Positions 1 through 64,000 of a DNA stretch of 64,000 nt are shown here, piece by piece (the first letter of the stretch is position 1; every line of letters begins with the position of its first letter). A program made the translations under genes and the position numbers. The stretch spans positions 5,331,001-5,395,000 of the forward strand of contig NZ_CP109067.1 in NCBI RefSeq assembly GCF_035917335.1, given 5' to 3'. The notes beneath the pieces are model-generated. The model saw only the letters and a list, made by a program, of their open reading frames with translations, did no database searches and had not been told where the DNA came from. Source of the DNA: Micromonospora sp. NBC_01813 (GTDB lineage: Bacteria; Actinomycetota; Actinomycetes; Mycobacteriales; Micromonosporaceae).

Positions 1-1692
1 CTTGATCTTCTCGATGTCGCTGCCGGCCAACGCACCGCGCAGCTCGCCGAGCGCCTCGTTCATCTGGTCCCGGGAGTCCGAGGAGAGCTTGTCGCCGCTC
101 TCCGCCAGGAACTTCTCGGTCTGCCACTGCAGCTGCTCGGCCAGGTTGCGGGTCTCGGCGTCCTCCCGACGCCGCTTGTCCTCGTCGGCGTGGTCCTGCG
201 CGTCGCGCATCATCCGCTCGATGTCGTCCTTCGGCAGCGCCGAGCCGCCGGTGATCGTCATCGACTGCTCCTTGCCGGTGCCCAGGTCCTTGGCGTTGAC
301 GTGGACGATGCCGTTGGCGTCGATGTCGAAGGTCACCTCGACCTGCGGCACGCCGCGCGGGGCCGGCGGCAGCCCGGTGAGCTCGAAGGTGCCGAGCTTC
401 TTGTTGTAGGCCGCGATGTCCCGCTCACCCTGGAAGACCTGGATCAACACGGACGGCTGGTTGTCGTCCGCCGTGGTGAAGACCTCGGAGCGCTTGGTCG
501 GGATGGTGGTGTTGCGCTCGATCAGCTTGGTAAAGATGCCGCCCTTGGTCTCGATGCCCAGGCTCAGCGGGGTGACGTCGAGCAGCAGGACGTCCTTGAC
601 CTCGCCCTTGAGGACACCGGCCTGCAGCGCCGCACCCACCGCGACGACCTCGTCCGGGTTGACGCCCTTGTTCGGCTCCCGCCCGGTGAGCTGCTTGACC
701 AGCTCGGAGACGGCCGGCATCCGGGTGGAGCCACCGACCAGGATCACGTGGTCGACGTTGGCGAGCTTGACCCCGGCATCCTTGATCGCCTGCTCGAACG
801 GACCCTTGCAGCGGTCCAGCAGGTCCTGGGTCATCCGCTGGAACTCGGCCCGGGTCAGGGTGACGTCCAGGTGCAGCGGCGCCGACGGGGCACCGTCCGC
901 GCCGGCCGGACCGGCGGTGATGTACGGCAGGTTGATGCTGGTGGTGGTCGCCGCGGACAGCTCGATCTTGGCCTTCTCGGCGGCTTCCCGCAGCCGCTGC
1001 ATGGCCATCTTGTCCTGGGCCAGGTCGACGCCGTGCTGGCCACGGAAGGTCTTCACCAGGTGGTCGATGACCCGCTGGTCCCAGTCGTCGCCACCGAGCA
1101 GGTTGTCACCGCTGGTGGACTTGACCTCGATGACGCCTTCGCCGAGCTCCAGCAGCGAGACGTCGAAGGTGCCACCGCCGAGGTCGAAGACCAGGACGGT
1201 CTGCTCCTTGGAGCCCTTGTCCAGGCCGTAGGCGAGCGCGGCGGCGGTCGGCTCGTTGACGATCCGCAGTACGTTGAACCCGGCGATCTCGCCGGCTTCC
1301 TTGGTGGCCTGGCGCTGGGCGTCGTTGAAGTACGCCGGAACGGTGATCACCGCGTCGGTGATCCGCTCACCGAGGTACGCCTCGGCGTCGCGCTTGAGCT
1401 TCATCAGGGTACGGGCGGAGATCTCCTGCGGCGTGTACTTCTTGCCGTCGATGTCGACGGTCCAGTTGGTGCCGACCTCCCGCTTGACCGACCGGATGGT
1501 CCGGTCCGGGTTCGTCACCGCCTGCCGCTTGGCGACCTCACCGACGAGCACCTCGCCGTTGCGGGCGAACGCGACGATGGAAGGAGTGGTACGCGAGCCC
1601 TCCGCGTTGGCGATGACGGTAGGCTCACCACCCTCCAGCACACTGACGCAGGAGTTCGTCGTGCCCAGGTCGATACCGACCGCACGTGCCAT
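1..1692 (-). CDS. dnaK: Chaperone protein DnaK (Hsp70), C-terminal part outside window
   Basis: ATP-dependent Hsp70 chaperone that folds and refolds cytosolic proteins with DnaJ and GrpE. Reading the reverse strand from the ATG at 1690-1692 gives [16 protein letters not shown], the invariant Hsp70 phosphate-1 motif, followed by the nucleotide-binding domain and most of the substrate-binding domain. 564 codons are present; a complete DnaK is about 610-630 residues, so only the lid end is missing because the window stops. grpE and dnaJ would be expected further downstream on this strand, outside the window. Two HAIR-type inverted repeats upstream indicate HspR repression, the usual actinobacterial arrangement. 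Identification is by direct motif reading and is very secure. Confidence 0.97.
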
Positions 1693-1759
1693 AGTCGCTT
1701 CCTCGCTTCGTTCGTAGAGCAGGTGCCGGGGCACCGCCCCGCCGTACACCCACCGTAAG

Positions 1760-1830
1760 TTGAGTGGACTTGACTCAATACTGCCACGATAGTCGGCTCC
1801 GTCAAGTCAGGTTGAGTCAGGGACACGCAA
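1760..1830. promoter_or_regulatory. HspR-binding HAIR elements upstream of dnaK
   Basis: TTGAGT at 1760-1765 and ACTCAA at 1773-1778 are separated by 7 nt, matching the known HAIR core TTGAGT-N7-ACTCAA bound by HspR. A second, imperfect copy has TTGAGT at 1812-1817 and ACGCAA at 1825-1830, again with a 7-nt spacer. They lie 68-138 bp upstream of the dnaK start in the divergent intergenic region. Repression by HspR is inferred from the motif and the neighbouring gene; no hspR gene is visible in this window. Confidence 0.85.
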
Positions 1831-1945
1831 CTACCGCCCTCAGCTGCACCAACAGCCCACCCAGGCCAGGGAGACCCATGCCGCGCCGAGCCACGCCGGA
1901 CCCGTTCAGGTTGTCTGACATGCATAGATCAGGCACGCTCTACCC

Positions 1946-3919
1946 GTGACCACGCAGGGCGGACCGGCCGCGCCCAGCCACGGCGCACCGGCGCTGCCCG
2001 ATGCGCTCACCCGACTACGCTCAGCAATCGCCGCCATGGCGTACCCGCTCGACCTGCCCTCCGCCGAGGAGGCCCAGGCAGTCGGCAGCGGACTGATCGC
2101 CCAACTGGACGACTACCTGCTGCCCCGGCTCGTCCGACTCGACGCCCCGCTACTCGTCGTCGTCGGCGGGTCCACCGGAGCCGGCAAGTCGACACTGGTC
2201 AACAGCCTGGTCCGGGCCCGGGTCAGCGCCACCGGTGTGTTACGCCCCACCACCCGGTCGCCGGTGCTGGTCAGCCACCCGGCCGACACCGCCTGGTTCC
2301 GCCAGGGCGACCTGCTACCCGGGCTCACCCGGACCGCCGGCCCGACCAACGCCCCGGACTCGCTGCAACTCGTCTCCGCCCCGGCGCTACCGCCCGGTCT
2401 GGCCTTCCTCGACGCCCCGGACATCGACTCGGTCGTCGACGCCAACCGGGCACTCGCGGTGCAGCTGCTGGCCGCCGCCGACCTGTGGTTGTTCGTCACC
2501 ACCGCCGCCCGGTACGCCGACGCGGTCCCCTGGCAGCTGCTGCAGACCGCCCAACTGCGCGGCACGATGATCGCGCTCGCCCTGGACCGGGTGCCACCCG
2601 AAGCGATCAACGAGATCACCGACCACCTGCAGGAGATGCTCACCGACCACGAACTCGGCGAGGTGCCGATCTTCGTCGTGCCGGAGACGCTCGTGGACGG
2701 CCAGGGACTGCTGCCGGAGCTGGCCACCGCGCAGCTGCGGGAGTGGTTCGGCCGACTCGCCGGCGACTCCACCGCCCGCGCCGCAGTGGTCCGGCAGACC
2801 CTCGACGGGGCGTTGAGCGCGCTCGGGCCCGCCGTCGACGGACTGGCCGCCGCCGACGACGATCAACTCGCCGCGGCCCACAGCCTCACCGACCGGGTCC
2901 GCTCCGCGTACCGGGGCGCTGCCCGCCACGCCGAACAGGCGGTCCAGGACGGCCGGCTGCTGCGCGGCGAGGTCCTCGGCCGCTGGCAGGACTTCGTCGG
3001 CACCGGCGAACTGTTCCGCTCCATGGAGGCCCGGGTCGGCCGGGTTCGGGACCGGATCGTCAGCGCCGTGACCGGCCGCCCGGCACCCGCCAGCCAACTG
3101 CGCACCGCGATCGAGTCCCAACTGGTCACGGTGATCCGGGGTGCCGCCGCCGAGGCAGCGGACACCGCGCAACTCGGCTGGCGCGCCCACCCCGCCGGTG
3201 CCGCCCTGCTCACCGCCGAGCTCGGCTACCCCTCGGCCGACCTGCCGCAGCGCGCCGAACGTCTGGTCCGCGAGTGGCAACGCGACGTGCTCGACCTGGT
3301 CCGCGCCGAGGCCGGTGACAAGCGGTTCGTGGCCCGGACCGCCGCGTACGCGGTGAACGCCACCGGTCTCGCGGTCATGATCGCGGTCTTCGCGTCGACC
3401 GCGTTCATCCCCACCGGCCTGGAGGTCGCCGCCGCCGGCGGGACCACCGTCGCCGCGCAGAAGGTCCTTGAAGCGATCTTCGGCGACCAGGCGATCCGCA
3501 GCCTCGCCAACCGCTCCCGGGACGGCCTGCTGCACCGCATCCGTGCGCTGCTCGACGAGGAAGCCGACCGCTACCTGCGGCTGATCGGCGCCACCGGGAT
3601 CGCGGCGGAGTCCGACGGCGCCGACGCCGAGACACCCGGTGATCGGCTGCGCGCCGCCGCCGCCGAGGTCGAACAGGCCCGCACCGCCGCCAACCTGAGC
3701 AGCGGTACGCCGTACCAGTTGCCGGGCACCGGCCCGACGACACCCGGACCCGCCGCGCTCCCACCCGGGTCCACCGGCCCGACGCCACCGGCATCCACCG
3801 GCCCGACGCCACCGGCGTCCACCGGCCCGATGCCACCGGCCGCCGGCTGGCCACCGGCCGCCGGCACGACAGGTCCGCTGGCCGGACCCGCCGGCACGCC
3901 ACCGGGAGCGGTCGCGTGA
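1946..3919 (+). CDS. Dynamin-like / YfjP-type GTPase with membrane segment
   Basis: Predicted P-loop GTPase of 657 aa. The G1 motif GGSTGAGKST lies near residues 73-82, a switch-like PTTRSP follows, G3 is LDAPD, and the G4 position (ALDRVP) is degenerate relative to NKxD. A hydrophobic stretch around residues 470-500 could insert into the membrane, which is typical of bacterial dynamin-like or membrane-associated GTPases. The last ~60 residues are Pro/Thr/Gly-rich with repeated STGPTPPA units. The GTG start at 1946 is used. The stop overlaps the GTG of the next GTPase gene by 4 nt (GTGA), so the two are translationally coupled and probably work as a pair. The cellular role is unknown; membrane remodelling or stress protection is only a guess from the fold. 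Confidence 0.8.
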   Translation: MTTQGGPAAPSHGAPALPDALTRLRSAIAAMAYPLDLPSAEEAQAVGSGLIAQLDDYLLPRLVRLDAPLLVVVGGSTGAGKSTLVNSLVRARVSATGVLRPTTRSPVLVSHPADTAWFRQGDLLPGLTRTAGPTNAPDSLQLVSAPALPPGLAFLDAPDIDSVVDANRALAVQLLAAADLWLFVTTAARYADAVPWQLLQTAQLRGTMIALALDRVPPEAINEITDHLQEMLTDHELGEVPIFVVPETLVDGQGLLPELATAQLREWFGRLAGDSTARAAVVRQTLDGALSALGPAVDGLAAADDDQLAAAHSLTDRVRSAYRGAARHAEQAVQDGRLLRGEVLGRWQDFVGTGELFRSMEARVGRVRDRIVSAVTGRPAPASQLRTAIESQLVTVIRGAAAEAADTAQLGWRAHPAGAALLTAELGYPSADLPQRAERLVREWQRDVLDLVRAEAGDKRFVARTAAYAVNATGLAVMIAVFASTAFIPTGLEVAAAGGTTVAAQKVLEAIFGDQAIRSLANRSRDGLLHRIRALLDEEADRYLRLIGATGIAAESDGADAETPGDRLRAAAAEVEQARTAANLSSGTPYQLPGTGPTTPGPAALPPGSTGPTPPASTGPTPPASTGPMPPAAGWPPAAGTTGPLAGPAGTPPGAVA

Positions 3920-5661
3920 CCGGCTTCCTCGACCGGGTCCGCGAAGCGGTACGCGGCGAGCCCCGGGTCGACGCCGACCGGCTGGTCGACCGACTCGACG
4001 CGCTCGGCAGATTCCTGCGCGCCGTCGACGGCCGGATCCCCGACGAACGACTCGGCGCGGCGCGGACCCTGGTCGAACGGGCCGGCGTCCGGTTGGCGCT
4101 GTCCCGGGAGCACACCGTCGTAGCGCTGGCCGGGGCCACCGGTAGCGGCAAGTCGAGCATCTTCAACACGCTGGCCGGGATGAGCCTGTCCCCGGTCGGG
4201 GTCCGCCGCCCCACCACCGGGTACGCGCACGCCTGCGTCTGGGGGGCGAACGACGGAGCGACCGAACTGCTGGACTGGGTCGGGGTCCTGCCCCGGCACC
4301 GGTTCGTCCGGGAGAGCGCACTCGACGGCGGCGACGAAGCCGCCCTGCACGGGTTGGTCCTGCTCGACCTGCCCGACTTCGATTCCGTCGAGTACGGCCA
4401 CCGGCTGGAGGTGGACCGGCTACTGGGCCTGGTCGATCTGGTGGTCTGGGTGGTCGACCCGCAGAAGTACGCCGACCGGGTGATCCATCGCAACTACCTC
4501 GGGGAGTTCCGCCGCAACAAGGACGTCACCGTGGTGGTGCTCAACCAGGCCGACCGGCTCGAACCGGCCGAACTGCCCCGGCTGCTCACCGACCTGCGCC
4601 GGTTGCTCGACGCCGACGCGCTGGACGGAATCCCGCTGTTGGCCACCTCGGCGCTCGTCCCGGCCTCGCTGACCGAGCTGCGCGGGTTGCTGGAGCGTAC
4701 GGTGACCGCCCGCCAGGCGGCCCTGCGCCGGCTCAACGGCGACCTCGACGTGGTCACCGACCAGTTGGCGGTGCTGGTCGGCACGACACGTGCCGAGGAG
4801 GACGTCAACCGGGGCAGCGTCCGCCGGCTGAGTTCCGCGTTGGCGTCCGCCGCCGCGGTGCCGACCGTGGCCGAGGCGGTCGAGTCGGCGTACCGGCACC
4901 GGGCCGCCGCCGCGACGGGCTGGCCGCTGACCCGCGCCTGGCGCAAGCTACGACCGGATCCGCTGCTGCGGCTGCATCTGCTGGGCTCCCGGCAGGCCGA
5001 TGGGCGCCACATGCGGGCGGATTCGGTCGCAGCGGTGGTCGACGCAGGCGGTGGACGTCCGGAGCTGGAGCGGACCCCGCTACCGCTGACCTCGCTGCCT
5101 CAGCCGACCGCCGCCCAGCGCGCCGCCGTCGACCTGGCCGTACGCGGCCTGGCCGATCAGGCCGGCAGCCGGTTGCCGGTGCCGTGGCCGGCCGCGGTGA
5201 CCGCTGCGGCCCGATCGCAGGCGGCCGAGTTGCCGGACGCCCTCGACCGGGCGGTCGGCGGCACCGAGCTGAATCTGGCCGGCCGGCCGTTGTGGTGGCG
5301 GCTGGTCGGCGCGTTGCAGTGGTTGCTGACCGCCACGGCGTTCGTCGGCCTCGGCTGGCTGCTGGTCGGATTCGTCATCCGTACGCTGGGTCTGCCGGCG
5401 TTGGAGTATCCGACGGTGGGTGCGCTGCCGGTGCCGACCGGGCTGCTGCTCGGCGGCCTGCTCGGCGGGATCGGACTCAGCCTGCTCATTCGGCCGGTGA
5501 CCGGCTGGGCCGCCCGGCGGGCGCGGCGGCGCGCCGAGGACCGGCTCACCGAGGCGGTGACCGAGGTGGCCCGCCGGCATGTGGTCGACCCGGTACGCGA
5601 GGTGCTGGCCGCGTACGGCGAAGCCCGGGATGCCTTGGAACAGGCCCGGTCGACACGCTGA
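3916..5661 (+). CDS. Second membrane-associated GTPase of the tandem pair
   Basis: A 581-aa P-loop GTPase. G1 is GATGSGKSS near residue 72, then RRPTTGY (G2-like), LLDLPDFDS (G3) and VLNQADRL (a G4-like NxxD). Two hydrophobic segments near residues 463-485 and 505-525 form a likely membrane hairpin, followed by an Arg-rich helical tail. It overlaps the upstream GTPase by 4 nt, so the two are one operon. Paired, non-identical GTPases of this kind recall two-component dynamin-like systems (for example IniA/IniC in mycobacteria), but direct homology cannot be asserted from reading alone. Function is unassigned. Confidence 0.8.
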   Translation: MTGFLDRVREAVRGEPRVDADRLVDRLDALGRFLRAVDGRIPDERLGAARTLVERAGVRLALSREHTVVALAGATGSGKSSIFNTLAGMSLSPVGVRRPTTGYAHACVWGANDGATELLDWVGVLPRHRFVRESALDGGDEAALHGLVLLDLPDFDSVEYGHRLEVDRLLGLVDLVVWVVDPQKYADRVIHRNYLGEFRRNKDVTVVVLNQADRLEPAELPRLLTDLRRLLDADALDGIPLLATSALVPASLTELRGLLERTVTARQAALRRLNGDLDVVTDQLAVLVGTTRAEEDVNRGSVRRLSSALASAAAVPTVAEAVESAYRHRAAAATGWPLTRAWRKLRPDPLLRLHLLGSRQADGRHMRADSVAAVVDAGGGRPELERTPLPLTSLPQPTAAQRAAVDLAVRGLADQAGSRLPVPWPAAVTAAARSQAAELPDALDRAVGGTELNLAGRPLWWRLVGALQWLLTATAFVGLGWLLVGFVIRTLGLPALEYPTVGALPVPTGLLLGGLLGGIGLSLLIRPVTGWAARRARRRAEDRLTEAVTEVARRHVVDPVREVLAAYGEARDALEQARSTR

Positions 5662-5699
5662 GCGGCTAGGCGTGGCCGACCTGTAACGCGCTGGTGATG

Positions 5700-5724
5700 C
5701 CCTACGCCACGGCACGGCGTAGGG
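5700..5724. terminator. Inverted repeat between GTPase operon and next gene
   Basis: CCCTACGCC (5700-5708) and GGCGTAGGG (5716-5724) form a perfect 9-bp stem with a 7-nt loop. It lies 39 bp after the GTPase stop and 7 bp before the next ATG. It could terminate the GTPase transcript or act as an operator or RNA hairpin over the start of the downstream gene. There is no T-run. Confidence 0.5.
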
Positions 5725-5731
5725 TCGATTC

Positions 5732-6955
5732 ATGGCCACGCCTGATACCCCCTACGACGCGGTGCTCGCCGCCGCCCGTGACGTGACCAAGTTGGAGTGC
5801 GCCCTCGACGCGGAGATGCTCGGCGCCGCGTTGCTGGGCAGCGTCTACTCGGTAGCCGAGACCGACCGGGCGGACGCGGTCCGCGAGTTCGTGGGTGGCT
5901 TCCTCTCCGCCACCGCCCGCCGCCGCACCGCCGCCGCCGCCACCATCCGCACCGTTTTCGCCCATCTCGTGCCGGAGGCGACCGGTGCCGCCGACGTCAA
6001 GACCGGCAAACTCGTCCCGGCCTGGGCCGGCCAGCTGGGCCAGGTCCGGCTGACCGGCAGTTACGCGTACGGCGACGTGTACGGCGACCAGACCTCCTAC
6101 CTGGCCACCTTCGCCTACGACGACGAGCTCGGCGGCCCGGAGCACGCGGTGGTGGCGCTGGTCGACCACAACATCGGCATCACCAAGGACGTGTTCGTCG
6201 GCGGTCCCGCCGAACGAATCCTCGGCCAGGTCCGCCAGATGTGCGCCAACGACGAGCTGACGTGGTTCCGGGAGGAGGATCCCGGGGTGCTGCGTGGTGA
6301 GGTGAGCCGGCATCTGACGATCACCGACGGGCTGGGCGAGCTGCCCAGCGAAGGATCGCTGGCCACCGACCGGGCGTTGGTGGGCGCGCGACTCGCGGTG
6401 CTTCCGACCCCGGCATCGGTGCCGGTGCCGGCCTCGGACGACCCGATTCCGGCCGAACGGCGGACCATCCTGGTACGCGAGTTCCTCGCCTCCGCCGAGG
6501 CCAGGCGGTTCGGTCTGGACGCTACCGGCACGCCGGATCTGGCTTCGCTGCACTTCTGCCTGAGCCTGGTGCTCGACCACTCGGCCAGCCTGCTGGATCC
6601 CGACCCGCTCAGGTGGAGTCCGGCTGTCGCCGGCATGTTCCTGCTCGACTGGGTGCATCGGCGCGCGGTGCTGGACATCGACGACGCGGCGATGCTGCCC
6701 GGCGTGGTCCGGGGTTGGGCCGCGTACTCCGGTCGGCAGCGGGGCCTGCCGGCGGCGGCGATCACCCAGACCGACGACACGATCGCCGAGCTGGTGCCGG
6801 AGTTCGTCCGGCTCTACACGACCGGGGAGCGGCGTAGCCCGGCTACCGCGGCGGTCGCCCAGCTCATCGCCGACGGTGTCGATCTCAGCAACCCTGAGGC
6901 CCTCGACTCGTGGATCGAGGCGAACCGCCAGCGGCTCACCGACGACCAGAGCTGA
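5732..6955 (+). CDS. Conserved actinobacterial hypothetical protein
   Basis: 407-aa soluble protein with no signal peptide or membrane segment. The ATG start at 5732 lies directly after an inverted repeat. The N-terminal third is Ala/Arg-rich and probably helical; the middle has alternating hydrophobic and acidic residues (LTGSYAYGDVYGDQ, AVVALVDHNIG) consistent with a mixed alpha/beta fold. I do not recognise a catalytic motif. Typical actinomycete codon use and full length argue that it is a real gene. Its 3' end overlaps the convergent low-complexity gene by 20 nt. Confidence 0.7.
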   Translation: MATPDTPYDAVLAAARDVTKLECALDAEMLGAALLGSVYSVAETDRADAVREFVGGFLSATARRRTAAAATIRTVFAHLVPEATGAADVKTGKLVPAWAGQLGQVRLTGSYAYGDVYGDQTSYLATFAYDDELGGPEHAVVALVDHNIGITKDVFVGGPAERILGQVRQMCANDELTWFREEDPGVLRGEVSRHLTITDGLGELPSEGSLATDRALVGARLAVLPTPASVPVPASDDPIPAERRTILVREFLASAEARRFGLDATGTPDLASLHFCLSLVLDHSASLLDPDPLRWSPAVAGMFLLDWVHRRAVLDIDDAAMLPGVVRGWAAYSGRQRGLPAAAITQTDDTIAELVPEFVRLYTTGERRSPATAAVAQLIADGVDLSNPEALDSWIEANRQRLTDDQS

Positions 6956-7733
6956 CCGCACCCGGCTGGCTGGTCGGGCAACTGGCCTCCGGTTCGGCGG
7001 TGGGATCGGGGTCCGGGGTCGGCGACGGATCGGCCTGCGGGTCTGCGTCGGAATCGGCATCCGCGTCCGGCGACGGATCGGGGTCCGGACTCGGGGACGG
7101 ATCGACGCCGGGCGACGGATCGGCGTCCGCGCCGGTCCCCGGGTCGGCCTCCGCACCCGTTCCCGGGTCGACATCCGGATTCGGGGATGGGTCCGGGTCC
7201 GGGTTCGGCGACGGGTCGGGGTCCGGGGACGGGTCGACGTCGGGATTCGGGGTCGGATCTCCCTCCGCTCCGGTCCCCGGGTCGACGTCCGGATTCGGGT
7301 CGGTAGCCGGCGGCGGATCCGTGGCTGGCGGTGCGGCCGTGGGCGGCGGCGATGCATCAGCCGGATCCGGGACGACCGGTCCGATCGGTGCCGGCGACCC
7401 ATGCGATGGCGATTCGTCGGACTCGCGCGGATTCGTCACCAGGACCGGTCCGACCCAACCGTCGACGGCCGGCCCGGACCCGTCACCACCGGCCGGCTGC
7501 GGTGGCGGTGACGGAATCGGGTGCACGACGACCGGCCCATCGCGCGGCAGGCCGATCAGCGGCACGGCCCCGGCGATCCGGCCGTCGCCGATCACGGTCG
7601 CCGAACCGGCGCCGAGCGTCGCCAACATGGGCAACGACGCGGTCAGCACCAGCAACGTCACGATCAGGGCGAACCGTCGGGCCGGGCCGCCCAATCCGGC
7701 GGTCCGGGCTGCGGGATCCTGCGGCAGCACCAC
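6936..7733 (-). CDS. Low-complexity Asp/Pro-rich exported or anchored protein
   Basis: 265 aa. Residues ~20-45 (RFALIVTLLVLTASLPMLAT) form a signal peptide or membrane anchor after a short positively charged region. Residues ~115-255 are almost entirely Asp-Pro-Ser-Thr repeats such as DPSPDPDPSPN and DPGTGA, a pattern typical of extended, wall-spanning linkers. No folded domain is visible. The C terminus overlaps the convergent gene by 20 nt. The repeat could inflate open frames by chance, but the clear signal-peptide start and actinomycete codon bias support a real gene. Confidence 0.6.
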   Translation of the reverse strand: MVLPQDPAARTAGLGGPARRFALIVTLLVLTASLPMLATLGAGSATVIGDGRIAGAVPLIGLPRDGPVVVHPIPSPPPQPAGGDGSGPAVDGWVGPVLVTNPRESDESPSHGSPAPIGPVVPDPADASPPPTAAPPATDPPPATDPNPDVDPGTGAEGDPTPNPDVDPSPDPDPSPNPDPDPSPNPDVDPGTGAEADPGTGADADPSPGVDPSPSPDPDPSPDADADSDADPQADPSPTPDPDPTAEPEASCPTSQPGAVSSGRR

Positions 7734-7897
7734 AGTTGATCTCCTCGTCGGTCTGGCCTCGCCACCGGTGGACCACCGATCGCCGACCCTGGATACATCC
7801 TGAAGCAGTGACAGAAAGTTTTCCAGTTCAATACATCGTGTTATCAGAACCGGGCGGATGAGTCACTCTCGGCCGAACGCAGCGCGAGGCTACAACT

Positions 7898-7930
7898 TCC
7901 ACGCAACGTGGACATCGCAGTTCCATGTCC
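7898..7930. promoter_or_regulatory. Overlapping inverted repeats in the dehydrogenase-operon upstream region
   Basis: The 461-nt gap 7734-8194 carries no convincing gene. Within it TCCACG/CGTGGA (7898-7903, 7907-7912) and GGACAT/ATGTCC (7910-7915, 7925-7930) form two overlapping inverted repeats about 265 bp before the E1 alpha start. They are candidate operator sites for the operon; the regulator is unknown. Confidence 0.3.
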
Positions 7931-8194
7931 GGACCGACCTATGACGCCCCTCACCTCCAATGCGAATATGGACCGGACGGCATCGCAGCCGCCGCCTCCG
8001 CCTCTACCGCGGCGGGCGCGACTCGATACCGCCCCTCCCGGACCGGGGTCCCGTCGGATTCCGGACCGTGCCGCGCGGCAACCCTCACCCGGGCCAGGCG
8101 CGGTGAGAGGACCTGCGTCGGCAGCAGCCGACCGCAGGACGAGCTGCGCGGTCGGGACACCCCCGCTGCCACGCACACACGATGGGAGAGACGG

Positions 8195-9373
8195 ATGGCG
8201 AAAGTCGACCGCGGGACGGCCACCCGCGGCAGACCAGCCACGGCTCGGCGGCGCACCACGAAGAACACCGCCGACCCGGAGCTGGTCCAGCTGCTCACCC
8301 CCGACGGCGAACGGATCGACCGGTTCACCGCACCAGACGGTACGGAGTACACGGTCGACTTCACCGACGAGGAGTACCGGGGTCTCTACCGCGACCTCGT
8401 CGTGGTGCGCCGGCTCGACGCCGAGGCGACCGCCCTGCAGCGGCAGGGCGAGTTGGGCATCTGGGCGAGCCTGCTCGGCCAGGAGGCCGCTCAGGTCGGC
8501 TCCGGCCGGGCACTGCGCCCGCAGGACATGGCCTTCCCCACCTACCGCGAACACGGTGTGCTCTACTGCCGGGGGATCGACCCGATCATGCCGCTGGGCC
8601 TGTTTCGCGGCGTCGATCAGGGCGGCTGGGATCCGGTCGAGTTCAAGTTCAACATGTACACGATCGTGATCGGCGCCCAGACGCTGCACGCCACCGGCTA
8701 CGCCATGGGCATCACCATGGACGGCAAGACCGGCGGCGACGACGGCGAGGCGGTCATCGCGTACTTCGGTGACGGCGCGTCCGCTCAGGGTGACGTCAAC
8801 GAGGCGTTCGTCTGGTCCAGCGTCTTCAACGCACCCGTCGTCTTCTTCTGTCAGAACAACCAGTACGCCATCTCCGAACCGCTGGAACGGCAGACCAGGA
8901 TCCCGCTGTACAAGAGGTCGTCCGGCTTCGGCTTCCCCGGCGTACGGGTGGACGGCAACGACGTGCTGGCCAGCTACGCGGTGACCCGGGCCGCCCTGGA
9001 CAACGCCCGGCACGGGCAGGGACCGACGCTGATCGAGGCGTACACCTACCGGATGGGCGCGCACACCACGTCGGACGACCCGACCCGCTACCGGATCGCC
9101 AGCGAGGTGGAGGCCTGGCAGGCGAAGGACCCGATCGCCCGGGTGCGCGCCTTCCTGGACAAGCAGCAGATAGCCGACGCGGACTTCTTCGCCGAGGTCG
9201 ACGCGCAGGCCAAGCGGGACGCGGTGCACCTGCGGGAGCGGGTGCTGAGCCTGCCCGACCCGGCGCCGATCTCGCTGTTCGACAACGTGTACGCGCACGG
9301 TTCGCCGCTGCTCGACGCGGAGCGGGAGCAGTTCGAGCGCTACCAGGCGTCGTTCGAAGGAAGGACGCACTGA
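8195..9373 (+). CDS. bkdA: 2-oxoacid dehydrogenase E1 component, alpha subunit
   Basis: Thiamine-diphosphate-dependent decarboxylase subunit of a branched-chain 2-oxoacid (or pyruvate) dehydrogenase complex. From the ATG at 8195 it is 392 aa; this start is chosen because GGGAGAG lies at 8184-8190 and the residues match the family N terminus, although the frame is open from 7925. The ThDP-binding signature is visible as GDGASAQGDVNEA near residue 192, closing with QNNQYA. Also present are RRLDAEATALQRQGELG and YRMGAHTTSDDPTRYR, characteristic of E1 alpha. The stop overlaps the E1 beta ATG by one base. Branched-chain specificity is inferred from the actinomycete bkd-type arrangement and is not proven; it could be pdhA. 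Confidence 0.93.
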   Translation: MAKVDRGTATRGRPATARRRTTKNTADPELVQLLTPDGERIDRFTAPDGTEYTVDFTDEEYRGLYRDLVVVRRLDAEATALQRQGELGIWASLLGQEAAQVGSGRALRPQDMAFPTYREHGVLYCRGIDPIMPLGLFRGVDQGGWDPVEFKFNMYTIVIGAQTLHATGYAMGITMDGKTGGDDGEAVIAYFGDGASAQGDVNEAFVWSSVFNAPVVFFCQNNQYAISEPLERQTRIPLYKRSSGFGFPGVRVDGNDVLASYAVTRAALDNARHGQGPTLIEAYTYRMGAHTTSDDPTRYRIASEVEAWQAKDPIARVRAFLDKQQIADADFFAEVDAQAKRDAVHLRERVLSLPDPAPISLFDNVYAHGSPLLDAEREQFERYQASFEGRTH

Positions 9374-10359
9374 TGGCCGAGACACTCACCCTGGGCAAGG
9401 CGCTCAACACCGGACTCCGCCGGGCGTTGGACGCCGACAGCAGGGTCATCCTGATGGGCGAGGACGTCGGCAAGCTGGGCGGCGTCTTCCGGATCACCGA
9501 CGGGCTGCAGAAGGACTTCGGCGAGACCCGGGTGATCGACACGCCGCTGGGCGAGTCGGGGATCATCGGCACCGCCGTCGGCCTGGCGATCCGCGGCTTC
9601 CGGCCGATCTGCGAGATCCAGTTCGACGGGTTCGTCTATCCGGCGTACGACCAGATCGTGTCGCAGGTCGCGAAGATGCACTACCGGTCGCAGGGCAAGG
9701 TCAAGTTGCCGATCGTCATCCGAATTCCGTTCGGTGGCGGCATCGGTGCGGTGGAACACCACTCCGAGTCGCCGGAGGCGTACTTCTCGCACACGGCCGG
9801 TCTCAAGGTCGTCGCCTGCTCCAACCCGCAGGACGCCTACACGATGATCCAGCAGGCGGTGCTCTCCGACGATCCGATCGTCTTCCTGGAGCCGAAACGG
9901 CGGTACTGGGAGAAGGCATCGGTCGAGCTGGAGGCGCCACTGGGTACGGCGTACCCCCTGCACTCCGCCCGCACGGTGCGGCCCGGCAGCGACGCGACGG
10001 TGTTGGCCTACGGGCCGATGGTGCGCACCGCGCTGGACGCTGCCACGGCGGCGGCGGAGGAGGGCCGCGAACTCGAGGTGGTCGACCTGCGTTCGCTCTC
10101 CCCGCTGGACCTCGACGGGGTGTACGCATCGGTCCGGCGGACCGGCCGGTGCGTGGTGGTGCACGAGGCGCCGACGAATCTCGGACTCGGCGCGGAGATC
10201 GCCGCCCGGATCACCGAGGAGTGCTTCTACTCGCTGGAGGCGCCGGTGCTGCGGGTGGGTGGCTACAACACGCCGTACCCGGCCGCCCGGTTGGAAGAAG
10301 ACTTCCTGCCGGACCTGGACCGGGTGCTCGACGCCGTCGACCGCGCCTTCGGTTGGTGA
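9373..10359 (+). CDS. bkdB: 2-oxoacid dehydrogenase E1 component, beta subunit
   Basis: 328-aa transketolase-like partner of E1 alpha, forming the alpha2beta2 E1 heterotetramer. Motifs seen: LNTGLRRALDAD, MGEDVGKLGGVFRIT (the glutamate that activates ThDP), DTPLGESGIIGTAVGLA, EIQFDGFVYPAYDQI, and the C-terminal transketolase domain with VVDLRSLSPLD and VVVHEAPTNLGLGAEIA. Its length matches the family. The TGATG junction with E1 alpha gives tight translational coupling and equal subunit dosage. The gene ends 5 bp before the E2 ATG. Confidence 0.95.
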   Translation: MAETLTLGKALNTGLRRALDADSRVILMGEDVGKLGGVFRITDGLQKDFGETRVIDTPLGESGIIGTAVGLAIRGFRPICEIQFDGFVYPAYDQIVSQVAKMHYRSQGKVKLPIVIRIPFGGGIGAVEHHSESPEAYFSHTAGLKVVACSNPQDAYTMIQQAVLSDDPIVFLEPKRRYWEKASVELEAPLGTAYPLHSARTVRPGSDATVLAYGPMVRTALDAATAAAEEGRELEVVDLRSLSPLDLDGVYASVRRTGRCVVVHEAPTNLGLGAEIAARITEECFYSLEAPVLRVGGYNTPYPAARLEEDFLPDLDRVLDAVDRAFGW

Positions 10360-10364
10360 GCGCG

Positions 10365-11804
10365 ATGTCGCGAATCAAGCAGTTCGATCTGCCGGACCTG
10401 GGTGAAGGGCTCACCGAGGGCGAGATCCTCAAGTGGCTCGTCGCCGTCGGCGACGTGATCGAGTTGAACCAGCCGCTCGTCGAGGTGGAGACGGCGAAGG
10501 CCGCGGTGGAGATCCCCGCCAAGTGGGCCGGGCAGGTACACGCGATCTTCCATCCGGAAGGCGCGATGGTCGAGGTGGGTACGGCGATCATCGAGATCGA
10601 CACCGACCCGTCGGCCGGGCCGGCACCAGCGGCCGTCCCGCCCCCGGCGGCGACCGCGTCATCCGGTCCGGCGGGGCCCTCGGAGATCCCTCCGGCGGAC
10701 GGGGCGATCGAGCCCGGCATGATCGGTGGCCCGGCGCCCGGTGGCCGGACGGCGGTGCTGGTCGGTTACGGGCCGCGTACCACGGCGGCAAAACGGCGGC
10801 CGCGTCGGTCGAACGGCCACGAGCAGTCGACCGACGGTGTGACGGCAGCGGTGCCGGCCGTGCCGGCGATACAAACTCTGCCAGCGGTGCCGGCCGGCAC
10901 CGGGAAGGCGCTGGCCAAGCCACCGGTGCGCAAGCTCGCCCGGGAGCTCGGCGTCGACCTGGCCGGGCTCAGCGGTAGCGGTCCGCTCGGTTCGGTCACC
11001 CGCGACGACGTGTTGCGGGCCAGCCAGCCGCTGGCGGCGGCGTCGCCGATGGCGGCCCCGTTGTCCGGGCAGTCCGCCGCCCGGTCCGCGCCGCGGACCG
11101 GGTCGGAGCGGGAGCGGCGGGTGCCGGTCAAGGGGGTACGCCGGCTGACGGCGGAGAACATGGTCGCCTCGGCGTTCACCGCACCGCATGTCACCGAGTT
11201 CCTGACGGTCGACCTCACCCGGTCGATGAAGGCCCTGGATCGGCTACGAGCCCAGCCGGAGTGGCGCGAGATCCGGGTCTCGCCGCTGCTGATGGTCGCG
11301 CGGGCGATGATCCTGGCGGCGCAGCGGCATCCGATGGTGAACTCCACCTGGGCTGGCGACGAGATCGTCGTCAAGGACTACGTCAACCTGGGGGTCGCGG
11401 CGGCCACCGAACGCGGCCTGATCGTGCCGAACGTCAAGGACGCCGGCCGGCTCAGCACCCGGGAGCTGGCCGAGGCGATGGCGGACCTGGTCCGGACCGC
11501 GAAGGCGGGACGGACCGCACCGGCCGACATGGCCGGAGGGACGATGACGATCACCAATGTCGGCGTGTTCGGCGTGGACAGTGGCACGCCGATCCTGCCG
11601 CCAGGCGAATCCGCGATTCTCGCGGTGGGTGCCATCCGCAAGACACCTTGGGTACACAAAGAAAAGATTCGGATACGCCAAGTAGCGACCCTCGCGTTGT
11701 CGTTCGATCATCGGATCATCGATGGCGAGCTCGGCTCGGCGTTCCTGCGTGACATCGGTGCCTTCCTCACCGATCCGGAGGCGATGTTGCTCGCTTGGAC
11801 CTGA
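10365..11804 (+). CDS. bkdC: Dihydrolipoyl acyltransferase (E2) of 2-oxoacid dehydrogenase
   Basis: 479-aa core acyltransferase. The ATG at 10365 is preferred over upstream in-frame codons because it begins the lipoyl domain directly (FDLPDLGEGLTEGEI). The lipoylated lysine is K45 in VETAKAAVEIP. An Ala/Pro-rich linker follows, then a peripheral subunit-binding domain (KPPVRKLARELGVDLAGL) around residues 185-220, another linker, and the catalytic domain ending in SFDHRIIDG, which carries the active-site His-Asp. Single lipoyl domain, full length. No E3 (dihydrolipoamide dehydrogenase) gene is in the operon, so E3 must be supplied from elsewhere. Confidence 0.95.
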   Translation: MSRIKQFDLPDLGEGLTEGEILKWLVAVGDVIELNQPLVEVETAKAAVEIPAKWAGQVHAIFHPEGAMVEVGTAIIEIDTDPSAGPAPAAVPPPAATASSGPAGPSEIPPADGAIEPGMIGGPAPGGRTAVLVGYGPRTTAAKRRPRRSNGHEQSTDGVTAAVPAVPAIQTLPAVPAGTGKALAKPPVRKLARELGVDLAGLSGSGPLGSVTRDDVLRASQPLAAASPMAAPLSGQSAARSAPRTGSERERRVPVKGVRRLTAENMVASAFTAPHVTEFLTVDLTRSMKALDRLRAQPEWREIRVSPLLMVARAMILAAQRHPMVNSTWAGDEIVVKDYVNLGVAAATERGLIVPNVKDAGRLSTRELAEAMADLVRTAKAGRTAPADMAGGTMTITNVGVFGVDSGTPILPPGESAILAVGAIRKTPWVHKEKIRIRQVATLALSFDHRIIDGELGSAFLRDIGAFLTDPEAMLLAWT

Positions 11805-11832
11805 TCGGCACCCAACTCCACAGCAAGATTAC

Positions 11833-11870
11833 GAACAGCGTCGCTACCGTCACGGGTAGCGACGCTGTTC
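11833..11870 (+). terminator. Strong hairpin terminator of the dehydrogenase operon
   Basis: Perfect 16-bp stem: GAACAGCGTCGCTACC (11833-11848) pairs with 11855-11870 around a 6-nt loop, 29 bp after the E2 stop codon. No T-run follows, as is common in high-GC actinomycetes. Confidence 0.85.
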
Positions 11871-11922
11871 GCTGTGACTAGCCGAACATACCATCGACAT
11901 GTGACCCCCGTTACCTAACTTT

Positions 11923-11950
11923 CTTAGGCGAGTGGCGCCTCTCACCTAAG
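11923..11950. promoter_or_regulatory. Inverted repeat upstream of the 45-aa gene
   Basis: CTTAGGCGAG (11923-11932) and CTCACCTAAG (11941-11950) are inverted copies with one mismatch around 8 nt. The AT-containing ends sit in an otherwise AT-rich patch (ACCTAACTTTCTTAGG) about 90 bp before the small gene, so this is a candidate operator over its promoter. Confidence 0.4.
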
Positions 11951-12037
11951 ATTCGTTGGCAGATCGCGAGATTCTGCGGTTCACTTGAATCGGCCGCCAG
12001 AGCGGCCAGCAGTTCAGAACCCGCAGGAGAGCACCTC

Positions 12038-12175
12038 ATGTCCATGATCGATCGAATTCGTCGCCACCGGGAAGCCAGCCGCCGTACTCGCGCCCTCGAG
12101 CGCGCCCTGCGCTCCACCGACTCCGCCGCTGTCCGCGACGAGATCCGCGCCATCGCACAGCGCTACTACAGCTGA
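12038..12175 (+). CDS. 45-aa basic helical small protein
   Basis: Short gene read directly from the sequence: ATG at 12038 preceded by AGGAGAG (12025-12031) at good spacing, stop TGA at 12173-12175. The product begins MSMIDRIRRHREASRR and ends AIAQRYYS. It is strongly basic in its first half, with regular i/i+4 spacing of Arg and Ala/Leu suggesting one long amphipathic helix. It stands alone between the dehydrogenase terminator and the LppU-like gene with its own upstream inverted repeat. Function unknown; a nucleic-acid- or membrane-surface-binding role is only suggested by charge. Confidence 0.7.
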   Translation: MSMIDRIRRHREASRRTRALERALRSTDSAAVRDEIRAIAQRYYS

Positions 12176-12481
12176 ACTCGGCGCCGTCGAACCTCCACCG
12201 AACCGCGACACCTCCGCCACTTCAACGGCACCGGGATTCCTCCGATACGAAGGGCCCGGTACGGTGGGCTCGGTCGCCTTCGGGTCGACCCGGTGCACTG
12301 AAGGCCAGAACCGGCCGCCAGATGCCCGGGTCACCAGTCGGCGCACCAGGCTGGCCAGCCTCGACGATGAAAATCGGCGAGATCCGGCTGGCCCGCCCGG
12401 CTGGACCACCGGCGTCACTGGTCGACCGACCAGCCGCGTCGACGGCACCGGCGCGGCTGATATGTCATGGAGGAGGCGCAC

Positions 12482-14572
12482 ATGACGTCCGAGGGCACGC
12501 AGCATCCCGGCCAAGAGCCGGCGGAGGCGGGCGTCGGCGGACCCGCGCCGTACGGCAGCCAGCGGCAGAGCGTCGATCAGCCACCTGCTGACTCCGACGC
12601 CGCGCCGACGCCCCAGCAGTGGTCCCCTCCGGGGGGCGGTTGGGGTACCGGCTTCGGGGACCAGGCCGGCCGACCCGCCGGCTATCCGGCACCATCTCCG
12701 TACCCCGCGCCACCCGGCGCCTATCAGCCACCGGCCGGCGCCGCTGGCGGGCAGCCGGGCGGATTCGCCCCCGGCCCGCCGGCCGAGCACCGACCGGGTG
12801 GGCCCGGCGACGAGCCGAGCGGGCCCCGGCCGACCGAGGTGGGCTGGGCCGCGCCGCCCGCCATCCCGCCGGCGGCACCCTGGTCGCCGCAGCAGGCGTG
12901 GCGGACCGATCAGGACCGGCCGGCGACGAGCCCGGCGCCGGATCAGTCCGGCGCCAGCGCACCGCCAGCCAGCGGTTTCGGCGGACTGCCGCAACGCCAG
13001 CCCGAGCCACCGCACCAGCCGGAGTCGGCACACCAGCCCGAGTCGGCACACCAGCCGGAGCCATCGCACCCGCAGTACTCGCTGGACCCGCAGCGTCAAC
13101 CCGAGCCACAGCGTCAGCCCGAGCCGCAGCGGTTCGCGCCCGGGCCGACCCAGAACCGCTTCGAGCCACCTGCCGACGACGCACCGTCGCGGCACGGCGC
13201 GGCGCTGCCGTTCGCACCCGCCGGTCCGACGCCGCTGCCGCCGCAGGAGGCAAGGGTGCCCGGTGCGTCGTTGGCAGCCGCGTTGGGCGGCCAGCCAGCG
13301 GCCCACGTACCGCAGCAGCGCTCCCCGTACGACGAACAGCCCGTCGCCGAGGAGCGATCGGCCTTCCCCGGCGGCGGCGGCCGGCAGTCGATGGCCCCCG
13401 CCGGCGCGGAACCTGCGCCCGTGTCGCCCGCCTCCGGCGGACCGGCGGGCGGGGCACCGGCCAACGGATCCGCCACCGGCCGCGCGGTGACCGCCAGCGC
13501 GGCCGTGCCGAGCGCCAGCAAGGTCGCACCGCCGGCGGACCAGTCCGCCCTGGGCACCGGCCGACCGCCGGCCCAACCCCGGGTGTACGGCCGGCCAGCC
13601 AGTTCGGAACCGGAACCCGGCGGTCGTCCTGAGCCGTTCGGTTCGGGCGGCACCTCGTTCCCGCCCACCGGATCGCCGGTGCCGTCGCCCGAACCCGGAT
13701 TCGGCCCACCGCCGCTGGCCCAACGCCCGCCGGGGCAGTCCGTGCAGGCGTTCGGTGCCCGACCCAACTCCGAAGGCCCCCCAGCCGGCGGTGCCGCTCG
13801 CGGCGACATCGCCAACCTGGCACTGCCGCACCTGAGCCAGGCCGCGCACATTCAGCCCACCTCTCCGGCCGAAGCGACCCGCGGCTACCCGCCACCCGGT
13901 GCGGCACCCTACGGCGATCTGCTCGGCGACCCCCACCGGGACCACCGTCAGGCAGTCCCCGGGGCGTACCAGTCTCCCGAGGCCGGCCACCACCAGCCGG
14001 GCGGCTACGGCCCGGTCGGCCAGTCGATCGCGGCAGCGCCCCGGCCCGGCGAGTTGCCGCCGGCCGGTGCGGCGCAGGTTCCCGGGCAGTGGGCCGCGCC
14101 GGATCAGGAGCAGAACCGGTTCGACGCGTTCCGCCCGGAGCCGGCGACGCCGGCCGGTGAAGCGGGTGAAGAGGCCAAGTCGGAACCAGTACCGCAGGTG
14201 CGCAACGGCCGGGTACTCGTCGCCGTCCTGGTCGCTGCGGCCCTGCTGGTGGCGATTCCGCTGTCGTTGGTCTGGCTGATCACCCGACCGGGAGATCAGG
14301 CGTTCGATCCGGCGGTCGGCACCTGCGTCAAGCAGTCCGGCAACACCGCCGTGGCGGCCGACTGCGCCGAGCCGGGCTCCTACCAGGTCGTCACCAAGGT
14401 CGAGCAGGTCGACCAATGCGCGGATCCCAACGCTCCGCACATCGAGATACCCGCCGACTCCGGCAGCGAGCAGGTCCTCTGCCTGCAGCCGGCGGCGGCC
14501 GGGGATCCAGCCGGCGACGATCCGGCCGGAGACGACCCGGCACCGGACAGCGACGCGACGCCGACCGGCTGA
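12482..14572 (+). CDS. LppU/SCO3897-like membrane-anchored protein with long Pro/Gln-rich N terminus
   Basis: 696 aa from the ATG at 12482, chosen because GGAGGAGG sits just upstream; the ATG at 12467 is itself part of that ribosome-binding region. Residues 1-570 are disordered and rich in Pro, Gly, Gln and Ala, with short repeats such as QPESAHQPE and QPEPQRQPEPQR near residues 175-220. One transmembrane helix follows (NGRVLVAVLVAAALLVAIPL, ~576-600). The small extracellular domain has a Cys pattern (VGTCVK, AADCAEPG, DQCADP, VLCLQP) like the LppU/SCO3897 family. The C terminus is an Asp/Pro repeat. The topology suggests a cytosolic disordered tail displaying a disulfide-stabilised outer domain. 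Function unknown. Confidence 0.75.
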   Translation: MTSEGTQHPGQEPAEAGVGGPAPYGSQRQSVDQPPADSDAAPTPQQWSPPGGGWGTGFGDQAGRPAGYPAPSPYPAPPGAYQPPAGAAGGQPGGFAPGPPAEHRPGGPGDEPSGPRPTEVGWAAPPAIPPAAPWSPQQAWRTDQDRPATSPAPDQSGASAPPASGFGGLPQRQPEPPHQPESAHQPESAHQPEPSHPQYSLDPQRQPEPQRQPEPQRFAPGPTQNRFEPPADDAPSRHGAALPFAPAGPTPLPPQEARVPGASLAAALGGQPAAHVPQQRSPYDEQPVAEERSAFPGGGGRQSMAPAGAEPAPVSPASGGPAGGAPANGSATGRAVTASAAVPSASKVAPPADQSALGTGRPPAQPRVYGRPASSEPEPGGRPEPFGSGGTSFPPTGSPVPSPEPGFGPPPLAQRPPGQSVQAFGARPNSEGPPAGGAARGDIANLALPHLSQAAHIQPTSPAEATRGYPPPGAAPYGDLLGDPHRDHRQAVPGAYQSPEAGHHQPGGYGPVGQSIAAAPRPGELPPAGAAQVPGQWAAPDQEQNRFDAFRPEPATPAGEAGEEAKSEPVPQVRNGRVLVAVLVAAALLVAIPLSLVWLITRPGDQAFDPAVGTCVKQSGNTAVAADCAEPGSYQVVTKVEQVDQCADPNAPHIEIPADSGSEQVLCLQPAAAGDPAGDDPAGDDPAPDSDATPTG

Positions 14573-14592
14573 CCGCCGCCCCGAAGCGTCCT

Positions 14593-14624
14593 CAAGGTGC
14601 CGTGCCGGCCGGCACGGCACCTTG
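14593..14624 (+). terminator. Palindromic terminator after the LppU-like gene
   Basis: A perfect 32-nt palindrome: CAAGGTGCCGTGCCGG (14593-14608) followed immediately by its complement (14609-14624). It lies 20 bp after the stop, between two co-oriented genes. Confidence 0.8.
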
Positions 14625-14681
14625 ACCTGGTCTGCGGGCCCGACCGACCGCCGTCATCGCCGCCATGGCAGGGTCTGCGGT

Positions 14682-16526
14682 ATGCCGACATCGTCACGTG
14701 TCCGCGCACCGGAACTCAACGGGCGCCAGTGGCTGAACACCGATGGACGACAGCTGACGTTGCGCGACCTGCGCGGTCGGATCGTCCTGCTGGATTTCTG
14801 GACCTTCTGCTGCGTCAACTGCCTGCACGTGCTGGACGAGTTGCGCCCACTGGAGGAGAAGTACGCCGACGTACTGGTGGTGATCGGCGTACATTCGCCG
14901 AAGTTCGCCCACGAACGGGACCCGGCCGCGGTGGCCGCAGCCGTCGAGCGCTACGGCGTGACCCATCCGGTGCTCGACGATCCGGAACTGGACATGTGGC
15001 AGCAGTACGCCGCCCGCGCCTGGCCGACGTTGGTGCTGGTGGATCCGGAGAGCTACGTCGTCGCCACGATGGCCGGCGAGGGACACGCCGAAGGCCTGGC
15101 CCGGGAGATCGACCAACTGATCGAATCGCACCAGGCGAAGGGCACCCTGCACCGGGGTGACGGCCCGTACGTACCGCCGGTGCCGGTCGACACGACGCTG
15201 CGCTTCCCCGGCAAGGCGGTCGCGCTCGACGACGGCGCGCTGCTGGTCTCCGACTCCGCCCGACACTCGCTGGTGGAGATGGCCCCCGACGGCGAGACGG
15301 TACGTCGACGCATCGGCTCAGGAGAGCGTGGACGCACCGACGGCGGTCCCGAAGCTGCCCGGTTCAACGAACCGCAGGGGCTGCTGCGGCTGCCGGCACA
15401 GGTCGCCGCCGCCGTCGGCTACGACGTCCTGGTCGCCGATACGGTCAACCATCTGCTGCGCGGCGTACGGATGGCCACCGGTGAGGTCGTCACGGTCGCC
15501 GGCTCCGGCCGTCAATGGCGCTCGACGGTCGACTACGACGCGCACGACGCCCTCTCCGTCGACCTCTCCTCACCGTGGGATCTCGCCTGGTACGACGACC
15601 GGGTGATCGTCGCGATGGCCGGCATCCACCAGCTGTGGTGGTTCGACCCGATCAAACGGGCCGCCGGCATGTACGCCGGCACGACGGTCGAGTCGTTGCG
15701 CGACGGCCCGATTCCGGACGTCTGGCTGGCGCAGCCGTCCGGCCTGGCGACCGGCGTCGACGGAGATCAGTTGTGGATCGCCGACAGCGAGACCAGCGCG
15801 CTGCGGCGGCTCGCCGACGGTGAGCTGCATACCGTCGTCGGGCAGGGGTTGTTCGACTTCGGGCAGGTCGACGGGGCGGCGGGCGAGGCGCTGCTGCAGC
15901 ACCCGCTCGGGGTCTGCGCGTTGGCGGACGGTTCGGTACTGGTCGCAGACACCTACAACGGGGCCATCCGCCGCTACGACCCGGCCAGCGATCGGGTGAC
16001 GACGGTGACCGACGGGTTGGCCGAGCCGAGCGACGTGCTGGTGACCGCCGACGGCACGGTCTGGGTGGTGGAGTCCGCCGCGCATCGGCTGACCCGGATC
16101 GCCCCGGGTGCCCTGTCGGCTGCGGGAGCCACCGTCGATGGCGTACGGCAGCGGGCCGAACGCCCGCCGATGCTGGTGGCACCCGGTGAGGTGAGCTTGG
16201 ACGTGGTCTTCACGCCCGCACCCGGGCAGAAGCTCGACACCAGTTTCGGTCCGGCGACCCGGCTCGAGGTCTCCGCCGATCCGCCGGCACTGTTGCGCTC
16301 CGGCGCGGGCTCCGACACCGGGCTCAGCCGCCGCCTCGTCCTCGACCCGTCGGTGCCGGCCGGTGTGCTGCAGGTGGTCGCCCAGGCGGCGACCTGCGAC
16401 GCCGACAACGAGCATGCCGCCTGTCACCTGACCCGACAGGACTGGGGTGTGCCGGTACGGATCGACCCGACCGGCGTGACCCGGGTACCGCTGATCCTGC
16501 GCGGAATCGACCCGGCCGGCAGCTGA
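14682..16526 (+). CDS. Thioredoxin-like / NHL-repeat protein
   Basis: 614-aa two-domain protein. The start ATG at 14682 (MPTSSRVRAPEL) is chosen because upstream in-frame codons fall in the terminator. Residues ~1-155 form a thioredoxin/TlpA fold; the redox site reads FWTFCCVNCLHV with C44 and C47 as the CxxC pair and C43 extra, followed by VVIGVHSPKF and WPTLVLVDPE. Residues ~170-500 contain NHL-type beta-propeller blades (LLVSDSARHSLVEM, NEPQGLL, VADTVNHLLRGV, VADTYNGAIRRY), and a beta-rich C-terminal domain follows. No signal peptide is seen, so it is probably cytosolic, unlike secreted TlpA proteins. Substrate unknown; similar to the NHLRC2-like thioredoxin proteins. Confidence 0.85.
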   Translation: MPTSSRVRAPELNGRQWLNTDGRQLTLRDLRGRIVLLDFWTFCCVNCLHVLDELRPLEEKYADVLVVIGVHSPKFAHERDPAAVAAAVERYGVTHPVLDDPELDMWQQYAARAWPTLVLVDPESYVVATMAGEGHAEGLAREIDQLIESHQAKGTLHRGDGPYVPPVPVDTTLRFPGKAVALDDGALLVSDSARHSLVEMAPDGETVRRRIGSGERGRTDGGPEAARFNEPQGLLRLPAQVAAAVGYDVLVADTVNHLLRGVRMATGEVVTVAGSGRQWRSTVDYDAHDALSVDLSSPWDLAWYDDRVIVAMAGIHQLWWFDPIKRAAGMYAGTTVESLRDGPIPDVWLAQPSGLATGVDGDQLWIADSETSALRRLADGELHTVVGQGLFDFGQVDGAAGEALLQHPLGVCALADGSVLVADTYNGAIRRYDPASDRVTTVTDGLAEPSDVLVTADGTVWVVESAAHRLTRIAPGALSAAGATVDGVRQRAERPPMLVAPGEVSLDVVFTPAPGQKLDTSFGPATRLEVSADPPALLRSGAGSDTGLSRRLVLDPSVPAGVLQVVAQAATCDADNEHAACHLTRQDWGVPVRIDPTGVTRVPLILRGIDPAGS

Positions 16527-16535
16527 GACCCGGCC

Positions 16536-16656
16536 GGCGGTCCGGGCTTCGGCCGGCGGTCCGGGCTTCGGCCGACGGTCCGGGCTTCGGCCGACGGTCC
16601 GGGCTTCGGCCGACGGTCCGGGCTTCGGCCGACGGTCCGGGCTTCGGCCGACGGAT
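16536..16656. repeat. Six tandem copies of a 19-bp repeat
   Basis: The element GGTCCGGGCTTCGGCCGAC recurs with exact 19-bp spacing; CCGGGCTTC begins at 16542, 16561, 16580, 16599, 16618 and 16637. The first copies have GGC where the later ones have GAC. It fills the whole gap between the convergent NHL-protein and pxpA genes. The period is not a multiple of three, so it is non-coding. Confidence 0.9.
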
Positions 16657-17405
16657 CAGACGAAGGCGCCGACTGGCTGGCCGGCGGATTCCAGCGCGGC
16701 GCGGATCCGCTGGGCCAGCGCGACCGCGCCGGGCGTGTCCCCGTGTACGCAGATCGACTCGACGGGGCAGCCGACCACCGTGCCGTCCGTCGCGGTCACG
16801 GTGTGGTCGACCGCCATCGACAGCGCCTGGGCGACGACGGTCGCGTGGTCGTCGAGCAATGCACCGGGCTCACCACGGGGCACCAGCCGCCCGTCCGGCA
16901 GGTAGCCGCGGTCGGCGAACCCTTCGTCGACATGACGCAGCCCGGCACCGGTGGCAAGTTGCCCGAGCACCGAACCGGGCAGGCAGAGAATCGGCAGGGT
17001 GGGATCGAAGTCGACCACGGCGGCGACGACCGCCGCCGCCTGCGCCTCGTCGACACAGGCGGTGTTGTACAGCGCCCCGTGCGGTTTGACGTACCGCACC
17101 CGGGCACCGGCGACCCGACAGAATCCGTCCAACGCGGCGATCTGGTAGAGCACGTCGTCGCGAAGTTCGTCGAAGCGGTAGTCGATCCGCCGCCTGCCGA
17201 AGCCGGCCAGGTCGCGGTAGCCGACCTGCGCGCCGACGACCACGCCGCGGGCGGCGGCCGCGGCACAGATCCGCCGCATCGTCGCCGGGTCGCCGGCGTG
17301 GAAACCGCAGGCGACGTTGGCGGAGGTGACGATGTCGAGCAGTGCCTCGTCGTCGCCGAGGCGCCAGACGCCGAAGCCCTCACCCAGATCAGCGTTGAGG
17401 TCCAT
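16656..17405 (-). CDS. pxpA: 5-oxoprolinase subunit A (LamB/YcsF family)
   Basis: 249 aa. Hydrolase subunit of the prokaryotic ATP-dependent 5-oxoprolinase PxpABC, which opens 5-oxoproline (pyroglutamate) to glutamate. The start MDLNADLGEGFG is diagnostic of the family; further motifs are SANVACGFHAGDP, GAQVGYRDLAGFGRR, VKPHGALYN and SICVHGDTP. Full length. The gene overlaps the end of pxpC by 17 nt, so B-C-A is one operon transcribed leftwards. The downstream end faces a 19-bp tandem repeat array. Confidence 0.95.
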   Translation of the reverse strand: MDLNADLGEGFGVWRLGDDEALLDIVTSANVACGFHAGDPATMRRICAAAAARGVVVGAQVGYRDLAGFGRRRIDYRFDELRDDVLYQIAALDGFCRVAGARVRYVKPHGALYNTACVDEAQAAAVVAAVVDFDPTLPILCLPGSVLGQLATGAGLRHVDEGFADRGYLPDGRLVPRGEPGALLDDHATVVAQALSMAVDHTVTATDGTVVGCPVESICVHGDTPGAVALAQRIRAALESAGQPVGAFV

Positions 17406-18303
17406 GGAACTGCACGGTAGTGCCCGGCCGGGCCTGAGCGAGCGCGGTGACGTCGTCGACCACGCCGATCACCGGGTAGCCGCCGGTGGTCGGGTGGTCC
17501 GCGAGGAAGATCAGCGGCTGACCGTCGGTCGGGACCTGGACGGCACCGAGCACCAGCCCTTCGCTGGGCAGCTCCTCGGCGATGGCACGGGGCAGTGCCG
17601 GGCCGGTCAGCCGGACACCGATCCGGTTGCTCACCGGGCTCACCGCGTACGCGGTGCCGAGCAGCCGCCGCACCGCCTCGTCGGTGAACCAGTCCGCGCG
17701 CGGGCCGAGCCGGATGGCGAGTCGGACCGGATCGGGTGGGGCCGACCAGCCAATGGCGTCGGCCGCCGTCAACAGGCCGACCGTACGACCGGCCGCCGGG
17801 TCGTCGCCGATCGGCAACACGTCGCCGTCGGTCAGCGGCGCCGGACCGATGCCGGCCAGGGTGTCGGTCGACCGGCTGCCCAACACCGGCGGTACGGCGA
17901 TCCCGCCGGCCACCGCGAGATAGCTGCGTACCCCGTGCTGGGCCGGGCCGATCCTGACCTGCCCACCGGCCGGCACCGGCTCCGGGGTCAGGAACCCCAT
18001 CGGGCGACCGGCGGGCCGCGTCGTGCCAGGCTGCGCCGTGCCGGCCGGCTGCGCAGTGCCGAGCTGCATCGGGGCCGGTGCTCCGGTGAGCGCGATCGTG
18101 GCCCCGGTAGGGAAGCGCAGCGTACAACCGGTGAGGGTGATCTCCAGGCCGGCGGCCGCTGGCGGGTTGCCGACCAGTCGGTTGGCCAACGCGAGCGCCG
18201 GCTGGTCGAGGGCTCCGGCCCGGGGTACGCCGAGGTGGGCCCAGCCGGGGCGGCCGTGGTCCTGCACGGTGGTGAGGGCACCGGCCCGGACCACCTCGAT
18301 CAT
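17389..18303 (-). CDS. pxpC: 5-oxoprolinase subunit C (biotin-dependent carboxyltransferase-like)
   Basis: 304 aa, KipA/AHS2 fold. Typical start MIEVVRAGALTTVQDHGRPGWAHLGVPRAGALD and family motifs LANRLVGNP, LEITLTGCTLRF, YLAVAGGI and RIGVRLTGP. With PxpB it activates 5-oxoproline by phosphorylation before PxpA hydrolyses it. The start overlaps the pxpB stop by 4 nt and the stop overlaps pxpA by 17 nt, so all three subunits are translationally coupled. Confidence 0.94.
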   Translation of the reverse strand: MIEVVRAGALTTVQDHGRPGWAHLGVPRAGALDQPALALANRLVGNPPAAAGLEITLTGCTLRFPTGATIALTGAPAPMQLGTAQPAGTAQPGTTRPAGRPMGFLTPEPVPAGGQVRIGPAQHGVRSYLAVAGGIAVPPVLGSRSTDTLAGIGPAPLTDGDVLPIGDDPAAGRTVGLLTAADAIGWSAPPDPVRLAIRLGPRADWFTDEAVRRLLGTAYAVSPVSNRIGVRLTGPALPRAIAEELPSEGLVLGAVQVPTDGQPLIFLADHPTTGGYPVIGVVDDVTALAQARPGTTVQFHGPQR

Positions 18304-18971
18304 CGCGGCCCTCGGGCCGGGTCCAGCAGCCGTCGGGACTGATCCGGCGGCGGTCCGACCGGGCTCAGCCGGACTCGGGTGCCCGGAGCGAGGGTCGCGG
18401 GCTGCTCGCGGTCGAGGTCGAACAGCACCAGGTCGGTACGGCCGACCAGTTGCCAGCCACCGGGCGAGGCGGTCGGATAGATCCCGGCGTACTCGCCGGC
18501 CAGGGCGACCGACCCGGCCGGTACCGCCGGGCGTGGGCTGGCGCGGCGCGGCACCGTCCAGCTGGCCGGCAGCCCGGTCAGGTATCCGAACCCGGGAGCG
18601 AAGCCGCAGAACGCCACGGTGAACTCGATACCGGTGAGGCGCTCGACAGCCCCGGTGACGTCGACGCCCCAGTGCCGGGCGACCTCCGCCAGGTCCGGTC
18701 CGTCGTAGCGGACCGGCACGGTTACCATCGTGGCGCTGGTGGCTTCGCTGGGCGCCGGTGGTGGCCAGCTGGCGACCTGAGTCGCGGTGGCCGCCGGGTC
18801 GGGCAGCCCATCGAGCAGGATCGTCCGGGCGGCGGGCACGATGTCGACAACGGCCAGTTCGCCGAGGTCACGGCGGCGGCTCAGCTCGGCTCGCCACGCC
18901 TCGATGTCTGCGGCCTCCGGCGTGGCCCATTCGAGGAGCAACGCCCGGCGGCCGACCGGACGCAACCGCAT
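18300..18971 (-). CDS. pxpB: 5-oxoprolinase subunit B (KipI family)
   Basis: 223 aa from the ATG at 18971 (MRLRPVGRRALLLEW), which matches the usual family start; the frame stays open to a GTG at 18995 that would add eight atypical residues. The AHS1 fold motifs are IPVRYDGPDLAEVA-like (here VPVRYDGPDL), FCGFAPGFGYLTGLP, VPAGSVALAGEYAGIYP and GGWQLVGRT. First gene of the pxpB-pxpC-pxpA operon. Divergent from the hemolysin III gene, with inverted repeats in the 83-bp gap. Confidence 0.93.
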   Translation of the reverse strand: MRLRPVGRRALLLEWATPEAADIEAWRAELSRRRDLGELAVVDIVPAARTILLDGLPDPAATATQVASWPPPAPSEATSATMVTVPVRYDGPDLAEVARHWGVDVTGAVERLTGIEFTVAFCGFAPGFGYLTGLPASWTVPRRASPRPAVPAGSVALAGEYAGIYPTASPGGWQLVGRTDLVLFDLDREQPATLAPGTRVRLSPVGPPPDQSRRLLDPARGPR

Positions 18972-19003
18972 GTGGCCATCTTCGCGCAGCGGCACCAGTT
19001 GAC

Positions 19004-19045
19004 GTGAGGCGTCTCACTACCAGGCGGTAACCTACGGTGCCGTAG
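19004..19045. promoter_or_regulatory. Inverted repeats in the pxpB / hemolysin III divergent region
   Basis: GTGAG-GCGT-CTCAC (19004-19017) and CTACGG-TG-CCGTAG (19032-19045) lie between the two divergent starts, the second about 10 bp before the GTG of the rightward gene. They are candidate operators controlling one or both genes. No matching regulator gene is adjacent. Confidence 0.35.
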
Positions 19046-19054
19046 CCTTATCTC

Positions 19055-19732
19055 GTGACCACCGAAGCGCCCCTCCGCCTCAAGCCGGTCGACCTGGGCA
19101 AACCTCGGATGCGCGGCTGGCTGCATACGTACGCCTTCTTCGTAGCCCTGGTCAGCGGGATCGTGCTCTGCTCGCTGGCGGCCACCCGATCGGGCTGGAC
19201 CCCGCTGATCAGTTGTGTCGTCTACAGCCTGACGGTCTGCGGACTGTTCGGCACCAGCGCGCTGTATCACCGCCGGGTCTGGTCGGAGCGCGCCTACCAG
19301 GTGATGCGCCGGCTCGACCACTCCATGATCTTCATCTTCATCGCGGGCACCTATACGCCGTTCTGCCTGCTCCTGCTCCCCGGGCGCAGCGCGGCGATCA
19401 TGCTCGCGGTGGTGTGGGCGGGAGCCCTCGGCGGGGTGGCGATGAAACTGATCTGGCCGCATCTGCCGCGCTGGGCAGGAGCCCCGCTCTACATCGCCCT
19501 CGGTTGGGTCGCGGTGGCGGTGCTGCCCGACATTCTGCGCTACGGCGGCGTCACCGCGTTGGTGCTGCTGATCATCGGCGGCGCGGTGTACAGCGTCGGC
19601 GCGGTCTTCTACGCGCTGCGGCGACCGAACCCGTGGCCGACGGTCTTCGGCCACCACGAGTTCTTCCACGCCTGCACCCTCGTGGCCGCACTCTGCCACC
19701 ACATCGCGATCTACTTCGCCCTCTACGCCTGA
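19055..19732 (+). CDS. trhA: Hemolysin III / TrhA family membrane protein
   Basis: 225 aa, seven predicted transmembrane helices. Start GTG at 19055. Diagnostic motifs of the PAQR/hemolysin III superfamily: FGTSALYHR (metal-ligand His), RRLDHSMIFIFIAGTYTPF, and GHHEFFHACTLVAALCHH near the C terminus, giving the Ser/Asp/three-His zinc site. The name is historical; members act in membrane lipid homeostasis rather than lysis. Faces the DUF6458 gene convergently across a long inverted repeat. Confidence 0.92.
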   Translation: MTTEAPLRLKPVDLGKPRMRGWLHTYAFFVALVSGIVLCSLAATRSGWTPLISCVVYSLTVCGLFGTSALYHRRVWSERAYQVMRRLDHSMIFIFIAGTYTPFCLLLLPGRSAAIMLAVVWAGALGGVAMKLIWPHLPRWAGAPLYIALGWVAVAVLPDILRYGGVTALVLLIIGGAVYSVGAVFYALRRPNPWPTVFGHHEFFHACTLVAALCHHIAIYFALYA

Positions 19733-19754
19733 CCGGCCCCCACTCCACCCACTC

Positions 19755-19822
19755 CACGACGATCTTGCAATTATCGACAGCATTTGTCCACTTTGTCCAT
19801 CGATAAGTGCAAGATCGCCGTG
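19755..19822. terminator. Long inverted repeat between convergent genes
   Basis: Arms 19755-19777 and 19800-19822 are complementary over 23 nt with two mismatches (core CGATCTTGCA..TTATCGA against TCGATAA..TGCAAGATCG). The 22-nt loop contains the direct repeat TTTGTCCAcTTTGTCCA. It sits between trhA (+) and the DUF6458 gene (-) and probably terminates both. Its lower GC content and symmetry also resemble a small dispersed palindromic repeat. Confidence 0.7.
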
Positions 19823-19832
19823 GAAGGCGGGG

Positions 19833-20111
19833 TCAGACGGGGCGACCCGGGCGGCGGACCTCCCGGTACTGCTCCTCGACCACCCGGTCGGTCTCGACCG
19901 GAGCCGCGACCACTGCCGGATCGTCGGACCGGGTCACCACGGTGCGCCGCCGGCTCTGCCAGAACCACAGGGTCAGGACGAGCCCGAACGCTCCGGCCAC
20001 CATCAGCACCCAGCCGACGGTGGTCAAGTTGAGAAAACCCAGTTCAGCCTCGACCGCGAAGGCCAGGATGGCACCTACCGCGATGAGGAAGATGCTGCCA
20101 CCGATACCCAC
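19833..20111 (-). CDS. DUF6458 small membrane protein (copy 1)
   Basis: 92 aa from the GTG at 20111, preceded by AAGGAGG. The sequence starts MGIGGSIFLIAVGAILAFAV, a first transmembrane helix, followed by a second (VGWVLMVAGAFGLVLTLWFW) and a basic/acidic cytosolic tail (QSRRRTVV...). This two-helix pattern is the DUF6458 family. A close paralogue lies at 20777-21037, and the two flank the SixA phosphatase gene. Function unknown. Confidence 0.85.
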   Translation of the reverse strand: MGIGGSIFLIAVGAILAFAVEAELGFLNLTTVGWVLMVAGAFGLVLTLWFWQSRRRTVVTRSDDPAVVAAPVETDRVVEEQYREVRRPGRPV

Positions 20112-20227
20112 TTCGAACCTCCTTGGCTACTACCGGCATCGTCGTGCCGGCCGGACGCCGCTTGTGAGGTAGCGGCGCGCACCGATGTACCCAGGCGCTT
20201 CTCGGCTCAATCAGGCATGCTGTCCCG

Positions 20228-20728
20228 ATGACGCGACGCGGGATCGTGCTGCTGCGCCACGCCAAGGCCGAGCAGCCTGACCAGATGGCGGACACCGAAC
20301 GCGGGCTCACGCCCCGCGGTCACTCGGATGCGGCGCATGCGGGACGCTGGCTGGCGAGCCAGGAACTCTGGCCCGAGTTGGTGGTCTGCTCACCGGCGCG
20401 GCGCACCCGGCAGACCTGGCACGAGGTGTCGGCGGCGGGTCCGCAGGTCCCGACCCGATTCGAACCCCTGTTGTACGGCGGAACGGCCCGCGACCTGATG
20501 ACCCTGGTACGGAGTCTCGACGCGGACGTCAGCCGGGTGCTCGTCGTCGGGCACAACCCGACGATCTCCTACTTCTCGGCCCTGCTGGACCCGGCCGGTG
20601 CCAGCGACAGCGGGCTGCGTACCTGCGGGATCGCCGTGCACGAGTTCACCGGTGACTGGTCCGGGTGCGGGCCGGAGGCGGCCCCGTCGACGAACGCGTA
20701 CACCGCGCGGGGGGCGAACGCCGGCTGA
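20228..20728 (+). CDS. SixA-like histidine phosphatase
   Basis: 166 aa, histidine phosphatase superfamily (branch 1). The catalytic motif is LLRHAKAE near residues 8-15, where the RH pair supplies the phospho-accepting histidine. Later motifs are VVCSPARRTRQTW and VLVVGHNPTIS, with the second catalytic His. Size and motif match SixA, which dephosphorylates HPt domains in E. coli; the actinobacterial substrate is unknown. The last codons lie inside one arm of a long inverted repeat. Confidence 0.88.
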   Translation: MTRRGIVLLRHAKAEQPDQMADTERGLTPRGHSDAAHAGRWLASQELWPELVVCSPARRTRQTWHEVSAAGPQVPTRFEPLLYGGTARDLMTLVRSLDADVSRVLVVGHNPTISYFSALLDPAGASDSGLRTCGIAVHEFTGDWSGCGPEAAPSTNAYTARGANAG

Positions 20729-20763
20729 GCCGGTGCGGTTCGCCCACCCGCGCGGTGTACGCG
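20695..20763. terminator. Extended inverted repeat spanning the sixA stop codon
   Basis: The left arm 20695-20719 and right arm 20738-20763 are complementary over about 25 bp with one bulged base. The loop (20720-20737) contains a smaller CCGGCT/AGCCGG stem and the stop codon. It lies between two convergent genes and is the probable bidirectional terminator. Confidence 0.75.
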
Positions 20764-20776
20764 GAGTCGGTCTGAA

Positions 20777-21037
20777 TCAGTTGGGTGGCTGCGGCGGTTC
20801 CGCCGGCGGCGGCACCATCTGCGCCGGATGGGAGAGTTTGTTCTCCTCGACGATCACCGTCCGGGCCCGGCGACGACGGTCGTTCCAGAACCAGAGCACG
20901 GTGAGCAGGATCGCCAGGCCCGCCAGCATCAGCACCCAGCCCACGGCTTGCACGTCGAGCCACCAGACGTCCGCCCGTACGGCGTACGCCAGGATGGCGC
21001 CTACTGCGATGAGGAAGATTCCACTGCCGATACCCAT
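20777..21037 (-). CDS. DUF6458 small membrane protein (copy 2)
   Basis: 86 aa from the ATG at 21035-21037, chosen because AAGGAG lies just upstream and the protein then starts MGIGSGIFLIAVGAILAYAV like its paralogue at 19833-20111. Two transmembrane helices are followed by a charged tail (NDRRRRARTVIVEE) and a Pro-rich end. The longer in-frame extension to 21163 has no ribosome-binding site. The pair probably arose by duplication. Function unknown. Confidence 0.85.
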   Translation of the reverse strand: MGIGSGIFLIAVGAILAYAVRADVWWLDVQAVGWVLMLAGLAILLTVLWFWNDRRRRARTVIVEENKLSHPAQMVPPPAEPPQPPN

Positions 21038-21207
21038 GTGTGCACTCCTTGTGCGGTCGCTACAAGTTGTGCGATCGCCTGCTGATCTACCCGGCAGGCA
21101 GGGTGCGAAACAGCGGGAGACGCGGGAGCGGCCGGCGAGCAGGAGGGCTCTCGCCGGCCGCATGGCGCGGTGGGTGAAGGTGAGGTGAAGTCTCTGGTCT
21201 CAACCGG

Positions 21208-23064
21208 TCAGAAGGCGTCCTCGGGCAGATCCATCACGTCGAGCGTCGTGGCGGCGATGATCCGGCGATCCGAACCGATGCGGGGCAGCACCTCGCTGGC
21301 GAAGAACCGGGCGGCGGCGACCTTGCCCTGGTAGAAGGATCGGTCGGCGGCCGAGACGTCACCGGTCAGCGCGGTCAGCGCGACCTCTGCCTGGCGCTGC
21401 AGCAGCCAGGCGATCACCACGTCGCCGAGGGCCAGCAGCAGTCGGCGACTGCTCAGCCCGACCTTGTACAGCGAGCGTGGCTCGCCGCCCTGCGCCTCAC
21501 CCAACCAGCCGGTCATCACACCGAGGATGTTCTGCACCTCGCCGAGCGCCCGACCGAGGGCCGCCCGCTCCTCCTTGAGCTGACCGTTGCCGCCCTCGGC
21601 CTCGATGAAGCCCTGGATCTCGGTGGCGACCGCCATCAGCGACTGACCGTTGTCCCGCACGATCTTGCGGAAGAACAGGTCGAGGCTCTGGATCGCGGTG
21701 GTGCCCTCGTACAGGGTGTCGATCTTCGAGTCCCGGACGTACTGCTCGAGTGGGTAGTCCTCCAGGAAGCCGGAACCGCCGAACGTCTGCAGCGACTCGT
21801 GGCTGAGTAGTTCGTAGGCGCGTTCCGAACCGCACCCCTTGACCAGCGGCAGCAGCAGGTCGTTGACCCGCTTGGCAACCTTGACGGTCTCCTCGTCGCC
21901 GGCCGCCCGAGCGATGTTGATCTTGTCCTGCCAGCTGGCGGTGTAGCAGACCAGGGCGCGCAGACCTTCGGCGTACGACTTCTGCAGCATCAGCGACCGG
22001 CGTACGTCCGGGTGGTTGGTGATCGCGACCCGGGGTGCCGACTTGTCGGTGCTCTGCAGCAGGTCGGCGCCCTGGACCCGGTTCTTGGCGTACTCCAGGG
22101 CGTTGAGGTAGCCGGTGGACAGGGTGGCGATCGACTTCGCGCCGACCAGCATCCGGGCGTACTCGATGATCAGGAACATCTGTCGGATGCCGTCGTGCAC
22201 GTCGCCGAGCAGCCAGCCCTTGGCCGGCACGCCGTGCTCGCCGAAGGTGAGCTCGCAGGTGGTGGAGACCTTCAGCCCCATCTTGTGCTCGACGTTGGTC
22301 GCGAAGACGCCGTTGCGTTCGCCGAGCTCCCCGGTGGCCGAGTCGAAGTGGAACTTCGGCACGACGAACAGGGACAGGCCCTTGGTGCCCGGGCCGCCGG
22401 CACCGTCGACGCCGACCGGGCGGGCCAGCACGTAGTGGATGATGTTGTCGCTCAGGTCGTGCTCACCGCTGGTGATGAACCGCTTGACGCCTTCGATGTG
22501 GAAGGAGCCGTCCGGCTGCGGAATCGCCCGGGTGCGGCCGGCACCGACGTCGGAGCCGGCGTCCGGCTCGGTCAGCACCATCGTCGAGGCCCACTGCTTG
22601 TCGACGAAGAGCTTCGCCCATTCCTTCTGCTCCGGGGTGCCCTCGACGTAGAGGGTGTGGGCGAAGGACGGTCCGGAGGCGTACATCCAGACCGGCGCGT
22701 TGGAGCCGAGCACCAGGTCGGCCAGCGACCACCAGAGCGCACGGGGCGCGTTGGTGCCGCCCAGCGCCTCCGGCAGGTCCAACCGCCAGAACTCGGCGGC
22801 CATGAACGCCTGGAACGACCGGTGGAACTCCGCCGGCATGCGCACCGAGTGGGTGGCCGGGTCGAAGACCGGCGGATTGCGGTCGCCCGGCACGAAGCTG
22901 GCCGCGAACTCCTCGCGGGCCAGCCGATCGACCTCGGCGAGGATGCTCCGCGCGGTGTCGACATCGAGGTCGGCGTAGGGCGCCTGACCAAGGGTGCGGT
23001 CAGCGCCGAAGACCTCGAAGAGGTTGAACTCAAGATCCCTGAGGTTGCTCTTGTAGTGGGTCAT
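21208..23064 (-). CDS. Large acyl-CoA dehydrogenase (FadE type)
   Basis: 618-aa FAD-dependent acyl-CoA dehydrogenase of the long actinobacterial subclass with an N-terminal extension ([20 protein letters not shown]) and an extra C-terminal domain. Core motifs: [17 protein letters not shown] (FAD/substrate loop), [13 protein letters not shown], and [37 protein letters not shown], where the catalytic Glu lies in YEGTTA. It catalyses the first step of fatty-acid or related CoA-ester beta-oxidation. It stands alone with a palindromic operator between promoter and start codon. Substrate chain length cannot be read from the sequence. Confidence 0.94.
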
Positions 23065-23091
23065 CGAGTGGTGGCCCCCGCTCCCGGAAGT

Positions 23092-23107
23092 GTTACTGGT
23101 CAGTAAC
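23092..23107. promoter_or_regulatory. Palindromic TetR-type operator upstream of acyl-CoA dehydrogenase
   Basis: GTTACTG-GT-CAGTAAC is a 7-2-7 inverted repeat located 28 bp before the start codon. This size and position are typical for TetR-family fatty-acid regulators. The regulator gene is not adjacent. Confidence 0.6.
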
Positions 23108-23349
23108 CACCACTGTATTACTCCCGGGTAGCCAACGACAAGTCCGTCTGGCAGGGCGACCGGGGCCGCCCCACTCGACCGGCGAGCATTGGCTGGCTTT
23201 AGTCCGTTTGGCGTTCAATGACCGTGAAGGGAGGTAAAGGATGATGCGTCGGCCGTTACCGACTTCGCGGGAGATCGTTTTGCTCGGTGCAAGACCCCTA
23301 CAAAACGGCAAATCCGGATAACCGTCTGATTCAACCCGAGGAGGTCGAG

Positions 23350-23469
23350 GTGTCCATCATCCGACTGTTCGATTCGCTGATCGACCCCATTGCCGGCCGC
23401 CGCTACGTCGGTCGTCACCGGGCCCTCACCACCGGCAACAGCTTCCTGGCCGTACCCCGCCTCGCCTGA
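23350..23469 (+). CDS. 39-aa small protein
   Basis: A GTG at 23350 is preceded by an ideal GAGGAGG (23338-23343), and the frame runs to TGA at 23469. The product reads MSIIRLFDSLIDPIAGRRYV... ending AVPRLA: a short hydrophobic/amphipathic first half then basic residues. The frame is open slightly further upstream (23287), but the ribosome-binding site points to this start. Nothing similar is recognised by eye. The gene abuts the convergent SpoIIE phosphatase. Confidence 0.5.
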   Translation: MSIIRLFDSLIDPIAGRRYVGRHRALTTGNSFLAVPRLA

Positions 23470-23473
23470 CAGA

Positions 23474-24604
23474 TCAGCTTTCGGCGGCGCCGACCTCCCA
23501 GCTCGGCACGGACGGGGCGGGCACCGCCCCCGAACCGGTGTACTCCATCAACACCAGCGCGATGTCGTCGTCGAGCCGGCCGTACACCCATTCGATCAGC
23601 GCCGTCTCCAACGACGCCAGGCCGTCACCGACCGTTCCATGACCGAGCAGTCGCCATGCTCGTTCCGCCGTCGGGAAGAACGCGCCGTCGCGCCGCGCCT
23701 CCCCCAGTCCGTCGGTGAACAGCAGCAACCGGTCACCTGGCTCCAGGCGCTCGACCCGTGGGCGTACCACCGGCATGAAACCCAGCGGCGGCGCCGGCGC
23801 CGGCGGTTCCAACGCGATCACCTCGCCCCGCCGCAACAGCAGCGGCGCCGGGTGGCCGCAGTTGACGATGGTCAGGGTGCCGCCACGTTCCTCGACAAGG
23901 GCGGCGGTCACGAAGTCCTCGTCGCCGACGCTGCGGGCCACCGCCCGGTCGAGATCCGCGACGATCGCCCGCAGGTCGGCCCGCTCATATGCGACATGTC
24001 GGTATGAACCAAGCACGATACTGGCCAGCCGTACGGCGTCCAGACCCTTGCCGCGCACGTCGCCGATGATCATCCGTACGCCGTAGGGCGTGTCGACGGC
24101 CTCGTACAGGTCGCCGCCGATGTCGGCGGCGGCGGTGGCCGAAATGTACCGACCCGCCACCGCCAGCGCGCCGACCTGCGGCCCGAGCGGGCGAAGCACC
24201 GCCTGCTGGGCCACCGAGGCGAGCCGGGACAGCTCGGCGATCTGCCGCGCCTGGCGTTCCCGGATCACCGCGACCGCTGCCGCCAGACCGGTGGCCAACG
24301 CGATACCGACCACGTTCACGGCGGTGGCCAGCGACACCATCTGACCGGTCAGCGCGAACGTCCCGCCGACCAGGGTGGCCAACACGCCGATGGAGAGCAC
24401 CACCCGCCAGGTGGCGAAGGCGGCGGCGAGGAACGGCGCCGCGGCCACCAGCCCGACGTAGTTCGCTCCGGTGCCGTCGGCGATCTCCACCACCGAGACG
24501 AGAGTGAGCAGCACGAGGGCCGCGCCGAGGCCGACGCGGGATCCGGAACTCAGTGGGCGGCGACCGCCCATCGGGATGATGTGCATGGGTACGCGAAACA
24601 GCAT
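23474..24604 (-). CDS. Membrane-bound SpoIIE-type PP2C phosphatase
   Basis: 376 aa. Residues ~20-115 contain four to five hydrophobic segments (VGLGAALVLLTLV, YVGLVAAAPFLAAAFA, VVLSIGVLATLVGGTF, AVNVVGIALATGLAAAVAV), then a short coiled linker (RERQARQIAELSRLASVAQQAVLRP). The SpoIIE/PP2C domain follows: AADIGGDLYEA, MIIGDVRGKGLDAVRLAS, VNCGHPAPLLLRRG, LLLFTDGLGEARRD, DDDIALVLMEY, containing the metal-binding aspartates. Such proteins usually dephosphorylate anti-anti-sigma factors in sigma-B-like networks. No partner kinase or antagonist gene is adjacent. In-frame Met at residues 7 and 12 are alternative starts. Confidence 0.9.
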   Translation of the reverse strand: MLFRVPMHIIPMGGRRPLSSGSRVGLGAALVLLTLVSVVEIADGTGANYVGLVAAAPFLAAAFATWRVVLSIGVLATLVGGTFALTGQMVSLATAVNVVGIALATGLAAAVAVIRERQARQIAELSRLASVAQQAVLRPLGPQVGALAVAGRYISATAAADIGGDLYEAVDTPYGVRMIIGDVRGKGLDAVRLASIVLGSYRHVAYERADLRAIVADLDRAVARSVGDEDFVTAALVEERGGTLTIVNCGHPAPLLLRRGEVIALEPPAPAPPLGFMPVVRPRVERLEPGDRLLLFTDGLGEARRDGAFFPTAERAWRLLGHGTVGDGLASLETALIEWVYGRLDDDIALVLMEYTGSGAVPAPSVPSWEVGAAES

Positions 24605-24780
24605 GACTCATCAGCGGCGGCGGCCCAACGGTGTTGACCCCTCGTCTGACCCGGTTCTGGCCACCTGGGGTACTCAAGACGCTCGCCCCGCCCCGCACGC
24701 CTCCACCGGCGGAAACCGGTTGCTCAACCTGCGGTCAAAAATCGGAATGGCACAGACCGCCGCTGACCAGCACTTCAGCC

Positions 24781-24796
24781 CTGATTGGCTAATCAG
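24781..24796. terminator. Small hairpin downstream of the RlpA-like gene
   Basis: CTGATT-GGCT-AATCAG (24781-24796) is a 6-bp stem 10 bp beyond the RlpA-like stop on the reverse strand. It is weak; it may terminate that gene. The rest of 24605-24805 shows nothing definite. Confidence 0.3.
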
Positions 24797-24805
24797 TCAT
24801 CACAT

Positions 24806-25498
24806 TCAGTCACCGAGGATCTCGTACCGGACCTCGAGGTGCCCCATGGCAAGCGCGGCAATCTTCTCAAATGCCCCACGAGCGAGATCCAGGCACCGGC
24901 CATCCACGAACGGACCCCGATCGTTGATCCGCACCACCACCGCGGCGCCGGTCTGCGGATTGGTCACCCGCACCTTCGTGCCGAACGCCAACGTGCGGTG
25001 CGCGGCGGTCAGCCCGGACGGGTCGAACGACTCACCGTTCGCCGTGACCTGCCCACTCGCGTAGTAGGACGCCCCGCAGGTGCCACTGTCGACCACGGTC
25101 GTCGAATCGGCGGTCCGGACGGCCGACCCGGCCGAACTGTCGGCCGCCGCCGGGGTCGACGGCCGCGCCGCTGTCGGAGTCGGGGACGCAGAAGGAGTCG
25201 GCGAACTCGTCGTAGCGGCCCGGTCGGCACCACGGGCCGCCCGCGCCGATTCGGTCGAGCGGTCCGCCCCCGGTGTCGCAGAGGCACCCGTCGGCAGGTC
25301 CCCGGCGGATTCGCCGGGGACCGGCGTACCAGGGGCAGCCGAGGACGAGACCGTCGTCGACGGGGCCGGGCCCGCGCCGCCGGTCAACTCCAGCGCCGCT
25401 GTGGCCCCGCCGGCCAGCACCACGACGACGAGGGCGACCACCAGCCACGGCGCGAACCGTAGCCGGGGCGAGCGGGCGGTGCGGTGCCGAGGGGTCAT
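24806..25498 (-). CDS. RlpA-like double-psi beta-barrel exported protein
   Basis: 230 aa from the ATG at 25498, preceded by CCAGGAG. A basic N terminus and one membrane helix (LRFAPWLVVALVVVVLAGGA, ~15-35) act as signal anchor. A ~100-residue Ser/Thr/Pro/Ala-rich linker crosses the wall. The C-terminal ~95 residues form the RlpA/DPBB domain: GTCGASYYASGQVTANGESFD, LAFGTKVRVTN, VVRINDRGPFVDGRCLDLARGAFEKIA. The Asp and His seen in lytic RlpA enzymes are only partly obvious (INDRGPF is kept), so cell-wall binding or lytic transglycosylase activity are both possible. Confidence 0.85.
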   Translation of the reverse strand: MTPRHRTARSPRLRFAPWLVVALVVVVLAGGATAALELTGGAGPAPSTTVSSSAAPGTPVPGESAGDLPTGASATPGADRSTESARAARGADRAATTSSPTPSASPTPTAARPSTPAAADSSAGSAVRTADSTTVVDSGTCGASYYASGQVTANGESFDPSGLTAAHRTLAFGTKVRVTNPQTGAAVVVRINDRGPFVDGRCLDLARGAFEKIAALAMGHLEVRYEILGD

Positions 25499-25605
25499 GA
25501 CACACTCCTGGCAGGGGGCAACATAATCGCCCGGCACCGTAACCGGAGCAGCACTTGCCGTGTCAAGCCGACCAGGGCCATCGCCCGGCGGGTACCCGGT
25601 AGATC

Positions 25606-26175
25606 GTGAGCGCCGGGCATACTCGGGCGGTGACCGACCAGATCCGGCACCTGCTCATCGCCGCGTTCCGCTGGCACGACCCCGGCCCCGCCAGCAGTCA
25701 CCTGGTCAGCGACGCGTCCGGCTGGTGGCGCGAGCCAGCCATCCTCGCCGGCATCGGCCCCGCCCTCGCCACCCTGGTCACCGCCGACCAGCCGACCGTG
25801 GTGATGGCGCCACAGGTGACCGGTCTGCTCGTCGGCCCGCTGGTGGCCACCGCGCTCGGGGTGGGCGTCGTACCCGCGTACAAGGAAGATCCGCAGCGGG
25901 CCATCGCCGACGCCGCCACCTGGACCACGACGGCGCCCGACTACCGCGGCCGTACGCTGCGCCTCGGCATCCGCGACCGGCACCTGCACCCCGGCGACCG
26001 GGTGCTCCTGGTCGACGACTGGGCGACCAGCGGCGCTCAACTGCGGGCGATGGCCCAGCTCGCGCGAGCCAGGCAGGCGACCGTGACCGGCAGCGCCGTC
26101 ATCGTCGCCGACTGCCCGCCGGCCGTCGTCGACGAACTACGCATCCGGAGCCTGCTGCACAGTACGGAACTCTGA
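25606..26175 (+). CDS. Phosphoribosyltransferase-fold protein
   Basis: 189 aa. The PRPP-binding loop is seen as VLLVDDWATSGAQLRAMA (~130-147), the signature of type I phosphoribosyltransferases. The upstream segment VVMAPQVTGLLVGPLVATALGVGVVPAYKED resembles adenine phosphoribosyltransferase. The N-terminal residues are unlike classical Apt, so the substrate is uncertain (purine salvage is likely). Start GTG at 25606; a GTG at 25630 is an alternative. Confidence 0.75.
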   Translation: MSAGHTRAVTDQIRHLLIAAFRWHDPGPASSHLVSDASGWWREPAILAGIGPALATLVTADQPTVVMAPQVTGLLVGPLVATALGVGVVPAYKEDPQRAIADAATWTTTAPDYRGRTLRLGIRDRHLHPGDRVLLVDDWATSGAQLRAMAQLARARQATVTGSAVIVADCPPAVVDELRIRSLLHSTEL

Positions 26176-26181
26176 AGCGCG

Positions 26182-26625
26182 CTAGGGCGTCGCCTCGTGT
26201 CCCGGTCGGCCGGCCGTCCGCCGCGACTGCTTCATCTCCGCCTCGTGGATGTGCCGACGACCGGCCACCAGCTCGTCCCGGGCCGCCCGCTCCACCTGCT
26301 GGAACGTCGCGTAGTAGCCGTCGTCGAACTCCTCGACCAGCTGGAACGTCCAACGGCCCGGCAGCACGTTGCGGCCGATCAGGTCAGCTTCCACCCGGTC
26401 CGCGATCTGCTGATGGCCGGCCGCGCGGAGCAACTCGACCGCCCGGTCCAACGTCGCGTCCGCCCCGCCGATCAGCTGATGCATCGAGTAGAGGTGGCCA
26501 CGGGCGCGGTGCACCGTCTCCAGCGCCTTGCTCAGCTCGCCCAGCGCGGCCACCGTGGCATCGTCCACCCCGGCGGGGCGGGAGTGGGCGGCGTCCACCG
26601 AGCGCGGATCCGTCGGTTCCGGCAT
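26182..26625 (-). CDS. Conserved hypothetical helical protein
   Basis: 147 aa from the ATG at 26625; a TTG two codons upstream is also possible. Mostly helical: ATVAALGELSKALETVHRARGHLYSMHQLIGGAD, a four-helix-bundle-like N-terminal half, then GRNVLPGRWTFQLVEEFDDGYYATFQQVERAARDEL. There are no catalytic motifs or membrane segments. It is convergent with the phosphoribosyltransferase gene (6-bp gap) and divergent from the glycosyltransferase. Function unknown; the sequence looks like a widespread actinobacterial family. Confidence 0.7.
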   Translation of the reverse strand: MPEPTDPRSVDAAHSRPAGVDDATVAALGELSKALETVHRARGHLYSMHQLIGGADATLDRAVELLRAAGHQQIADRVEADLIGRNVLPGRWTFQLVEEFDDGYYATFQQVERAARDELVAGRRHIHEAEMKQSRRTAGRPGHEATP

Positions 26626-26693
26626 GGACAATTAGTACCAGGACACCCGACGGCACGACCGTAAGTCCCGAATCAACCACCACCAGTAAAGTC

Positions 26694-27536
26694 GTGCCGG
26701 TGCAGCGGTCACCCCGGACCATCTCGGTGGTCACCCCCGTCCATCCGCCGAGCATCCCGTTCCTGACCGACGCGTACGCCTCACTACGCGATCAGCGACT
26801 ACCCGCCGGCTGGCAGTGGCGCTGGCTGGTCCAGGAAGACGGCCAGACCGGCGCGGTCGCCGCCGCCCTACCCGACGACCCCCGAATCAGTACGGGGACC
26901 AACCGGCCGGGCGGCCCCGGCGTCACCCGAACCATGGCGCTGTCCCGGGCGGACGGCTCCCTGGTGAAGGTGCTCGACGCCGACGACCGGCTGACCCCCG
27001 ACGCGTTGGCCCGCGACATCGCGGTCCTCGCAGCCGATCCGACCATCGGCTGGACCACGGCGCGGGCGCTGGACCTGGCACCGGACGGCAGTACCTCGGC
27101 GGTGGCCACCGACCCGGCACCGGGCCGGCTGCCCGCCGGGGCGGTGCACCGGCACTGGCAGGCGAACGCCCACCAACTGCCGGTGCACCCGGCGACCCTG
27201 TGCATCCGGACCGAGCTGCTGTTCGCCCTCGGCGGCTGGATGGCGCTGCCCGCCTCGGAGGACACCGGGCTGCTGCTCGCCGCGAGTACGGTCAGCGACG
27301 GGCATTTCATCGGCGAGGCAGGGCTGCACTACCGAAAGTGGCCCGGCCAGGTGACCAGCCAGCAGACGCACTGGTCACCGGCCGAACGGGCCAACCGCAC
27401 CCAGGTGATCGAATCCCGGGTCGCGGCGCTACGCCGCCTCCGCCCGGTTCAGGTCGACGGGCCCTCGTACTGCAGCGGACTCAGCTCTCCGAGAACGGGG
27501 GTCAACGGATCCAAGGCATCTTCGCGTACGACATAA
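26694..27536 (+). CDS. Family 2 glycosyltransferase
   Basis: About 280 aa from the GTG at 26694 (a GTG at 26700 is equally possible; no strong ribosome-binding site). The GT-A fold is evident: RTISVVTPVHPPSIPFLTDAYASL at the N terminus, VQEDGQTG, and the DxD-type LVKVLDADDRLTPDAL near residues 95-110, then ALGGWMALPASEDTGLLLAAS, which gives the catalytic-base region. Soluble, no membrane segments. Donor and acceptor unknown. Its 3' end overlaps the convergent LLM oxidoreductase by 88 nt, so the last ~29 residues are read from the opposite strand of another gene. Sequence upstream of 26694 in the same long frame is a shadow. Confidence 0.75.
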   Translation: MPVQRSPRTISVVTPVHPPSIPFLTDAYASLRDQRLPAGWQWRWLVQEDGQTGAVAAALPDDPRISTGTNRPGGPGVTRTMALSRADGSLVKVLDADDRLTPDALARDIAVLAADPTIGWTTARALDLAPDGSTSAVATDPAPGRLPAGAVHRHWQANAHQLPVHPATLCIRTELLFALGGWMALPASEDTGLLLAASTVSDGHFIGEAGLHYRKWPGQVTSQQTHWSPAERANRTQVIESRVAALRRLRPVQVDGPSYCSGLSSPRTGVNGSKASSRTT

Positions 27537-28390
27537 CGGGTGACACCCCAGCGCCTCTCGTGCTCGGCGATGGCGGAGAGAATCTCTGCCTCGGTGCCGA
27601 TCAGCACGAAGGGCGTGGCCAGTAGTTCGGCCACGGTCATGCCGAGTGCGGCGCTGATGCCTGCGGCGTCGGCTTCCGCGTCGTCCGTCACGATCACTTT
27701 CTGTACGAGTGCCTCCAGCTGCGGCGGGTCGTCACGCCCATGGGCACCAGCCGCGATATGCCCCAGCTGTGCCTCGATCTCGTCCCTGCGCCAGCGGGTC
27801 TGGTGCGTGTGCCCGTCGGGAAGGGTGCGACCGAACCCGGTGAGTCCGACGACATCGGCGTTGGCGCCCGCCCAGCGCAACAGGTGGGAGTTTCCCGTGC
27901 CGACGGTGAGCGGCACTCGCTCCCGCACGGGCCTTGGCCCGATCAACCGGGCCGCGCGTGCGGTGACCTCAGGGGTGTCGGCGTTCACCTGTTCACCGTC
28001 GAGCAGGGCACGCACTGCTTCGGCCACTGCTATGCACCGCCGTACCCGCCCCGCGACATCGGGACGATGCCGCCCGATCGCCTCCCACTCGGCCGGGGTG
28101 TGGCCAGCGCCAAGGCCGAGGCGGGCGCGGCCGCCGGAGACCACGTCGAGCGTGGCGACATCGGCCGCGAGCAGGATGGGTTCGCGGACTCCGGCATTGG
28201 ATACGTACGAGCCGAGCCCGATCGTCGACGTGACGGCCGCTGCGGCCGCGAGTGCGACGAAGGGCGAGGCCGCCGCGCCTGGGTGGTCCGCGACGAGTAG
28301 GGCGTCGAATCCGGCGGTCTCGCACTTGCGGGCGAGTCGCAGCCAGCTACCGGCATCGGACGGACTCGCTTGCAGTGAAATCGTGGTCAC
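27449..28390 (-). CDS. LLM-class flavin-dependent oxidoreductase
   Basis: 313 aa, luciferase-like monooxygenase fold, probably using F420 or FMN. Motifs: RKCETAGFDALLVADHPG, TIGLGSYVSNAGVREPILLAADVATLDVVSGGRARLGLGAGHTPAEW (the family signature), LTVGTGNSHLLRWAGANADVVGL. Start GTG at 28390. The C-terminal end overlaps the glycosyltransferase gene on the other strand. Substrate unknown. It marks the end of ordinary chromosome before a small accessory patch. Confidence 0.9.
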   Translation of the reverse strand: MTTISLQASPSDAGSWLRLARKCETAGFDALLVADHPGAAASPFVALAAAAAVTSTIGLGSYVSNAGVREPILLAADVATLDVVSGGRARLGLGAGHTPAEWEAIGRHRPDVAGRVRRCIAVAEAVRALLDGEQVNADTPEVTARAARLIGPRPVRERVPLTVGTGNSHLLRWAGANADVVGLTGFGRTLPDGHTHQTRWRRDEIEAQLGHIAAGAHGRDDPPQLEALVQKVIVTDDAEADAAGISAALGMTVAELLATPFVLIGTEAEILSAIAEHERRWGVTRYVVREDALDPLTPVLGELSPLQYEGPST

Positions 28391-28456
28391 GACGCCAGTC
28401 TGTCGCGATCCGGGTCGGATTTGCCTGCCCAGGCCGGAAGATCTGCTACCAGCAGA

Positions 28457-28667
28457 AGCTTCGCAGTTGGAGAGGGAGCTGGTCGCGGAAGCAGAGCCTG
28501 GGTAGCCCCCGAAAGCCTCGCCCCCCGCCGGATCGGCAGACCGCCGCTCTCCAGCAGCGCGGCACCTCGCACAAGATCAGCAAATGATCAAAGGTGGCAG
28601 AACTGACCAACCACAGGCGGAGCGAGTTGATCCGCGAAGTGCCATAGGCCACGTACCCGCGAAAGTA
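28457..28667 (+). pseudogene. Degenerate copy of the ribbon-helix-helix gene at 29772-30140
   Basis: The sequence aligns by eye along most of its length with the 3' two thirds of the intact RHH gene: shared blocks include GGTCGGCAGACCGCCGCTC-like, CCTCGCACAAGATCAGCA, GAGTTGATCCGCGAAGTGCC and CCCGCGAAAGTAG. It lacks roughly two dozen bases that encode the RHH beta strand and has in-frame stops (GGGTAG near 28502). It is therefore a dead relic of a second copy. The rest of 28391-28988 holds no gene I can support. Confidence 0.8.
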
Positions 28668-28988
28668 GAGGTCCGGCTGCGATCCAGAGCTTGGGAAGTA
28701 GAAGGCAGGCAAGGGCTAGGGCCAGGCGACTGCGCAGACTTCGCACGAAGCCCCCGACTGGCACCAAGCGGGCTGTCCGCTGCTGACCCCTGCTACGGCA
28801 CGCGGCGGGCCCGCGTACGCGGGCCGCTGGCATGCGTTCAAGCCGTCATGGCGGGGTACGCGGCACATGGTGGAAGGTGTCGAACGACCGACGGCAAGCT
28901 ATGACAGGTGACTACTGTGCTGTAGCGCTGTAGCCTGGGACTCGTATCAAGGTGTGACTCGAGAGCTTCGCAGGGAGGTGTACAAGTC

Positions 28989-29273
28989 ATGCAACGTGTA
29001 TCTCAGCAGGTACGGGACCGGTTGCGGGCCATGCGCGGCGAACGTCGTCGCCCGGGCAGCGAACGACAAGCAGTCGAGCCGGAGCGCAGGCTTCCGGCGC
29101 TCGACCAGTGGGAAGGCATGTGGGTGGCGGTCAAGGACGGTAAAGTGATCGCGGCTGCGTACAACTCCCGGGAGCTCGTACCCAAGCTGGTAGAGATGGG
29201 ACCTGCGGGCCGAGGAGCGGTTGCCCAGTTCGTGCCACCTCGCTCTAACACCATCGTGGTTGGCGTCGGATAG
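28989..29273 (+). CDS. Small DUF5678-like protein
   Basis: 94 aa, ATG at 28989 with GGGAGGTG upstream. The N-terminal ~40 residues are basic (RDRLRAMRGERRRPGSERQ). The C-terminal half reads WVAVKDGKVIAAAYNSRELVPKLVEMGP...FVPP, the DUF5678-type pattern of a short beta-alpha domain. First gene of a three-gene module with a retropepsin-like protease and an RHH protein. The next frame begins around its stop. Function unknown. Confidence 0.65.
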   Translation: MQRVSQQVRDRLRAMRGERRRPGSERQAVEPERRLPALDQWEGMWVAVKDGKVIAAAYNSRELVPKLVEMGPAGRGAVAQFVPPRSNTIVVGVG

Positions 29274-29732
29274 GGGCGTTATTAATCGGCATCGCTTCGC
29301 CTACCATGAAGAGGGCAATCCGCCCGTTCTACGTCCCACGGTTGATGTCCAACTCTACCTTCCCCTAATGGAGAGTGGACAACGCGAGCACTCATTGACA
29401 CAGGGGCACCCATCACGGTCTTCGACCGAGGGGCGGCGGACGCGCTACTCATCCGCTTTGACAGGGCTGGCACTGAGACCGGATCCATCGCGATTCTTGG
29501 AGCACAGCGCCAGATCCAGTTTGAGACGATTGAGCTGTGCTTGGCCAACGACCCGGCTTACGTCTGGTCGGCTCGGGTCGCTTTCATCAAAGACCCGAGC
29601 TTCCAGATGGTCTTCCAGGGCATCCTGGGAACCGAGGGCTTCCTAGATAAGTGGGCAGTTACCTTTAACAAGTACTACGAGTACTTCGAGCTACTGCCGC
29701 CAGACGACGCGTACGACCTACACAACGACTAA
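29260..29732 (+). pseudogene. Retropepsin-like aspartyl protease, frameshifted
   Basis: Two frames join into one recognisable protein. The first (from a TTG at 29260 or nearby; start unclear) reads RHRFAYHEEGNPPVLRPTVDVQLYLP up to ~29364. The second, shifted by -1, reads NGEWTTRALIDTGAPITVFDRGAADAL... to the stop at 29732. ALIDTGAPIT is the DTG active-site motif of single-domain retropepsin-like proteases, and ILGTEGFL is a plausible flap or second hydrophobic motif. The join lies at the C-run TCCCC (29361-29365); one extra C would restore a single frame. Either a real inactivating deletion or a sequence error. Sits between the DUF5678-like and RHH genes. Confidence 0.65.
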
Positions 29733-29771
29733 CTTCGATGCTGGCCCTTGATCACCCAAGAAGGCGAAGCC

Positions 29772-30140
29772 ATGGCGGGTGTAACGCGAGCGACGAAGGA
29801 CCGAACGACCTCCAACACGGCAAAGGCACCGCGCCGGGTAACCACCACCGGAGGCCGGGCGACTCGGGCAGCCAGCCGACAGACCAAGGATGGTACGGCG
29901 CTCACGTCGCAGCTGGAGAGCGAGCTGCTCGCGGAAGCAGAGGCTGGGTACGACCCCGACAGTCTCGCCCCCCGGGTCGGCAGACCGCCGCTCTCCAACA
30001 GCGGCGGTGCCTCGCACAAGATCAGCATCCGAGTTGATGACCAAACCTACGAAATGATCACAAAGGTGGCGGAGCTGACCAACCGCAGGCCCAGCGAGTT
30101 GATCCGCGAAGTGCCGCAGGCCGCGTACCCGCGAAAGTAG
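29772..30140 (+). CDS. Ribbon-helix-helix DNA-binding protein
   Basis: 122 aa from the ATG at 29772; the frame also opens at a TTG at 29748. The N-terminal ~60 residues are Thr/Ala/Arg-rich and disordered. The C-terminal part, HKISIRVDDQTYEMITKVAELTNRRPSELIREV, has the RHH pattern: one beta strand, then two helices. Such proteins are typically dimeric repressors or antitoxins. It follows the frameshifted protease by 39 nt. A decayed copy lies at 28457-28667. No toxin of a known family is next to it, so an antitoxin role is unproven. Confidence 0.7.
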   Translation: MAGVTRATKDRTTSNTAKAPRRVTTTGGRATRAASRQTKDGTALTSQLESELLAEAEAGYDPDSLAPRVGRPPLSNSGGASHKISIRVDDQTYEMITKVAELTNRRPSELIREVPQAAYPRK

Positions 30141-30170
30141 GAAGCTGGCGGCGATCCCGCGCTCATACGA

Positions 30171-30212
30171 CGAAAGCCCTGGTTGGGATTCGCATCCTGA
30201 CCAGGGCTTTCG
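30171..30212. terminator. Hairpin between the RHH gene and tRNA-Gly
   Basis: CGAAAGCCCTGGT (30171-30183) pairs with ACCAGGGCTTTCG (30200-30212), 13 bp around a 16-nt loop. It lies just beyond the 3' end of the reverse-strand tRNA and 30 bp after the RHH stop, so it can terminate both. Confidence 0.8.
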
Positions 30213-30218
30213 GTGTGG

Positions 30219-30289
30219 AGCGGGTGACGGGAATCGAACCCGCACTGTCAGCTTGGGAAGCTGATGTTCTGCCATTGAACTACACCCGC
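30219..30289 (-). tRNA. tRNA-Gly (anticodon CCC)
   Basis: 71 nt, reverse strand: GCGGGTG acceptor arm, D-arm with AGTTCAATGGCAGA, anticodon stem TCAGC/GCTGA around loop TTCCCAA (anticodon CCC), T-arm with GGTTCGATTCC, and discriminator T. CCA is not encoded. tRNA genes like this are common integration sites, and the accessory patch at 28.4-30.1 kb ends directly beside it. Confidence 0.95.
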
Positions 30290-30350
30290 GAGCGGCCCTA
30301 CTCTACCTGGTCCGCACGGCAGGTACGCAACAGCCCGGCGGGCGCGCCGA

Positions 30351-30863
30351 TCAGCAGGCAACCGCCGTGGGCACCGGGCTGTGGGCGCTGCTGCTGGCCG
30401 GATCCAGCCAGACCTGGACCGCGGCGTCCTCGGCGACGGCGGTCAGTTGGCCGGTGGTGCCGCCCCGATGCGCCATCATCGCCACGTCGACGGTGAACTC
30501 GAACAGTCGCCAGTCGACATGGGGCACCGCCCGCAGGTCGTCGGCGAGCTGGGCGACCTTGTCGACATCGGTCACCGGGTGGGCGCGGCCGGCGAGATAC
30601 GCCTCGTCGTCGCTCTCCTCCGGCGGAAACGAGTGCAGCGCGTACCGCCCGTCGCGCTCCAGGTCGCGGCGCTTCGGCGAGTCGATGATGAAGCAGTACA
30701 GCCCGTGGTCGGTGATCACCGGGGAGACCGGGTGGATGCGGGGGCCGCCGTCGGCCCGGACCGTGGCGAGGTAACCCAGGCCAGGACCGTACTGCTGCAT
30801 GAGGAGCCGGATCGCCGTGGCCAGCCGGGGCTCATCGGCTGCGAACTCGGACCAAGATGCCAT
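30351..30863 (-). CDS. Pyridoxamine 5'-phosphate oxidase-like flavin/F420-binding protein
   Basis: 170 aa with the split beta-barrel fold of the PPOX/PNPOx family: [56 protein letters not shown]. The strand order and RDL-x-RDGRYALH segment are typical of actinobacterial F420- or FMN-dependent members. Start ATG at 30863. A consensus LexA/SOS box lies 14 bp upstream, suggesting DNA-damage control. Enzymatic substrate unknown. Confidence 0.8.
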
Positions 30864-30876
30864 GCGGACAGTCTAC

Positions 30877-30892
30877 TCGAACACCTGTTCGA
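30877..30892. promoter_or_regulatory. lexA box: LexA-binding SOS box
   Basis: TCGAAC-ACCT-GTTCGA (30877-30892) is a perfect match to the actinobacterial SOS box TCGAAC-N4-GTTCGA. It lies in the divergent gap between the PPOX-fold gene (14 bp from its start) and dcd (72 bp from its start). Control of either or both genes is inferred from position. Confidence 0.8.
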
Positions 30893-30964
30893 ATTGGTAG
30901 CCGACGTGCCGGTCTTCAACGCCCTGTCCAGGTCGTCCGGGGCTGTGGTCGCTATCGTGTGACG

Positions 30965-31543
30965 ATGCTCCTCTCCGACCGGGACATCGTCGCGGAGACC
31001 AAGACCGGTGGCCTCTCCCTCGACCCGTTCGAGCCGTCGCTGATCCAGCCGTCGAGCATCGACGTCCGGCTCGACTGCCACTTCCGGGTCTTCAACAACC
31101 ACCTCTACACCCACATCGACCCGGCCACCCGCCAGGACGACCTGACCTCCCAGGTCAAGGTGCCGGCCGGTGATCCGTTCGTGCTGCACCCTGGCGAGTT
31201 CGTGCTCGCCTCGACGCTCGAAGTCGTGTCACTGGGCGACGGGCTCGCCGCCCGGCTGGAGGGCAAGTCGAGCCTTGGGCGGCTCGGTCTGCTCACCCAC
31301 TCGACCGCCGGGTTCATCGATCCTGGCTTCTCCGGGCACGTCACCTTGGAGCTGTCCAACGTCGCGAACCTGCCGATCAAGCTCTGGCCGGGGATGAAGA
31401 TCGGTCAGCTGTGCATCTTCCGGCTGTCGTCGCCCGCCGAGCACCCGTACGGATCGTCGGCCTACGGCTCGCGGTACCAGGGTCAGCGGGGTCCTACGCC
31501 GAGCCGCTCCTGGCAGCAGTGGCACACCTGGCCCACCGGCTAG
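30965..31543 (+). CDS. dcd: dCTP deaminase
   Basis: 192 aa. Converts dCTP to dUTP (in many actinobacteria directly to dUMP) for thymidylate supply. Start ATG at 30965: [37 protein letters not shown], the canonical family opening. The active site is visible as [35 protein letters not shown], with the catalytic Glu in the [11 protein letters not shown] region, and the C-terminal tail has [19 protein letters not shown]. Full length. An SOS box lies upstream and a strong terminator follows. Confidence 0.97.
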
Positions 31544-31550
31544 CAGTGGC

Positions 31551-31595
31551 GAAAGGCGCCCTCCCAGGCCGGGGGGACATGGGAGGGCGCCTTTC
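31551..31595. terminator. Terminator between dcd and the NlpC/P60 gene
   Basis: GAAAGGCGCCCTCCCA (31551-31566) pairs perfectly with TGGGAGGGCGCCTTTC (31580-31595) around a 13-nt G-rich loop, 8 bp after the dcd stop. The flanking genes converge, so it may serve both. Confidence 0.85.
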
Positions 31596-31664
31596 CGGTG
31601 GCCGGTGCCGCCGCGCGACGGGGGGATCTCACGGCGTGCGCCGGGCCATGGGGAGAAGTGACGT

Positions 31665-32693
31665 CTAGCCGGGCCTGCCGTAGCTGTGCACGCCGGAACC
31701 GATCTTGCGCATCGCGATCGGCTCACCGGTCTGCGAGGCGTGCACGATCCAGCCGTCACCGACGTACATCCCGACGTGGGACAGGCTGTAGTAGAAGATG
31801 AGATCGCCCGGGCGCAGCTCGTCCCGGCTGATGTTGCGGATCAGCTGCCGCTGCTGGGCGGCGTTGTGTGGCAGCGAGACACCGCCCTGCCGCCACGCGG
31901 CCGAGGTCAGACCGGAGCAGTCGTAGCCGGTCGGGCCGGCGGAGCCCCAGATGTACGGCTTGCCGATCTGGGCGCAGGCGAAGGTGACCGCCTTGCCGGC
32001 GGCACCACCGGGGTAGGTCGCGGGGCACGGCGCGGGGCGCAGCGAGCCGAGCGTGGTGGTCGTGCCGTATGCCTGCAGCCGCAGGTCCTGGAGTCGGTCG
32101 ACCTCGGCGTCGATCTCCTTGGCCTTCGCCGCCAGCTGGGTTTCGGTGCTGGTCAGCTCGGTGATCAGCTCGTCCAGCGGTGCCTTTTCGGCGGCGTACT
32201 TTTCCTTCAGGTCGACGACGACCTGGACGTCCCTGGCCTGCCGGCGGGCGAACTGGTCGAGCAGTTCGAGCTGGTCGGCGAGGTGGGTCGGCTTTCCACT
32301 GGTCAGGATCGCGGTCATCATCGACGGGCTGCCGCCCTTGTACGACTGTGCGGCGAATTCGCTGACCCGTTCCATGGCCAGGTCGATCTGGATCTCCAGC
32401 GGCTGGATCTTCTTCTGCAGGGCCGCCGCCTGGCTCTTCTTGGTGGTGAGATCCTGCCGTACGGCGTTGTGCCGCTCGATGGTCGGCTCGAGCTCGGACC
32501 AGGCGTCGTCGATCTGCGCTTCGATCTGGGCGACGGTTGGTTGCGCCTGGGCGGGCGCTCCGACCAGCAGAAGTCCGATGCCGGTGGTGGCGGCGACAGC
32601 CGCGGTGAGGATTCGTCGACGTACGGGCGGCGCTGTTCGTCCGTGGTCCTGGCTGGACCATCCGGAGTGCCGCCGAGGGGCTCTCGTAGCCAC
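31665..32693 (-). CDS. NlpC/P60 (C40) peptidoglycan endopeptidase under riboswitch control
   Basis: 342 aa. GTG start at 32693 with AAGGAG upstream. A signal peptide lies at ~25-50 (RRRILTAAVAATTGIGLLLVGAPAQA). A long coiled coil at ~55-210 (QIEAQIDDAWSELEP ... EVDRLQDLRLQAYG) resembles the RipA autoinhibitory domain. The NlpC/P60 domain has catalytic Cys in GYDCSGLT (~258), His in LSHVGMYVGDG (~307) and a third polar residue in WIVHASQ. It cleaves peptide stems of peptidoglycan during growth or division. A c-di-AMP riboswitch lies in the leader, fitting control of wall hydrolysis by cell-envelope or osmotic state. A related protein lies immediately upstream. Confidence 0.93.
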   Translation of the reverse strand: MATRAPRRHSGWSSQDHGRTAPPVRRRILTAAVAATTGIGLLLVGAPAQAQPTVAQIEAQIDDAWSELEPTIERHNAVRQDLTTKKSQAAALQKKIQPLEIQIDLAMERVSEFAAQSYKGGSPSMMTAILTSGKPTHLADQLELLDQFARRQARDVQVVVDLKEKYAAEKAPLDELITELTSTETQLAAKAKEIDAEVDRLQDLRLQAYGTTTTLGSLRPAPCPATYPGGAAGKAVTFACAQIGKPYIWGSAGPTGYDCSGLTSAAWRQGGVSLPHNAAQQRQLIRNISRDELRPGDLIFYYSLSHVGMYVGDGWIVHASQTGEPIAMRKIGSGVHSYGRPG

Positions 32694-32712
32694 CGGACTC
32701 CTTGTCCGCAGA

Positions 32713-32831
32713 CCGCCTACCGGGTTAGCTGACGGGTTCGGGCGGAAAGGAGACGCCCTACCGCAGTTGATCCTGCGGATTCACCCCAGGTGCTGTGGGT
32801 CCCCGGCTCGTCGTACGCGACGATTCGGCAG
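32713..32831 (-). ncRNA. ydaO-yuaA riboswitch: c-di-AMP (ydaO/yuaA) riboswitch
   Basis: Read on the reverse strand, the leader contains all core ydaO elements in order: GAATCG, GCCGGGGACCCA, GGGGTGAATCCG, GGTAGGGCG..CGCCCGAACC, CGTCAGCTAACC, GTAGGC. The P1 helix is CTGCC (32827-32831) with GGCGG (32713-32717). It ends about 10 nt before the AAGGAG ribosome-binding site of the NlpC/P60 gene. c-di-AMP binding usually turns such genes off. Confidence 0.93.
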
Positions 32832-33001
32832 TGTCAGGTCGAGGTCAACCGGGTTGGTTGACGTCCTCCCGACTCGACGATCCCCAAGGGTAGAGAGAGC
32901 GCTTCTCCGTACGCAAGCGAGACAGCTACTCATATCTTTGCGTATTCGAGTGGTTGCTATTAGTGTATCGGCGCTTGTCGCTCAGGCGTTCTAATCCTGC
33001 C

Positions 33002-33033
33002 GGCTGGACCGGCACTTTCGCACCGGTCCAGCC
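33002..33033 (-). terminator. Terminator of the second NlpC/P60 gene
   Basis: GGCTGGACCGG (33002-33012) pairs perfectly with CCGGTCCAGCC (33023-33033) around a 10-nt loop, about 60 bp beyond that gene's stop on the reverse strand. It separates it from the riboswitch-controlled gene, so the two hydrolases are independent transcripts. Confidence 0.8.
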
Positions 33034-33095
33034 TACTTTCGGCCGGCGGTCAACTAACCGGCTTGACCTGGTCGGACCCGTTTTGACCTGCCATC

Positions 33096-34136
33096 TCAGC
33101 CCACTCGACGGAATCCGACCAGCGGCATGTGGTCGATATTCTCGATTTGCACTGGTTGTCCGGCGCGGGGCGCGTGGACCATCAGGCCATTGCCGATGTA
33201 CATGCCCACGTGATGTAGGTCACTGAAGAAGAAGACCAGGTCGCCGGGGAGCGCCTCGGCCCGACCGACCGGTACCCCCTGGTTCCACTGTGATCCGGTG
33301 AAGTGGGTGAGCTGGACGCCGGCACTCGCCCACGCGTACTGGGTCAGGCCCGAGCAGTCGAACGAGCTCGGACCGGTGGCTCCCCAGACGTACGGCTTGC
33401 CGATCTGGGCGCAGGCGGTACGCACGGCGGTGCCGGCGGCGCCACCGACCGAGACCGCCGGGCAGGGGCCGGAGACTCCGGAACCTCCGGTGTAGCCAGC
33501 GGTCTGGTACGCGGCGGCCCGTGCCTGCTCCAGCCGCTCGATGTCGGCGTCGATCGCCTTGCGCCTGGCGGCGAGTTCCTCGTCCTGCGCCTGCTGCCTC
33601 GCGATCAGCGCGTCGAGCGCCTGCTTCTCACTCAGATAGCGGTCTCGGGTGTCCAGGACGGCCGCGACCTGCTGCTGCCGTCGACTGGAAATGCGGTCCA
33701 GCACCATGAGTTGGTCAGCGAGACTGGTCGGCGATCCCGATTTCAGCAGCGCGTTGAATTCGCTGGACGGGCCGGTGCGGTAATAGCGGTTGGCGACCTC
33801 ACCGATCTCGGCCGCGGCCAGGTCCGCCTGCAACGACAGCGGCCGGATCCGCTCGTCGAGCTCGGCGGCCTTCTTCTGGTTGACCTTCAGCTCGCTGTGC
33901 ACCTTGTTGTACTGCTCGATCACCGGCTCCAGCTTGCGCCACTGGGCATCCAGCTCGTCCTCGATCTGGGCCAGCGTCGGCTGGGCGTGCCCGGGAACCG
34001 CCGATGACAGCGCCCCGGCTGCCACGATGACCAGGGTCAGTACCCATCGGGCGACCCGAACGATCGGCCGCTTTCCGTACCCAGAATGCAACTTGGCGTG
34101 ATTGCGAGTGCGCAAACGGGTGAGCACACGTGCCAT
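33096..34136 (-). CDS. NlpC/P60 (C40) peptidoglycan endopeptidase, second copy
   Basis: 346 aa from the ATG at 34136, preferred over the ATG at 34154 because AAGGAG lies between the two. Signal peptide WVLTLVIVAAGALSSAVPGHA, coiled coil QIEDELDAQWRKLEPVIEQYNKVHSELKVNQKKAAELDERI..., then a Gly/Ser linker and the NlpC/P60 domain with SFDCSGLTQYAW (Cys) and LHHVGMYIGNG (His). Same architecture as the neighbour at 31665-32693, so the pair is a tandem duplication. The leader here has no riboswitch that I can see, so the copies are regulated differently. Confidence 0.92.
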   Translation of the reverse strand: MARVLTRLRTRNHAKLHSGYGKRPIVRVARWVLTLVIVAAGALSSAVPGHAQPTLAQIEDELDAQWRKLEPVIEQYNKVHSELKVNQKKAAELDERIRPLSLQADLAAAEIGEVANRYYRTGPSSEFNALLKSGSPTSLADQLMVLDRISSRRQQQVAAVLDTRDRYLSEKQALDALIARQQAQDEELAARRKAIDADIERLEQARAAAYQTAGYTGGSGVSGPCPAVSVGGAAGTAVRTACAQIGKPYVWGATGPSSFDCSGLTQYAWASAGVQLTHFTGSQWNQGVPVGRAEALPGDLVFFFSDLHHVGMYIGNGLMVHAPRAGQPVQIENIDHMPLVGFRRVG

Positions 34137-34310
34137 TGGCAGCGACTCCTTCATTGACGATCGCTGGGCCTCGCATACGGGGAAACGGAGGCCGACGTAC
34201 GCAGCGGTCGGTGATCTACCTTATTGGAACAGCACGCATTGGATCAAGGCCGACGCCTCGGTCCACGCACATACCCGGCGGCACCGGGCGGATGACGTTA
34301 GCGTGCTTTC

Positions 34311-35039
34311 ATGACCTCACTCAGCCTCGCCGAGGAGCTGGTCCTGCTCAGCTACGACGACTCCGGCACCGCGCTGATCGCGTCGCCGGATCTCGACTAC
34401 GCGTTCGCCGGTGCCGTGCTGTGCGACCTCGCGCTGGCGGGCGCGGTCGATCTGGACAGCGACGGCCGAGTCGTGGTCACCGGTAACCCCACCTACGCCG
34501 GGCGCGCGGACCGGCAGAAGACCGTCAGCGGTACGGGCAGCCGACTCCTCGACGATGCGCTCGCCGTCATCGGTGCCGGCCCCGACCGACCACCGGAGCA
34601 CTGGGTCGCCGAGCTGTCGCACGCCATCGTGGGTCGGGTGCTCGACGGGCTCGCGGACGCCGGTCTGCTCCACCGCGAGCACGATCGGATTCTGTGGATC
34701 ATCGACCGGACCCGCTATCTCGCACCGGGCGGCGTCGAGCCGACCGCGGAGACCGACGCTCGGGCTCGGCTGGCTGCGGCACGACGCGGCGGGAATCCGG
34801 TCGATCCACGTACCGCCGCGCTGGCCTTCCTACTGCACGCGCTGGCGGCCGACCACCTGGTCATGCCGCAGCTGCCAGATCCGCCGGCCGCCGAGTCGGC
34901 AAGCGATACGGCAAGCGAGTCGGCCGGGCCGGCCGCGGCCTGGGCGCTCGCGGCCACCGCCAGGACGGTCAACGACCATCGTGCGGCGGTCGCCAACGGA
35001 GTGTTCATCGCCACCAACGTCGCCGCCGGGGGCAGCTGA
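34311..35039 (+). CDS. GOLPH3/VPS74-like (GPP34) phosphoprotein
   Basis: 242 aa. The sequence MTSLSLAEELVLLSYDDSGTALIASPDLDYAFAGAVLCDLALAGAVDLDSDGRVVV matches the GPP34 fold, as does the helical repeat later (RVLDGLADAGLLHREHDRILWIIDRTRYL). In eukaryotes the fold binds PI4P and Golgi enzymes; the actinobacterial members have no established role. An Ala/Ser-rich loop (~190-215) precedes the last helix. Soluble, monocistronic. Confidence 0.88.
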   Translation: MTSLSLAEELVLLSYDDSGTALIASPDLDYAFAGAVLCDLALAGAVDLDSDGRVVVTGNPTYAGRADRQKTVSGTGSRLLDDALAVIGAGPDRPPEHWVAELSHAIVGRVLDGLADAGLLHREHDRILWIIDRTRYLAPGGVEPTAETDARARLAAARRGGNPVDPRTAALAFLLHALAADHLVMPQLPDPPAAESASDTASESAGPAAAWALAATARTVNDHRAAVANGVFIATNVAAGGS

Positions 35040-35084
35040 CGGGGGCGGCAGTTTGACGGCGGGGACAGTTTGACCGCAGCCACC

Positions 35085-35699
35085 TCACGCCGAGGGTGGG
35101 GCACCGTGATCCACGTAGGGTGCTCCGCCGCGTACCGGCCAAAGCCATCGGGACAGCAGGCGGACCGCGCCGGCCGCGACCGCCCCGACCAGGACGCCGG
35201 TCGCGTTGTTGACCCAGTCGTAGCCGACACACTCGCGGCCCATCCCCAACACGGCCTGGGTGAACTCCACGGCCGCCGGGGCCAGCAGCAGCAGCCCGAC
35301 GGCGATCAGCGGCCGGCGCACCGCCAGTACGGTGCAGAACGCCAGCGGCACGAACATCGCGACGTTGCCGACCCGTTCCCCCAACGAGCCCACCGTCACC
35401 AGCCCGGACCAGAGCACCGACGGGTCGGTCAGGGAGCGTACGCAGGCCGCGATCACCTGGCCGTCCGGCCCGTCGACCGACACCCCGGGGGCGAGCGGTA
35501 CGCCGACGCCGGTCGGTGCCGGCGGCAGGGTCAGGGCGGCGATCGCGGCGGCCCCGACGAACATGCCGAGCGTCGGCCAGCGGGCCCAGCCGAGCCGCCG
35601 CGCCAGTGGTCGATGCGCCACCAGGCCGACCGCCGCCACTGACACGAGCAGGACGAACGGCCAGGGTTGGGTCAGGAACTCACGGGCCCAACCAAGCAC
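35085..35699 (-). CDS. VanZ-family membrane protein
   Basis: 204 aa with about five hydrophobic helices (PWPFVLLVSVAAVGLVAH, LGMFVGAAAIAALTL, VGNVAMFVPLAFCTVLAV, PLIAVGLLLLAPAAVEFTQAVL, NNATGVLVGAVAAGAV). Motifs GNVAMFVPLAF, VEFTQ and DWVNNATG are the VanZ-like signature (N-x2-x-F-x-P-x-G; E-x2-Q; D-x2-x-N-x2-G). VanZ proteins give low-level teicoplanin resistance in enterococci, but most members have no known role. The start is 10 bp from the Fe-S oxidoreductase stop, so they are probably cotranscribed. Confidence 0.85.
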   Translation of the reverse strand: MLGWAREFLTQPWPFVLLVSVAAVGLVAHRPLARRLGWARWPTLGMFVGAAAIAALTLPPAPTGVGVPLAPGVSVDGPDGQVIAACVRSLTDPSVLWSGLVTVGSLGERVGNVAMFVPLAFCTVLAVRRPLIAVGLLLLAPAAVEFTQAVLGMGRECVGYDWVNNATGVLVGAVAAGAVRLLSRWLWPVRGGAPYVDHGAPPSA

Positions 35700-35709
35700 C
35701 CGCTTCTCC

Positions 35710-37911
35710 CTACTCTTCGGCGGCCGCCGACGATGCTACCGCTGGCCGCACCGACCTGAGCAGCACGGTCGCGACGTCGACGACCTCGACGTTCTCGGCC
35801 GCCTCGCCGGTGGACTGCTTGCCGGTGACCCCGTCGCCGAGCATGGTGAAGCAGAACGGGCAGCCGACGGCGATCGTTTCCGCCCCGGTGGACAGCGCCT
35901 CCTCGACGCGGTCGACGTTCACCCGCTTGCCGATCCGTTCCTCCATCCACATCCGGGCTCCGCCGGCACCGCAGCAGAACGAACGCTCGGAGTTTCGGGG
36001 CATCTCGCGTACCGCGTCGTCGGCGCCGAGCGCGGCGGCGAGCACCTCGCGGGGTGGGCTGAACACCCGGTTGTGCCGACCCAGGTAGCACGGGTCGTGG
36101 TAGGTCAGGCCGCCGTCGAGCGGGGTGACCGGGGTCAACTTGCCGGTCGCGACCAGGTGGGCCAGCAACTGCGTGTGGTGTACGACTTCGAAGTGCCCGC
36201 CGAGCTGTCCGTACTCGTTGCCGAGGGTGTTGAAGCAGTGCGGGCAGGTCGCGACGATCTTGCGCTTGGCCGGCTCACGGTCGCCGAAGGCCTCGTTGAG
36301 GGTCTCGACGTTCTGCTGGGCGAGCATCTGGAAGACGAACTCGTTGCCGATGCGCCGGGCCGGGTCGCCGGAGCAGGTCTCGCCCTCGCCGAGGATGGCG
36401 AAGTCGACACCGGCTTCGTGCAGCAGGGTCGCCACCGCCCGGGTGGTCTTCTTCGCCCGGTCCTCGAAGGCACCGGCGCAGCCGACCCAGAAGAGGTACT
36501 CGAAGTCGTCCACCTCGCCGACCCGGGGCACCGCGAAGTCGAGGCCCTTGGTCCAGTCTTCCCGGGTGTTCGGCGGGGCGCCCCACGGGTTGCCCTTGTT
36601 CTCCAGGTTGCGCAGCATCACGCCGGCTTCGCTGGGGAAGCTCGACTCGATCAGCACCTGGTAGCGACGCATGTCGACGATGTGGTCGACGTGCTCGATG
36701 TCGACCGGGCACTGCTCGACGCAGGCGCCGCAGGTGGTGCAGGACCAGAGCACGTCGGGGTCGATGATGCCGCCGACGTCGGCGCCGCCGATCAGCGGGC
36801 GGTCGGCTTCGGCCAGCGCCAGGGCGTCGACCTTGGCGAGTTGCTCGGCGGTGGCCTGCTCCTCGCCGGTGAGGTCCTTGCCGCCGCCGGCGAGCAGGTA
36901 CGGCGCCTTGGCGTAGGCGTGGTCGCGCAGGGACAGCACCAGCAGCTTCGGTGACAGTGGCTTGCCGGTGTTCCAGGCCGGGCACTGGGACTGGCAGCGG
37001 CCGCACTCCGTACAGGTGGTGAAGTCGAGCAGGCCCTTCCAGCTGAACTGCTCGACCTGGGCGACCCCGAACTGGTCCTTTTCCGGGTCTGCCTCTTCGA
37101 AGTCGAGTGGTTTGCCGTCGCTCATCATCGGCCGCAGCGCGCCCAGGCCGGAGTTGGGCTTGCCGGGGTCACGCTTGAAGTAGATGTTGAAGAAGGCGGC
37201 GAACCGGTGCCAGGCCACGCCCATGGTGAGGGTCAACGCGATGACGATCAGCCAGGTCATCGAGATGAGGATCTTGATGAGGGCGGTGATGCTGATGGCC
37301 GCGTCGGAGGCGGGCAGGATCGCGCCGAGAGCGTGGCTGACCGGGGTGGCCCAGACCGGGTAGTCGAAGTGGTCGGTGGCGACCCGGAAGCCGCGGATGA
37401 AGAACCCGCAGACGAGTACGGCGAGCACGATCGCCTCGACGAAGTAGCCCTGCCACATGGTCGAGCCGGTGAACCGGGAGCGGCGGCCGGCGCGGGACGG
37501 TCGGTTGACCAACCGGATGGCGATGAGTACCAGGATGCCGACGAAGCCGAGGATCGAGATGAGCTCGGTGACCAGTCCGTAGAGCAGCCAGCCGCCGATC
37601 ACCGGGATACCGCCGCCGGCGTCGACGACCTCGAAGTACGCCTCCAGCACCAGCACGGAGAGCACGATGAACGCGATCATCACGAACCAGTGGGCGGCGC
37701 CGACCACGCCCCACCGGAGCATCCGGGTGTGCCCGAGGGTCTCGCTGAGCATCACCCGGGCCCGGGTGGCGGCGTCGCCGGACCGGGTCGGGTCGGCCTT
37801 GCCGAGCCGGATGATCGAGACGAACTGCCAGATCGCCCTGCCGGCGAGCGTCACGGCCACCGCGGTGACGATGGCGGCGATGACCGTGGTGACGATCTGA
37901 ACCGTGCCCAT
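35710..37911 (-). CDS. Membrane-bound (Fe-S)-binding oxidoreductase, heterodisulfide-reductase type
   Basis: 733 aa from the ATG at 37911, chosen because GGGAGG lies upstream; the frame opens at 37968 without one. Residues ~1-270 contain five to six transmembrane helices like a NarI/HdrE cytochrome domain. Two 4Fe-4S motifs follow: CTECGRCQSQCPAW and CTTCGACVEQCPVDIEH. The last ~300 residues contain two cysteine-rich CCG-type domains (WVGCAGAF..., CPHCFNTLGNEY, DPCYLGRHN, SFCCGAGGARMW). It probably moves electrons between a soluble donor and the quinone pool; partners are unknown. The family is widespread in actinobacteria. Confidence 0.92.
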   Translation of the reverse strand: MGTVQIVTTVIAAIVTAVAVTLAGRAIWQFVSIIRLGKADPTRSGDAATRARVMLSETLGHTRMLRWGVVGAAHWFVMIAFIVLSVLVLEAYFEVVDAGGGIPVIGGWLLYGLVTELISILGFVGILVLIAIRLVNRPSRAGRRSRFTGSTMWQGYFVEAIVLAVLVCGFFIRGFRVATDHFDYPVWATPVSHALGAILPASDAAISITALIKILISMTWLIVIALTLTMGVAWHRFAAFFNIYFKRDPGKPNSGLGALRPMMSDGKPLDFEEADPEKDQFGVAQVEQFSWKGLLDFTTCTECGRCQSQCPAWNTGKPLSPKLLVLSLRDHAYAKAPYLLAGGGKDLTGEEQATAEQLAKVDALALAEADRPLIGGADVGGIIDPDVLWSCTTCGACVEQCPVDIEHVDHIVDMRRYQVLIESSFPSEAGVMLRNLENKGNPWGAPPNTREDWTKGLDFAVPRVGEVDDFEYLFWVGCAGAFEDRAKKTTRAVATLLHEAGVDFAILGEGETCSGDPARRIGNEFVFQMLAQQNVETLNEAFGDREPAKRKIVATCPHCFNTLGNEYGQLGGHFEVVHHTQLLAHLVATGKLTPVTPLDGGLTYHDPCYLGRHNRVFSPPREVLAAALGADDAVREMPRNSERSFCCGAGGARMWMEERIGKRVNVDRVEEALSTGAETIAVGCPFCFTMLGDGVTGKQSTGEAAENVEVVDVATVLLRSVRPAVASSAAAEE

Positions 37912-38119
37912 GCGGTGGCCTCCCGGTGTGCTGCTGACGAGCGGTCCGGTGACCGGACAGCCGGTCACCGGAGCCAGCCTACCGCGAAGTTACCCGCGAG
38001 TAATGTGGGCTGATTCGCGACAGGCCGCTGTCCAGTACCGCCACCTTATGCAGCACGACCACACCGCCGCCGACCGGGGCAAGCAAACGAGCAGGTCAGA
38101 CGGCCACCGCCGGCCGGGA

Positions 38120-38383
38120 TCAGCGCCAGCGGGAGAGCAGGATGAGCGAGCTCACCATCGCACCGAACCCGACCGCCAGGTTCCAGTAGCCCCAGGCCGC
38201 GACCGGGTAGAGCGTCTCCGACAGGTAGTAGACGACCAGCCAGCCGATGCCGAAGACGATCAGCGAGACCGCCGCGATCGGCAACCAGATCGGGCTCGGC
38301 TTGCTGGTGGCCGCCGTCTGGCTGGGCCGGACGTCGGTCGGCGGGGTGTAGACCTTCTTCTTGCGAACCTGCGACTTTGGCAC
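38120..38383 (-). CDS. crgA: Cell division protein CrgA
   Basis: 87 aa from the GTG at 38383, with AGGAGAG upstream. It starts MPKSQVRKKKVYTPPTDVRP, then two transmembrane helices (PIWLPIAAVSLIVFGIGWLVVYYL and WNLAVGFGAMVSSLILL), ending in SRWR. CrgA binds FtsZ and septal penicillin-binding proteins and coordinates septum formation in actinobacteria. Divergent from the DUF881 gene, matching the order Rv0011c-Rv0012 of Mycobacterium. Confidence 0.95.
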   Translation of the reverse strand: MPKSQVRKKKVYTPPTDVRPSQTAATSKPSPIWLPIAAVSLIVFGIGWLVVYYLSETLYPVAAWGYWNLAVGFGAMVSSLILLSRWR

Positions 38384-38612
38384 GACGCTCTCCTGGTGGC
38401 GATAATCCGGCCCGGCAACCGGACGCAGCGGCGACGGTCCATGGCCAATAATGTTCAACAGCTAGCGTAGTCAAGTTGGCGCGTTCCGGCCATGGACGGT
38501 GGCAGGGCAGTGGCGACATTTGGGCACAACCGGGACGACCAGCTGCAATAAGCACCCCGGCCGGCCCACTATTTGGACAGTTGTCGATGGCTGGCTGGCG
38601 AGAGGGGCTGAG

Positions 38613-39425
38613 GTGGAGTACACGTCCGGCAGCGCATCCTGGCGTGACGTCGTCGGGCGTGCCCTACGCGGTCTGCTCCGTCGCCGCCGTACCGGCCAGC
38701 AACCAGGCTGGTCCCCGGGAGTCCCGTTGATCGCTCTGCTCGCCGGGCTGCTCTTCACCACCACCGCCACCACCGCCGGCGGCACCGCCCTGCGCGAGGA
38801 CCGTCGACCACAGCTCACCCATCTGATCGACGAACGGCGCACCCAGCTGGCCGCCGCCGAGGACCGGGCCGCCCGGCTCCGCGACGAGGTCGACCAGCAG
38901 GCGATGATCGTGGCCGGTCGAGACCAACCCGTCGCCGAACAGCGGGCACGGGTGGTGGCCAACCGGCCGGCCGCAGGATTCACCGCGCTGGCCGGGCCGG
39001 GGATCGTCGTCGAACTCGATGACGCGCCCCGGCTGGCCGAGCTACCCGACGGGGCCAGCAACGACGACCTGGTGGTGCACCAGAGCGACGTGCAGGCGGT
39101 GGTCAACGCACTCTGGGCCGGCGGCGCCGAAGCCATGTCAATCATGGATGGACGGGTGTTGACGACCAGCGCGGTACGCTGTGTCGGAAACACGTTGTTG
39201 CTGCACGGCGAGGTCTACTCGCCCCCCTTCCAGATCGCCGCGATCGGTGACCCGGACGCCCTACGACAGGCACTGGACGAGTCGGAAGGGGTGCAGTGGT
39301 TCAGGAACGCCGTGACCCACTACCAAGTTGGTTACCGCGAGACGGTCGAGGCGGAGTTGACGGTGCCGGCGTTCGATGGATCGACAGCGCTGCGACACAC
39401 GACGGTGCCGGAGTCGGCCCGATGA
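38613..39425 (+). CDS. DUF881 membrane-anchored protein
   Basis: 270 aa from the GTG at 38613 (GAGAGGGG upstream); earlier in-frame codons lack a ribosome-binding site. One transmembrane helix ([19 protein letters not shown], ~38-56), a short coiled coil ([26 protein letters not shown]), then the DUF881 domain with [43 protein letters not shown] and [17 protein letters not shown]. Counterpart of Rv0012 next to crgA; it probably acts in the cell envelope. The stop overlaps the sortase ATG by 4 nt. Confidence 0.9.
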
Positions 39426-40696
39426 CCCGGCACGCGTCGCCTGAGCAGCCCGACCAGCGGAGCGGATACGAGCGGCGCCACGCGTACCCGCCGGAGGACG
39501 CCACCGCGGTCATCCCCCGCTTCACCGGACCTCCCGCGCCACCGGCCGTACCCGCCGACACGGGGTGGCCGCAGCCGGCGACGGCTGCGCCGTACGAGTC
39601 CATGTACCGGCCCCAGCGGGCCGGTCAGCCGCAGGGGCCCTACCCCGGCGGGCACCCGGCCGATGCCGGGCGGCCCCGAACGCCGGAGACGAACGCCGCA
39701 GCGCACACCACCGTGCTGCCGGCCTACCCCGGCGACCAGGCGGCGTCCACGACCGTGCTGCCGGCCTACCCCGGCGACCGGGCGGCCTCCACCACCGTGC
39801 TGCCCGTCGTCATCAGCAGCTACCAGCCACCACCGGACGGCAGCACCCGACGGCCCGACGGCGCAGCCGGCGATCCGCCCGGGGCCGCTGGGGCCGCTGG
39901 CGGCCAGGACGAGCGCGGGCCGGCACCGCGCCGTGGCGAGCGCGTCGTCAAACTGCGCCCGGAGCGCACGGACAGCGGTTACAAGAGCGTCTACTCGGAG
40001 CTGACCCGCCCCACGATCTGGTCCCGGCTGCGGACCACGGCCCGGGTCTCGGGTGAGTTGCTGATCACCTTCGGCATGATCGTGCTGCTCTTCGCCGGCT
40101 ACGAGATCTGGGGCAAGTCGGTCATCGTCAACGCCCACCAGAGCGACCTGAGCGAGCAGCTGGCCGAGCAGTGGGCCGAGGTGCCGGCCCCGGTGGTCAG
40201 CGACGGACCGTCGCCGGCGCCGACCACCCCCGCGCCGCAGGTGCAGGGCACCCCGGTCGCCGGGCTCTACATCCCCAAACTGGACAAGACTTGGATCGTC
40301 GTCGAGGGCGTCGAGCAGGACGACATCCGGTACGCACCCGGCCACTATCCGGACAGCGCCGACCCCGGTCAGGTCGGCAACTTCTCCGTCGCCGGTCACC
40401 GCAACCGGGCCACCTTCTGGCGGCTGGACGAGCTCCGCGAGGGCGACACCATCGTCCTCGAGGACCGGGACACCTGGCATGTGTACGCGGTGACCCGCAA
40501 CCACATCGTGCTGCCGCACCAGACCGAGGTCGTCGCCCCGGTGCCCGGAGACCGACGGGCGAACCCGACCGAAGCCATGCTCACCCTGACCACCTGTCAC
40601 CCGAAGTTCGACAACTACCAGCGACTCATCGTGCACGCCGCGCTGGTCCGCAGCCAACCCAAGGCCGACGGCCGCCCGGCAGAGCTCGGCGGCTGA
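39422..40696 (+). CDS. Class E sortase
   Basis: 424 aa, start ATG at 39422 overlapping the previous stop. A long disordered cytosolic N terminus (~1-200) contains three consecutive repeats around [13 protein letters not shown]. One transmembrane helix ([22 protein letters not shown], ~205-226) is followed by the sortase barrel: [20 protein letters not shown] (catalytic His ~325), LTLTTCHP (catalytic Cys ~390) and YQRLIVHA (catalytic Arg ~400). TLTTCHP is typical of class E, which anchors LAxTG-type proteins in high-GC actinobacteria. Encoded between DUF881 and pabA, as srtE genes are in Streptomyces. Substrates are not in this window. Confidence 0.93.
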
Positions 40697-40697
40697 G

Positions 40698-41012
40698 ATG
40701 TACGCCTGGATCTGGCGCAAGCTCCCGTTCGGGCTGCCTGGCAAGCTGATCGGCTCCACGCTGCTCGCCGGCCTCGCCCTGATGCTGCTGTGGTTCGTGG
40801 TCTTCCCGTGGGCCGAGCCCCTGCTGCCGTTCGACGACGTCCAGGTCACCGAGGGCGACTTCACCGACGGCGATCCGGGCGGTGGACCCGTCGACGGTGG
40901 CGGTGGCGACCCGGGCAGCGGTGACCCGGACGGTGGCGACCTCGACGACTTCGAGTTGCCGTACGACACCGAAACGAACAACCCCGTACCACCTGATGTG
41001 ACCGACGACTAG
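40698..41012 (+). CDS. Small membrane protein of the sortase locus
   Basis: 104 aa. Starts 1 bp after the sortase stop. MYAWIWRKLPFGLPGKLIGSTLLAGLALMLLWFVVFPWAEPLLPF provides one transmembrane helix with basic flank inside; the outside tail is Asp/Gly-rich (DGDPGGGPVDGGGGDPGSGDPDGG). Conserved gene position between sortase and pabA suggests a role in the same envelope process, but no function is known. Confidence 0.8.
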   Translation: MYAWIWRKLPFGLPGKLIGSTLLAGLALMLLWFVVFPWAEPLLPFDDVQVTEGDFTDGDPGGGPVDGGGGDPGSGDPDGGDLDDFELPYDTETNNPVPPDVTDD

Positions 41013-41026
41013 GGCAAGGTGGGCGC

Positions 41027-41677
41027 GTGCGCGTACTGGTGATCGACAACTACGACTCGTTCGTGTTCAACATCGTGCAGTACCTCGGTCAGCTCGGCGC
41101 CGAGTGCGAGGTGCGACGCAACGACCAGATCACCGTCGAAGAGGTCGGCTCACTCGACGTCGCCGGGGTGCTGCTCTCCCCCGGGCCGGGTGACCCGGAC
41201 CGGGCCGGGATCTGCCTGGACGTGATCCGGCGCTACGCGGGCCAACTGCCGATCTTCGGCGTCTGCCTCGGCCACCAGGCGATCGGAGCCGCGTACGGCG
41301 GGGTCGTGGAGCGCGCGCCCGAATTGCTGCACGGCAAGACGTCGCTGGTGCACCACACCGGCACCGGCGTGTTGTCCGGCCTGCCGGTGCCGTTCACCGC
41401 TACCCGCTACCACTCGCTCGCCGTCCGGGAAGACACCCTCCCGGCCGAGATCGAGGTGACTGGGCGGACCCCGTCCGGCGTGGTGATGGCAATGCGCCAC
41501 CGGACCCTGCCGCTGGAAGGCGTGCAGTTTCATCCCGAGTCGGTACTCACCGAGGGCGGGCACCTGATGTTGGCGAACTGGCTCGCCGGCTGCGGGCTGC
41601 CCGCGGCTCGGGAGCGGGCACCGCAGCTGGCGGCGGCGGTCGAGGCCCGCCGCCGCTCCGCCTTCTCGACGGTCTGA
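41027..41677 (+). CDS. pabA: Glutamine amidotransferase of aminodeoxychorismate/anthranilate synthase
   Basis: 216 aa, GTG start at 41027. Class I glutamine amidotransferase: MRVLVIDNYDSFVFNIVQYL, SPGPGDPDRAGICLDVI, the catalytic nucleophile in FGVCLGHQAIG, and the His-Glu dyad in GVQFHPESVLTEGG. It supplies ammonia to PabB (p-aminobenzoate, folate) and/or TrpE (tryptophan); amphibolic use is common. Position beside pknB matches Rv0013. It is convergent with pknB across 13 bp. Confidence 0.93.
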   Translation: MRVLVIDNYDSFVFNIVQYLGQLGAECEVRRNDQITVEEVGSLDVAGVLLSPGPGDPDRAGICLDVIRRYAGQLPIFGVCLGHQAIGAAYGGVVERAPELLHGKTSLVHHTGTGVLSGLPVPFTATRYHSLAVREDTLPAEIEVTGRTPSGVVMAMRHRTLPLEGVQFHPESVLTEGGHLMLANWLAGCGLPAARERAPQLAAAVEARRRSAFSTV

Positions 41678-41690
41678 GCCTTTTCGACGG

Positions 41691-43535
41691 TCAGATCAGG
41701 TCGGACAGCCGGGGGGTGGGCAGCAGACTGCCGACGCCCCCGCCGGCACCACCGGTGCCGGGCGTGTCGGACCCGCCCCCTTCGCCACCGTCGTCGGGCG
41801 GGGTGGGCGATGGGCTGGACGGCGAGGGCGTCGGCGTCGGCGTGGGCGTCGGGCTGGGCGGTGGCTCGTCCTCCCGGGCCTGGGACACCACGATGTCGAT
41901 CCGCGAGTTGACCCGCTGCTCACCGCTGTTCGGGCTCTGGCTGGTGACCCGCCCGGCGTCGGCCGGATCAACCTCCTCGCCCTCGATGACCCGAGGGTCG
42001 AATCCCGCGTCGTCCAACGCGGCGATCGCATCCTCGACCGTCCGCCCGACCACGTTCGGGACCGTACGCAGGTTGTTGAGGGACACGTGCACCTCGACGG
42101 TGGTGCCGGGTTCGACCAGCTCGCCTTCGGCCGGCACCTCGACCACCTGGTCCTTGGGTGCCGAGCTGTTGACCTCCACGAACTCGGCCTTCAGGTTGCG
42201 CTCGGTCAGCGACACCTCGGCCGCGGCGCGGGTGAAGCCCTCCAGCGACGGCACCTGCACGCTTCCCGGGCCGGCGCAGACGGTCAGCTCCACCTCGGTG
42301 GCCGGCTCCACCTCGCCCGGTTGCGGGGACTGCCCGATGACGTCGTTCAAGGTGCAGTCCGGATCGTCCTGGGCAGTGGCGACGACCCCCAGGCCCAGGC
42401 CGTTGAGCTGGAAGGTGGCCTCCTCGACCGTCGACCCGACCAGATTGGGCAGGGTGACCGTCGTCGGCTGCTCTTCGCCGTCACCGGAATTCGCATAGAT
42501 CAGCCCGGAGGCCAAGGCCACGACCGCGAGCACGCCGAGCACGCTCAGCCCGGCGATGACCGCCGGCGAGGTCCGGCGCGGCGGCGGTCCGCCGACGCCG
42601 GCCGGGATCCGCTGGGTGGCGCCGGTACGCCCGGTGGCGGACATCGCGGCGGTCTCGTCCTCGCGCAGCACCGGGGTCGCCAGCACCGGCCGGCCGGTCG
42701 CCGCCCGCAGCAGGTCGGCACGCATCTCGCCAGCGCTCTGGTAACGGTTCAGCGGGTTCTTCGCCAGCGCCTTCAGCGCGATCGCGTCGACCGACGGGGT
42801 GACGTCGCGGTTGATCTCACTCGGTGCCCGCGGCTCCTCCCGGACATGCTGGTAGGCGACGCTGACCGGGCTGTCGCCGACGAACGGCGGATGGCCACAG
42901 AGCAGCTCGAAGAGCACACAACCGGCCGCGTACACGTCCGAACGGGCGTCGACAGCTTCACCACGGGCCTGCTCGGGGGAGAGATACTGGGCGGTGCCGA
43001 TCACCGCGGACGTCTGGGTCATCGTGGTGGCCCCGCTGGCCAGCGCCCGGGCGATCCCGAAGTCCATCACCTTGACCTGGCTGGTCTGGGTGAGCATCAC
43101 GTTGCCGGGCTTGATGTCCCGGTGGATGATGCCGTGCCGGTGGCTGAACTCGAGCGCGGCGCAGATGTCGGCGCAGATCTCCATCGCCCGGCGCGGGTTC
43201 AGCCGGCCCTCGGCCGCCAGCACCTCCTTGAGGGTGTGGCCGTTGACGAACTCCATGACGATGAACGGCAGGGTCTCGCCGGTGGGCGCGTACTCCTCGC
43301 CGGTGTCGTAGACCGCGACGATCGCCGGGTGGTTGAGGGAGGCGGAGTTCTGCGCCTCGCGCCGGAAACGCTCCTGGAACGTGCGGTCCCGGGCGAGGTC
43401 GGTGCGCAGCATCTTGATCGCGACGTCCCGGCCGAGCCTCAGGTCACGGCCGCGATGGACCTCGGCCATGCCGCCGTAGCCGAGCAGCTCGCCGACCTGG
43501 TACCTGCCACCTAGCAGGCGGGCCTGGGCGGTCAT
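41691..43535 (-). CDS. pknB: Serine/threonine protein kinase PknB with three PASTA domains
   Basis: 614 aa. The N-terminal kinase domain has GYGGMAEVHRG (P-loop), VAIKMLR (ATP Lys), HRDIKPGNVML (catalytic loop, RD type) and DFGIA. A juxtamembrane linker leads to one transmembrane helix (PAVIAGLSVLGVLAVVALASGLIY, ~335-355). Outside are three PASTA repeats (LPNLVGSTVEEA, VPSLEGFTRAAA, VPNVVGRTVEDA) that sense muropeptides, then an acidic Pro/Ser-rich tail. Mycobacterial PknB has four PASTA units, so one fewer here. It controls cell-wall synthesis and division. The start overlaps the pknA stop by 4 nt. Confidence 0.96.
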   Translation of the reverse strand: MTAQARLLGGRYQVGELLGYGGMAEVHRGRDLRLGRDVAIKMLRTDLARDRTFQERFRREAQNSASLNHPAIVAVYDTGEEYAPTGETLPFIVMEFVNGHTLKEVLAAEGRLNPRRAMEICADICAALEFSHRHGIIHRDIKPGNVMLTQTSQVKVMDFGIARALASGATTMTQTSAVIGTAQYLSPEQARGEAVDARSDVYAAGCVLFELLCGHPPFVGDSPVSVAYQHVREEPRAPSEINRDVTPSVDAIALKALAKNPLNRYQSAGEMRADLLRAATGRPVLATPVLREDETAAMSATGRTGATQRIPAGVGGPPPRRTSPAVIAGLSVLGVLAVVALASGLIYANSGDGEEQPTTVTLPNLVGSTVEEATFQLNGLGLGVVATAQDDPDCTLNDVIGQSPQPGEVEPATEVELTVCAGPGSVQVPSLEGFTRAAAEVSLTERNLKAEFVEVNSSAPKDQVVEVPAEGELVEPGTTVEVHVSLNNLRTVPNVVGRTVEDAIAALDDAGFDPRVIEGEEVDPADAGRVTSQSPNSGEQRVNSRIDIVVSQAREDEPPPSPTPTPTPTPSPSSPSPTPPDDGGEGGGSDTPGTGGAGGGVGSLLPTPRLSDLI

Positions 43536-44968
43536 CGTCCTTGTCGTCCTTCGCTCGTTTGGTCGTCATCCGGCCGGGCCATGTCGTGTGCTTCCACAGA
43601 CGGTACGGCTCCCACACCAACTTCGACGCGTTCGGATGCCATCTGGTTCTCAGCCGTAACCAATCGCACCACGGGCTGTCCGAAAGCGTTCGTGCCGTCG
43701 CTGCCTTCGGTGATCAGGAAGCCGATCAGGCCAGCGCACAGCAGTACGACGAGCGCGCCAAGGATGATCGCCAGGACGGTGAAGAGTTGCCGGCTGAAGC
43801 TCCCGGACCGTTTCTGGACGGCAGGGGGGCGGTTGTACCCGTACGGGTTGGCCGGGTGATGCTGGTTGGCTGCCGGTTGCCGTACCGGTGTGCTGGGGCG
43901 ATGGTATCCGGCCGGGTAACCCCCCGGCACCACCGGCGAGGTCGGCAGGTGGTAACCCGGCGAACCGGACACCTGCGTACTCATCGGCGGGCGGGGCGGG
44001 GGTGCCATCGGCCCGGGTGACATCGGACCGACCGGGGAGACCGGCGCCGCCGAGGTCGGCCGGGGTGCGGCCGGTGGGCGGTTCTGGGGGTTGTGCGGCC
44101 CACCCTGCGGGTGAGGCTGTCCGGTGCCTGGCGGGCGGGGCGGCTGTCCGGCGAGGGTGGTGGCGGCCTGGCGGGACACCGCGGCCATGGCGGCAGCGGT
44201 CTGCCAGCGGGCCGTCGGGTCCTTGGCCAATGCCCGCTCGACGATGCTCCGGACTACCGGTGGGGTGTCCGAGGGCAGGGCCCTCGGCATCTCCCGGACG
44301 TGCTTCATGGCGATTTCGAGCGGATTGTCACCTTCGAAGGGTCGCCGTCCGGACAGACATTGATAGGCGACCACGCCGAGGGCGTACACATCCGACGCGG
44401 GCGTCGCGACGGCCCCGGAAGCCTGCTCCGGCGAGATGTACGAAGCGGTGCCGAGCACCGAACCGGCGGCGGTCAACTGCCCGACCATCGCCGACCGGGC
44501 GATCCCGAAGTCCGTCAGCACCAGGGTGCCGTTCGGGCGGACCAGCAGATTGCCCGGCTTGACGTCGCGGTGCACGATGCCCTTGTCATGGGCGGCATGC
44601 AGCGCGTCGGCCGCCTGGGCGACCAGCGCCATGGTGCGAGCCGGCGTGAGCCGGCCGACCCGCGACAGCGTCCGCGACAGCGCGTCGCCCTCGACGTACT
44701 CCATCACCAGGAAGGCGATGTGCTGGTCACTGCCGTAGTCGTAGACGTCGACCACCCCGGGGTGGTTGATGGTGGCCATGGTGCGGGCCTCGCCACGGAA
44801 CCGCTCGGCGAAGCCGGGCTCCTCCAGCAACGCGGGCAGCAGGCTCTTGACCGCCACGGTACGCCCGAGCACCTCGTCGGTGCCCCGCCACACGTCACCC
44901 ATCCCGCCGCTGGCGATCCGCTCGTCGAGGCGGTACCGGCCGCCGAGGAGAACCCCGGAACTCAACAT
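43532..44968 (-). CDS. pknA: Serine/threonine protein kinase PknA
   Basis: 478 aa from the ATG at 44968, one base after the pbpA stop (a GTG at 44983 is possible). Kinase domain: RIASGGMGDVWRG, VAVKSLLP, HRDVKPGNLLV, DFGIARS. Residues ~280-390 are Pro/Gly/Ser-rich. One transmembrane helix follows (LFTVLAIILGALVVLLCAGLIGFLI) and then a short extracellular tail without PASTA domains, as expected for PknA. Partner of PknB in phosphorylating growth and division proteins. Confidence 0.95.
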   Translation of the reverse strand: MLSSGVLLGGRYRLDERIASGGMGDVWRGTDEVLGRTVAVKSLLPALLEEPGFAERFRGEARTMATINHPGVVDVYDYGSDQHIAFLVMEYVEGDALSRTLSRVGRLTPARTMALVAQAADALHAAHDKGIVHRDVKPGNLLVRPNGTLVLTDFGIARSAMVGQLTAAGSVLGTASYISPEQASGAVATPASDVYALGVVAYQCLSGRRPFEGDNPLEIAMKHVREMPRALPSDTPPVVRSIVERALAKDPTARWQTAAAMAAVSRQAATTLAGQPPRPPGTGQPHPQGGPHNPQNRPPAAPRPTSAAPVSPVGPMSPGPMAPPPRPPMSTQVSGSPGYHLPTSPVVPGGYPAGYHRPSTPVRQPAANQHHPANPYGYNRPPAVQKRSGSFSRQLFTVLAIILGALVVLLCAGLIGFLITEGSDGTNAFGQPVVRLVTAENQMASERVEVGVGAVPSVEAHDMARPDDDQTSEGRQGR

Positions 44969-44969
44969 G

Positions 44970-46478
44970 TCATCGCCCCTCACGTTCGGCGATGATGGCC
45001 CGCATGATCTGACCGGAGATCCGGGTGGCTTCGGAGCTACCGCCGTCGCCGGCGTTCTCCAGCACCACGCAGACCGCGGAGATGGGCTGCCCGTCGTCGG
45101 ACATCACGAAGCCGATGAACCACCCGTGGTCCTCGTCGTTCTCGCCGGCCTGCGCGGTGCCGGTCTTGCCACCGACGGTGTAGCCGTCGATCCGCGCGTT
45201 GCGGCCGGTGCCGTTGCGCACCACATTGACCATCATCTCCTGCAGGTCGGCGGCGACCGAGGAGCTGACCGACTCACGTAGTTCGCGCGGGTCGGCGGTG
45301 TAGTAGCTGCTGGTGCGGTCCGCGTGCAGCAACTGCTGCACCAGGTACGGGCGCATCTGGGTGCCGCCGTTGGCCACCGCCGCCGCGATCATCGCGCCTT
45401 CCAGCGGAGTCATCCGGACGTTGTTCTGGCCGATCGACGACTGGGCCAGCGCCGCGCCGTCCTCGCCACCGTCCGGGTTCTGGATGTCACCGGTGCGGCT
45501 GGCCGCCACCGGCAGCCCACTGTCGCCGTTGGTCCGCCCGACGACCTGTTCGTCGTCCTCGAAGCCGAAGTCGCGGGCCTTGTCCTTGACCGCTTCGGCA
45601 CCGAGCGCCACGCCGAGCTTCGCGAACCCAGTGTTGCAGGAGTCGGTCAACGCGGTGATCAACGTCACTTCGTCCTGCGGACAGATCGACGGCACCGCGT
45701 TACGGATGTCGGTGCCCGAGTCGGGGTGCCGGTACACCGGTCCGGCGGAGATCGGCGTCTCGACCGTGGTGCCGTTCTCCAGCGCGGCCGCGGCGACCAC
45801 GACCTTGAAGGTGGATCCGGGCGGCAGCACCTCACCGAGTGCCCGGTTGTTCAGTGGTTTGTCCGGGTCGCCCTCCAGCGCGTTGAACGCCTCCTGGGCC
45901 GCGCCGGTGTCGTGGCCGCCCAGCGGGTTGGGGTTGTAGCTGGGAATGGAGACCAGCGCCTGGATCGCCCCGGTCCGGGGGTCGATCGCGACCGCGGCAC
46001 CCCGGCTCACGCCGACCCGGTTCTCCGACAGCTGCTGGTAGGCGGTCTCCTGGGCCCGGCGGTTGATGGAGAGCAGCACGTTGCCCCCGCCGGTCTCCTC
46101 ACCGGTGAAGACGTCCCGGACGCGGTCGGCGAAGAGCTGATCGCTGGTGCCGGCGAGGAACTCGTTCTCCGCCCGTTCGATGCCGGTCGCCGCCATGTTG
46201 ACCGGCTTGTAGCCGATCACGTGCGCGTACAGCTCGTTGTCCGGGTAGGTACGCAGGAACTTCAGCTCGCCGTCGGTCTCGGTGCTGGTGGCCAGCGCCC
46301 GGCCACCCGCCTCGATGTTGCCGCGCTGGCGGTCGTACTCGGCAACCTGCACCCGGCCGTTGTAGTCGCTGGTGCGGTAGCTCTCGGCCTTGTATCCCTG
46401 GACCCAGTTGAGGTTCGCGAACAGCAGACCGAACAGGACGATGATGACCACGCCGACCCGGCGTAGCGGGGCGTTCAT
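44970..46478 (-). CDS. pbpA: Penicillin-binding protein PbpA (class B transpeptidase)
   Basis: 502 aa. N-terminal membrane anchor (VGVVIIVLFGLLFANLNWV) then a dimerisation domain and the transpeptidase domain. Active-site motifs: SxxK as S222-TF-K225 in PPGSTFK, SxN as S280-C-N282 (DSCNTGF), and KTGTAQ. It cross-links peptidoglycan together with RodA, encoded directly upstream with a 4-nt overlap. Same order as Rv0016c-Rv0017c. Confidence 0.95.
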   Translation of the reverse strand: MNAPLRRVGVVIIVLFGLLFANLNWVQGYKAESYRTSDYNGRVQVAEYDRQRGNIEAGGRALATSTETDGELKFLRTYPDNELYAHVIGYKPVNMAATGIERAENEFLAGTSDQLFADRVRDVFTGEETGGGNVLLSINRRAQETAYQQLSENRVGVSRGAAVAIDPRTGAIQALVSIPSYNPNPLGGHDTGAAQEAFNALEGDPDKPLNNRALGEVLPPGSTFKVVVAAAALENGTTVETPISAGPVYRHPDSGTDIRNAVPSICPQDEVTLITALTDSCNTGFAKLGVALGAEAVKDKARDFGFEDDEQVVGRTNGDSGLPVAASRTGDIQNPDGGEDGAALAQSSIGQNNVRMTPLEGAMIAAAVANGGTQMRPYLVQQLLHADRTSSYYTADPRELRESVSSSVAADLQEMMVNVVRNGTGRNARIDGYTVGGKTGTAQAGENDEDHGWFIGFVMSDDGQPISAVCVVLENAGDGGSSEATRISGQIMRAIIAEREGR

Positions 46479-47965
46479 CGGCGGATCACCTCCGTTGGGG
46501 CGCCGTGCAGTTGCACGGGCGGGCCGGCCGGCGTACCCGGGGTGCGTGCGTCGGCACCGGCGACCGGCCGGCGGCCCGCGTCGGAGATCCGCAGGAACAT
46601 CGCGACCAGCAGCCAGTTCGCCATCAACGAGGAGCCACCGGCGGACAGGAACGGCGTGGTCTGACCAGTGAGCGGGATGAGCCCGCTGATGCCGCCGACG
46701 ATCACGAAGACCTGCAGGGACAGGGTGAACGCCAGACCACCGGCGAGCAGTTTGCCGAACGAGTCCCGGACCGCCAGGCCGGCGCGCAACCCACGCTCGG
46801 CGATCAACAGATAGATGACCAGCAGCGCGGACAGGCCGAAGAGCCCGATCTCCTCGCCGATGCCGGCGAAGATGAAGTCGTTGTGCACCTCGGGCACCTT
46901 GAGCGGCTGGCCGCCCCCTGGCCCGGCGCCGAACAGTCCTCCGGTGCCGAGCCCGAGCAGCCCTTGCACCAACTGGTAGCCGTCGTCGTAGGGGTCCTGG
47001 AAGGGGTCGAGCCAGATGTTCGCCCGCTGGTAGAAGTTGGCGAACGGGCCACCGACAAGCTCACCGAGGTAGTAGGCCAGGAACGCGCCGCCGAAGAAGA
47101 GCAGCAGACCGATGATCAGCCAGCTCACCCGCTCGGTGGCGATGTAGAGCGTCACCACGAACATGCCGAAGTACAGCAGCGAGGTGCCGAGGTCCTTCTG
47201 GAACACCAGAACCATGACGCTGAGCAGCCAGACCACCAGCACCGGGCCGAGGTCCCGGCCGCGCGGAAAGTCGATGCCGAGCACCCGACGGCTGGCCAGC
47301 GACAGGACCTCACGCTTGCGGACCAGGTAGTAGGCGAAGAACGACAGCAGGGCCAGCTTCGCGAACTCGCCCGGCTGGATCGAGAACCCACCGACCAGGA
47401 TCCAGAGCTTGGCGCCGTTGATCTCGGAGTACTGGGCCGGCAGCACCGCCGGGATCATCACCAGCACGATGCCGGCCAGCCCGAGGGTGTACGCGTACCG
47501 GGCGATGATCTGGTGGTCGCGCACCAGGATGAGCAGACCGGCGGCGAGCACCACCGCGGCGAGGGTCCAGGCGAGTTGCCGGCCACCGGTCCCGGCGAAG
47601 ATCGGATAGTCGAGACGCTCGGCGGCGGCCACTCTGGCCATGTCGTACCGACGGAGAAAGCCGACGCCGATGCCGTTGAGCAGGGCGACCGCCGGCAGCA
47701 GCGCCGGATCGGCGTACGGTGCGAAGAACCGGATGACCAGGTGCAAGCCGAAGAAGACGGCACCGAGCACGGCTGTCGGCACCCAGAAACCGGGTCGGAT
47801 CGTGCCGAGCACCGCCGATTCGGCGGCGGCCGAATACAGCGCCACCACCGACAGTGCGAGGGCCAGCAGGCCGAGCTCTGCGTTACGTCGGGTCCGTAAG
47901 GAACGGACCCGCGGCATTTCACCGGTGATCGCCGGCGGTGGGGCGGGTCCGACTGGCGCCGTCAC
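46475..47965 (-). CDS. rodA: RodA/FtsW/SpoVE-family peptidoglycan glycosyltransferase
   Basis: 496 aa with about 12 predicted transmembrane helices. SEDS-family features: QLAWTLAAVVLAAG, KLWILVGGFSIQPGEFAKLALLSFFAYYLV (the conserved QPGE-K motif), QKDLGTSLLYFGMFV, and NDFIFAGIGEEIGLFG near the C-terminal third. Polymerises lipid II as the cognate partner of PbpA. Starts 31 bp after the pstP stop. Confidence 0.95.
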   Translation of the reverse strand: MTAPVGPAPPPAITGEMPRVRSLRTRRNAELGLLALALSVVALYSAAAESAVLGTIRPGFWVPTAVLGAVFFGLHLVIRFFAPYADPALLPAVALLNGIGVGFLRRYDMARVAAAERLDYPIFAGTGGRQLAWTLAAVVLAAGLLILVRDHQIIARYAYTLGLAGIVLVMIPAVLPAQYSEINGAKLWILVGGFSIQPGEFAKLALLSFFAYYLVRKREVLSLASRRVLGIDFPRGRDLGPVLVVWLLSVMVLVFQKDLGTSLLYFGMFVVTLYIATERVSWLIIGLLLFFGGAFLAYYLGELVGGPFANFYQRANIWLDPFQDPYDDGYQLVQGLLGLGTGGLFGAGPGGGQPLKVPEVHNDFIFAGIGEEIGLFGLSALLVIYLLIAERGLRAGLAVRDSFGKLLAGGLAFTLSLQVFVIVGGISGLIPLTGQTTPFLSAGGSSLMANWLLVAMFLRISDAGRRPVAGADARTPGTPAGPPVQLHGAPTEVIRR

Positions 47966-47996
47966 TGGGATTCCTTCACGTCGCTCGCCCCGGGTC

Positions 47997-49481
47997 TCAG
48001 CCGACCGGCCGGCAACCGGCCGGGTTGGTCACCGGGGGAACCGGCTCGACCGGGTTGGTCGGCTCCACTGGCGGAGCGTCCGGGCTGGCCAGCGGGTCGC
48101 TGGGCGTGGGGGTGCCCGGCGTGGGCGAGTTGACGACGTCGGGGTCGGTGGGGTCCGGCGTACCGGTGGGGTCGACCGCCGGACTGGGCGTCGGAGTCGG
48201 GGTGGGACTCGGCGTCGGGCTGGGCGTCGGGTCCGGTGCCGGCGGGCAGAGCGGCTTCAGGTTGGGGTTGTCCGGCTCGTCGCGGACCAACTCCAGCAGG
48301 TGCCGCTGTGCGTCGGCCTCGCTGCCCGCGTGGATCCCGCGCTTCACCCGATCCTGGGCGACAGAGGTCAGGTCCACCAGGGCGGTGTCGCTGCGTTCGT
48401 GCACCGTGGAGAGGCTGACGCCGGCGATTTCCCCGGGCATTCCCTGGAAGATGGCCAACTGTCCGTCACCGGTGGCACCGACGTAGTACTGCCGTTGGGT
48501 GTAGTTCCAGCCGGCCCAGAGCCCGCCGCCGAGAATCGCGAAGAGCACGACCAGGACGATCGCCGCGCGCAGTGGCCGCCGTCGGGGCCGCTCCGGGTCG
48601 TCGTCCAGCCCGACGGCCGGTGAATCGGCCGGCTCAGGGGCGGCGGCCCTCGGTGCGGACAGGGCGGAGGCCCTGGCAGCCGGGGTGGAGTCGTCGGCCG
48701 CGGTGGCCATGCCCCGGTCACGGGCAGCGGCACCACCGACGATCGGGGCCTGCTCGTGGATGCTCTGGTCGGTCGCGTCGGCGATGACGACGGTGATGTT
48801 GTCCGGGCCGCCGCCGCGCAGCGCCAACTGCACGAGGCGCTCGACGCACTGCTGCGGATCGACGTACTCACGCAGGGTGTCGGCGATGGTCTCGGCGCTG
48901 ACCACGCCGGAGAGCCCGTCGCTGCAGATCAGGTAGCGGTCACCGGCTACGACCTGCCGGACCGAGTACTCGGGGTCGATGTCGCGGCCGTCCAACGCCC
49001 GGGTCAGCAGCGAACGCTGCGGATGGCTGCTCGCCTCCTCCGCGCTGATCCGGCCCTCGTCGACCAGCATCTGGACGTAGGTGTCGTCCTTGGTGATCTG
49101 TGCGAACTCGCCGTTGCGCAGCAGGTACGCCCGGGAGTCGCCGATGTGCACCATGCCGATCTTGCTGCCCGAGAAGAGCGTCGCGGTCAGCGTGGTGCCC
49201 ATCCCCTCCAGCTGGGGATTGGCGTCGACGGTGTCCCGTAGATGCTGGTTCGCCACGCTGACGGCGGACCGTAACGCGTCGACCAGGGCATCCCCGGGGA
49301 CATCCTCGTCCAGTGGGGCGAGGGCCCCGATGACGATGTTGCTGGCGACGTCACCGGCGGCCATCCCGCCCATGCCGTCGGCCACGGCGAGTAGCCGTGG
49401 CCCGGCGAAGACGGAGTCCTGGTTTCCGTCGCGGATCAGTCCACGGTCACTGTGGGCGGCATAGCGCAGGGTCAGAGTCAT
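47997..49481 (-). CDS. pstP: PP2C-family serine/threonine phosphatase PstP
   Basis: 494 aa. The N-terminal PP2C domain (~1-240) has metal-site motifs SDRGLIRDGNQDS, LAVADGMGGMAAGDVAS, GDSRAYLLRNGE, SDGLSGVVS and GGGPDNITVVIAD. A linker and one transmembrane helix follow (LRAAIVLVVLFAILGGGLWAGW, ~305-327), then an extracellular domain and a Pro/Thr/Asp-rich tail. It reverses PknA/PknB phosphorylation. The start overlaps the fhaB stop by 4 nt. Confidence 0.95.
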   Translation of the reverse strand: MTLTLRYAAHSDRGLIRDGNQDSVFAGPRLLAVADGMGGMAAGDVASNIVIGALAPLDEDVPGDALVDALRSAVSVANQHLRDTVDANPQLEGMGTTLTATLFSGSKIGMVHIGDSRAYLLRNGEFAQITKDDTYVQMLVDEGRISAEEASSHPQRSLLTRALDGRDIDPEYSVRQVVAGDRYLICSDGLSGVVSAETIADTLREYVDPQQCVERLVQLALRGGGPDNITVVIADATDQSIHEQAPIVGGAAARDRGMATAADDSTPAARASALSAPRAAAPEPADSPAVGLDDDPERPRRRPLRAAIVLVVLFAILGGGLWAGWNYTQRQYYVGATGDGQLAIFQGMPGEIAGVSLSTVHERSDTALVDLTSVAQDRVKRGIHAGSEADAQRHLLELVRDEPDNPNLKPLCPPAPDPTPSPTPSPTPTPTPSPAVDPTGTPDPTDPDVVNSPTPGTPTPSDPLASPDAPPVEPTNPVEPVPPVTNPAGCRPVG

Positions 49482-49960
49482 GGCCGTAACTCAAGAGATG
49501 TGCGGCCGATACGGATCGGCACGGCGAGGGGTACGGGGGTGGGTCCGGTGACCTTAGCGCGGTCCAGGTAGGTCCCGTTAGTGGAACCCGTGTCTTCGAT
49601 GAACCACTGGCCGTCCCGGGGCATCAGCCGGGCGTGCCGGGCTGATGCGTAATCGTCTGTGATCACCAGGGTGGAGTCTTCTGCCCGACCAATAGTGATC
49701 GGGCTTTCACCCAGAGTTATTCGGGTACCGGCCAGTTGCCCCGCGGTCACTACGAGCTGGTGTGCAGCCCGCCCCCGTTTGACCTTGGCTGGCCGGGCCG
49801 GCGCCGCCGTAGAGCCCACACCTCGCGGAGCCGCCACCAGGCGGCTGGAGCGGGCGCCGGCGAAGAGATCCCGGCGGATCACACCGACGACCGTGAACAC
49901 GAAGATCCACAGCAGGACGATGAAGCCGATCCGGGCAACGACAACGACGAATTCGGGCAA
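49478..49960 (-). CDS. fhaB: FHA-domain protein FhaB
   Basis: 160 aa. One N-terminal transmembrane helix (VARIGFIVLLWIFVFTVVGVI), a short basic linker, then an FHA domain: LGESPITIGRAEDSTLVITDDYASARHARLM, DTGSTNGTYLDRAKVTG, with the phosphothreonine-binding R, S and N residues. Corresponds to Rv0019c (FipA), which links Pkn signalling to FtsZ/FtsQ. 2 bp from the fhaA stop. Confidence 0.94.
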   Translation of the reverse strand: MPEFVVVVARIGFIVLLWIFVFTVVGVIRRDLFAGARSSRLVAAPRGVGSTAAPARPAKVKRGRAAHQLVVTAGQLAGTRITLGESPITIGRAEDSTLVITDDYASARHARLMPRDGQWFIEDTGSTNGTYLDRAKVTGPTPVPLAVPIRIGRTSLELRP

Positions 49961-49962
49961 GG

Positions 49963-50751
49963 TTATCCATCCACTCGGAACGTGAGTGTGGTCGTTCCGA
50001 GCTGGATCATGTCACCAGGGTTGAGCGCGACTGCAGAGACCCGCTGCCCGTTGACCATGGTCCCGTTGGTCGACCCGAGGTCGGTCAGCACGACCTGCGA
50101 ACCGTCGAAGTCCAGCCGGGCGTGTCGGCGGGAGATCCCCACGTCAGGCAGCCGCAGATTGGCCTGGTCACCCCGGCCGATCACGGTCGAGCCCATCTGC
50201 AGCGGGTAGGTCCGGCCGTCGCCGGAGACCAGCCGGATGTTGCGCCCGCCACCGCCGGGGGGCGCCTGCGGCGGCTGACCGTACCCGGGAGGTTGCTGCT
50301 GCTCGTACGGCGAGTATCCGCCGTGACCGCCGCCGCCGGGCATGTCGTAGCCCGGCTGCTGCACCGGGGCGACGTCGCCACCGGTGAACACCTCGGCCGT
50401 GACCCGGAACATCCCGGTGTCCAGGCCGTCGCCCCGCTCGATCTCGACGATCACGTCGCCGTAGACCGTCCAGGCCTGCTCACCGATGAACTCGGCCTGC
50501 GACTGGGCCAGCTCCTGCGCCAGTGCCGCCGCGTACGGCGCCAACCGACTGTGGTCGTACGGCGAGAGATCGATCACGTAGCGGTTGGGCACGAGGGTGC
50601 GCCCACCGGCCAGGATCGCCTTGTGGGCCTCGGCCTCCCGCTGCATCGCGTTAAGGATCTCCACCGGGTGCACGACACCCTTGAACACCTTGGCGAAGGC
50701 CCCTTCGACTAGGCCTTCCAGACGCTTCTCAAAGCGTTGCAGCACGCTCAC
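49963..50751 (-). CDS. fhaA: FHA-domain protein FhaA (DUF3662 plus FHA)
   Basis: 262 aa from the GTG at 50751, chosen because GAGGAGGAG lies just upstream; the ATG at 50778 would add nine acidic residues that look like a translated ribosome-binding site. Domains: DUF3662 (~1-120, VSVLQRFEKRLEGLVEGAFAKVF), a Gly/Pro/Gln-rich linker, and a C-terminal FHA domain (VIGRGDQANLRLPDVGISRRHARLDF, DLGSTNGTMVNG). Counterpart of Rv0020c, which binds phosphorylated MviN/CwlM in wall synthesis. First gene of the seven-gene fhaA-pknB operon. Confidence 0.94.
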   Translation of the reverse strand: MSVLQRFEKRLEGLVEGAFAKVFKGVVHPVEILNAMQREAEAHKAILAGGRTLVPNRYVIDLSPYDHSRLAPYAAALAQELAQSQAEFIGEQAWTVYGDVIVEIERGDGLDTGMFRVTAEVFTGGDVAPVQQPGYDMPGGGGHGGYSPYEQQQPPGYGQPPQAPPGGGGRNIRLVSGDGRTYPLQMGSTVIGRGDQANLRLPDVGISRRHARLDFDGSQVVLTDLGSTNGTMVNGQRVSAVALNPGDMIQLGTTTLTFRVDG

Positions 50752-51023
50752 CGGCTCCTCCTCGGGTTCCGAGGACATGATGGTATCCGGCCGTCGCCCG
50801 TGCCACCTGCACGCCGATCGACCACTCTTCCCGACCTGCCCCGAACGGCCGGCACCTCCCGTGCTACTCTTCGCCGGGCGTCACGGGCGATTACCGACCG
50901 GGACGACCAGGGACAGCGTAGTATGTCCCGGCACCTGCCAGCGGGTGGCCCCGACCGACACCCCCAACGGGATCGGGAAGGACCGTCCGGGTTAGTCTTG
51001 GATCGACTGCCTGGACAGCATCC

Positions 51024-51109
51024 GGGGAAGTGGCGGAATGGCAGACGCGCACGGTTCAGGTCCGTGTGCCCGAAAGGGCGTGAGGGTTCAACTCCCTTCT
51101 TCCCCACCA
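51024..51109 (+). tRNA. tRNA-Leu (anticodon CAG), CCA encoded
   Basis: Class II tRNA: acceptor GGGGAAG/CTTCCCC, D-loop GGCGGAATGGCAGACGC, anticodon stem CACGG/CCGTG around TTCAGGT (anticodon CAG), variable arm TGCCCGAAAGGGCG, T-arm with GGTTCAACTCC, discriminator A, then encoded CCA at 51107-51109. It lies upstream of fhaA, as the leucine tRNA does in Mycobacterium. Confidence 0.96.
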
Positions 51110-51150
51110 ACGGTATGGGCGGCTTCACCGCCCGTACCAGGTTATGCACA

Positions 51151-51184
51151 CAAGAAGGCTCCGCCAGCAGGCGGAGCCTTCTTG
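51151..51184 (+). terminator. Terminator after tRNA-Leu
   Basis: CAAGAAGGCTCCGCC (51151-51165) pairs perfectly with GGCGGAGCCTTCTTG (51170-51184), 15 bp around AGCA, 42 bp after the tRNA. Confidence 0.85.
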
Positions 51185-51243
51185 CACATCTTGTCCAGAT
51201 ATGCTCTTGATCGTTCCTCCGCCCCCCAGCTCAGGAGTGTCGT

Positions 51244-52317
51244 GTGAGCGTCGCGTTGGTTACCGGTTCCGGTGGTCTGATCGGATCGGAGGCGGTCCGG
51301 CACTTCGCCGGCCTCGGCCTGGACGTGGTGGGCATCGACAACGACATGCGCCGCGAGTTCTTCGGCGCCGAGGCGTCCACCGCCTGGAATGTGGCCCTAC
51401 TGCAACGTGACCTTGGTGCCGCGTACGCCCATCAGGCGGTGGACATCCGCGACCGCGACGCCCTGGCGGGCCTGTTCCGCCGATACGGCCGGGACATCGC
51501 CGTGGTCATCCACACCGCCGCCCAGCCGTCGCACGACTGGGCGGTCCGCGACCCGTTCACCGACTTCGACGTCAACGCCGGCGGCACCCTCAACGTGCTG
51601 CAGAACGTCCGGGAACACTGCCCCGAGGCGCCGGTGATCCACTGCTCGACCAACAAGGTGTACGGCGACCGACCGAACAGCCTGCCGCTGGTCGAGCAGG
51701 AGACCCGGTGGGAGATCACCCCGGACCACCCGTACGCCGGTGGGATCACCGAGGACATGTCGATCGACGCCTGCCTGCACTCGGTCTTCGGCGCGTCGAA
51801 GGTCGCCGCCGACATCATGGTGCAGGAGTACGGCCGCTACTTCGGCATCCGTACCGCCTGTTTCCGGGGCGGCACGCTGACCGGGCCGGCGCACTCGGCG
51901 ACCGAGCTGCACGGCTTCCTCGGCTACCTGATGCGCTGCAACATGGAGCGGCGGACCTACAAGATCTTCGGGTACGGCGGCAAAATGGTCCGCGACGCGA
52001 TCCACAGCCACGACGTGGTCTCCGCCTTCGAGGCGTTCTTCCGCGACCCGCGCCCGGCGGCCGTCTACAACCTCGGCGGCGGCCGGCACTCCAACTGCTC
52101 ACACCTGGAGGCGTTCGCCCTCGCCGAGCAGATCACCGGTGAAGCGATGATCACCGAGTATCAGGAGGCCAACCGGGTCGGCGACCACCAGTGGTGGATC
52201 GGCTCGAACGCCGCCTTCCAGCGCGACTACCCGGGCTGGAAGCAGGTCTACGACGTGCCAATGATCCTGCAGGAGATCTACCAGGCCAACGTCGACAAGT
52301 GGATGCCGCAGAAATGA
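51244..52317 (+). CDS. NAD-dependent epimerase/dehydratase, CDP-paratose/CDP-tyvelose epimerase-like
   Basis: 357 aa, GTG start with CAGGAGTG upstream. Extended SDR fold: nucleotide-binding [34 protein letters not shown], and the active-site region with [10 protein letters not shown] and [18 protein letters not shown]. In place of the usual YxxxK the sequence reads SVFGASK, as in the CDP-tyvelose epimerase subgroup, in which the Tyr lies in an unusual context. [21 protein letters not shown] and the C-terminal [12 protein letters not shown] also fit that subgroup. Probably makes a sugar nucleotide for surface glycans. Overlaps the next gene by 4 nt. Confidence 0.82.
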
Positions 52318-53120
52318 TCGACCAGGGCAAGCGCAACGTCCTCGGTGTGCTGGTCGACGCCGTCGACTACGAGGCCGCTGTCGGCCGGATCCTCGACGCC
52401 GCCCGGGAGCGTCGCCCGCTGGCGATGACCGCGCTCGCCGTACACGGGGTGATGACCGGGGTGCTCGACCCGGCGCACAACGCCCGACTCAACTCGTTCG
52501 ACCTGGTCACCCCGGACGGCCAACCGGTGCGCTGGGGGCTGAACCTGCTGCACGGCGCAGGTCTTGCCGACCGCGTCTACGGGCCGACGCTGACCCTGCG
52601 GGTGCTGCAGCGCTGCGCCGACGAAGGGCTGCCGGTCTACCTGTACGGATCCACCGAGGAGACGCTGGCCCGGCTGGTGCCGAACCTGGAGCAGCAGTTC
52701 CCGGCGCTGAAGTTGGCCGGGGTCGAGCCGTCGAAGTTCCGTGCCGTACAACCTGGCGAAGAGGTGGAGATCGCCGAACGGATCCGGGCTTCCGGGGCCC
52801 GCCTGGTGCTGGTCGGGCTGGGCTGCCCGCGCCAGGAAATCTTCGCGTACGCAATGCGCCCGCTGCTGGACATGCCGCTGATGGCGGTCGGCGCCGCCTT
52901 CGACTACCACGCCGGCCTGCTGCGCAAGCCGCCATCGTGGATGCAGCGGTACGGCCTGGAGTGGCTGTGGCGGCTCGGGCTGGAGCCGAAGCGACTCTGG
53001 CGCCGGTACGTGATCCTCAACCCGGCGTACCTGAGCCGGCTGGGCGCGCAAAAACTGGGCGTCTGGCAGGCCACCCCACCGCCGGCAGCCACCGACCGCC
53101 CCGCCACCTTCGCCGTCTGA
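52314..53120 (+). CDS. WecB/TagA/CpsF-family glycosyltransferase
   Basis: 268 aa from the ATG at 52314 (ATGA overlap with the epimerase stop). GT26 motifs: [49 protein letters not shown], and [58 protein letters not shown], the family signature. The C-terminal Arg-rich helix ([21 protein letters not shown]) is the expected membrane-association element. Transfers a HexNAc-type sugar to a lipid carrier; acts with the upstream epimerase in surface polysaccharide synthesis. Confidence 0.9.
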
Positions 53121-53230
53121 CCACCTGACAGCCTGACCTGGCCTGTCCCGCCTGACCGCCTGTCCCGGCTCCGGGAACCCCTGTCGCGTCCGCCTGCGCC
53201 GAGCTGAGTTGCCGCCGGGCAGAACGCTAA

Positions 53231-53289
53231 CGAGTGGAGGGCTGGGGTACCTAATTCTCGCGGAATTACGTACCCCAGCCCTCCACTCG
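53231..53289. terminator. Large two-tier inverted repeat
   Basis: 20-nt perfect arms (CGAGTGGAGGGCTGGGGTAC at 53231-53250 and its complement at 53270-53289) enclose a second stem TAATTC/GAATTA (53252-53257, 53263-53268). It sits between the convergent glycosyltransferase and the hypothetical gene at 53376. Likely a bidirectional terminator, but the perfect symmetry and AT-rich inner stem also suit a small mobile palindrome. Confidence 0.75.
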
Positions 53290-53375
53290 CGCCCGGACGT
53301 CGGGGGGAGCACAGCCTGGCGTATGGGCCTGTGACCGGCGGGGGCGTCGTCCTGGTTGGCACTGCTATTCAATGG

Positions 53376-53675
53376 CTACGCCGCTGGCCGCGATTCTTCG
53401 GCCTGCCACCAGGCCACAGCTCTGGCGGCGAAGTCGGCGACATCTACGTCGGTAAGGTCGAGCCCGAAGTGGCCCTCAATCCTGTCACGCAAGAAGCGCG
53501 CGAGGTCGTCCGCGTCTGCCCCGGCGGCCAGCCTCGTCAGTAGCGGTCCGAGTAGACAGTCGTACTCGTCGTCGCCAGCGTAGAGCTCCCCAACACCGAG
53601 GTAGTTCCAGTCGTTCAGCATCTGGCGCAGCACCTTTGTCCGGAAACGGAGTTGCGCCCTCACGGCATGCTCCAT
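53376..53675 (-). CDS. Hypothetical acidic helical protein
   Basis: 99 aa from the ATG at 53675, preceded by AAGGAGC; the frame stays open to 53846 but without a ribosome-binding site. MEHAVRAQLRFRTKVLRQMLNDWNYLGVGELYAGDDEYDCLLGPLLTRLAAGADADDLARFLRDRIEGHFGLDLTDVDVADFAARAVAWW. The pattern (short N-terminal helix, acidic YDCLLGPLL segment, then FLRDRIEGHFG) resembles small conserved actinobacterial hypotheticals. No known function. It is the last gene of ordinary GC content before the low-GC island. Confidence 0.65.
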   Translation of the reverse strand: MEHAVRAQLRFRTKVLRQMLNDWNYLGVGELYAGDDEYDCLLGPLLTRLAAGADADDLARFLRDRIEGHFGLDLTDVDVADFAARAVAWWQAEESRPAA

Positions 53676-53890
53676 CGGCCTGCTCCTTCTGGCGTACGGG
53701 TCGGCGACCGCCCTGACGGTCTGTCGCCCGCAGGTAGGCTGCAACAGGTGGTCATCGACGATCAGCAGCCACCGCAGGACTACGGCTGCTTCCTTCCCGC
53801 AGATCCCTTCGCGTTGCCCGGCCCCGGGATCGGCGACTAGCGGCAACGCTTGTCAACTGTTGCCGGGTGCAGGTCCAGTAGCCTCTGCGG

Positions 53891-53977
53891 GTGGCTGACG
53901 ACGACTTCACTACTGATCCGGCTGTTCCCCTGGTGTCCGGATCTGCCGAGATGAGTGTCCCATCCTCGCCGAATTGA
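53891..53977 (+). other. Possible 28-codon open frame at the island edge
   Basis: GTG at 53891 to TGA at 53977 reads MADDDFTTDPAVPLVSGSAEMS and seven more residues. No good ribosome-binding site. It could be the stub of a host gene cut by insertion of the island that starts here, or chance. Confidence 0.2.
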
Positions 53978-53991
53978 CTCGTGCAGCATTA

Positions 53992-54561
53992 CTAAACTCT
54001 CAGCGCAGGATGGCGGCGGATCACTGCCGCATCGATGGAGTAGACGAATGCGCGGCTGACTCTAACGGCCTTCATCGCCGTCGCAACTCCCGCGACCAGC
54101 ATGCGCCCAGCCGAATGCACATCAAGGATTGTTCGCAGTCGCCTCTTTAGGTCAATCATCGCCTCAAGCTTTACAACCTGAATATCCGTAAGCTGCATGT
54201 TTCCGTGCACGACGGCGTTTCGAAAATCAATCAGTGTAAGGAATTCTTGGGTCTCCTTCGTCCCTGCGATGGAGACATCGAAGCCACGATCGAGCCAACC
54301 AAGTCGACGGTCCCATGATTGACTCAAGGTTGAACGCACCTCACTGATTAGAGCGCCTCCGAAGCGCGAGGTACTCACGTCACTTCCATCAACTAACTCT
54401 TTAACTACGCGATCAACGTGTGCTTCTACAGTCGTGGCGCACGCCAGCACTGTCCACCTCACCGCCTCTCCGTCATATGCCTGCTTGGCCACGGCGGCCA
54501 AATCCACAAGGCATTGCCCGCCAGACCTCGTCACGAGGCCGGGATTTGACTGACTCCCCAT
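53992..54561 (-). CDS. HEPN-type protein paired with a reverse transcriptase
   Basis: 189 aa, ATG at 54561. All-helical by pattern. Residues 107-120 read FLTLIDFRNAVVHG; R114-N-A-V-V-H119 is an RX4-6H motif, the catalytic signature of HEPN ribonucleases and abortive-infection proteins. Upstream, TVLACATTVEAHVDRVV resembles the first HEPN helix. The gene overlaps the 3' end of the reverse transcriptase by 31 nt in another frame, so translation is coupled. GC content is far below the surrounding chromosome. HEPN domains are fused to the reverse transcriptase in AbiA; here the two parts appear to be separate genes. RNase activity is inferred. Confidence 0.65.
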   Translation of the reverse strand: MGSQSNPGLVTRSGGQCLVDLAAVAKQAYDGEAVRWTVLACATTVEAHVDRVVKELVDGSDVSTSRFGGALISEVRSTLSQSWDRRLGWLDRGFDVSIAGTKETQEFLTLIDFRNAVVHGNMQLTDIQVVKLEAMIDLKRRLRTILDVHSAGRMLVAGVATAMKAVRVSRAFVYSIDAAVIRRHPALRV

Positions 54562-56063
54562 TCGTACGCCTTTTTGTTTAGGATGCTCTCATCACGTACT
54601 GCTCGGATCAATCTGTTAGGGACAGTCTCCTGTCGTCCAATCGCCGCAGCAATAGCCGGCTGGGTCAGTTGGGAGGCTTCCCGGTAGGCGAGGGATAGAG
54701 CATTTGCGTCAAGGAGACCGTGTTGGGCAGTAACCCAAACGGCTTGTGCGCGCACCGTCTCGTGGCGGTCTAGCAACTGCTCTCTCAACCAGGTTGCGAT
54801 AGTCTGCCCAGACTCAGTATCGGGCGGAACTGGCATTTGGCTTAAAGTGTGAAGCAGCCAGAGAGAGGCCCAGGCCCCGCGTCGAACGTTGCTAATCATG
54901 CCACCCAGAGTTCGGAACGTCTTATCCAAATCATCAACCTGTGCGCGATTGATGATGTACAGACAGACCTGTTCGAGTTGAGTCGGGTGGGCAAATGCCA
55001 AGTCGCGGAGAAGGTCGTCCGGCAGACGCTCCGCGTACGCGGAAAGTCCGGTGACACCAAGGCTAACCGCTTGCACAAGATCTGCGGCTTCCTTCGACTC
55101 TGAGCCGTGAGTGACATATGCCCGATGCCAGTCGTGGAGCATCTTCCATAGGGCCGCTTGCGTTACATCTTGGAGGTGTTCGACAACCTCATCCAGCTCC
55201 TCCACGTCGCCATACGGACCGCGCAGTGTTCTTATGATGACTCGAAATGTCGTTTGCTTCGCATCATTGAAGTAGCGCCGCAGGACCGAATTCTTCTGGT
55301 CCCGTGCTACCCGGAGCTTGTCGCTCCTGAAAACGCGAGTTTTCTCGCTATTTAACGTCAAGCCGAGTTTGCGGGCGCATTCGGCGGCGCGATCGATAGC
55401 ATCGTTTCCTTCATGCCAAGACCTGGCAAGTATCCGCATATCGTCTACGTAACGGATAACATCCAGTCCTTCGCGCGCGAGCTGTCTTACCATTATGTCG
55501 AGATAGGCATCCGCAAGCCGGTCGCTTGCCCAATGCATCTGAGGTATCCCACAGTCTCGGCCCACCATCGACTTGAGCAGGCGAACAAGAGTCTGACTCG
55601 CAGATACATCTGACGACCGAACTATCAGTTCCCTTTCAAGCTGGCTATGCTCGATGTACTCGTAGCATGACGCTATGTCAATCTGAGCGACATAATCGGT
55701 GTGTGCTTCGCATCCGAAGGATTCGTAGTCTTGCCAATTATCGCCGGTTCTAGTCGGCTCAGGAAGATGCGAATCAAGTGAGGCTACGAGCGCATGATAG
55801 AGAACGCGGGCGGCAGGCTCCGCCAAGACGGCCGGACGTGATCCGAAATCCTTTCTCGGCATGGCCAATATTTCTCTGCCAACAGTCCAGCCTCGGGTGT
55901 ACATAGCCTTGGCCAGTTTGGCGAGTTCATCCGAAGCATCTGACAAAACGTAGTCAACGACTAACGGCGGAAACCGGTCTAGCCGCCCATTCACAACAAC
56001 TGCTGAACTACGCACTAGACCTAGACTTTCCAGCGCCGCTTGTTTCGCCTGGAAAATATCCAT
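54531..56063 (-). CDS. Reverse transcriptase of the defence/UG-Abi type with helical C-terminal half
   Basis: 510 aa, ATG at 56063 with GGGAGAG upstream. RT motifs: QIDIASCYEYI (first Asp, D129), GIPQMHWASDRLADAYLDI (172-190), RYVDDMRILARS (YVDD 205-208, catalytic D207/D208), and LGLTLNSEKTRVF (~234-245). There is no group II intron maturase domain (X/En) and no retron-type VTG region that I can identify. Residues ~260-510 are helical repeats (AYAERLPDDLLRDLAFAHPTQLEQV, VRAQAVWVTAQHGLLDANALSLAYREAS) like the alpha-rep region of Abi and UG reverse transcriptases. Overlaps the HEPN gene by 31 nt. Low GC indicates transfer. Probable antiphage role. Confidence 0.85.
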   Translation of the reverse strand: MDIFQAKQAALESLGLVRSSAVVVNGRLDRFPPLVVDYVLSDASDELAKLAKAMYTRGWTVGREILAMPRKDFGSRPAVLAEPAARVLYHALVASLDSHLPEPTRTGDNWQDYESFGCEAHTDYVAQIDIASCYEYIEHSQLERELIVRSSDVSASQTLVRLLKSMVGRDCGIPQMHWASDRLADAYLDIMVRQLAREGLDVIRYVDDMRILARSWHEGNDAIDRAAECARKLGLTLNSEKTRVFRSDKLRVARDQKNSVLRRYFNDAKQTTFRVIIRTLRGPYGDVEELDEVVEHLQDVTQAALWKMLHDWHRAYVTHGSESKEAADLVQAVSLGVTGLSAYAERLPDDLLRDLAFAHPTQLEQVCLYIINRAQVDDLDKTFRTLGGMISNVRRGAWASLWLLHTLSQMPVPPDTESGQTIATWLREQLLDRHETVRAQAVWVTAQHGLLDANALSLAYREASQLTQPAIAAAIGRQETVPNRLIRAVRDESILNKKAYEWGVSQIPAS

Positions 56064-56343
56064 CTCTCCCGAATTCCACCGTTTCTATCTCGACATATTT
56101 CAGATGTCCACCCTATATGCCCATGTCGAGCAGTCACCAGCGGACAGGAGGGCCTAATGCGCCGGCCGCCGCACTCTTCTGCCGCAGATGTGGAGCGCCA
56201 GGCGTTGAGCCAGGGTCACGTACAGTTGTCCCATGCTCGGGCCGGGCAGTCGGGTCCCGGTTCCTGCGTGCAGGATGATCATGGCATGGAGTACCTTGAC
56301 CTGACGCTATGTCGCCGTTTCGCACCCCGGTAAGCAAGCGAGG
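56064..56343. other. Divergent intergenic region of the defence island
   Basis: 280 nt between the leftward reverse transcriptase and the rightward nucleotidyltransferase genes. Open frames here (for example 56134-56379 reverse, 56157-56333 forward) are short, Arg/Pro-biased and unlike known proteins. It must hold both promoters. A structured RNA used by the reverse transcriptase could lie here, but I see no clear long hairpin. Confidence 0.5.
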
Positions 56344-56364
56344 GTGGAAAGGAGTCTGGTTGCA

Positions 56365-57138
56365 TTGACCCGCTACCATGACCCCATGGAGTTCCTCGCT
56401 GGCTCGTACACACGGTCCACAGCCGTGCGTCTAGTCAGTGACGTGGACGTCGTGGATGTCTTGGCGCAGCCCGGGGTTGCCGACCGGGTCTCTAGCAAGC
56501 TGACCAAGTACTACGACAAGATCACGGGCTCTGCGGTAGATGGTCATGTCTCACCGATGCAGCCCATCGACTTACTGCTCCAGGCGTTGGGGCGGGTGAG
56601 TCGGAACCCTCCCGCGTGCACTTCCAGGTCGATCGAGATCGATTTTTGGCCAAGTGACGCTGCGGTAGATCTCATCCCCGCACTTGGCGACTCGGATCAG
56701 CAAGGCTCGCCCTCAGGGCCTAGCCGGATAATCCAGGACCTCTACCGATCGCTTCCGAAGAAGCTGTCACGGGCCGAGCGGGACCTAGCCGAGTCCGCAA
56801 CCGTGGAGCGGCTCCATCGATACATTGCGAGCCGCTGCGCCGTATCCTCCGGTACAACTGCCGGCAAGTCAGTGTTCTTCGCCCTCCAGGTTCTCGTCGC
56901 GGAAGCGCCCACCGCATCTGCACAGGCCTGGTCCCGCATTGACATAGGGCGCATGCTGGCCCGGCGCGCGAAGCTCATCCTCCGGCGAATGTTGGGCCAA
57001 CCGGCTCCCGAACCGACGCCTGCTCGGCTTCCGGCCTCCAACGTTGACCTCTCGATCGAAAGCCATCGCAGCCGTGCGCCTGGAAGTACCCGAAAGATCT
57101 CGCCATCCCTTGTCTTTCGGGAGCTAGCGGCTAGGTAG
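56365..57138 (+). CDS. CD-NTase-like (CBASS-type) nucleotidyltransferase
   Basis: About 257 aa if started at the TTG at 56365, which has GGAAAGGAG at correct distance; a GTG at 56344 and an ATG at 56386 are alternatives. The sequence FLAGSYTRSTAVRLVSDVDVVDVL contains the GS motif and DVD metal-binding pair of the nucleotidyltransferase fold, spaced as in CD-NTases; AAVDLIPAL supplies the third acidic residue. A helical second half (AERDLAESATVERLHRYIASRC...) follows. The N terminus is shorter than usual for CD-NTases, so the start may be missed or the gene truncated. Such enzymes make cyclic oligonucleotide alarm signals. First of three co-oriented genes. Confidence 0.65.
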   Translation: MTRYHDPMEFLAGSYTRSTAVRLVSDVDVVDVLAQPGVADRVSSKLTKYYDKITGSAVDGHVSPMQPIDLLLQALGRVSRNPPACTSRSIEIDFWPSDAAVDLIPALGDSDQQGSPSGPSRIIQDLYRSLPKKLSRAERDLAESATVERLHRYIASRCAVSSGTTAGKSVFFALQVLVAEAPTASAQAWSRIDIGRMLARRAKLILRRMLGQPAPEPTPARLPASNVDLSIESHRSRAPGSTRKISPSLVFRELAAR

Positions 57139-57169
57139 ATCCGCGCTCCCTCGTTTGCGGGAGCTACAC

Positions 57170-57460
57170 ATGCCAATCTTGCTTGCGGATCTGCTCGATC
57201 GACTGCCTCCAGCCGCCCTCGTCGCTCTGGGGGTGGCCTACCTCGTTTATCGAACGGTCCGGCACCTTCTCGACTCTCCCCTCTCCATCGCAACGATCTT
57301 CGGCGTGCTGGGCGGGTCGGAGCGTCGGAAGGACGCCATCGAGATCGTGGACAAGCTTTGCGCCGGAGACGAGAACAAGACAGCCATCGAGCAGGCATCG
57401 TCGGTTCCCCGGCGGTGGGGCCGCCACCGAGGCGCAAGAGACGGTGACAGGCGATCTTAA
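57170..57460 (+). CDS. Small single-span membrane protein of the nucleotidyltransferase operon
   Basis: 96 aa from the ATG at 57170 (CGGGAG upstream); starts 31 bp after the nucleotidyltransferase stop. One hydrophobic helix (AALVALGVAYLVYRTV, ~15-30) then LLDSPLSIATIFGVLGGSERRKDAIEIVDKLCAGDENKTAI and a basic tail. The tail (RRWGRHRGARDGDRRS) may be read through from a frameshifted end. No known family recognised. Position suggests a partner or effector of the upstream enzyme. Confidence 0.5.
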   Translation: MPILLADLLDRLPPAALVALGVAYLVYRTVRHLLDSPLSIATIFGVLGGSERRKDAIEIVDKLCAGDENKTAIEQASSVPRRWGRHRGARDGDRRS

Positions 57461-57579
57461 GGCCGTCACACAGCCGCTAGCTGGTGATTCGGGTTGTCCC
57501 CGATGAACCGCGTGGTCGAACGCTACGCGATCGTGGTCCCGGCATACCGGAACGTGTCCGCTGGCTCTACATTGAGCCG

Positions 57580-58335
57580 ATGCCAAAGGGACAAGTTGTC
57601 TTCGCGATCATCACCGCCATTCTGGGTGCAGCTGGCTTGGCTTGGACGATCATCTGGGCGCTGCGAAGCTGGCGACAGTCTGGGCCGATGGTTGCTGTGC
57701 AGATGGCTGTGGGGGACGTCTATGACGAGCAGGACCAGCTCGTGGTGGACTTTAAGACCGGCAGCAAGCGGGCTATGCGGGTTGAGAAAACTCATCCAGA
57801 GGTGAAGCCGAAACGGCGGTGGAAGGGTGAGCCGGACCCCCGGCACAACAGCAGGCAGCCTGTGAATGCGATCTTCGTGCAGAATCGTGGACGGGCCGCT
57901 GTGACGATCCGCCGGTGTGAGTACTTGTCGCCCATGGGCTCGGCAGGCTTGTCGTTCGAACCGCAACCTGCGGCCATCGTTTGGGGTAATCTGCTCCCCA
58001 AGCGGCTTGAGCCTGGCGATGAGGCGATCATCGTGCATGAGCGAACCCAGATGAACGTCTTTCTCGAAGGGGTGATGCGGGACCATGGAGTCAGGCGGAC
58101 CCTGCTTTTGGCCGTGATCACCCTGGGCAGCGGTCACGAGATATCGGCTGACACGCCGCTTGTCATCCAGGCAGACATGAGCGACGCTCAGTTTGCGGAG
58201 TTGAGAAAGAACTTCACCAAGGAGCACCGTGAAGGGACGATCGACCCGTTCCCCCACGTGAGCGGGAAGCGTCGGTTGCCATGGCCGCGGAAGCGGAAGC
58301 AGACACTCATTGCTCGGAATTGGGCCGAGGATTAG
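57580..58335 (+). CDS. Membrane-anchored beta-rich protein, candidate effector
   Basis: 251 aa from the ATG at 57580; earlier in-frame codons lack a ribosome-binding site. One N-terminal transmembrane helix (VVFAIITAILGAAGLAWTIIWAL, ~6-28), then a soluble part rich in beta strands (VNAIFVQNRGRAAVTIRRCEYLS, LSFEPQPAAIVWGNLLPKRLEPGDEAIIVHE, TLLLAVITLGSGHEISADTPLVI) resembling an Ig-like or barrel sandwich, and a basic C-terminal tail. Membrane-anchored beta-barrel proteins such as Cap15 are CBASS effectors; this protein has a comparable layout but no sequence match that I can claim. 119 bp after the previous gene. Confidence 0.55.
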   Translation: MPKGQVVFAIITAILGAAGLAWTIIWALRSWRQSGPMVAVQMAVGDVYDEQDQLVVDFKTGSKRAMRVEKTHPEVKPKRRWKGEPDPRHNSRQPVNAIFVQNRGRAAVTIRRCEYLSPMGSAGLSFEPQPAAIVWGNLLPKRLEPGDEAIIVHERTQMNVFLEGVMRDHGVRRTLLLAVITLGSGHEISADTPLVIQADMSDAQFAELRKNFTKEHREGTIDPFPHVSGKRRLPWPRKRKQTLIARNWAED

Positions 58336-58633
58336 CACCACAACCGATCGACGACGCTCCACGGACGAGCGTGGATGGGTCCGAGCCATACACCGGGTCC
58401 CCAAGGGGGTCTTCGAGAGCGCCTCGGCCAGGAACGGCATGGTCCCCGAAGCTCAACGTTCCACCGTTCGGCGACAACGTTTGCGCCAGCCTAATCAGGC
58501 GCGCACATCTGCCGCGATCCGGTGCGAGCGCCTGACCCAGCTGCTGCGGAGCGTAGTCGACAATGCGTTGCGCAGTGCTCTGGCCGTGCGCTTCGCGAGA
58601 GCGCGGAGCCTTGCCGCGAACTCGGCAGCGGGA
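58336..58633. other. 298-nt stretch without a supported gene
   Basis: Between the membrane protein stop and the GntR gene stop, which converge. Several short frames are open on both strands, but none has a ribosome-binding site, plausible composition or a recognisable protein. No strong hairpin was found. Confidence 0.5.
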
Positions 58634-58867
58634 TTACATCGCCGTGGCCTGCTCGGCGACGTACGTGCCCTTGCCCTGGTGACCTTCGACCAGGCCGCGG
58701 TCACGCAGCAGCCGCAGGGCGGCTTGGGCTGTGGAGACGCTGACCTTGTACGTGTCGGATAGCTGGGCGTAGGTCGGCAGCTTGTCGCCAGGCGACAGCT
58801 CACCGGACCGGATCTGCTCGGTGATGTCATCGACGACACGTAGGTAGTCGGCAGGTCGACTGGGCAT
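58634..58867 (-). CDS. Short GntR-family transcriptional regulator
   Basis: 77 aa from the ATG at 58867 (GAGGAG upstream; the frame also opens at 58891). A single winged-helix domain: YLRVVDDITEQIRSGELSPGDKLPTYAQLSDTYKVSVSTAQAALRLLRDRGLVEGHQGKGTYVA, the canonical GntR DNA-binding pattern. There is no ligand-binding domain; such minimal GntR proteins are common in actinomycete mobile elements (KorSA-like) and YtrA-like repressors. A palindrome in front is its likely operator, placed to control itself and the rightward transcript. Confidence 0.88.
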   Translation of the reverse strand: MPSRPADYLRVVDDITEQIRSGELSPGDKLPTYAQLSDTYKVSVSTAQAALRLLRDRGLVEGHQGKGTYVAEQATAM

Positions 58868-58938
58868 TTCAAGGTACTCCTCGCTCGGCACCTCGATTTG
58901 ACCATGGAACTTGGCTACCTACAAGACTGATGTTGACT

Positions 58939-58959
58939 TAGGTATCTAACCTACCTAAC
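58939..58959. promoter_or_regulatory. Probable GntR operator
   Basis: TTAGGTA (58939-58945) and TACCTAA (58953-58959) form a perfect inverted repeat with a 7-nt spacer that itself contains AACC. Located 72 bp before the GntR start in a divergent, locally AT-rich promoter region; a further TACCT half-site lies near 58916. Autoregulation is inferred from position. Confidence 0.65.
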
Positions 58960-59143
58960 ATTGCTCCTCGGAACGCCTCGCTCGGCAGCTTGGCTTTCCA
59001 CCCTCCGGGTGCACCCAGCCCGGCAGCCGGGGCGGGCTGCGTCACTGGATGGGGTCAGCCCACTCCTCCCGTGCAGCAATCCGCCTCGGCTGTACTCAGC
59101 GGCCCTGCGGGCGTACCGCCGATTGAGGCTGCGCGCGCAGGGC

Positions 59144-59186
59144 GGGCGGCCCGACCTCCGCACCCCCGTTCGAGGTCGGGCCGCCC
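59144..59186 (+). terminator. Long leader hairpin (attenuator or terminator)
   Basis: GGGCGGCCCGACCTC (59144-59158) pairs perfectly with GAGGTCGGGCCGCCC (59172-59186) around 13 nt. It lies between the GntR operator and the first rightward genes, so it may reduce transcription into them. The 58868-59245 gap contains no supported gene. Confidence 0.6.
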
Positions 59187-59245
59187 TTCCACCCGCTCCA
59201 CCCGAAGACCATGCCCGATCAGCGAGTGTGAAAGGCGGCCCTGCC

Positions 59246-59299
59246 GTGCGCAGACTCCTCGACTTCCTTCCTATGACGATGCCGGCGGCCCATCGGTAG
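59246..59299 (+). pseudogene. 17-codon relic related to the start of the DivIVA-motif gene
   Basis: GAAAGGCGG followed by GTG at 59246 reads MRRLLDFLPMTMPAAHR then stop. The ribosome-binding region and first codons (GTGCGCAGACT) are nearly identical to those at 59614-59640, where the intact gene starts MRRLFDLFRR. Either a truncated duplicate or a short leader peptide. Confidence 0.45.
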
Positions 59300-59345
59300 C
59301 GGGTCGGCGGGCCGTTCACCTGCGGATCCCCGGCCCGGCGACGAG

Positions 59346-59582
59346 ATGATGATCGATGGTCGGGCGAGTGTGCAGTTCACGGCCGGCCGGGGTTTCCGGT
59401 TCCGGGTGACGGCAGTGGACCCGAAGCCGACCTATCAGGGCTGGGTCTGGCTCGGCGGATATCAGCTGGCGCCAGACGGCGAAGCCCGCGAACGCCGGGA
59501 GATCTTCGTCCAACGCGCCGGCCTCCGCTTCGCACCACCCCACACCGATACCGCTGACCAGAGCAGCAACACCACGACGTGA
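59346..59582 (+). CDS. Small beta-rich hypothetical protein
   Basis: 78 aa, ATG at 59346 (ATG at 59349 also possible; weak ribosome-binding site). Reads SVQFTAGRGFRFRVTAVDPKPTYQGWVWLGGYQLAPDGEARERREIFVQRAGLRF, a likely five-stranded beta unit, and ends with a Ser/Thr-rich tail. The strongly periodic pattern and typical codon use support a gene. Precedes the DivIVA-motif gene by 46 bp. Function unknown. Confidence 0.55.
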   Translation: MMIDGRASVQFTAGRGFRFRVTAVDPKPTYQGWVWLGGYQLAPDGEARERREIFVQRAGLRFAPPHTDTADQSSNTTT

Positions 59583-59628
59583 ATCGCGCCCTCTCCACCC
59601 GTACCCCCTTTTGAAAGGTGGTCCTGCC

Positions 59629-60027
59629 GTGCGCAGACTGTTTGACCTGTTCCGTCGCCCGCCGCTGCGGCGTAGCCGCCGCCACCGCCGGCTGCTCGCC
59701 GAAATCGCCGAACACACCCGCAACGCCGCACAAGCGGCTGCCGTCCAGCCACAGCCGGTGCGGCGTGCCCCGAACGCCGTCGCCCACTACTACGGGCGGC
59801 CGGTGCGGCCGTCGATCAGCCCCGGCATGGTCCGCGACCGTCAGTTCGGCGACCGTGTCCGGCGCGGTTGCGACCCCACCGAGGTACGCACGTTTCTGTA
59901 CCTGGTCGCCGACGAGTTGACCGCGCTGCGTGCCGAGTTGCGCTCCACCCAGGACGAGAATCTGCGGGTCAAGCAGGCGTTGCGGGACTGGCAGTCGGAG
60001 CAGTTCCAGGCAGGGATGACGGTGTGA
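59629..60027 (+). CDS. DivIVA-motif small coiled-coil protein
   Basis: 132 aa from the GTG at 59629 (GAAAGGTGG upstream). A basic N terminus (MRRLFDLFRRPPLRRSRRHRR), a Pro-rich middle, then residues ~70-125 reading MVRDRQFGDRVRRGCDPTEVRTFLYLVADELTALRAELRSTQDENLRVKQALRDW. RRGCDPTEVRTFLYLVADEL is the DivIVA/Wag31 N-terminal signature (RRGYDxxEVDxFL), followed by a short coiled coil. Too short to be the polar growth determinant Wag31; probably an element-encoded DivIVA-like adaptor. Its stop overlaps the next GTG by 4 nt. Confidence 0.7.
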   Translation: MRRLFDLFRRPPLRRSRRHRRLLAEIAEHTRNAAQAAAVQPQPVRRAPNAVAHYYGRPVRPSISPGMVRDRQFGDRVRRGCDPTEVRTFLYLVADELTALRAELRSTQDENLRVKQALRDWQSEQFQAGMTV

Positions 60028-61760
60028 CCGGGGTCAACGGAGTGCCGGCCGGCTCGGTCCGCGTCGTCGGGTTCGGGTCCGAGCGGCGGCGGGCGCAACT
60101 CGTCTTCACCGTCGCCAACCTCGACACCGGTGCGGTCGTGTCGACCAGCCTCGTGCCGGGCACGTTCACGCCGCTGCCGACGCCGGGCGGCACCTGGTGG
60201 CTGCCGTACGCGCCGATCGTCACCGACCTCGCAGCCCGCGCGGGCGTGGCTGCGGCGACGCTGCGCGACCCGGACTTCCCCGACGAACCCGGGCGGCAGC
60301 CGTCCTCCGGGCTGATGCTGCCGATCCAGTGGCAACCCGGCATCCCCGAACGGGACCGCCACAAGTGGGAAGCCGTCGCGCTCGCCGACCGGCGCAGCAC
60401 GCCGTGGCTGGTCCTGCTCGGCCGCGCCACCGAGCCGCCGGCACCCGACCACCCTCGGCTACTCGGCCGGCTGTGCGCCCTCGCCGATCAACTACACGTC
60501 GACCTGGTGATCGAAGCCCGGCCCAGCTCCACCAAGGGCGGTCTGAGCTGGGACATCCGGTTCGAGCTCGCCGGCGGGAAAGTCCCCGACTACGCCCACC
60601 GCTGGGCGACCGACCTGCCGACGGCGCTCGCCAGGATCAGCCCGCAACTCGCCGCGTCCGGCCTGGCCGTCGCCGACCGCGACACCCCTGCCCACTACCT
60701 GACCGACGATGCGCTCACCCCACACCCGACGCCGGTCGGACTCGGCGGCCACGACCTCGACCAACTCGAACGCCGGATGCTCGCCGACGCCGAACAACAC
60801 GGCGGCGCGCAGGCCATCTGGCGCAACCGGCACTGGTGGCACAACAGCCTGCGACCGGCCGAAACCGACGGCCGATTCGTACGCGGCGGGGAGCCACCGG
60901 CCCCGAAACACTGGGCCGAGGCGATCCCTACCCACCCCTGCACCCGCTGCACCCAGGCGGTCGACCCGCCGTACTGCCTGGACTGTTACGGCACCCGCCG
61001 GGTCCGGCGCGGCGCGGTCGTCACCGTCACTGACCTGCGCGGCCGGACCGTGCACCGCAACTGGCGACCCGACGACGCCACGCCGACTCTCGTCCACACC
61101 GACCGACAGTCCGGCACCAGCGTGTGGCAACTGCCGGAGCACTATCAGATCGGCGCGTTCGCGGCGGAGTTCGGCGTACCGCCGATTGACCTGACCGACC
61201 TCGACGGCGAGCATGTCGTCGACCAGCACCTGCGCCTCGGTGTCAGCCAGCTCGCGCCCGGCGGCGGTGACCCGGTCGGTGCGTACCTCGGTGAAATCGC
61301 CGCCACCCACGACGGCGCCCGCATCCTCGCCCGCACCAACGACTGGCCCGGCCCCACCCTCGACGAGGTCGCCCGCCTCGTCACCGGCCTCGGGCTCGCC
61401 CTGGACATCACCGTCGTCGACCACCGCGACAGCATCGGCCGGCCGGAGCTGATGCAGGGCCACACCTGGTCGGTCCAGGTCGCCGAGCCGGCCAGCCCGC
61501 CACCCGTCGACCCGTTCCCGACCTGCGCCGCCCTGCCCGAAGCCGTCGCGCTGTGCTACCGCTACCTCTACGGCGCACTACGCGCCACCATCCCTACCGA
61601 CCCCGAACAGCCGATGTCCGTCCCACAACGGCCCGCGTCGGCAGGTCCAGCACCCGACACCACCAGCTTCATCACCGAGGTACGCCGCCTCGCCGCTACC
61701 CACCCCGGCACCCCCGCCACCATCCGTATCCAAACCGACGACACCCACACCACCACGTAG
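60024..61760 (+). CDS. Large protein of unknown function with zinc-ribbon motif
   Basis: 578 aa from the GTG at 60024 (GTGA overlap with the DivIVA-motif gene). No signal peptide or membrane helices. Residues ~1-300 are mixed alpha/beta (VRVVGFGSERRRAQLVFTVANLDTGAVV, WLVLLGRATEPPAPDHPRLLGRLCALADQLHVDLVIEARP). HPCTRCTQAVDPPYCLDCYGTRR near residue 310 has four Cys in a CxxC-x(9)-CxxC zinc-ribbon spacing. The remainder includes a beta-rich stretch and an acidic/Thr-rich tail. I recognise no family. Coupling to the DivIVA-motif protein and control by a minimal GntR suggest an element-borne module. Confidence 0.6.
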   Translation: MTGVNGVPAGSVRVVGFGSERRRAQLVFTVANLDTGAVVSTSLVPGTFTPLPTPGGTWWLPYAPIVTDLAARAGVAAATLRDPDFPDEPGRQPSSGLMLPIQWQPGIPERDRHKWEAVALADRRSTPWLVLLGRATEPPAPDHPRLLGRLCALADQLHVDLVIEARPSSTKGGLSWDIRFELAGGKVPDYAHRWATDLPTALARISPQLAASGLAVADRDTPAHYLTDDALTPHPTPVGLGGHDLDQLERRMLADAEQHGGAQAIWRNRHWWHNSLRPAETDGRFVRGGEPPAPKHWAEAIPTHPCTRCTQAVDPPYCLDCYGTRRVRRGAVVTVTDLRGRTVHRNWRPDDATPTLVHTDRQSGTSVWQLPEHYQIGAFAAEFGVPPIDLTDLDGEHVVDQHLRLGVSQLAPGGGDPVGAYLGEIAATHDGARILARTNDWPGPTLDEVARLVTGLGLALDITVVDHRDSIGRPELMQGHTWSVQVAEPASPPPVDPFPTCAALPEAVALCYRYLYGALRATIPTDPEQPMSVPQRPASAGPAPDTTSFITEVRRLAATHPGTPATIRIQTDDTHTTT

Positions 61761-61787
61761 TGGAGCGGTCGGGGGACTTCCGCGCAG

Positions 61788-61799
61788 GCAAGCGCTTTC
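61788..61799. promoter_or_regulatory. LacI-family operator upstream of GH88 gene
   Basis: The palindrome AAGCGCTT (61790-61797) within GCAAGCGCTTTC lies 15 bp before the GH88 ATG. AAGCGCTT with a central CG is the typical core bound by actinobacterial LacI-family repressors of sugar catabolism. Confidence 0.6.
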
Positions 61800-61812
61800 C
61801 TATGCTGATCCA

Positions 61813-63269
61813 ATGATTCGGATCGACGACTCGCTGACCCCGGCCAGCCTGCAACCCAAGATCGACCGACTCTGGGAGGCGTCCGCCCAGAAGATCGACT
61901 CGATCGAGAAGACCTGCCCACCCGGATCGGCGTCGCCGGTCTTCACCGTCGCCGGCCGCTACGCCGCCCGTGGCTGGACCGAGTGGACCCAGGGCTTCCA
62001 GTACGGCTCGGCCCTGTTGCAGTTCGACGCCACCGACGAGCAGCGCTACCTGGACACCGCCCGGGAGCTGACAGTCGCCGTCATGGCCAGCCACATCAGC
62101 CACATAGGGGTGCACGACCACGGCTTCAACAACGTCAGCACGTACGGCAACCTGTGGCGGTTGATGGCCGAAGGTCGGATCCCACACAACCGGGCCGAAC
62201 GGGACTTCTACGAACTGGCCCTCAAGCTCACCGGGGCCGTGCAGGCCGCCCGGTGGCGGGACACCGCCGACGGCACCGGCTACATCTACTCCTTCAACGG
62301 CCCGCAGTCGCTGTTCGTCGACACCATCCGCTCCTGCCGGGCGCTGGCCGTGTCGCATCTGCTCGGCCACGTCCTGATGGGGGAACAGGACGAACGGATC
62401 TCGCTGCTCGGCCGACTCGTCGAACACGTCACCAACACCGCCCGGTACAACGTCTTCTACGGCGAAGGGCGCGACAGCTACGACATCCGGGGACGTACGG
62501 CGCACGAGTCGATCTTCAACGTCAACGACGGCCGGTTCCGGTGCCCGAGCACCCAGCAGGGCTACTCGCCGTTCACCACCTGGACCCGTGGACTGGCCTG
62601 GGCCATGGTCGGCTTCCCGGAGCAGTTGGAGTTCCTGACCGTGGTGCCGGACGCCGAGCTGGAGCCGTACGGCGGGCGGGCCGAGGTGACCGCGACGACG
62701 CTCAAGGCCGCGACCGCCACCTGCGACTTCTACCTCGAACACACCCCGACCGACGGGATCCCGTACTGGGACACCGGAGCACCCGGGCTCACCGCGCTCG
62801 GCGACTACCTGGACCGGCCGGCGGATCCGTACAACGATCATGAGCCGGTCGATTCGTCGGCGGCCTGCATCGGCGCGCAAGGGCTGCTGCGACTCGGCCG
62901 GTATCTCACCGGGGTCGGCCAGGCCGAGGCAGGACAGCGCTACTGGCAGGCCGGCCTGACCGTCGCGGGGACGCTCTTCGACGAGCCGTACCTGAGCACC
63001 GACCCGCACCACCAGGGGTTGATCCTGCACTCGATCTATCACCGGCCCAACGGCTGGGACCACGTGCCGGCCGGCAGTTCGGTGCCGCACGGCGAGTCCA
63101 GCATGTGGGGCGACTACCACGCCCGGGAGCTGGCGCTCTACCTGCAGCGGGTGGCACGCGACGAACCCTACTACACGTTCTACGGCCCGCTGGGCACCGC
63201 GAGCGGTGCCGCTACCGGTGCGGCCAGCGGCTCAGCAACTGGCGGCGGCGCGGCCAGCGGCGGCGGACG

Positions 63270-63273
<4 letters not shown>
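61813..63273 (+). CDS. Glycoside hydrolase family 88 (unsaturated uronyl hydrolase)
   Basis: 486 aa, ATG at 61813. (alpha/alpha)6-barrel signatures: [45 protein letters not shown] (HDHGF-type active-site segment with Asp), [41 protein letters not shown], and [10 protein letters not shown]88 enzymes release unsaturated uronic acid from products of polysaccharide lyases (pectin, glycosaminoglycan, ulvan or xanthan type); the exact substrate cannot be read. The last ~25 residues are a Gly/Ala/Ser tail. Cytosolic (no signal peptide). Coupled to the SDR gene by a 4-nt overlap and preceded by a LacI-type operator. Confidence 0.88.

Positions 63274-64000
<727 letters not shown>

What the first reader, a model, noticed from the sequence alone, without database searches (positions are those of the whole stretch)
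53992..56063. Reverse transcriptase plus separate HEPN gene: a possible split AbiA-like defence system
Seen in sequence: a 510-aa protein with RT motifs (D129, YVDD 205-208, GIPQ) and a helical C-terminal half, overlapping by 31 nt a 189-aa helical protein with an RX4H motif (R114, H119). Established: Abi/UG reverse transcriptases act in phage defence, and AbiA fuses an RT, helical repeats and a HEPN domain in one chain. Inference: here the HEPN effector is a separate coupled gene, so the RT could make or sense a DNA product that keeps the HEPN RNase off until infection. GC content is clearly lower than in the flanks, as expected for transfer. I do not know of this exact two-gene arrangement being described in Micromonosporaceae.
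Basis: partly seen in the sequence, partly recalled or inferred. Interest (0 to 1): 0.88.

Follow-up and report, generated by a model that had tools for sequence, protein, structure and literature searches.

The report
Phage-defence reverse transcriptase with HEPN partner
A soil actinobacterium carries a horizontally acquired two-gene cassette, a DNA-making reverse transcriptase and a probable RNA-cutting HEPN enzyme that travel together in many relatives; the pairing is already listed in a defence database, but how the two enzymes work together is unknown and testable.

Summary
On the minus strand, 54531-56063 encodes a 510-aa RT and 53992-54561 a 189-aa HEPN protein, overlapping by 31 nt. 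PADLOC-DB (2023) already has models for both: RT_UG22 (7e-135) and RTasHEPN (5.5e-35). The pair is a catalogued defence-RT arrangement, not a new one. It is not a split AbiA: the RT scores 449 bits for UG22 and 31 for AbiA, and no AbiA-type HEPN is among the Pfam matches of 32 HEPN proteins. New here: the HEPN gene lies next to the RT in 46 of 55 distinct UG22-like loci; HEPN-positive RTs form one side of a well-supported branch; HEPN R-N-x3-H and the RT catalytic D and DD are invariant; no third gene and no family-wide ncRNA was found. The cassette is low-GC cargo in a slot that varies among seven congeners. Best reading: the RT gates a HEPN RNase effector, as in type IX retrons but without their winged-helix protein or a detectable ncRNA. 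That mechanism is inferred (about 0.5). One relative has an IS-broken RT with an intact HEPN, so a simple 'HEPN kills without RT' is not supported.

The parts
54531..56063 (-). UG22-type defence reverse transcriptase, 510 aa: RT core (D129, GIPQ 172-175, YVDD 205-208) and a C-terminal HEAT/alpha-repeat-like half
53992..54561 (-). RT-associated HEPN protein, 189 aa, motif RNAVVH (R114, N115, H119), conserved upstream acid E46
54531..54561 (-). 31-nt overlap of the RT 3' end with the HEPN 5' end (translational coupling is inference)
56064..56153 (-). RT leader with a stable predicted hairpin (z -3.16); no upstream sequence similarity to relatives found; role unknown
53376..58440 (.). variable cargo slot that holds the pair, a nucleotidyltransferase-motif ORF and a membrane-protein-like ORF; approximate limits
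51244..53120 (+). conserved left marker of the slot, matched in 6 of 6 congeners
59868..61760 (+). conserved right marker of the slot, matched in order in 6 of 6 congeners

Best explanation
A two-gene UG22 defence-RT operon acquired by horizontal transfer. Shown: both genes are intact, overlapping and co-inherited, with invariant catalytic residues. Inferred: the RT, alone or with a DNA that it makes without a dedicated ncRNA template, binds the HEPN protein (probably a dimer) and holds it inactive. A phage component or phage damage disturbs the RT or its DNA, freeing the HEPN RNase to cut RNA, perhaps tRNA, and stop growth so that the phage cannot spread (abortive infection).
For: Family: PADLOC RT_UG22 7e-135 and RTasHEPN 5.5e-35; 32 of 32 HEPN members match RTasHEPN, and 11 of 32 match Pfam HEPN_RiboL-PSP, best 2.3e-6. 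Co-inheritance: all 10 HEPN-positive genomes of 397 are among the 14 RT-positive ones (P 4e-17, taking genomes as independent, which they are not). HEPN lies next to the RT in 46 of 55 distinct loci. The 32 HEPN-positive and 8 HEPN-less RTs are split by one branch, SH-aLRT 100. RT and HEPN distances correlate, r 0.60, 0 of 2000 permutations as high. RT D129, D207 and D208 are invariant in 40 of 40; HEPN R, N, H and E46 in 32 of 32. dN/dS 0.05-0.33 in six close pairs. No ORF family other than RT and HEPN occurs in more than 5 of the 32 loci. HEPN model pLDDT 93.1, mostly helical. Precedent: type IX retron Kva2, where an RT-DNA complex sequesters a HEPN RNase until a phage protein binds (PMC13405049, passages).
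Against: No activity data. In one Micromonosporaceae genome (L041) the RT is cut by a 1.5-kb IS3-like insertion while the HEPN ORF with its motif stays intact, awkward if free HEPN is always toxic; loss of HEPN expression, or function of the remaining RT piece, could explain it. AbiA's HEPN also carries an R-X6-H motif yet did not cut the RNAs tested (PMC11077055, passages), so a motif does not prove RNase activity. Nearest neighbours of RT and HEPN disagree in 12 of 32. No RT fold, complex model or structure search could be made.
Confidence: 0.5

Rival explanations
1. AbiA-like use: the HEPN protein is a structural partner that dimerises the RT and lets it make untemplated, protein-primed DNA; the DNA, not RNA cleavage, stops the phage.
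For: AbiA's HEPN was inactive on tested RNAs, mediates the dimer, and its removal abolished polymerase activity (PMC11077055, passages). The RT has a repeat-like C-terminal half as in Class 1 UG/Abi RTs (alphaRep matches from 1.1e-7; HEAT_2 in 6 of 40; class definition from passages of PMC12489045). No family-wide ncRNA found.
Against: R, N and H of the motif and E46 are invariant in 32 of 32 divergent members, more than a dimer role would seem to need. HEPN-less UG22 RTs exist (8 of the 40 in A4), so the RT type does not require HEPN.
Confidence: 0.2
2. Product-activated effector: the RT is idle until infection, then makes DNA that binds and switches on the HEPN RNase (opposite sign of control).
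For: Both active sites are invariant. Intact HEPN beside an interrupted RT in L041 fits a HEPN that is harmless without RT product.
Against: No direct evidence for the direction of control; the type IX retron precedent is release from restraint (PMC13405049, passages).
Confidence: 0.2
3. RNA-templated (Class 2-like) system: a ncRNA next to the RT is copied, and the product or the RNA controls HEPN.
For: In L073/L077 the 150 nt before the RT start are 83% identical where synonymous sites are near saturation (dS 1.9), and the frames hold stops. The window RT leader folds better than shuffles over 90 nt, z -3.16.
Against: Among 40 upstream regions only L073/L077, the near-identical HEPN-less L074/L079 and one short match (L034/L067) exceed the highest shuffled score. 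No Rfam match in 53300-57600. The L073 element folds no better than shuffles and shows 0 compensatory pairs. Mean leader z over 40 loci is -0.23 (100 nt) and -0.53 (160 nt).
Confidence: 0.07

Closest known systems
PADLOC DRT models RT_UG22 and RTasHEPN (UG/Abi reverse transcriptases; the survey by Mestre et al. 2022 was not held and not seen)
   Same: Both genes are near full-length best matches of these two models; HEPN sits directly behind the RT.
   Different: No difference in kind found. A divergent member: RT at most 38% and HEPN at most 36% identical to any aligned relative. RT_UG22 as modelled also covers HEPN-less RTs (4 of 4 tested).
AbiA (Lactococcus)
   Same: A UG/Abi-type RT, a repeat-type helical domain and a HEPN domain in one system.
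   Different: HEPN is a separate gene; the RT is not AbiA-like (31 bits); no AbiA-CTD-type HEPN match; RX4H here, RX6H in AbiA.
Type IX retron (Kva2)
   Same: RT and a separate small HEPN protein in one operon; HEPN the likely effector.
   Different: There: retron RT, msr/msd RNA, winged-helix protein, HEPN without the canonical motif (passages). Here: UG22 RT, canonical motif, no third shared gene, no ncRNA found.
HEPN-MNT toxin-antitoxin (recalled, not studied here)
   Same: Canonical HEPN motif in a two-gene module.
   Different: Partner is an RT. The nucleotidyltransferase-motif ORF at 56344-57138 is peculiar to the window: a motif scan of ORFs of 80 aa or more in L032-L117 found it nowhere else.

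Membership tests
UG22 defence RT with RTasHEPN (PADLOC) | RT scored best by the RT_UG22 model over its whole length | tested here: met
   7e-135, profile 3-476 of 476; next best UG21 2.1e-27
UG22 defence RT with RTasHEPN (PADLOC) | adjacent protein matching RTasHEPN | tested here: met
   5.5e-35, profile 5-147 of 148
UG22 defence RT with RTasHEPN (PADLOC) | protects against phage | not testable with these tools
   needs plaque assays
AbiA | HEPN domain in the same chain as the RT | tested here: not met
   two ORFs; in the HEPN-positive loci RT and HEPN matches lie in different ORFs
AbiA | RT closest to AbiA | tested here: not met
   AbiA model 31.4 bits against 448.7 for UG22; TIGR04499 20.4 bits, cut-off 250
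AbiA | HEPN_AbiA_CTD type HEPN | tested here: not met
   not among the 9 families matched at E 0.1 by 32 members; that the model is in this Pfam copy is recalled
Type IX retron | winged-helix partner | tested here: not met
   no further ORF family (100 aa or more, BLAST 1e-8) in more than 5 of 32 loci; some flanks are short
Type IX retron | retron RT and msr/msd RNA | tested here: inconclusive
   RT is UG22; no Rfam match and no shared upstream RNA, but a divergent RNA cannot be excluded
Type IX retron | separate HEPN effector gene | tested here: met
   that it is the effector is inference
Catalytic HEPN superfamily (features from passages of PMC3710099) | Rx4-6H with a polar residue after R | tested here: met
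   R-N-x3-H in 32 of 32
Catalytic HEPN superfamily (features from passages of PMC3710099) | conserved upstream acidic residue | tested here: met
   E46 in 32 of 32; the Ex3[KR] spacing was not tested
Catalytic HEPN superfamily (features from passages of PMC3710099) | helical HEPN fold | tested here: inconclusive
   mostly helical model with one beta hairpin, pLDDT 93.1; HEPN Pfam families matched by 11, 3 and 1 of 32; no structure search possible
Catalytic HEPN superfamily (features from passages of PMC3710099) | RNase activity | not testable with these tools
   needs protein
Class 1 UG/Abi RT | HEAT-like repeats fused to the RT | tested here: inconclusive
   RT profile matches designed alphaRep proteins, best 1.1e-7; HEAT_2 in 6 of 40 members at E 0.01; no RT fold made
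Class 2 UG/Abi RT (ncRNA-templated) | conserved ncRNA next to the RT | tested here: inconclusive
   no family-wide upstream similarity, one 145-nt exception

The most novel reading that the evidence does not exclude
UG22-HEPN is a third way of wiring an RT to a HEPN domain: neither fused and structural (AbiA) nor an RNA-DNA retron cage (type IX), but a polymerase without a dedicated ncRNA whose own untemplated or self-primed DNA is the switch for a HEPN RNase. The pairing may have arisen once, in Actinomycetota, beside HEPN-less UG22 relatives, with accompanying differences at RT positions 136, 145, 425 and 439.
Probability: 0.3. Interest if true: 0.8.

Novelty: new member of a known kind. Interest (0 to 1): 0.45.

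Why it matters
What the DNA made by Class 1 Abi reverse transcriptases does in defence is unresolved (stated in a passage of PMC12632851). A UG22 pair with a separate, apparently catalytic HEPN would give that DNA a readable output (RNA cleavage), and HEPN-less sister RTs give a natural control. It would also extend the retron idea of RT-restrained HEPN toxins to another RT family.

Tried and rejected
Split AbiA: rejected on RT and HEPN profiles. Group II intron RT: rejected, 449 bits for UG22 against 64 for the group II model. Nucleotidyltransferase-motif ORF 56344-57138 as a third component: rejected, its motif is in no other ORF of L032-L117 and it points the other way. ncRNA: no Rfam match in 53300-57600, no family-wide upstream conservation. 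The first upstream comparison used mechanical starts that are wrong for L083 and L078; re-anchored the starts. Phages: no RT or HEPN match. Viral contigs: 7 pattern matches, none a relative. Plasmids: 19 records with an RT match, of which three were opened: two Rhodococcus plasmids have the pair, one Rhizobium plasmid has no HEPN hit. A first genome-contig scan with the single RT found no relative. A script whose output was cut by a pipe lost its hits and was rerun. The comparison of the C-terminal RT piece of L041 was out of register and is not used. The neighbour scan has no background control and its family lists were capped at 25 of 167 (PADLOC) and 25 of 68 (Pfam).

Rows dropped: L037, L057, L083, L084, L086 and L087 duplicate (or are duplicated by) other loci and each pair was counted once; L050, L051 (plasmids), L041 and L076 (broken RTs) were left out of A3/A4. 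Of loci L032-L117 and the window, 50 rows (44 distinct) had an RT score of 270 bits or more and 32 rows had 127 bits or less, none of these 32 with HEPN; the threshold was set in that gap after seeing it. Two of the 32 were typed by PADLOC, L044 as UG32 and L089 as UG19; L070 is a fragment of a UG22-like RT at a contig end and cannot show a HEPN gene; the other 29 were not typed. L137 (229 bits with the 40-row profile) has no HEPN and is counted as a miss.

Full report
Observation. The RT matches Pfam RVT_1 at 2.7e-11; the HEPN protein alone is below Pfam's cut-offs (HEPN_Apea 0.034). G+C falls to 0.54-0.56, and third-position GC of the two genes (0.57, 0.59) is the lowest of 43 mechanically chosen ORFs of 180 aa or more in the window, median 0.84.

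Identity. PADLOC-DB 2.0.0 names the RT as RT_UG22 (448.7 bits, near whole profile) and the partner as RTasHEPN (118.7 bits), both described as DRT. The pair was thus catalogued by 2023; reading the name as 'RT-associated HEPN' is mine. Mestre et al. 2022 was not held. Full-text searches for UG22 with HEPN, UG22 alone, UG20/UG21/UG22/RTasHEPN with reverse transcriptase, and related terms (listings capped in 9, 11 and 87) listed no paper that is evidently on this pair. That is no proof that none exists.

Association. In 397 genomes of the order, RTasHEPN was found in 10 and RT_UG22 (E up to 1e-30) in 14; all 10 are among the 14. Of the other four, one (G234) is a UG32 RT and three lie in the HEPN-less sister clade. 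In 396 genomes of the phylum, 7 matched RTasHEPN, only the window's genome and G702 strongly; five were weak (9e-4 to 2.5e-9), and the four of these that were fetched (L046-L049) gave no RT hit; the fifth was not examined. Pooling order, phylum, plasmid and genome-contig loci, 44 distinct loci had RT scores of 270 bits or more with a profile of my own; 36 have the HEPN gene next to the RT (two of them, L041 and L076, with a broken RT) and 8 do not. A search of 354 Micromonosporaceae genomes gave 20 RT places besides the window: 18 had HEPN directly downstream, one is the interrupted locus of G091 (its HEPN lies beyond that short locus and is seen in L041), one (L137) had none. Eleven of these places are new, ten with HEPN, hence 46 of 55 overall. 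In the 32 loci of alignment A3 the HEPN ORF overlaps the RT by 4-62 nt in 25 (exactly 4 nt in 10), starts 4-5 nt after it in 2, and has a mechanical start more than 100 nt inside the RT, so uncertain, in 5.

Evolution. On a quick maximum-likelihood tree of 40 RTs, the 32 HEPN-positive and 8 HEPN-less RTs are separated by one branch with SH-aLRT 100 and no bootstrap; 0 of 500 label shuffles did as well. HEPN-positive loci with a named organism are all Actinomycetota; the HEPN-less ones include Gemmatimonadota, Chloroflexota, Pseudomonadota and Actinomycetota. Other phyla were not searched for the HEPN model (searches failed). PADLOC calls the four HEPN-less members tested UG22 too. The root is not inferred, so gain and loss of HEPN cannot be told apart. 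RT and HEPN distance matrices correlate (r 0.597; 0 of 2000 permutations reached it, maximum 0.183), and nearest neighbours agree in 20 of 32; the 12 disagreements leave room for some partner exchange or noise.

Active sites. RT D129, Y134, G172, P174, Q175, D207, D208 and K241 are invariant in 40 of 40. HEPN R114, N115, H119, E46, W83 and T125 are invariant in 32 of 32. These meet the sequence features of a catalytic HEPN given in PMC3710099 (passages). In six close pairs dN/dS is 0.05-0.31 for RT and 0.06-0.33 for HEPN, with dS 0.95-2.2. HEPN-positive RTs have [YF]xDD (one TADD) and HEPN-less ones HGDD (8 of 8); Y136, E145, W425 and A439 are typical of HEPN-positive RTs, which may simply mark the clade. 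The HEPN model has pLDDT 93.1 and the motif lies near the end of helix 102-120. The RT could not be modelled and no structure search was possible.

No RNA found. Upstream regions re-anchored on a conserved RT residue show nothing above the shuffled maximum except L073/L077, the near-identical HEPN-less L074/L079, and one short match L034/L067. In L073/L077 the 150 nt before the RT start are 83% identical, without compensatory pairs and without unusual stability; what it is remains unexplained. The window's own RT leader folds into a hairpin better than shuffles (z -3.16 over 90 nt; over 280 nt z -0.14); it is one of 5 of 40 leaders below z -2 at 100 nt, where the mean is -0.23. Rfam gives no match in 53300-57600.

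Natural knock-out. In L041 (G091) the RT is 98% identical to L036 in both pieces but split near residue 404 by 1522 bp carrying an IS3-like transposase (family by recall); HEPN is full length, 93% identical, with its motif. HEPN shows relatively more amino-acid changes than RT (15 of 26 against 10 of 34 nucleotide changes; Fisher p 0.036), weak evidence of relaxed constraint, since HEPN also evolves faster in most intact pairs. In L076 (a metagenome assembly) the RT reads in two frames with HEPN intact; this may be an assembly error.

Setting. Both flanking markers lie in the same order 4.5-9.9 kb apart in 6 of 6 congeneric genomes, none with a hit of the window RT at 1e-15. The contents between differ from the window's and among most of them, though G386 and G1009 look alike and G347 shares two genes with them. 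So the pair is cargo of a variable slot. Elsewhere, 128 neighbour ORFs of 24 HEPN-positive loci include strong matches to pPIWI-RE (2), RmrA (2), MzaA (2), JetC (1), a cytosine methylase (1) and serine recombinases (3), beside many ordinary genes. This suggests defence islands in some loci, without a background control.

Mechanism. The data establish two conserved enzymes under joint selection. That HEPN is the RNase effector gated by the RT is an inference from HEPN biochemistry in general, from motif invariance, and from type IX retrons (PMC13405049, passages). AbiA points another way, since its HEPN did not cut the RNAs tested (PMC11077055, passages). The direction of control (release from restraint or activation by product) is open, and the L041 case fits the second a little better. 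I put restraint at 0.5, product activation at 0.2, a structural HEPN at 0.2 and an RNA-templated variant at 0.07.

Novelty. The kind is known; this is a divergent member (nearest aligned RT 38% identical).

Noticed in passing
window 53231-53289: A palindrome with 27-nt arms (96% complementary) and a 5-nt loop is a dispersed element: 12 half-site matches at 7 places in the window's genome, and matches in five of six congeners (none listed for G1006).
   Followed up: partly
window 56344-57138 (+): ORF with a nucleotidyltransferase motif (GSYTRS...DVD), weakly matching oligonucleotide-cyclase models (best 3e-5); matches cover at most residues 9-120, so the rest may be truncated or shifted.
   Followed up: partly
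window 57484-58335 (+): 283-aa ORF with a hydrophobic segment near its N terminus and no match in Pfam, PADLOC, NCBIfam or PHROGs at the limits used.
   Followed up: no
L073:5688-5835 and L077:5688-5835: About 145 nt upstream of the RT is conserved though apparently non-coding, where synonymous sites are near saturation; no covariation seen.
   Followed up: partly
L041:7005-8528: IS3-like insertion inside a UG22 RT with the HEPN partner left intact.
   Followed up: yes
L034, L035, L053, L054 flanks: Several neighbouring gene families are shared by three or four of these RT-HEPN loci (HD-domain-like by eye, NUDIX, others), which suggests a common insertion neighbourhood in different families.
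   Followed up: no
L074, L079: Very similar HEPN-less UG22 RTs with similar upstream DNA and a shared upstream gene in a Gemmatimonadota and a Chloroflexota metagenome bin: recent transfer or binning error.
   Followed up: no
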